Virus record (IMG/VR): IMGVR_UViG_3300035487_000757
Span: 1 to 20,829 of that record
Strand: one strand, 5' to 3'
DNA: 20,829 nt
From: a virus
Translations under genes and position numbers: made by a program
In this document: piece after piece, positions 1 to 20,829 of the stretch
Layout of the letters: every line of letters begins with the position of its first letter
Numbering within the stretch: position 1 is the first letter of the stretch
The notes under the pieces: model-generated
Database searches by the model: none
Seen by the model: the letters and a program-made list of their open reading frames with translations, nothing else
Told to the model about the DNA's origin: nothing

Positions 1-1
1 A

Positions 2-3000
2 TTAAACAGTGCACCTGTTTTAACAGATCCAGGACAACAGACTCTAGATCAAAACACCACTATTCAGTTTGATATTTCGATAAGTGATGCTGATGGTGAT
101 ACTATAACAATTATTGAAGATACTCCTGTTGCAAATGGTACGGTTACATCCACAGCATCAGCATCAGAATTAAGTGTAACATATACACCTACAGTGGGCC
201 ATTCCGGTGCAGATCAATGGATTATTAAAGGTCGCGACTCCAAGGGTGAAGAATCGCCGCTATTAACTATTAACTTTGTTATTGAAGCTGTTCCGTATTT
301 TGAAATGGATGCATCATCATTTGGTAATGATCCAAACTCAATGTGTATTGCGCCTAGGCCCAGCATTTTTTATGGTGGAACAACGTATGCAAACAACGTA
401 GATGAACTTGCTATTGGAGATTTTATTTATACTGATGAAAATTTAAATAATAAGGTTACTGGAACAAACGCGTCCTCACTTATTACTGTTTCTGATACTA
501 CTAAAACTAAAATATTAAATATAGGAGCTGGTGGTCAAATAACCAGCATGCAAGATTGTACAGATACTGGTGATTCTTCTTCTACCGGAGTTTATTACGC
601 TACTAGTGAAAATGCGTTTTGTGACAACGATGTACAGTACATAAGCATATGGTATGATGGCGCTACTGCTGATGTTCCACTAGAGACTTTAGTGGCTAAT
701 AATACACCACTATTTATTAGTGAGTATTATTCAAGCTTATACAATGCAACAGCTGGTGAAACCATATCAGGTACCATAGCAAGTGGTATTTACGGAACTG
801 CGGCATCTAATCCTGATGGCACTCTAGTTCAAACACCTGGACCAGGAGCGGGGTTTTATAAAAGATCTGCACTTGATACATGGGGAGAAATAACACTAGG
901 TGATAAGCTATTTACATGTGATGAAGAAATTCCGCAAAGTATTTTTGCACTAGAAGTAAAATATTTACCAAACACAGTAGACCCTACATTAAATCAATTT
1001 TGTGCCGCCGAACAGTCTAGTCAACTAGTTGATGTTAGTCTTTTTTATAGTTTAAATACTGGTGATGATGCATATACAAGTGTTAAAGAATTGGCACGAT
1101 CCAATAATGCTATATACAAATCTCAATTAGGTGCACAAACACAAGATCAATTAGATTTATTTGAATCTAATATATTCTCAGATACAACTTATAGTGGTGC
1201 TGTTGCATGGGACAATTCGGGTGATGGTAAAACATTAAATTGGTATGGTAACGATACTGATGGATTATTAACTATTGGTGGTAATATATCAGGTGTTGAT
1301 TCTGGCTGGATATCATGTACAGTGTACAACAGTAGACCTGTCATTACTAACAGTGAGATAATATCTGCTCAACCTTCTGTAAATAGTGTGAATGCGTTTT
1401 ATGCGTTTTATTCTTCTAACCCTGAGATTGAGGGACCAGAAGGCACCGGAGACAGTGAAGACTTATTTTGGCCAATATATGTAATAGATGGATTACATAC
1501 ATACAGTTCAGGAGACAGTGGTAGTCATATAAAAGATTTTATAGATACTTTATCGATAGGAAATATAATTGAGTCCAGTAACATCAATGTGTGTCTGACG
1601 TACGCAGCTAGAATAACAGCTGAAGACATGGATGATGCAATATTTTTACTAAAAAACGGCTTAAATTCTCAACAAAGACCAGTTGTTTCTAGTGGCATTG
1701 AACTAGGATTTAGTAGCGAGGAAATTGTTAATGTTTACGCGGCAAATGAAGATGCACAGTGTATTCTCGGTAATAGTGAAAATACATTACAATATACGTT
1801 TCCGTTTGTTGATGGTTATGATTCAATTAAAGCTGGTCCAAATTTTAATACAGAAACTAACTATAGATTAGACAATGTTGCCAAACCTTTATTAAGAACA
1901 AACCCTAAACTATCAGGTAATATTAAAATAGTTACAGATTCAGGTGGATCAGTATATCTTGAAAGTATAAATGCTAATGAAAAATTAGCTGGAACAAAAT
2001 ACAAGAAACAACCTATAAATCCAAATGGTAATTACGGTAAAGATGTTGCAACATTCTTTAAATCTACGGGAACACCATCTGATTTAATTTACTTAACAAA
2101 AAGAGTAAATTCAGATTTAACAGTACATGATTCTTATGATAAGCAAATAGAGGAGGAGTATCAGTATGGTACATCTTATAATTATTCTAAAAATTATGAT
2201 GAGGACTATAAGATATTTGCACCTATGTGGGCAGATAATAATATGCCAAATAATTTTATAATATTTAAAGTTAAAGATCCTAGTGGAGTTGACGCTACGC
2301 ATACTGGTAGTAGTAATTCTGATAGAATTGGAACTATGTTAAAGAATGCTGAAATAATTAAATCTTTTGATTTATCTAAAAAATCAAGCTTAGGTAAATA
2401 CATCAGATCTCATGTTCAACAAGAAACTTTTCCTAAATCACCATTAACAGTATCTTTTAATAAAAATGAAACTACAAATTACAATGGTATTGATTTAAAA
2501 TCCGGTGAGTTAACAAGTAAGGGTGAATATATTTATAAAGACTATGTAGAGACTGACAAGCCACTTATAGAGGCAAATGATTTTATAACGGATGGCTTCA
2601 AGAGAAATGACATGTTATGTGCTAATTTATTAAATTTAGAATTTTTATTTGATGATGATACTTCACAAGAGTATGATGTTAATAGGTATTTTGGACTTTA
2701 TGTTGATACAATAGATTCAGGTGTAGGTGAGATTAATTCTATAAACAATAACAATGTTATTAAGTTTAGTAAAATTACTTCTTTAGTAGACCAATCTGAC
2801 CCAATTACGGCAATTCCTAGTTACCGTCAAATGTCTACCTCACCCACATTAGGTTATGTAAAAATAAATGAAGTTTTTTATAAAATATCTAATACTGGTT
2901 TGTATGATCCTTCAAAACTGGAGGTCAAAGTAGACGATGTTAATAAAACAATAAAAGATACTATTGGTATTTCATATGTTGGTAGATCTGTTAATCTAAC

Positions 3001-6000
3001 TAAAAACGAAGAACAAGGTTTTGATTTTGTTAAGATGTCTATTATAGATGTGCCTGATGGTGGTGATAAAATAGCTGTTTTAGAATCAAGAGAAGAGTCA
3101 TATAAGTTTACGTTTATTAAACACACAGCGGGAGAGAGTATTAATATACAGATGGAAGATTCAAGGGGAACGTATGATCTGTTCAATGAAAGTGATCTAG
3201 GTTATTCGGGATCTCAAAATATTTATTTAACGTTAGGAAATACATTTGAATCAACTGTTTTTTCTATTGAATCACTTTTTAAACCAAACTCTCCGGAACT
3301 AAAGCTTTATCAGAATCAAAATATTATTGGCAACTACCATATTAGGTTTGATTATCAATCAAAGTCTATTACTATAACTGAAGTTAAAACAAACCTGGGC
3401 GATCTAAACATGATAGCGACTGGTGCTATTAGTTCTATAATAAGAGTAGATCAGTTACAACCAAATGTAAATATACAGAATAGAACATATATTTCTAATT
3501 ATACATTACAAAAAGGAACTTACAGTGGAAAACAGTTTTCAAATCAAGGTACGTTTGGTGATATTGCATCTGCATTAGCTGCTACAATTCAAAACGATGA
3601 CAGCAATTTAGAGGCATATAATATTGGACCTGAAATATGGGTAAAAACAAAAATGCCAGGCTATAGATTAAAGCAACAGGTTTTGTTGGTTAACAACAAT
3701 AACGTAACTGACTTTATTAAAGTTGAAAACGAAGATTTAAACAACATATTAAAACTTAAAAGTGGAGATTGGTCTATATTAGAACAATGGAGAGCACATT
3801 ATTTAAACGGAGGGAATACGCGCGGAAGATCTATATTTGTTGATAACACAACATTAAGTGAAATATCTATTGGTGATTATTTAGAAACTAACTATGCAGG
3901 TATTTACAATCAAGTTGTAGATATTGTTGAAGACATAACTGTTCCTAATTCTACTAAATCTAAAATAATACTAACTAGAGATTCTGATATTACCGAGGGA
4001 GAAACACGAGTATTTAACGAGAATGTAGTAAATATCGGTTTGTTTTCTGCATATGATGTGTACGACATGGACTTTGATTTTTATGATACGTCAAACTCAG
4101 AATTAAAAGAATTATCTTTAGAGACTAGAGAAAATATAAATTACGAACCTTATGAAAACGCTATACTAAATATTGATCCTATTACTTCGGAGTTTAATAC
4201 TGTTTTAGGTGCTACGGATATATTTGATGATGATTATGGCTTAGAGCCAGTAAATTACTTTTCTAATTTATCTGGAATATTATCTGAAGAAACAATAGAC
4301 GAAGAATTATCTGAAAATATTACAAGCGAGTTTGATAGATTAAAAGAAAACGAACTAAAAGAGTTTGCTATTAATTCTAGAATAGTTCCTAATATTAATA
4401 AGTGGGTTTTAAAAGATTCATTAAATGTTAAAGAACAACCATATTACTTAAATACTAGTGAAGCATTTGGTAGAACTAATTTTTCTCCAGACATAAGTGC
4501 GTCTGATCGTAACAAAGACGACATGACCCATGAATGGTTTTATATGGATAAAAAACCAAAATATTTAAAATATGATGAGTTAAACCAATGTTTTTCTTAT
4601 ATAAACTTTATAGAAGGATTTGAATTAACAACTGATCTTTTTAAAAGTACTAATAACGATTACTTTGATAAGTTTATGATCTCTGATGGATTTGAAAAGA
4701 ATTTAAATCAAGAAGATATAACTTCAATATTTAAAGAGTTTGGTGAATACACTAGTGGATATTTAAATCCAGATGATGTTAACAACACATTCTTTAAAAC
4801 TGAACTAAAGAAAAAGTACACTCTAATAGATGGCGGAGACACAAATGCATTCGCTAGTACAATATTTAAAGGTTTAAAAGTTGTATTAAAAAATAGAAAG
4901 GAATTTGCCAATAAAACAGCACTTGACTTTGTTAAAAGCAGTGAGTTTAATGGTTATAAATTCAGTATAATGTTAAAAACAAATACTGATGTTGAAACGA
5001 ACGGTATTGATTTTGAGGTTATTCAAAACAAGAAGTTTAAATTTGTAATATTTTTTATAACGATAGATCTTAGTGATTATTGGTTAAAAGGTAATATGAA
5101 TAGAAAAATGCTGTATGAATTAAATCATAAAATTGTATATGATCATGCTAATGAAGATTATATTTACGCAAATACTTCATTTGACGGCGCTATAAATTGG
5201 AATGGTAATGGGATTCAAAATTTCCACAACTTTAGTGGAAGCGGACCATTTGATATGGAAGGTATTCCTCATTTTGACGGAAGCGTACCTAACTTTGATG
5301 ATCAAATTTTGCTGGGAGAGAACGGACTATATGGAGACATTTTAATGGACATTTATCCTGATACTCCAGGAAACAGTATTTATAAGTTTTCTATTTATAA
5401 TGTTGAAGGAGATAACGTTATTAAAATACAAGGTAAGCCAGTAAATATAGACGATCCTAACGACATATTGGATGTAGAGTTTTTGCCTAATTATTTACAG
5501 GATAAAATAAAATATTATTACAAAGATGGTGGTACAAATATACACAAGGTTCTTTTAAATAAGATATCTATTAATAGTGTTACTGAAATGATTAACTTGA
5601 ACGATGATAGTGTTAAGTATACCACTGTTGAAGAAGATGGAACAATAAACAGTAATAGGTTTACTATTAATTTTGAAGATGGAAATGAAATTGTAAAATA
5701 TGCAACTCTTTCAGTAGAGGAAGATAATGATAAACCAAAAAGTTTTAAATTATTTAAAGGTATAATTGGTTACAATTTAATTAAATCTGATGATGCTGAA
5801 TATTATCCATTTTTAATAAGACACAATGGTTCTTATACTGTAAGTTTTAAACCTGTTATAACGTTTACCGACATGTACACTCATTTTAAATCTAATAGAG
5901 TGCAATCTACCGCAGATCAAAGAGAGTCTCGGTTTGAGTCTTTCTTGTATAAGCACTCTTTGTCTAACTCATATGCTTTAAAAACAGCTAAGTCATATTA

Positions 6001-6850
6001 TAATAGATATAATAGATGTGGTACAACATTTAATGTTGGACTTATAATTGATCGCGGAGTACATGATTCAAATTGGGGTATTATTAAAAATCATTTTTAT
6101 CATAAGGTAAATGAAATTAATCCAAATGGAATAACAAAACTATCTGAGTCTTCAGACAAGTTACCACTATATCCTCGTATTAATGAAATTACAATTTCTA
6201 AAAAAGATGTAAATGTGTTTAGATCTTCATGGGATTCAAATTATTATACTAGAGCATTATCTGGTGGAAATTCTGAAGATATTCCAGGAACATTAGACAA
6301 CACTGAAGAAAAATCATATTTTGGATCAACTGTAATGAAGATTGAAAATGAATATGACGTTACTTCTTTTACCTATGAAAATGTAAACAGCCAAGAGGAT
6401 TTAGATTTTATTTTAAAGAATGATATAAATAAATCGGAAGTTATAATATTTGAGGACGAGGATCAAATAGTTGCAGATTTTTATATTACTGATGCTGCAA
6501 TTAGAATGCTTAGAAATGATGGAGTACTTGCTAGAATTAACAGATACGTAAACGTTGAAGATTCTGTTGGAGATAAAACAACACTGGTTGACGATGCCGA
6601 TTTTTATATAAACAAAAATATTATTCAAAAATTTGTAGTTGATTCAATATCATTATTTACTAGAAGTTTTAAAGGTAGAAGTTCTTCTATAACAAATATC
6701 GCTGAAGATATTAGAGCTGGAGGATTCTCACCAGATAATAATTTTAGATTTAAATCACATAAACAAAAGCCTATGAATTTTAGATTGATATATAATAAAA
6801 GATTAGGATATTCTTACGACATCAAACCTATGATAAAAATAAAGTCATAA
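2..6850 (+). CDS. Giant virion structural protein, 5' end outside the window
   Basis: The reading frame is open from base 2 to the TAA at 6848-6850, giving at least 2282 residues; the gene begins upstream of the window. The visible N-terminal ~85 residues have the pattern of a bacterial Ig-like/cadherin-like repeat (NSAPVLTDPG, then DADGDTITI, then TPTVGHSGADQW). The GTG at 194 lies inside this domain and is not a credible start. At residues ~740-900 there is a segment (APMWADNNMPNNFIIFKV through NRYFGLYV) of a type I recall from very large hypothetical structural proteins of marine Bacteroidetes-like phages; this is memory, not a search result. There is no signal peptide, membrane segment or catalytic motif. 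The C-terminus is basic. One base separates it from the collagen-like fibre gene, so it is probably a tail, baseplate or fibre component cotranscribed with the fibres. The exact role is unknown. Confidence 0.8.
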   Translation, partial: LNSAPVLTDPGQQTLDQNTTIQFDISISDADGDTITIIEDTPVANGTVTSTASASELSVTYTPTVGHSGADQWIIKGRDSKGEESPLLTINFVIEAVPYFEMDASSFGNDPNSMCIAPRPSIFYGGTTYANNVDELAIGDFIYTDENLNNKVTGTNASSLITVSDTTKTKILNIGAGGQITSMQDCTDTGDSSSTGVYYATSENAFCDNDVQYISIWYDGATADVPLETLVANNTPLFISEYYSSLYNATAGETISGTIASGIYGTAASNPDGTLVQTPGPGAGFYKRSALDTWGEITLGDKLFTCDEEIPQSIFALEVKYLPNTVDPTLNQFCAAEQSSQLVDVSLFYSLNTGDDAYTSVKELARSNNAIYKSQLGAQTQDQLDLFESNIFSDTTYSGAVAWDNSGDGKTLNWYGNDTDGLLTIGGNISGVDSGWISCTVYNSRPVITNSEIISAQPSVNSVNAFYAFYSSNPEIEGPEGTGDSEDLFWPIYVIDGLHTYSSGDSGSHIKDFIDTLSIGNIIESSNINVCLTYAARITAEDMDDAIFLLKNGLNSQQRPVVSSGIELGFSSEEIVNVYAANEDAQCILGNSENTLQYTFPFVDGYDSIKAGPNFNTETNYRLDNVAKPLLRTNPKLSGNIKIVTDSGGSVYLESINANEKLAGTKYKKQPINPNGNYGKDVATFFKSTGTPSDLIYLTKRVNSDLTVHDSYDKQIEEEYQYGTSYNYSKNYDEDYKIFAPMWADNNMPNNFIIFKVKDPSGVDATHTGSSNSDRIGTMLKNAEIIKSFDLSKKSSLGKYIRSHVQQETFPKSPLTVSFNKNETTNYNGIDLKSGELTSKGEYIYKDYVETDKPLIEANDFITDGFKRNDMLCANLLNLEFLFDDDTSQEYDVNRYFGLYVDTIDSGVGEINSINNNNVIKFSKITSLVDQSDPITAIPSYRQMSTSPTLGYVKINEVFYKISNTGLYDPSKLEVKVDDVNKTIKDTIGISYVGRSVNLTKNEEQGFDFVKMSIIDVPDGGDKIAVLESREESYKFTFIKHTAGESINIQMEDSRGTYDLFNESDLGYSGSQNIYLTLGNTFESTVFSIESLFKPNSPELKLYQNQNIIGNYHIRFDYQSKSITITEVKTNLGDLNMIATGAISSIIRVDQLQPNVNIQNRTYISNYTLQKGTYSGKQFSNQGTFGDIASALAATIQNDDSNLEAYNIGPEIWVKTKMPGYRLKQQVLLVNNNNVTDFIKVENEDLNNILKLKSGDWSILEQWRAHYLNGGNTRGRSIFVDNTTLSEISIGDYLETNYAGIYNQVVDIVEDITVPNSTKSKIILTRDSDITEGETRVFNENVVNIGLFSAYDVYDMDFDFYDTSNSELKELSLETRENINYEPYENAILNIDPITSEFNTVLGATDIFDDDYGLEPVNYFSNLSGILSEETIDEELSENITSEFDRLKENELKEFAINSRIVPNINKWVLKDSLNVKEQPYYLNTSEAFGRTNFSPDISASDRNKDDMTHEWFYMDKKPKYLKYDELNQCFSYINFIEGFELTTDLFKSTNNDYFDKFMISDGFEKNLNQEDITSIFKEFGEYTSGYLNPDDVNNTFFKTELKKKYTLIDGGDTNAFASTIFKGLKVVLKNRKEFANKTALDFVKSSEFNGYKFSIMLKTNTDVETNGIDFEVIQNKKFKFVIFFITIDLSDYWLKGNMNRKMLYELNHKIVYDHANEDYIYANTSFDGAINWNGNGIQNFHNFSGSGPFDMEGIPHFDGSVPNFDDQILLGENGLYGDILMDIYPDTPGNSIYKFSIYNVEGDNVIKIQGKPVNIDDPNDILDVEFLPNYLQDKIKYYYKDGGTNIHKVLLNKISINSVTEMINLNDDSVKYTTVEEDGTINSNRFTINFEDGNEIVKYATLSVEEDNDKPKSFKLFKGIIGYNLIKSDDAEYYPFLIRHNGSYTVSFKPVITFTDMYTHFKSNRVQSTADQRESRFESFLYKHSLSNSYALKTAKSYYNRYNRCGTTFNVGLIIDRGVHDSNWGIIKNHFYHKVNEINPNGITKLSESSDKLPLYPRINEITISKKDVNVFRSSWDSNYYTRALSGGNSEDIPGTLDNTEEKSYFGSTVMKIENEYDVTSFTYENVNSQEDLDFILKNDINKSEVIIFEDEDQIVADFYITDAAIRMLRNDGVLARINRYVNVEDSVGDKTTLVDDADFYINKNIIQKFVVDSISLFTRSFKGRSSSITNIAEDIRAGGFSPDNNFRFKSHKQKPMNFRLIYNKRLGYSYDIKPMIKIKS

Positions 6851-6851
6851 A

Positions 6852-8357
6852 ATGGCAATTAACATTCAAGAGATATTACACCCGAGTGATTCAGACTCCA
6901 TAAAGTTTGGAAAGATCAACTATAATTTTGACCAAATATTGGCAAATGGAGGTGGACCAATTGGTCCTAAGGGTCAAAAAGGAAATCAAGGTCAAGTTGG
7001 CTCAACTGGTTCAAAGGGTGAAAAAGGTGACATTGGTGTTACTGGATCTAAAGGAGATTCTGGAGCAACTGATAGCCCATGGTATAAAGTTCAAATAGAT
7101 GCTAACGGAGACGGGAATAATGAGATATCTATTCTAAAGCCCAAAAGAGGTTCAGATTTAAATCTACCAATTGTTTGGTTAGGAGATTCTACATTTACAG
7201 AGGATGTTGAAAACGGAGAAATAGGAACTAACGCAAGGCTAACTATAGCTAAAGATGCTACTTTTGAAAATTATTCAAAATTTCTTCACGATGAAAATCA
7301 TAGTTTAGTTTTAACTAGTGATATTAGTGGAGCTTTTACTAGATATGTTTTGAAAAATGATTTTGGTAGTAATAATATAGAGTTTGCTGTAATGACAAAC
7401 AAAATATCATTAACTTCTACTACTTCAGAACTGTATTTACAAGGTGCTAGTATTAACTTAAAAACCACAGGGTCTAACAATATTACTTTACAAACTGCGG
7501 GTACTGGATTCTTAGATGTGGATCTTGATGCTACTTTCAAAGGTTATTTAAGATTGCCTTATGGTGGAACTGGACAAAGACCAACTACACCACAAGTAGG
7601 GATGATAAGATTTAATAGCGATTTAGATGTTACTGAAGCATATTATCACAATAGTGGTTCACCAGAATGGAGAGAATTGTGTACAGATTGTGGCAGTGGA
7701 GTAGCTGATAGTATTGGAATTATAGGTGGAGATATTGATGCTAACATTGATGGATCACCGGCTGGAAGTACTATTAGTATTTCAGGTGGAGATATTGATG
7801 CTAATCTCGATGGATCACCAACTGGTGGATGGAATAGTCCATCGCCAACTTCAACAAGTTCAGGTTCAGGTTCAGGTATTGTTTCTCCAACTGCAACGCC
7901 AGTTCCAAATCCAACTGCAACACCAAGTTCAGGTTCAGGTTCAGGTATTGTTTCTCCAACTGCAACGCCAGTTCCAAATCCAACTGCAACGCCAAGTTCA
8001 GGTGGAGGTTCAGGTTCAGGTTCAGTTCCGGTATTAACGATCGGTTCAATAGGAATTGATTCAAATGACGCTGATAACGTTTTAGTGATGTTTAGTAGTT
8101 CTAATATTGGAACATGTAATGGTATTACTGTACAATATAGTACTTCGCCTACAGGTTCAGGTGGATGGACTCAAAACTCTGGAGCTTGTTCATTATCACC
8201 TAGAGTGATAGCAATAGGACAATCAACATACTGTGGTGACACTTATTATTTCAGAGCTATTCAATATGATTCAACACATGGAACGATTACTAGTAGCACG
8301 GTTTCCCATACATTCCCAGCATGCTCAAGCGGAGGCGGTGGTGGATTTGTACGGTAA
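6852..8357 (+). CDS. Collagen-like tail fibre protein
   Basis: A 501-residue fibre. The N-terminus (MAINIQEILHPSDSDSIKFG, then NYNFDQILANGG) is typical of T4-superfamily collar or baseplate fibres, and is followed by 13 uninterrupted Gly-X-Y triplets at residues 35-73, which should form a collagen-type triple helix. Residues ~75-275 look like a beta-rich fibre shaft ending in RPTTPQVGMIRFNSDL and a W-R-E-L segment, a recurrent module near phage fibre tips. Next come Gly/Ser and Pro/Thr linkers with repeated units, then a fibronectin-III-like domain (about residues 395-490) with four cysteines. The protein ends in poly-glycine followed by FVR. It probably binds a surface receptor, or links to the next gene's fibre with which it shares linker modules. 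It starts one base after the giant structural gene. Fibre identity is well supported; the attachment point on the virion is not. Confidence 0.82.
   Translation: MAINIQEILHPSDSDSIKFGKINYNFDQILANGGGPIGPKGQKGNQGQVGSTGSKGEKGDIGVTGSKGDSGATDSPWYKVQIDANGDGNNEISILKPKRGSDLNLPIVWLGDSTFTEDVENGEIGTNARLTIAKDATFENYSKFLHDENHSLVLTSDISGAFTRYVLKNDFGSNNIEFAVMTNKISLTSTTSELYLQGASINLKTTGSNNITLQTAGTGFLDVDLDATFKGYLRLPYGGTGQRPTTPQVGMIRFNSDLDVTEAYYHNSGSPEWRELCTDCGSGVADSIGIIGGDIDANIDGSPAGSTISISGGDIDANLDGSPTGGWNSPSPTSTSSGSGSGIVSPTATPVPNPTATPSSGSGSGIVSPTATPVPNPTATPSSGGGSGSGSVPVLTIGSIGIDSNDADNVLVMFSSSNIGTCNGITVQYSTSPTGSGGWTQNSGACSLSPRVIAIGQSTYCGDTYYFRAIQYDSTHGTITSSTVSHTFPACSSGGGGGFVR
6954..7070 (+). repeat. Collagen-like Gly-X-Y repeat region
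   Basis: Thirteen consecutive Gly-X-Y codon triplets, rich in GSK, GEK and GDx, encode residues 35-73 of the fibre. Such stretches trimerise fibres in phages and bacteria. The DNA copies are diverged, so the repeat is clear at protein level rather than as a DNA repeat. Confidence 0.9.
7725..7819 (+). repeat. Two-copy repeat with 60-bp period (GGDIDAN-DGSP module)
   Basis: A roughly 35-bp unit beginning ggtggagatattgatgctaa occurs at 7725-7759 and 7785-7819, differing at three neighbouring bases. It encodes GGDIDANIDGSP and GGDIDANLDGSP in the fibre linker, probably a recent in-frame duplication of a 20-residue module. Confidence 0.8.
7857..7994 (+). repeat. Perfect-register 69-bp tandem repeat in fibre linker
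   Basis: Two head-to-tail 69-bp units lie at 7857-7925 and 7926-7994 and differ at a single base near the end (cacca versus gcca). Each encodes a 23-residue module containing SGSGSGIVSP and TATPVPNPTATP. The near identity implies recent duplication or gene conversion. Part of the unit recurs in the next gene at 8649-8692. Confidence 0.92.
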
Positions 8358-8414
8358 AAATTTAAAAATTGATTAAAATAAAAACAAGATAAATATAAAA
8401 ACATAAATACTAAA
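8358..8414 (+). promoter_or_regulatory. A-rich translation-initiation region between fibre genes
   Basis: These 57 bases are almost entirely A and T, without a Shine-Dalgarno sequence, and contain ATAAATA twice (around 8392 and 8403). The TAAA directly before the ATG resembles the A-rich initiation context common in Bacteroidetes. ATAAATA also resembles the T4 late-promoter core TATAAATA, but in DNA this AT-rich the match is weak evidence. Confidence 0.3.
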
Positions 8415-10106
8415 ATGGCAGCAAACGATTACACAAGAACGGTCTCAATTACACCAGTAAGTACTGGTTATACTTGGGATACACCTCCAAGTTGGGTTAC
8501 AATTACTCAGCAAGGTAGTACTAATGATTGGACAATCAGAATCTTAGCTAACGCTGGTGCGGCTAGAAGTGCAACACTTACAGTTAGACACAATAATACA
8601 ACGACAGTTGATACTATTGATGTAACACAAGCGGGTAGTGCAGGAGCACCAACTGCAACGCCAGTTCCAGGTCCAACTGCAACACCAGAGCCATTTGGAT
8701 CATATGATAGTATTAATAACACATTGAACCCAGTTCAAGAAGGTTATTCGGCAACATTTATAGTTAACACCACTAACATAGCAGTGGGTGTAATTCCAAC
8801 TTACGAGTTAGTACCTGTATCTGGAACCTTTGTATCTGCAGATGTTGTAGGAGGAGCTTTAAGTGGTAATATGGGTGCTATTGATTCTAATGGTAAATCT
8901 ACGATAACTATTACATTTGCACAAGATCAGACACTGGAAGGTACTGAGGAATACATATTTAGAGTTACAGGAGACAATTCTGGTCAATCTAATACAGGAT
9001 TACCTCAATCACAAACTGGTAGACAAATTTTAGATACTTCAACTGGATCTCCTATATGGAACTCAGTTGTTCTCTTTGACATTAACGGTACTCAGAATAC
9101 TAATGTACAAGGTATGAATGAAGGATTTCAGGACAATTATACCGCAGTACTTACTGGAGACAGTAGACCTATAGGAGAAACAATATACTGGCAAATGGAT
9201 TTCACTAGTTACACTGGTATCTTAGGCCAATCAGCAGCAAGCGCTGCAGATTTTGTGAATACATCTGGCTCGTTTGTGATGGGAGTAACGGATGCGACAC
9301 ACAACCCTAATGGTGATTCAAACATGGGTGTTTTCAATATAATGGCAATAGCCGATGGCACAACTGAAGGTAAAGAAGGTTTTGGAGTAAACATTTATTC
9401 CGATGCTGGAATGACCACTCCGATAACATATCCTAACACCACTACTGTTAAGATAACAAATCATGGTATTAATGATACTTCACAGGGTTCAGGTGGAGGT
9501 TCAGGACTATCACCAACACCACTACCACCAACATCAACACCAACACCGACTTCAACGAGCGGCGGCGGAGGCGGCGGAGGAGGTTGTCACTTAGCTGGAG
9601 AAATAATAACTATGGCTAACGGCACCACTAAACTGATAGAAAACATACAGGTGGGTGATAACTTATTATCTATTGATTTTGACGGACTTGATGGAAATGA
9701 TGACAGATCATGGTTAGGGTGGAAGAGAACACAAGAAACACTAGCTTCGGAATACACGAACACTGTTGTTACTAGCGTTAGAGTAGATGTGTTTAACAAA
9801 TATTATAACATAAACAATGGATTACTTAAAATTACAGAAGAACATCCTGTTTTAGTAAAAGACAATTCTGGAGATATTTATTTCAAGCACACAAGAGACG
9901 TTGTTGCTTCTGATTGGCTATTGAATGAAAGTAATGAATGGATAGATATTACATCCATAGAATTAATAGAAACATCTGAATTCACAACATACGCATTGGA
10001 TGTTGAAGAATCTGATGTATACTTTGCTAACACCGTACTGGTACACAACGTTGAGGTTGATCTAGAGGATGGAGATAAAGGATTTTCTGAAGAAGGCTTT
10101 GCTTAA
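8415..10106 (+). CDS. BACON-domain fibre/adhesin with C-terminal Hint domain
   Basis: A 563-residue multidomain protein. Residues ~5-76 form a BACON domain (PPSWVTITQQGS, then SATLTVRHNN and IDVTQAG), a fold found mostly in Bacteroidetes proteins and their phages and linked to glycan or mucin binding. A Pro/Thr linker (79-93) follows. Residues ~94-210 look Calx-beta-like (TITITFAQDQTLEGTEEYIF), and a second, weaker beta-sandwich spans ~215-355. After a Pro/Ser/Thr/Gly linker ending in eight glycines, residues 391-545 form a Hint domain: Cys391, TEEH at 474-477 and a terminal His544-Asn545, followed by an 18-residue acidic tail. The protein is probably a host-binding fibre whose C-terminus is removed or rearranged by the Hint domain. 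The residue after Asn545 is Val rather than Cys/Ser/Thr, so cleavage is likelier than standard splicing. Confidence 0.85.
   Translation: MAANDYTRTVSITPVSTGYTWDTPPSWVTITQQGSTNDWTIRILANAGAARSATLTVRHNNTTTVDTIDVTQAGSAGAPTATPVPGPTATPEPFGSYDSINNTLNPVQEGYSATFIVNTTNIAVGVIPTYELVPVSGTFVSADVVGGALSGNMGAIDSNGKSTITITFAQDQTLEGTEEYIFRVTGDNSGQSNTGLPQSQTGRQILDTSTGSPIWNSVVLFDINGTQNTNVQGMNEGFQDNYTAVLTGDSRPIGETIYWQMDFTSYTGILGQSAASAADFVNTSGSFVMGVTDATHNPNGDSNMGVFNIMAIADGTTEGKEGFGVNIYSDAGMTTPITYPNTTTVKITNHGINDTSQGSGGGSGLSPTPLPPTSTPTPTSTSGGGGGGGGCHLAGEIITMANGTTKLIENIQVGDNLLSIDFDGLDGNDDRSWLGWKRTQETLASEYTNTVVTSVRVDVFNKYYNINNGLLKITEEHPVLVKDNSGDIYFKHTRDVVASDWLLNESNEWIDITSIELIETSEFTTYALDVEESDVYFANTVLVHNVEVDLEDGDKGFSEEGFA
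8649..8692 (+). repeat. Copy of the PTATP linker module shared with the upstream fibre gene
   Basis: This segment holds the 21-mer ccaactgcaacgccagttcca in two parts of the linker context: the full 21-mer, then ggt in place of aat, then ccaactgcaacacca. It matches the 69-bp repeat unit at 7857-7925 in the upstream gene almost base for base. It encodes PTATPVPGPTATP between the BACON and Calx-beta-like domains. Confidence 0.8.
9585..10049 (+). other. Hint / bacterial intein-like (BIL) domain coding segment
   Basis: It encodes residues 391-545 of the fibre. Block A is CHLAGEIITMANGTTKLIE with VGDNLLS after it; block B is KITEEHPVLV, carrying the T-x-x-H signature; block G is ANTVLVHN. At about 155 residues it fits a mini-intein or BIL domain and leaves little room for a homing endonuclease. 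No LAGLIDADG or HNH motif is visible. Catalytic residues for N-S acyl shift (Cys391, Thr474, His477) and Asn cyclisation (His544, Asn545) all appear to be present. Confidence 0.85.
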
Positions 10107-10140
10107 ATAATATAATTAGAGGAACAATATTTATAAACAA

Positions 10141-10947
10141 ATGAAAGGCATTTTAAATAAAATTATAGGAAATAAGAACACCCTCACTTTTGTGTTGGGT
10201 GCTCTTTTTGTTTTATTATTTTTAAAACAATGTGATAGTATATCTTCTTTAAAACAGGATGTTAAATATGCAAAAGAAGATGCTGGTATTTCTTTGAATA
10301 ATTTAAAGGCGTCTCAAGATAGTGTTACTGTGTTAAGAAACGATAACGGTGATCAATTGGCTCAAATAAGATCGTATAAGGTAGATTTATCTATTAAAGA
10401 CAATAATCTTATTAAAATGACAAAGAGATATAAAAAAGCATTAGATTTAAACGATGACTTAAGTGATGTTAATTCTTTAATATCTGCTGAATTAGAAATT
10501 AAAGATAGTTTGTTAGCTGAGACAAGTGTAACACAAATAGATTCTACAACAGCTGAGGTTAAGTATGAATCATTTAAAGATTACGGGGATGGTAATAGCA
10601 GAAATTTGTTTGGAACATCTACTTTAAAATATGACTTTGGTCAATTTAGAGTATTAGATAGTAAATTTGAACTAACTCAGACTTTAAGTTTATTTGCTGC
10701 TATTGAAAATAAAGATGGAGCCGATATATTAAAATTAAGTACAAGTTATCCCGGAATTGAAATTAAAGATATTGAGAACATAAACCTAATTAACACGAGG
10801 TTAAATAGAAAATATGATAAAAAAGGCGGATGGTCAATCGGCGTCGGTTTTGGATATGGTATAAACTTAAATAATAATCAAGTAATTAGTACTGGACCTT
10901 CAATTGGCTTAGGCATATATTATTCACCTAAATGGTTGAGATTTTAA
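10141..10947 (+). CDS. Membrane-anchored coiled-coil protein, candidate spanin
   Basis: A 268-residue protein with a single N-terminal hydrophobic segment (about residues 14-28) after a short basic stretch, fitting an inner-membrane anchor with the bulk in the periplasm. Residues ~33-125 are charged, helical and likely coiled coil. The C-terminal 227-268 part is rich in Gly and aromatics (GGWSIGVGFGYG, then GPSIGLGIYY) and resembles the closing strands of outer-membrane beta proteins. An anchor, coiled coil and membrane-interacting end is the expected architecture of a unimolecular spanin or envelope-spanning lysis factor, and similar layouts occur in Bacteroidetes phages. Cys31 is not in a good lipobox. 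The gene follows the fibre gene after 34 bases containing tttataaac. The function is inferred from architecture only. Confidence 0.6.
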   Translation: MKGILNKIIGNKNTLTFVLGALFVLLFLKQCDSISSLKQDVKYAKEDAGISLNNLKASQDSVTVLRNDNGDQLAQIRSYKVDLSIKDNNLIKMTKRYKKALDLNDDLSDVNSLISAELEIKDSLLAETSVTQIDSTTAEVKYESFKDYGDGNSRNLFGTSTLKYDFGQFRVLDSKFELTQTLSLFAAIENKDGADILKLSTSYPGIEIKDIENINLINTRLNRKYDKKGGWSIGVGFGYGINLNNNQVISTGPSIGLGIYYSPKWLRF

Positions 10948-10961
10948 AATAAAATAAATAA

Positions 10962-13025
10962 ATGGCACAATCATCAAGATATTATTATTTAGATTCTGAT
11001 ATTTTATTAGAATTTATTTACCACGATCAAGGTAATCCTTCTAAATATCAAATAGAAGTAGATGACAATGGTAGCGAGGTAAAATTCTTAGACACTGTAA
11101 AGGGTAATACTACACAAAAGAGACACTTAATTAATGAATTAGGAAGCGCGGTTGTAAACTTTGACGTAACCGAAGTTTCTGGATACTTATCTGTAGAAAA
11201 CTTTGCATCAAGAACGTTGCTTTTACAAAACGGGAAAACTTATAAATTTAATTTAAGCCAATTAACTAATGCAAGTTTATTTGCAATTAGTGGATCTTTA
11301 GGAATATACTCTTATTCTGACGTGACTAAGATTGCTCAGTTTACACCAACACAAAATGGACTAGTTGATTATTCATATGAAGGTTTAATTGGAGGTAAAA
11401 TAATAGTTGATACTAGGGCTAATCCATTATTTGCTAACCCTGACGAAAATACAGGTAATGATATTAATCAAACTATTGGAAGATATCATGCTGTAAACAC
11501 AGATAACACTAACACAAAATACGCTCTTTTAGGATATGATTCAACTGGAGATTATGACATGTTTAATTATGTTAATAATAATGTTGAATGGCTGGGTGGA
11601 AACGAAACTGATCTTTTAAATAATCAAACTAACGCAACTGACAATATTAATTTTATTAAATATGACAGTATTAGATTACACCTTAGAAGTGGATATAGCT
11701 TTGCAGCTAGAGATTACGAAGGGTTTTTGTTTGAAATAGCAACTAAAAGAAATTCAGGTGTTAGAAATAATTTAACACAATTAGTATATTTAAATACCAG
11801 TAATTATGAATACGCTAATCCTAAACCATTTATTTTAGGAGAAACTCTTTATAGTAAATTTATAGATCTTAAAGTTCCTACGCTTGTAGATCAGAACGAA
11901 GAATTTAATGATTTATTTTATGGTGACGGTACAGTTGGCTCTAGTGATTTAGATCCTACTTCTAATTATGAAATGTCGTTTAAATTAATAGATCAATTAC
12001 AGACTATTAATGGATTTGATTATTTTATTACGGGTGAAGAAAATAGTTTTACTATTTCTAGAGAAGATGAATTTCAAGATTTTACAGTTGTAGTAGAAGA
12101 TGCAACAGACGGTGATTACTTTAAAATATATGGAGAAAAAGATAATTCTATAGGTGCATTCGAAGCATATATATTAAATCAAATAACTACAACGTCTGAT
12201 GATATAATTGTAATGTTTGATGTTGATATATTTGAAACTATAGGAAGTGTTGATATTAAAACGTTTCAAACGTCATATACACAATATGAAGATTTCAATA
12301 CGCCAATAGTTTTTAGACCTGTTATAATTAACAGTGCCACAGCTTCTAGTTTTTCTATAGATATAACTATGAGAATATGGAACCAAACTGACAATACACA
12401 GATTGTGAAGAGAGCTAGTTTAACTTTATCTCAAGCTGCTAAATATGGTAAGAAATTAAATAAGTTAAAAATTAATTCTCCAAACCAATTAACAGAAGTT
12501 TATAATGTTTTACCAGAATTATCTTCTAATAAAATAATTGCAGGTATATTTACAGATAATCTACCAAAAAGTATAAAATATGTTCCTACATTTATAGAAA
12601 GACATAATGTTATTGCTTCTAAATCAAGAGTAGTATTTGATACTTCTAACGAAAATATAATGACTCAAAACATCACAGAAGTAGATACTTCAGATTTTGT
12701 GAATGAAAATAAATTGGTTATTGATATACCTCCTTTTACTTCATATTACAAGTTTGTGATTGCTAAAAAGAAAGCTGATGATGTAGAATTTGTATCTTTT
12801 ACAAATGCAGAAAATGTAATAATGACATTTGGAGATGGTAAACAAAAATTAAAATTCAATCACATATCTAATAAGGACATAGATATGGGAGAGGGCGAAG
12901 TCTTATTTAAAATAAGTGAGGCAAATGCCAATACTATTAGAGGTATGAAAAACACTAAATTTTATATTAGTGTTAATAATGGTGTAGATGAGAATATGAT
13001 AATGTCCGGTAAATTTAAAGTATAA
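10962..13025 (+). CDS. Probable virion structural protein (tail/baseplate), unnamed
   Basis: A 687-residue protein without signal peptide, membrane segment or enzymatic motif. The composition is beta-rich and Asn/Asp/Thr/Tyr-heavy, as in the giant protein upstream. The N-terminus (SSRYYYLDSDILLEFIY) and a segment around residues 228-300 (DSIRLHLRSGYSF, then GFLFEIATK and LGETLYSKFIDLKVP) resemble hypothetical structural proteins I recall from marine T4-like phages. The second half looks like several beta-sandwich units and ends in VNNGVDENMIMSGKFKV. It sits 14 bases after the preceding gene and 7 bases before a tail-tube-like gene, supporting a tail or baseplate role. No gp number can be assigned from sequence alone. 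Confidence 0.6.
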   Translation: MAQSSRYYYLDSDILLEFIYHDQGNPSKYQIEVDDNGSEVKFLDTVKGNTTQKRHLINELGSAVVNFDVTEVSGYLSVENFASRTLLLQNGKTYKFNLSQLTNASLFAISGSLGIYSYSDVTKIAQFTPTQNGLVDYSYEGLIGGKIIVDTRANPLFANPDENTGNDINQTIGRYHAVNTDNTNTKYALLGYDSTGDYDMFNYVNNNVEWLGGNETDLLNNQTNATDNINFIKYDSIRLHLRSGYSFAARDYEGFLFEIATKRNSGVRNNLTQLVYLNTSNYEYANPKPFILGETLYSKFIDLKVPTLVDQNEEFNDLFYGDGTVGSSDLDPTSNYEMSFKLIDQLQTINGFDYFITGEENSFTISREDEFQDFTVVVEDATDGDYFKIYGEKDNSIGAFEAYILNQITTTSDDIIVMFDVDIFETIGSVDIKTFQTSYTQYEDFNTPIVFRPVIINSATASSFSIDITMRIWNQTDNTQIVKRASLTLSQAAKYGKKLNKLKINSPNQLTEVYNVLPELSSNKIIAGIFTDNLPKSIKYVPTFIERHNVIASKSRVVFDTSNENIMTQNITEVDTSDFVNENKLVIDIPPFTSYYKFVIAKKKADDVEFVSFTNAENVIMTFGDGKQKLKFNHISNKDIDMGEGEVLFKISEANANTIRGMKNTKFYISVNNGVDENMIMSGKFKV

Positions 13026-13032
13026 CTATATA

Positions 13033-13584
13033 ATGATCTTAAACAGTAGAAATAATTCATTTGACTTTAGGTTTCCTAGAAAGTTTATTCCGGAGGAAGT
13101 TGCAGCAAAGTATAAAAAATATCTTAACAATGTTCCTGGTAGTTTGTTATCAGAACCAGTTGACTATGTTAATTATAGTATTCAAGGTATTAATATGCCA
13201 GGTGTTTCTTTTGAGCCATTGACACAAGAAGATAATGATGGTTCGGTGAGATATCACAGGGGTGCAATACCTATACAAAATACTATTAATAGGGAATTTA
13301 CAGTTACCATGCAACTACTGGATGGGTATATTAATTACTGGATCATGATGGACACTTTATTGTGGTATTATGCTAGATCAACAAAACAATCACACATTGA
13401 ACCATTGGCACTAAAAATATTAGATGCTGAAGGTGCTTCAGTTACATATATGGAATTTACAGATTGCATTATGAACTCTATTAATGAATTAAATTTAAAT
13501 TTTGCAGAAAACGTTGCGTCTTTTCAAACATTTGAAGTTACGTTTTTTTATAACAAATTAAACCTAAGATTAGAGTTAGAATAA
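13033..13584 (+). CDS. Tail-tube-fold protein (gp19/gp54-like)
   Basis: A 183-residue protein. The second half has the order typical of myovirus tail-tube subunits: a long strand (REFTVTMQLLDGYINYW), a helix with aromatic residues (MMDTLLWYYAR), a strand pair (LALKILDAEGASVTYMEFTD), and a last strand alternating hydrophobics (FQTFEVTFFYNKLNLRLEL). The NSINELNLNFAENVASF stretch parallels the P-x-S-L-x-G-L-x-x-D segment of gp19-type proteins. It could be the tube subunit itself, a tube-initiator (gp54-like) or a baseplate hub protein with the same fold. The N-terminal ~50 residues are extra. It is 17 bases upstream of the next gene. Fold assignment is by pattern recognition. Confidence 0.55.
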   Translation: MILNSRNNSFDFRFPRKFIPEEVAAKYKKYLNNVPGSLLSEPVDYVNYSIQGINMPGVSFEPLTQEDNDGSVRYHRGAIPIQNTINREFTVTMQLLDGYINYWIMMDTLLWYYARSTKQSHIEPLALKILDAEGASVTYMEFTDCIMNSINELNLNFAENVASFQTFEVTFFYNKLNLRLELE

Positions 13585-13601
13585 ACAAAGATATATAGAA
13601 T

Positions 13602-13970
13602 ATGAAAACATTTAATACATACTTAATCGAAAACTCTGTCAATAAACAGGATTTACAACTTATCAATGAAGGACTTCAAGAAACTTGGACTCCAGAATTA
13701 GAAGAGAAAATAGATGCAGCTCTAGAATCATTTGCTTCAGAGTATCAAAATGAAGATGGATCATATAATATTGAAAGACTTAATGAGGAAATGACTAACG
13801 AAGGTTTCTTTGGTTCTATTATTGGTGGTCTTACTGGTTTTGCTTTAGGAAAATCTGTTGGTAAAATGATTGCAAAAGTATTAGGTATACAAAAGGGTAT
13901 ATTTTATGATTTATTAACTTCTAGATTAGTAGGTGCCGCTTTAGGTGCTACTCTAGGTAAAAGATTATAA
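13602..13970 (+). CDS. Candidate capsid-targeted glycine-zipper peptide precursor
   Basis: A 122-residue protein. The N-terminus MKTFNTYLIEN closely resembles the capsid-targeting sequence of T4 internal proteins (MKTYQEFIAEA), which the prohead protease gp21 cleaves after the Glu of [LI]-x-E. Here L8-I9-E10 matches, and a second site, I21-N22-E23 followed by Gly24, fits even better. Residues 24-65 are acidic and helical. From residue 68 the protein turns hydrophobic with regularly spaced small residues (GFFGSIIGGLTGFALGKSVG, later VGAALGATLGKRL), a glycine-zipper pattern suited to membrane insertion. I infer a head-packaged, processed peptide that might act on the host membrane during DNA entry. 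It abuts the next gene with no gap (TAA then ATG). A holin-like or tail-associated role is an alternative. Confidence 0.5.
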   Translation: MKTFNTYLIENSVNKQDLQLINEGLQETWTPELEEKIDAALESFASEYQNEDGSYNIERLNEEMTNEGFFGSIIGGLTGFALGKSVGKMIAKVLGIQKGIFYDLLTSRLVGAALGATLGKRL

Positions 13971-14621
13971 ATGAATTACTTAGCAGTAGATTTTTCTTTA
14001 AATTCTCCAGGTTTATGTATATTTAATGATAAGAAAAAGAGTTATCATTTTATTAGTTATATAAAACCAAAAACAGGTACTAAAGCAGAACAAAGACTTC
14101 AAGAAGAATTATCTTTATTAGAAGATGTTACTTTAGTTTATCAACCTGATTTTACAAACAATGAATCTTTCTCAAGTGCTGAACTTCTAAAGGTAAAGAG
14201 ATATGATAAAATGGCTGATGATATTATTAATTTAGTATTACAAAATTCTTTCGAAGGTGATGGATTTACTATAGCATTCGAAGGTACTTCTTATGGTTCT
14301 AAAATGGGAACTAACAATATGATTGACATGGCTGCAGGTGCCGCTATCCTAAAACTTAAACTTTTAAAGACTTTAAACCCTGAAGATCTGTTAACTGTTG
14401 CACCTACTACAATTAAGAAGTTTGCTGGTAAAGGTAACATGAATAAACTACAATTATTTGATGCTTACCAAAAAAATGTGAACGAAGACCAAATCTTGGC
14501 TAAAAGCCCTTTGTGGAAAATAGTTAAAGACCTTGAAATTGGGAAGAAGATCCCGAAGCCTCTTGATGACTTAGTTGACGCTTATTTTCTCGCCGCATAC
14601 GTTTCAAACCTCCAAGCCTAA
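13971..14621 (+). CDS. RuvC-like Holliday-junction/branched-DNA endonuclease
   Basis: A 216-residue protein with the RNase H-like (RuvC) arrangement of acidic residues: Asp7 in YLAVDFSLNSPG on the first strand, Glu104 in IAFEGTSYGSK, and Asp200/Asp203 in PLDDLVDAYFLA near the C-terminus. The last two have the three-residue spacing of the final Asp pair in E. coli RuvC. TVAPTTIKKFAGKGNMNK matches the family's region between the second and third acidic motifs. Family members cut four-way junctions as metal-dependent dimers; in a T4-like phage it would debranch DNA before packaging, the job of the unrelated gp49 in T4. It is the last gene of the morphogenesis cluster, yet its partners are the recombination genes downstream. 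Confidence 0.8.
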   Translation: MNYLAVDFSLNSPGLCIFNDKKKSYHFISYIKPKTGTKAEQRLQEELSLLEDVTLVYQPDFTNNESFSSAELLKVKRYDKMADDIINLVLQNSFEGDGFTIAFEGTSYGSKMGTNNMIDMAAGAAILKLKLLKTLNPEDLLTVAPTTIKKFAGKGNMNKLQLFDAYQKNVNEDQILAKSPLWKIVKDLEIGKKIPKPLDDLVDAYFLAAYVSNLQA

Positions 14622-14670
14622 TCTAACTTCTAGCTTAACTAACATTTGTTATATGCACCTAGCTAAAAAC

Positions 14671-14718
14671 TGTTTCATTTTATTTAAAAAAAAAATAAAT
14701 TAATCTCCCAATGAAACA
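14671..14718 (+). terminator. 9-bp inverted repeat between gene modules, possible terminator
   Basis: tgtttcatt (14671-14679) and aatgaaaca (14710-14718) are perfect inverted repeats around a 30-base A/T-rich spacer with a run of ten A. The position 49 bases after the nuclease stop codon suits a terminator or mRNA-stabilising hairpin. The long loop and low GC make it a weak one, so a protein-binding site is also possible. Confidence 0.35.
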
Positions 14719-14734
14719 AATTAGAACTTAGATA

Positions 14735-14750
14735 TATAATAAGTATACTT
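14735..14750 (+). promoter_or_regulatory. TATAAT box and adjoining palindrome, possible promoter
   Basis: TATAAT occurs at 14735-14740, directly followed by the perfect 10-bp palindrome aagtatactt at 14741-14750. This lies 36 bases before the small ORF and precedes the replication cluster, where a promoter is needed. No good -35 element is visible at 17 bp, and the sequence is AT-rich, so confidence is low. The palindrome might be an operator. Confidence 0.35.
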
Positions 14751-14775
14751 AATAATATTAAAAGAATTAGTAATT

Positions 14776-14952
14776 ATGTTATGTACAGCTGAACTCATTC
14801 ATCTCAATAAAGCCCTCATAAAAATGGTACGAGAAGATAGACTAACGACAATTGATCGCGAAGATCTACTCCGTAAAGCAGGACTAGTTAAGTTAGAGGA
14901 TGGAAGATGGAGAGAATCAGCAGAAACAATAATAGAGTTACAAAATTCTTGA
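14776..14952 (+). CDS. Small hypothetical protein, 58 residues
   Basis: An ATG-started frame of 58 codons ending in TGA at 14950-14952. The product is charged and mostly helical (ELIHLNKALIKMVREDRLTT, then DREDLLRKAGLVKLEDGRWR); the helix, turn and G-R-W end vaguely recall small winged-helix or DNA-binding phage proteins, but I do not recognise it. Its codons (CTC, CGC, CGT, CTA, GCC) differ from the TTA/AGA-dominated structural genes. It sits alone between the morphogenesis and replication modules, after a possible promoter and 96 bases before the SSB gene. It fills the only large gap in an otherwise packed region, which favours a real gene. Confidence 0.55.
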   Translation: MLCTAELIHLNKALIKMVREDRLTTIDREDLLRKAGLVKLEDGRWRESAETIIELQNS

Positions 14953-15048
14953 AACTTTTTTAAGGATACATTTATAAGGAAACGAAAGAACATTAAAGTA
15001 ATTTCAAGGTAAACAATTAATAATTAACAAACTAAACAATTTAAAGGT
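14953..15048 (+). promoter_or_regulatory. A/T-rich leader of the gp32-like gene
   Basis: These 96 bases carry no gene and become almost pure A/T toward the start codon (taattaacaaactaaacaat), with aaagg three bases before the ATG as a rare Shine-Dalgarno-like motif. T4 gp32 represses its own translation by binding an unstructured A/U-rich leader next to a pseudoknot. This leader has the right composition for such control, but I cannot show a pseudoknot. Confidence 0.35.
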
Positions 15049-15957
15049 ATGAGTGATTCATTTGACATTTTTAACTTGGGCGTGGAAGACGTAGAAACCC
15101 ACCAAGTACAAACAAGTAGTTCTACTAACGAGATCTACAAACCAACAGCAGACGATGGTAAAGACGGAACCTACAAAGCATTAATACGTTTTGTACCAAA
15201 TCCAGAAAACCCTCGTAATTCCCTAATCCAAAAATACGTACACTGGTTAACAAACTCTAGTGGCGATGGAAAATTAGTAGATTCTCCAGCAACAATCGGA
15301 GAAAAATGCCCCATTGCAGATGTATTTTGGAAGTTGCGTAAATCAGATTCAGCTGTAGATAGAAAATCTTCAGACAAACTGAAAAGACGCCAACAATACT
15401 ATTCTTTAGTAAAGATCGTAAAAGATCCACAGAATCCAGAATTAGAAGGTACTTACAAAGTATTTAAATTTGGATATAAAATTAAAGAAAAGATAGACGC
15501 AGAATTAAAGCCAAACTTTGGTGAACCAACACAAGTATTCGATTTATTCGAAGGTAAAAACTTTGAGTTAGTTATCACTAGACAAGGTGAATATAATAAC
15601 TACGATACATCTAAATTTTCTTCTAGTAAGTCAGCTATTATTATGGGCGATGCTCCGGCAGAACGTAGTAAAGAAACTATGACTTCTATCAAAGAAGAAT
15701 TAGAAGCAGCTCCTTCATTAAAAGGATATGATTATCAAGCATGGGACGAAGATACAAGATCATTTGTAAATGATGTATTAAGAATGTATCTAAATCCAGG
15801 AGATTCAATTGCATCAATGACGTCAAGCGTTCCTAAGCAGGCAACTAAAACTGCAACAGCAGTAGCAGAAAAACCAGCTAAAGCAGCGACTACGACAACA
15901 GCAGCGGTATCAACAGATGATGATCTAGATTCTTTCTTGAATGACCTCGACATCTAA
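15049..15957 (+). CDS. gp32: T4 gp32-like single-stranded DNA-binding protein
   Basis: A 302-residue protein, close to T4 gp32 in length. The OB-fold core is recognisable: TYKALIRFVPNPENP, HWLTNSSGDGKLVDSP, CPIADVFWK, then YYSLVKIVKDPQNPELEGTY and FKFGYKIKEKIDAEL, with YNNYDTSKFSSSKSAI toward the end of the core; all align by eye with gp32. It coats ssDNA at forks and recombination intermediates. Two regions differ. The T4 zinc ligands are mostly missing: His65 and Cys87 can be matched, but CPVC is CPIA and the first Cys is Ser or absent. The basic KRKS motif at the T4 N-terminus is replaced by an acidic start. A flexible Ala/Thr/Lys linker leads to an acidic tail (STDDDLDSFLNDLDI), the usual docking site for replication partners. 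The primase gene overlaps its last 17 bases. Confidence 0.92.
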   Translation: MSDSFDIFNLGVEDVETHQVQTSSSTNEIYKPTADDGKDGTYKALIRFVPNPENPRNSLIQKYVHWLTNSSGDGKLVDSPATIGEKCPIADVFWKLRKSDSAVDRKSSDKLKRRQQYYSLVKIVKDPQNPELEGTYKVFKFGYKIKEKIDAELKPNFGEPTQVFDLFEGKNFELVITRQGEYNNYDTSKFSSSKSAIIMGDAPAERSKETMTSIKEELEAAPSLKGYDYQAWDEDTRSFVNDVLRMYLNPGDSIASMTSSVPKQATKTATAVAEKPAKAATTTTAAVSTDDDLDSFLNDLDI

Positions 15958-17023
15958 GAACAATATAGAACTTACTGAAGAGTTAAAGGATAAAATAAGA
16001 TATGCGCTTAAACAAGTAGTATCTCAAATACATTCTACTCCTAATAAGAAACTACTAAAGGACATGCATGGGCGAATAACCTGTGCATGTCCCTATTGTG
16101 GTGATTCTCACTCGGACGATACCAAGAAAAGAGGTAATATATTTTGGGATACATTACAATATCACTGTTATAATTGTAGTTATCATACAAATCTATATTC
16201 TTTTCTAAAAGATCATGATGTTAAAATGGATACGTCTGATGATTCTTTCATGGTCATAGATTACATTAAACAAAACAAAATACAGGTAAACCCAGAGTCT
16301 GTATTAAAGCACCAAGCACTTGAACAAATACATAACTTAGGAATTGATGTTGAAGAATTCAAGAAACATTTTAGGGCTAAGGTAATAGAACCCGGTGATT
16401 GGATTTGGTTTCAATTAAAAGACAGACTGTTACATAATAGATCTGAAGAATTCTTATATTCAGACAAAGAATTTCGTTTATGGATTCTTAACTATAGTAC
16501 AGATGGCAAAATTATAGGTGCACAAACACGTAGAATGAAAGGATATGGTCAAAGATATCTAACATATGATCTGCCAAAACTATATGAAGAAATGGGTAAG
16601 CCATTAGACATGACCAATGAAGAATTAAACACACTTACAAAAATATCTACTCTTTTTGGAATTATGCAATTGAACTTTCAAAGACCAATTACAATGTTCG
16701 AAGGACCATTAGATTCTATGTTTATGAATAATTCTTTAGCATTAGCCACTGCAGGTAGATCTACCGATGATTTTGATGAGATACCTACCGTGAGATATAT
16801 GTTCGACAACGACGCAACTGGTAAAAAGAAAATGGCAGAGAAACTCAAGAGAGGTCGTCCTGTTTTTATGTGGACTAAATTTCTTAAAGAAAATAAGTTA
16901 GATACATATAATATTAAGGATCTAAATGATTTAATATTGAAGTGCTTTGAGCTTAAAATCGATGCTCATAAAAAGATCGATAATTATTTCACTTCTAATC
17001 AATTAGATTTATGGTATGTATAG
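15941..17023 (+). CDS. gp61: DnaG-type DNA primase (T4 gp61-like)
   Basis: A 360-residue primase, near T4 gp61 in size. An N-terminal zinc ribbon has Cys50-x2-Cys53 (CACPYCG) and Cys76-x2-Cys79 (YHCYNCSYH), used for template recognition. A TOPRIM catalytic domain follows, with Glu254 and Asp258 in MFEGPLDSMF and Asp289-x-Asp291 in YMFDNDATGKKK for metal binding. It makes the short RNA primers of lagging-strand synthesis together with a helicase that is not in this window. It starts inside the SSB gene, overlapping by 17 bases, so the two are probably translationally coupled. No helicase domain is fused. Confidence 0.9.
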   Translation: MTSTSKNNIELTEELKDKIRYALKQVVSQIHSTPNKKLLKDMHGRITCACPYCGDSHSDDTKKRGNIFWDTLQYHCYNCSYHTNLYSFLKDHDVKMDTSDDSFMVIDYIKQNKIQVNPESVLKHQALEQIHNLGIDVEEFKKHFRAKVIEPGDWIWFQLKDRLLHNRSEEFLYSDKEFRLWILNYSTDGKIIGAQTRRMKGYGQRYLTYDLPKLYEEMGKPLDMTNEELNTLTKISTLFGIMQLNFQRPITMFEGPLDSMFMNNSLALATAGRSTDDFDEIPTVRYMFDNDATGKKKMAEKLKRGRPVFMWTKFLKENKLDTYNIKDLNDLILKCFELKIDAHKKIDNYFTSNQLDLWYV

Positions 17024-17232
17024 AAACTATTAGTAATATGGTCGAAGATAATTTTGACGAATTTCAAAGGGACAGTGACAGATTTAAAGGTATGAAACTA
17101 TTAATAGATTTCAAGCCATTAGATCTTAGTGTAGATTCCCCAGATATGGAAATGCCAAAGCCTAAATTTAAAAAGCGACAAATAACCTCAAAGTTTATTA
17201 AACCTAACCCTAACAAGAAATCACTATTTTAA
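17011..17232 (+). CDS. Small unknown protein of the replication operon
   Basis: A 73-residue protein that overlaps the primase by 13 bases; an in-frame ATG at 17038, after the primase stop, is an alternative start giving 64 residues. The N-terminal part is acidic and helical (VEDNFDEFQRDSDRFKG); the remainder is Pro/Lys-rich and probably disordered, ending in NPNKKSLF. The C-terminal SLF resembles sliding-clamp-binding tails such as those of T4-type polymerase and late-transcription factors, so a clamp-binding factor is possible; this is speculation. One base separates it from the UvsY-like gene. Confidence 0.7.
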   Translation: MVCIETISNMVEDNFDEFQRDSDRFKGMKLLIDFKPLDLSVDSPDMEMPKPKFKKRQITSKFIKPNPNKKSLF

Positions 17233-17233
17233 T

Positions 17234-17656
17234 ATGACTAAAGAACAAATATTAGCGTTGGACAAAAAGTTAAGTGGCCAAAGAACTGAATGGACTAATA
17301 CCATTAAGGCATTAGCACAGAGTTTGAGGAATTTAAACTTAATGGAAGAAACTATCGCAGAAACACTATCTTCGCGTCAAACACTTGTTGAACAGATGTC
17401 ATATTTCAACATGAAAGTAAAAGAACAAAAAGTTAAAGTAGCTATAAGATATAGAGAAGCATATATCAGATACTACGAATACGATTACAAACTTGGTGAA
17501 AAACAAAAAGAAAGATTTATAGAAACTGATTTAGCTGATGAAAACATGATATTGTCTCATTTAGAAAATCAAGTAGAATTCTTTAAAGACTCGGTAAAAA
17601 CCCTAGATAATATGGGATTTGCCATTCGTAATAGACTTGCATTAAAAGATCTATAA
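17234..17656 (+). CDS. uvsY: UvsY-like recombination mediator
   Basis: A 140-residue, highly charged, all-helical protein; T4 UvsY has 137. The central helix (VKVAIRYREAYIRYYEYDY) and the C-terminal segment (VEFFKDSVKTLDNMGFAIRN) match by eye the UvsY pattern, in which a Lys/Arg-Tyr-rich helix is followed by a C-terminal D-x-x-x-x-x-GFAI motif. UvsY forms a hexamer that displaces gp32 and loads the UvsX recombinase on ssDNA. Placement directly before uvsW supports the call, since these genes are also neighbours in T4. Overall identity appears low, so this rests on length, motif and synteny. Its TAA overlaps an ATG (TAATG at 17654-17658) of a very short reading frame. Confidence 0.68.
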   Translation: MTKEQILALDKKLSGQRTEWTNTIKALAQSLRNLNLMEETIAETLSSRQTLVEQMSYFNMKVKEQKVKVAIRYREAYIRYYEYDYKLGEKQKERFIETDLADENMILSHLENQVEFFKDSVKTLDNMGFAIRNRLALKDL

Positions 17657-17681
17657 TGAAAAATAAAAATGCTCTAACGAT

Positions 17682-19190
17682 GTGGAGCTTAGTTTAACTG
17701 AAAACAAACAGTTGCTACGTATTGATATAGCAACTGAATTAGAATTAGAACAACTCAACATTTCTTTAAATAGAAGGATTGAGTCGTGGCGATTCAACCC
17801 CTTAGTTAAGAAGGGATTATGGGATGGATACATTTCATACATAAAAGACGATAAGTGGATTCCTTCTGGTTTGTGGAGAGAAGTCATGCATATATGTAAA
17901 GAATATAAGTTTGAGTTTAAGCTTAATGGTATTACTAGTATTTTTGATACCAATATAAATGAAGAAAAATTCACAGAATGGGCTTTAGCTTTTTTTGAAA
18001 AGTCAGAGATAACTCCAAGAGATTATCAAATTGAAGCAGCATTCAATATTTTAAAATTTAAAAGATGTCTAAGTGAATTAGCAACATCTGCTGGTAAAAC
18101 ATTAATATCATTTTTAACCGTAGCATATTTACTGGAACAACAAAAGGCAAAAAAGATTTTATTTATTGTTCCTAATGTTTCATTAGTCTTACAAGCAAGT
18201 GAAGATTTTCTGGACTACAATTATAGAAATGCGGTAGACATTAAAGTACAACAAATATATTCAGGACAAAAGATTAGACCCGGCAGAAATGTAGTAATAG
18301 GGACATATCAGTCACTTGTTAAAAAGAACAAAGAATATTTCTCAGATTTTGATGCAGTTATTGTAGATGAAACACATAAAGCAAAATCGGCATCAATCAA
18401 AACAATTTTACAAAAGTGTGTTAATGCAGGTTACAAATATGGTTTATCAGGAACTATTCCAAAAGAGGGCAGTTTAGATAGATTAACATTAATGGCATAT
18501 ACTGGTCCATTAATTACAGAAGTAAGTGCAAATTACCTACAAAACGAAGGACATATAGCAGGGTGTAAGGTAAAAATAATTAAAATGGATTATGCGCCTC
18601 AATCTACAAAAGATGCATTTAGAGAAATGTCACAAAATAGATATGAAAGCAAAGATGTTTTTAAATTTGAACAGAATTATGTGATCAATTCACCAGGACG
18701 TCTTAACTTTGTGACAAGTATTATTTCAAAGGTTCGTGGCAATGGTTTAGTTCTTTTTCATAGGATAGAACATGGTAAAAAAATATATGAAAAACTCAGA
18801 CAAGAGAGCAATAAAACAGTTTATTATGTTGATGGTGGAATTGATAAAGATATTAGAGAAGAACACAAAAAGAAAATGGAAGCAGGAGAAGAGGTCGTCA
18901 TCGTCGCTTCATATGGTACATTCTCAACTGGTATATCAATCAAAAAAATACACAACATATTCTTCACAGAATCATTTAAATCAGAGGTAATTATTAGACA
19001 ATCTATTGGTCGTGGATTGAGACAACATAGTTCTAAAGACTCTGTTAATATTATTGATTTCGTAGATGATTTAAGCTCACCTGACTGGGATAACTATCTT
19101 ATAAGACATTCTAAGGAGCGTCAAAGAATCTACAGAGAACAGAAGTTTAAGTACGATATAAAAAATGTAGATTTTGAAGGAGATATATAA
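17682..19190 (+). CDS. uvsW: UvsW helicase (superfamily 2)
   Basis: A 502-residue helicase, matching T4 UvsW (503). The N-terminal domain (RFNPLVKKGLWDGYI, then PSGLWREV) is the UvsW-type DNA-binding region. Motor motifs are complete: Walker A SAGKT (residues 136-140), the DEAH-like DETH box at 229-232, GLSGTIP, VIVASYGTFSTGISIK and motif VI Q440-SIGR444-GLR447. UvsW unwinds R-loops and branched DNA, reverses forks, and shifts the phage from origin- to recombination-dependent replication. GTG at 17682 is the best start: an in-frame stop lies at 17664-17666 and no in-frame ATG exists between. The conserved fold begins almost at once (LRID aligns with VRID near residue 14 of T4). It is the last gene of the replication operon. 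Confidence 0.94.
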   Translation: MELSLTENKQLLRIDIATELELEQLNISLNRRIESWRFNPLVKKGLWDGYISYIKDDKWIPSGLWREVMHICKEYKFEFKLNGITSIFDTNINEEKFTEWALAFFEKSEITPRDYQIEAAFNILKFKRCLSELATSAGKTLISFLTVAYLLEQQKAKKILFIVPNVSLVLQASEDFLDYNYRNAVDIKVQQIYSGQKIRPGRNVVIGTYQSLVKKNKEYFSDFDAVIVDETHKAKSASIKTILQKCVNAGYKYGLSGTIPKEGSLDRLTLMAYTGPLITEVSANYLQNEGHIAGCKVKIIKMDYAPQSTKDAFREMSQNRYESKDVFKFEQNYVINSPGRLNFVTSIISKVRGNGLVLFHRIEHGKKIYEKLRQESNKTVYYVDGGIDKDIREEHKKKMEAGEEVVIVASYGTFSTGISIKKIHNIFFTESFKSEVIIRQSIGRGLRQHSSKDSVNIIDFVDDLSSPDWDNYLIRHSKERQRIYREQKFKYDIKNVDFEGDI

Positions 19191-19223
19191 TAAAATAATA
19201 ACATACAAAAAAACAACTACACT

Positions 19224-20829
19224 ATGTATAAATTAAAATCGTTTGATCAGTTTTCTACTGAATCACACATCAATAGATCTAGAAAAGTAGAAGAAGAAAA
19301 ATCTGTTAAAAGAACTAGCGAAGCTGATTTGTTTAAAAACCTATTATCAGAGTTTAAAGTTACTTCTATAAAAGAATTAACAGAGGATCAAAGAATAGAG
19401 TTTTTTACTAAATTAAAAGGCGCTGAAGTCAACGAATCAATTGTTCTTCTAGAAGAAGGTACTCGTGGTCAAGTTGGTAAAATAGACAAAAAAGGAAATA
19501 TCACTTCAGTATACATTCACTATGATGCATATCCTGAAAATGTACTACCTATTCTAAGAACATCATTTAAAGACGGTAAGAACGTCGATTTTCTTCTTAA
19601 AAAAGGAGATTCTTCAGGTTTAGAAAGAGATGTAAAGAGCATAAACTTTTATGGAGGTAAATTTACTCCAACTAAAGGCTCTATTGCTAACATATCAAAG
19701 TATTTAAAAGATGCTGCTAACGACGGAGGTGCAGAATTTGCATATTTATGGGATGAAGCTAATAAAGAGTGGCTGATGGCAGATATTTACGGCAAAGGTT
19801 ATGATGAGGTATACCCAGCATTTGAGTCTGCAAGTACTTTTATAAACGAAGCTATCTCAGTACAATACAAGAGAGATGCAAAAAAAGTTTTGACAGTATA
19901 CAAAAACTTATTCACTAAAAAGTTAACAGATTTCGGAGCAATGGATAAAGTAGGTACATTAGGTTGTATTAGATATCTTTTTGAAGCAGCGATGACGGAT
20001 GCTAATTTCCATAGAGAAGTAGTTATATCTAAAAATATTAAAGGTAGAATTGGTTCATTTGAATTAAAAATACCGGGCCTAGGCAATCATTTTTTAAAAA
20101 TAGGAGCGACTACAACTAAAGGTATATTAGACAAATACTACTCAGATCTTGCAAACGCATCTGGATGGTCAGGTATTGGTATTGTTGAAGGTACTGCTTT
20201 ATATTTAGAAAGTATTAAAGAAGAAGCTTCTGGCCAAGCATTATTGAACGCTTTTAATATGTTTGAATCAGTAAGCGTCACTGAAGGAGATATGATAAAT
20301 GAGGCAAAATCTATAAAAGTAGGTGGTGTTGGATATGATTATTTAGATTCAACAATAGAAATCGTAGAGGTTGGTAATTTTAAGAAAATATCTAAATCTT
20401 TTAAGAAAGAAACTGGAGATGATCCTAGTGATTACGGATATGAAGAAACTCAAAAGGGCGATTACTATCTAGGTAAAATTTTAGACAGCGAAGAAGGTAA
20501 CGTTGGAGATTTTGCAATTTATCCAGTAAAATATGATCATTCGACATATTGGGGACTTTCAGAAGGGACAGTTTCTGATGAAGCTACTAAATTAGAAGAG
20601 CGCAATGCATTTCTAGGAGCAAGAGCTAAGGCAATTGAAGAAGATTTAGAAGAATTTGAATTTAACGGTAAAACTTACCCAGTAACAATTAATGAATCAA
20701 CTGTTTTTGACTCTGTCAAATGTTCTAACAAAAAAGGACATTCATGGAAACAAGTCGATAAAGATGGAACAGTAGAATGTGAACATTGCGGTTTAAGAAA
20801 TTCATTATCAGAAGAGGTAGTTACTGAAG
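19224..20829 (+). CDS. Unknown, possibly head-internal processed protein (3' end outside the window)
   Basis: The frame is open from ATG 19224 to the right edge, 535 codons with no stop; the 33-base gap before it is A-rich. I do not recognise a family. The N-terminus (MYKLKSFDQFSTES) resembles the M-x-x-F-x-x-F-x-x-E start of capsid-targeted T4-like proteins. Sites fitting the prohead-protease rule [LI]-x-E then A/G occur at E78 (LLEEG), E209 (FINEA) and E360 (MINEA). SEFKVTSIKELTEDQRIEFF is a small helical motif I recall from several T4-like phage proteins. Near the right edge, CSNKKGH followed by CEHCGL could bind zinc. Repeated processing sites suggest a precursor packaged in the head. The gene restarts after the replication operon and may belong to another unit. 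Confidence 0.75.
   Translation, partial: MYKLKSFDQFSTESHINRSRKVEEEKSVKRTSEADLFKNLLSEFKVTSIKELTEDQRIEFFTKLKGAEVNESIVLLEEGTRGQVGKIDKKGNITSVYIHYDAYPENVLPILRTSFKDGKNVDFLLKKGDSSGLERDVKSINFYGGKFTPTKGSIANISKYLKDAANDGGAEFAYLWDEANKEWLMADIYGKGYDEVYPAFESASTFINEAISVQYKRDAKKVLTVYKNLFTKKLTDFGAMDKVGTLGCIRYLFEAAMTDANFHREVVISKNIKGRIGSFELKIPGLGNHFLKIGATTTKGILDKYYSDLANASGWSGIGIVEGTALYLESIKEEASGQALLNAFNMFESVSVTEGDMINEAKSIKVGGVGYDYLDSTIEIVEVGNFKKISKSFKKETGDDPSDYGYEETQKGDYYLGKILDSEEGNVGDFAIYPVKYDHSTYWGLSEGTVSDEATKLEERNAFLGARAKAIEEDLEEFEFNGKTYPVTINESTVFDSVKCSNKKGHSWKQVDKDGTVECEHCGLRNSLSEEVVTE

Follow-up and report, generated by a model that had tools for sequence, protein, structure and literature searches.

What does a Hint (intein-like) domain do at the very C-terminus of a phage fibre? 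The question is raised by a 563-residue, fibre-like protein encoded at positions 8415..10106 (+ strand; open reading frame and translation) of the window, the 20,829-nucleotide stretch of IMG/VR record IMGVR_UViG_3300035487_000757 analysed here. The source of the window is a marine bacterial virus, and its gene content is T4-like, with a gp32-like ssDNA-binding protein, a RuvC-like resolvase, and a tail-tube-like protein. A preliminary description had proposed that the Hint domain is intact and either cleaves itself or attaches the fibre to another amine, which would be an unusual maturation or attachment mechanism for a phage.

The protein starts with a BACON domain, followed by variable modules, a glycine linker, the C-terminal Hint domain, and an 18-residue tail, a layout that is repeated in L002, L004, L011, L012, L099, L103, and other relatives. 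The BACON domain (residues 23-73, 8481..8633, + strand) gives a weak match in the window (Pfam ID PF13004, E 0.0059), and the match in L103 exceeds the curated cutoff (26.5 versus 25 bits). The first ~75 residues are modelled by AlphaFold2 (AF2) as confident beta strands, in a model that covers the N-terminal 389 residues and is of low quality past the BACON domain (mean pLDDT 45); the region between the BACON and Hint domains is made up of variable Pro/Thr/Gly-rich, low-complexity modules. The neighbouring gene (6852..8357, + strand) encodes a collagen-like fibre with a baseplate-side N-terminal module (tail-fibre PHROGs, Pfam Collagen), and in L004 the counterpart of the 563-residue protein and the preceding collagen-like tail-fibre gene have modules in common. 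From its fibre-type domains and its position in the tail gene block, features that mark tail fibres and receptor-binding proteins, we infer that the 563-residue protein is a phage fibre. The BACON domain and a distant Flavobacterium-phage match of a neighbouring gene suggest a Bacteroidota host. A scan for promoters and terminators found nothing notable. Ahead of the fibre genes, a 2,218-residue protein (194-6850) has no Pfam match and a C-terminus that is strongly conserved across syntenic loci. L004 carries, adjoining the RuvC-like gene, a 245-residue open reading frame (11040-11777) that by eye resembles a homing endonuclease and is absent in the window and in L002.

The Hint domain spans Cys391 to Asn545 (9585..10049; this and the following features are on the + strand), as supported by the AF2 model, structure alignment, and the family profile. 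It is immediately preceded by eight glycines (G383-G390, 9561..9584), the last of which, Gly390, would be the residue expected to carry the thioester. Cys391 (9585..9587), Hint residue 1 and putative nucleophile of the N-S acyl shift, block B with Thr474-Glu-Glu-His477 (9834..9845), and His544-Asn545 (10044..10049), the candidate pair for Asn cyclisation, all lie exactly where the preliminary description had placed them. The tail, Val546-Ala563 (10050..10103), comprises the last 18 residues before the stop, VEVDLEDGDKGFSEEGFA; it is acidic (7 D/E), as had been described, but its only lysine, Lys555 (10077..10079), at +10 from Asn545, had been overlooked. This residue is our proposed acceptor.

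In a single-sequence Pfam scan the domain gives only weak matches under the curated cutoffs (Intein_splicing, 1.2e-4; Hint_2, 0.016). The profile of its relatives, however, matches the BIL domain of Clostridium thermocellum (CthBIL, 2lwy) at 6e-12, and the profile search that had been called for, run with a 48-sequence family profile, matches the same domain in two stretches with an E value of 3e-16. The AF2 model based on this 48-sequence alignment has a pLDDT of 91 and a pTM of 0.85. Its closest structure is BIL2 of the BUBL1 polyubiquitin locus of Tetrahymena thermophila (6y75; VIA Z 20.9, rmsd 1.7 over 139 residues, 29% identity), followed by 2lwy (Z 18.8) and many inteins and Hedgehog (Z 14-18, Hedgehog 17.5). 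The Hint fold, on which the earlier reading had been made to depend, is thus present in the prediction, with Z scores of 14-21 to BIL and intein structures; the position of the tail is modelled without confidence (pLDDT about 50). The observation is confirmed: by every feature examined computationally, the C-terminal 173 residues are a type-A-BIL-like Hint domain.

Several better-known relatives share this fold. Inteins, such as those of phage terminases, have the same motifs and were found in the same scan as the terminal Hint domains, but they are inserted in conserved proteins, with a Cys/Ser/Thr at +1 and a long C-extein. The Val at +1, the 18-residue tail without a C-extein, and the variable host protein rule out an ordinary or class 1 intein. 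The Hedgehog Hog domain is likewise a C-terminal Hint domain that follows a Gly-Cys junction and transfers the N-flank to a nucleophile, but there a sterol-binding region follows, whereas the window has His-Asn and a tail lysine; with only 18 residues after the domain, there is no room for a sterol-recognition region, and the Hog assignment was rejected. The PT-HINT domains of RHS/Maf polymorphic toxins are related but lie before a C-terminal domain, and no toxin domain follows here. The type-A BIL domain of C. thermocellum, by comparison, has Cys1, TxxH, His-Asn, no nucleophile at +1, and variable host proteins, all of which the window shares with it. Members of the type-A BIL class have His-Asn but no nucleophile at +1, and they cleave themselves or use a free amine for ligation (PMC4031507). 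The expectation drawn earlier from Val546, that normal splicing would lack its nucleophile and that cleavage or transfer to an amine should take its place, agrees with this class. BIL2 (6y75, 6tmm) also has an N-terminal Cys and a C-terminal Asn, as well as an acceptor lysine downstream; in BIL2, the lysine lies in a large downstream domain and the flanks are ubiquitin-like, whereas in the window the candidate acceptor lies in an 18-residue tail and the N-flank is a phage fibre of BACON, low-complexity, and variable modules.

Conservation was assessed in 66 family representatives at 90% identity. Cys1 is kept in 62, His154 in 65, Asn155 in 64, and Thr84 and His87 in 61 each; Thr84/His87 and the D-x-Y motif were part of the search patterns, which leaves Cys1, His-Asn, the +1 position, and the tail as the only features unaffected by ascertainment. 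Gly precedes the domain in 37/66 members, and the PT-HINT family of Pfam, PF07591, matches 26 of 48. At +1, the 65 tails show K (19), T (15), V (13), A (5), L (3), I (3), G (2), Q (2), S (1), F (1), and R (1), and never Cys. Read from the alignment, this purifying selection on catalysis, with none for a +1 nucleophile, is the type-A BIL signature (PMC4031507, PMC7765530). It is very improbable that the domain is an inactive folded remnant or a decoy, retained as a structural cap: catalytic residues are lost in a few family members (L006, L049, L066, L068, and L073), but Cys1, His, and Asn are the sole invariant columns in 48 diverse members and are conserved in at least 90% of the 66 representatives.

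Scanning viral contigs with the Hint domain alone revealed relatives that range in identity from 67% to about 27%, and about 124 of the 130 open reading frames with a Hint match terminate in the domain. A genome scan with alignment A5 yielded matches, and one with alignment A3 yielded none. In T4-like marine phages and others, fibre or virion proteins end in Hint domains that share these motifs and are followed by very short tails (1-22 residues), which also differ in sequence. The domain is carried in the window's own lineage, by short virion-anchor proteins (L021 and L026), and by collagen-like proteins in phage NCTB and in jumbo phages that infect Erwinia, Dickeya, and Yersinia. Shewanella prophages contribute fibres that begin with a Pfam Phage_tail_fib match, and bacterial genomes encode several carriers as well; relatives matched phrog_38766 ("virion structural protein") and PF12571. 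Many phages and prophages that are unrelated to one another have the layout, so that it is not peculiar to this phage, which corrects the preliminary description. Recurrence and conservation also counter the idea of a one-off oddity or pseudogene. The Shewanella prophage tail fibres (L170, L172, and L173) have Hint tails SNKD or SDTAKP, and S. surugensis has two copies of a Hint-ended prophage tail fibre.

Syntenic loci, fetched via the neighbour gene, carry the Hint domain on the BACON protein in 21 cases (window included), carry it on the collagen-like anchor fibre in 4 (L112, L113, L127, and L132), and lack it in 43. Two Hint domains within one fibre cassette were never seen in this survey. 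The carrier gene is hypervariable, and the presence or absence of the domain differs between close relatives. Because it is optional and found on either carrier, one per cassette, the Hint domain has a function of its own as a module, swaps between two carrier fibres, and is not part of one fibre's fold. As part of the lineage does without the domain, the proposed maturation cannot be a general step for this fibre.

Other arrangements were seen outside this cassette pattern. In L046 (4074-5855), L055 (4095-5855), and L070 (2782-4974), a single phage protein terminates in two or three tandem Hint domains, the last intact copy of which ends HN-K; in L070, HN-K runs straight into the Cys of a degenerate third Hint. 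Free-standing Hint-like proteins of ~155 residues without the N-terminal Cys and the block B His have their genes immediately after that of an intact Hint fibre in L006 (744-1205), L066 (5453-5917), and L073 (5453-5917) and are possible partners or regulators. In L021 (3-1592) and L026 (2-2251), the fibre upstream of the short Hint protein contains an internal degenerate Hint-like stretch, and by eye its C-terminus is Peptidase_S74-type chaperone-like. A second Hint-bearing protein in the virus record of L113 (L367) is built of TSKSTTTSWTTTW-like repeats and has a ~40-residue Cys-containing tail with lysine at +2.

The tails themselves follow one rule. A lysine lies within 10 residues after His-Asn in 77/77 distinct intact terminal domains, including those with tails of only 1-4 residues (K, TGK, KIAL, VHDK, GKGE, and SNKD). 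With clustering at 90, 70, 50, and 40% identity, the lysine is present in 66/66, 47/47, 33/33, and 21/21 clusters, against 27, 18, 12, and 7 expected from equal-length C-termini of other open reading frames in the same loci (log10 P -27, -21, -16, and -10, nominal because the clusters are related). Exactly one lysine is found in 30 of the 33 clusters at 50% identity. For these 33, the C-termini of 1,913 other open reading frames predict 12.0 (nominal log10 P -15.9), those of 828 longer ones 13.3 (nominal log10 P -14.4), and residue permutation gave 0/20,000.

The lysine hypothesis was written down before new data were collected with a DNA pattern blind to the +1 position and the tail and from bacterial genomes. 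All 12 distinct tails first read thereafter have the lysine: K (L292), TFHDK and KGAAS... (L199), FAQPKDQA, KRDIG..., AADEVISK..., KDIP, TKVDPLE, VK, NKPLDPPTNP, KSNQNK, and RKGEAG... (L367). Domains without His-Asn mostly lack it (L068, SETE; L049, ET; L332, TSDSYW), as does one free-standing degenerate Hint-like domain without Cys1 (tail RV); the degenerate exceptions with lysine are the tails KIS and KVD of free-standing Hint-like proteins and L087, where Asn is replaced by Asp.

The idea that the lysine simply reflects AT-rich codons, the composition of C-termini, or the Shine-Dalgarno sequence of the next gene was rejected on several grounds: the control C-termini predict only 12-13 of 33, the rule is also valid in loci of 50% GC, and the lysine keeps within +10 of His-Asn at no fixed distance from the stop. 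In 14 tails of 13-22 residues the lysine is still within +10, which ties it to the active site rather than to the stop codon. Nor is the lysine a general BIL feature, as only 7/15 internal cellular PT-HINT domains have one within +10 (Fisher p 1.7e-5). Internal PT-HINT domains of RHS/Maf-type proteins (L353-L362, L345-L351, L336, L337, and L171) have a cysteine within +10 in 12/15, possibly a different nucleophile solution just after His-Asn. Arginine is depleted in the 33 clusters (4 tails versus 10.5 expected) and does not stand in for lysine, so that it seems to be the amine of the tail lysine, not its charge, that matters. In the part of the literature searched, which took in few subscription journals, we found neither a C-terminal Hint domain reported for a phage fibre nor a tail lysine described as obligatory, for type-A BILs or otherwise, and as far as this search goes the combination of a C-terminal cap position on phage fibres with an obligatory tail lysine is undescribed.

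The chief alternative to lysine transfer would be plain self-cleavage, in which the thioester is hydrolysed and/or Asn545 cyclises, the Hint domain is lost, and the fibre ends in poly-Gly, with the lysine serving charge, stability, or folding. The products of type-A BILs come mostly from cleavage (PMC4031507), and Hint-less fibres of the same lineage often have Gly/Ser-rich C-termini, which a cleaved product would resemble. But hydrolysis requires no tail, and a lysine that is invariant even in one-residue tails, with arginine no substitute, would go unexplained; we regard plain self-cleavage as unlikely. The invariant lysine instead points to a specific acceptor intrinsic to the protein, rather than to plain hydrolysis or to an undefined amine of the host; the preliminary description, which foresaw transfer to an amine, is partly supported in this form.

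From the observed domain, motifs, recurrence, exchange between carriers, and lysine rule, we infer the chemistry, its timing, and its role in the virion. Our favoured reading, which we consider probable, though by no means certain, from the sequence pattern and the analogy to BIL2, is that the Hint domain processes the fibre end in cis. First, Cys391 would attack Gly390 and form a thioester at the poly-glycine end, as the intact fold and motifs imply. The side-chain amine of Lys555 would then take over the acyl group in place of a +1 Cys/Ser/Thr, giving a Gly-Lys isopeptide; this step is proposed because the tail lysine is invariant and because BIL2 is reported to form an isopeptide with a lysine amine when it splices and, without ATP, to conjugate its N-flank to other substrates (PMC8616854). 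Finally, Asn545 would cyclise and release the Hint domain, leaving a mature fibre whose poly-Gly end is joined via the lysine to a short peptide. The pattern suggests that the fibre end could be cut and rejoined to the tail lysine with neither an enzyme nor an energy source.

The Hint fold holds both splice junctions side by side, so that a flexible tail could plausibly bring a lysine at +1 to +10 within reach of the thioester. Against lysine transfer, it can be said that the lysine stands anywhere from +1 to +10, which needs such a flexible tail, and that the end product of an HN-K tail, a fibre plus a single lysine, is odd. Type-A BILs, moreover, can ligate through the alpha-amine without any lysine (PMC4031507). 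In this proposed mechanism, Asn545 would cyclise first and the freed tail amine would attack the thioester, yielding a fibre ending GGG-VEVDLEDGDKG...; since it requires no lysine and leaves +1 unconstrained, and since ligating a one-residue tail would be pointless, we think it improbable here.

If Asn cyclisation is slow, or if the lysine comes from a neighbouring chain, the transfer to lysine could instead produce a covalent cross-link between fibre chains. The rival intermolecular version, in which the poly-Gly end is joined to the lysine of another chain (a trimer neighbour, a virion protein, or the host surface) as a cross-link or anchor, fits the conjugation of separate substrates reported for BIL2 (PMC8616854), the many collagen-like, probably trimeric carriers, and the finding that the Hint domain, at one per cassette, moves between the BACON accessory gene and the anchor fibre. 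The acceptor in the protein's own tail suffices and is always there, however, and the conserved His-Asn would sever the tail from the Hint domain and undo tail-mediated links, which makes this version still less likely than plain self-cleavage.

More broadly, and only tentatively, we suggest that phages, and some bacterial proteins too, may possess a lysine ligase that is self-contained and needs no ATP: a C-terminal Hint domain with its own lysine tag, which would rewire fibre ends by isopeptide bonds and so cap or cross-link the chains. Virus maturation would then have its first case of a Hint domain used in this way. Chemically, the invariant tail lysine translates into one precise prediction, a Gly-epsilon-Lys bond. 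What BIL domains do biologically has been unclear; they would gain a recurring role in processing the ends of phage adhesins. If true, this would be a ligation tag that occurs naturally and works without an enzyme, and fibres would mature in a new way, similar in logic to autocleaving C-terminal chaperones and HK97-type cross-linking but different in chemistry.
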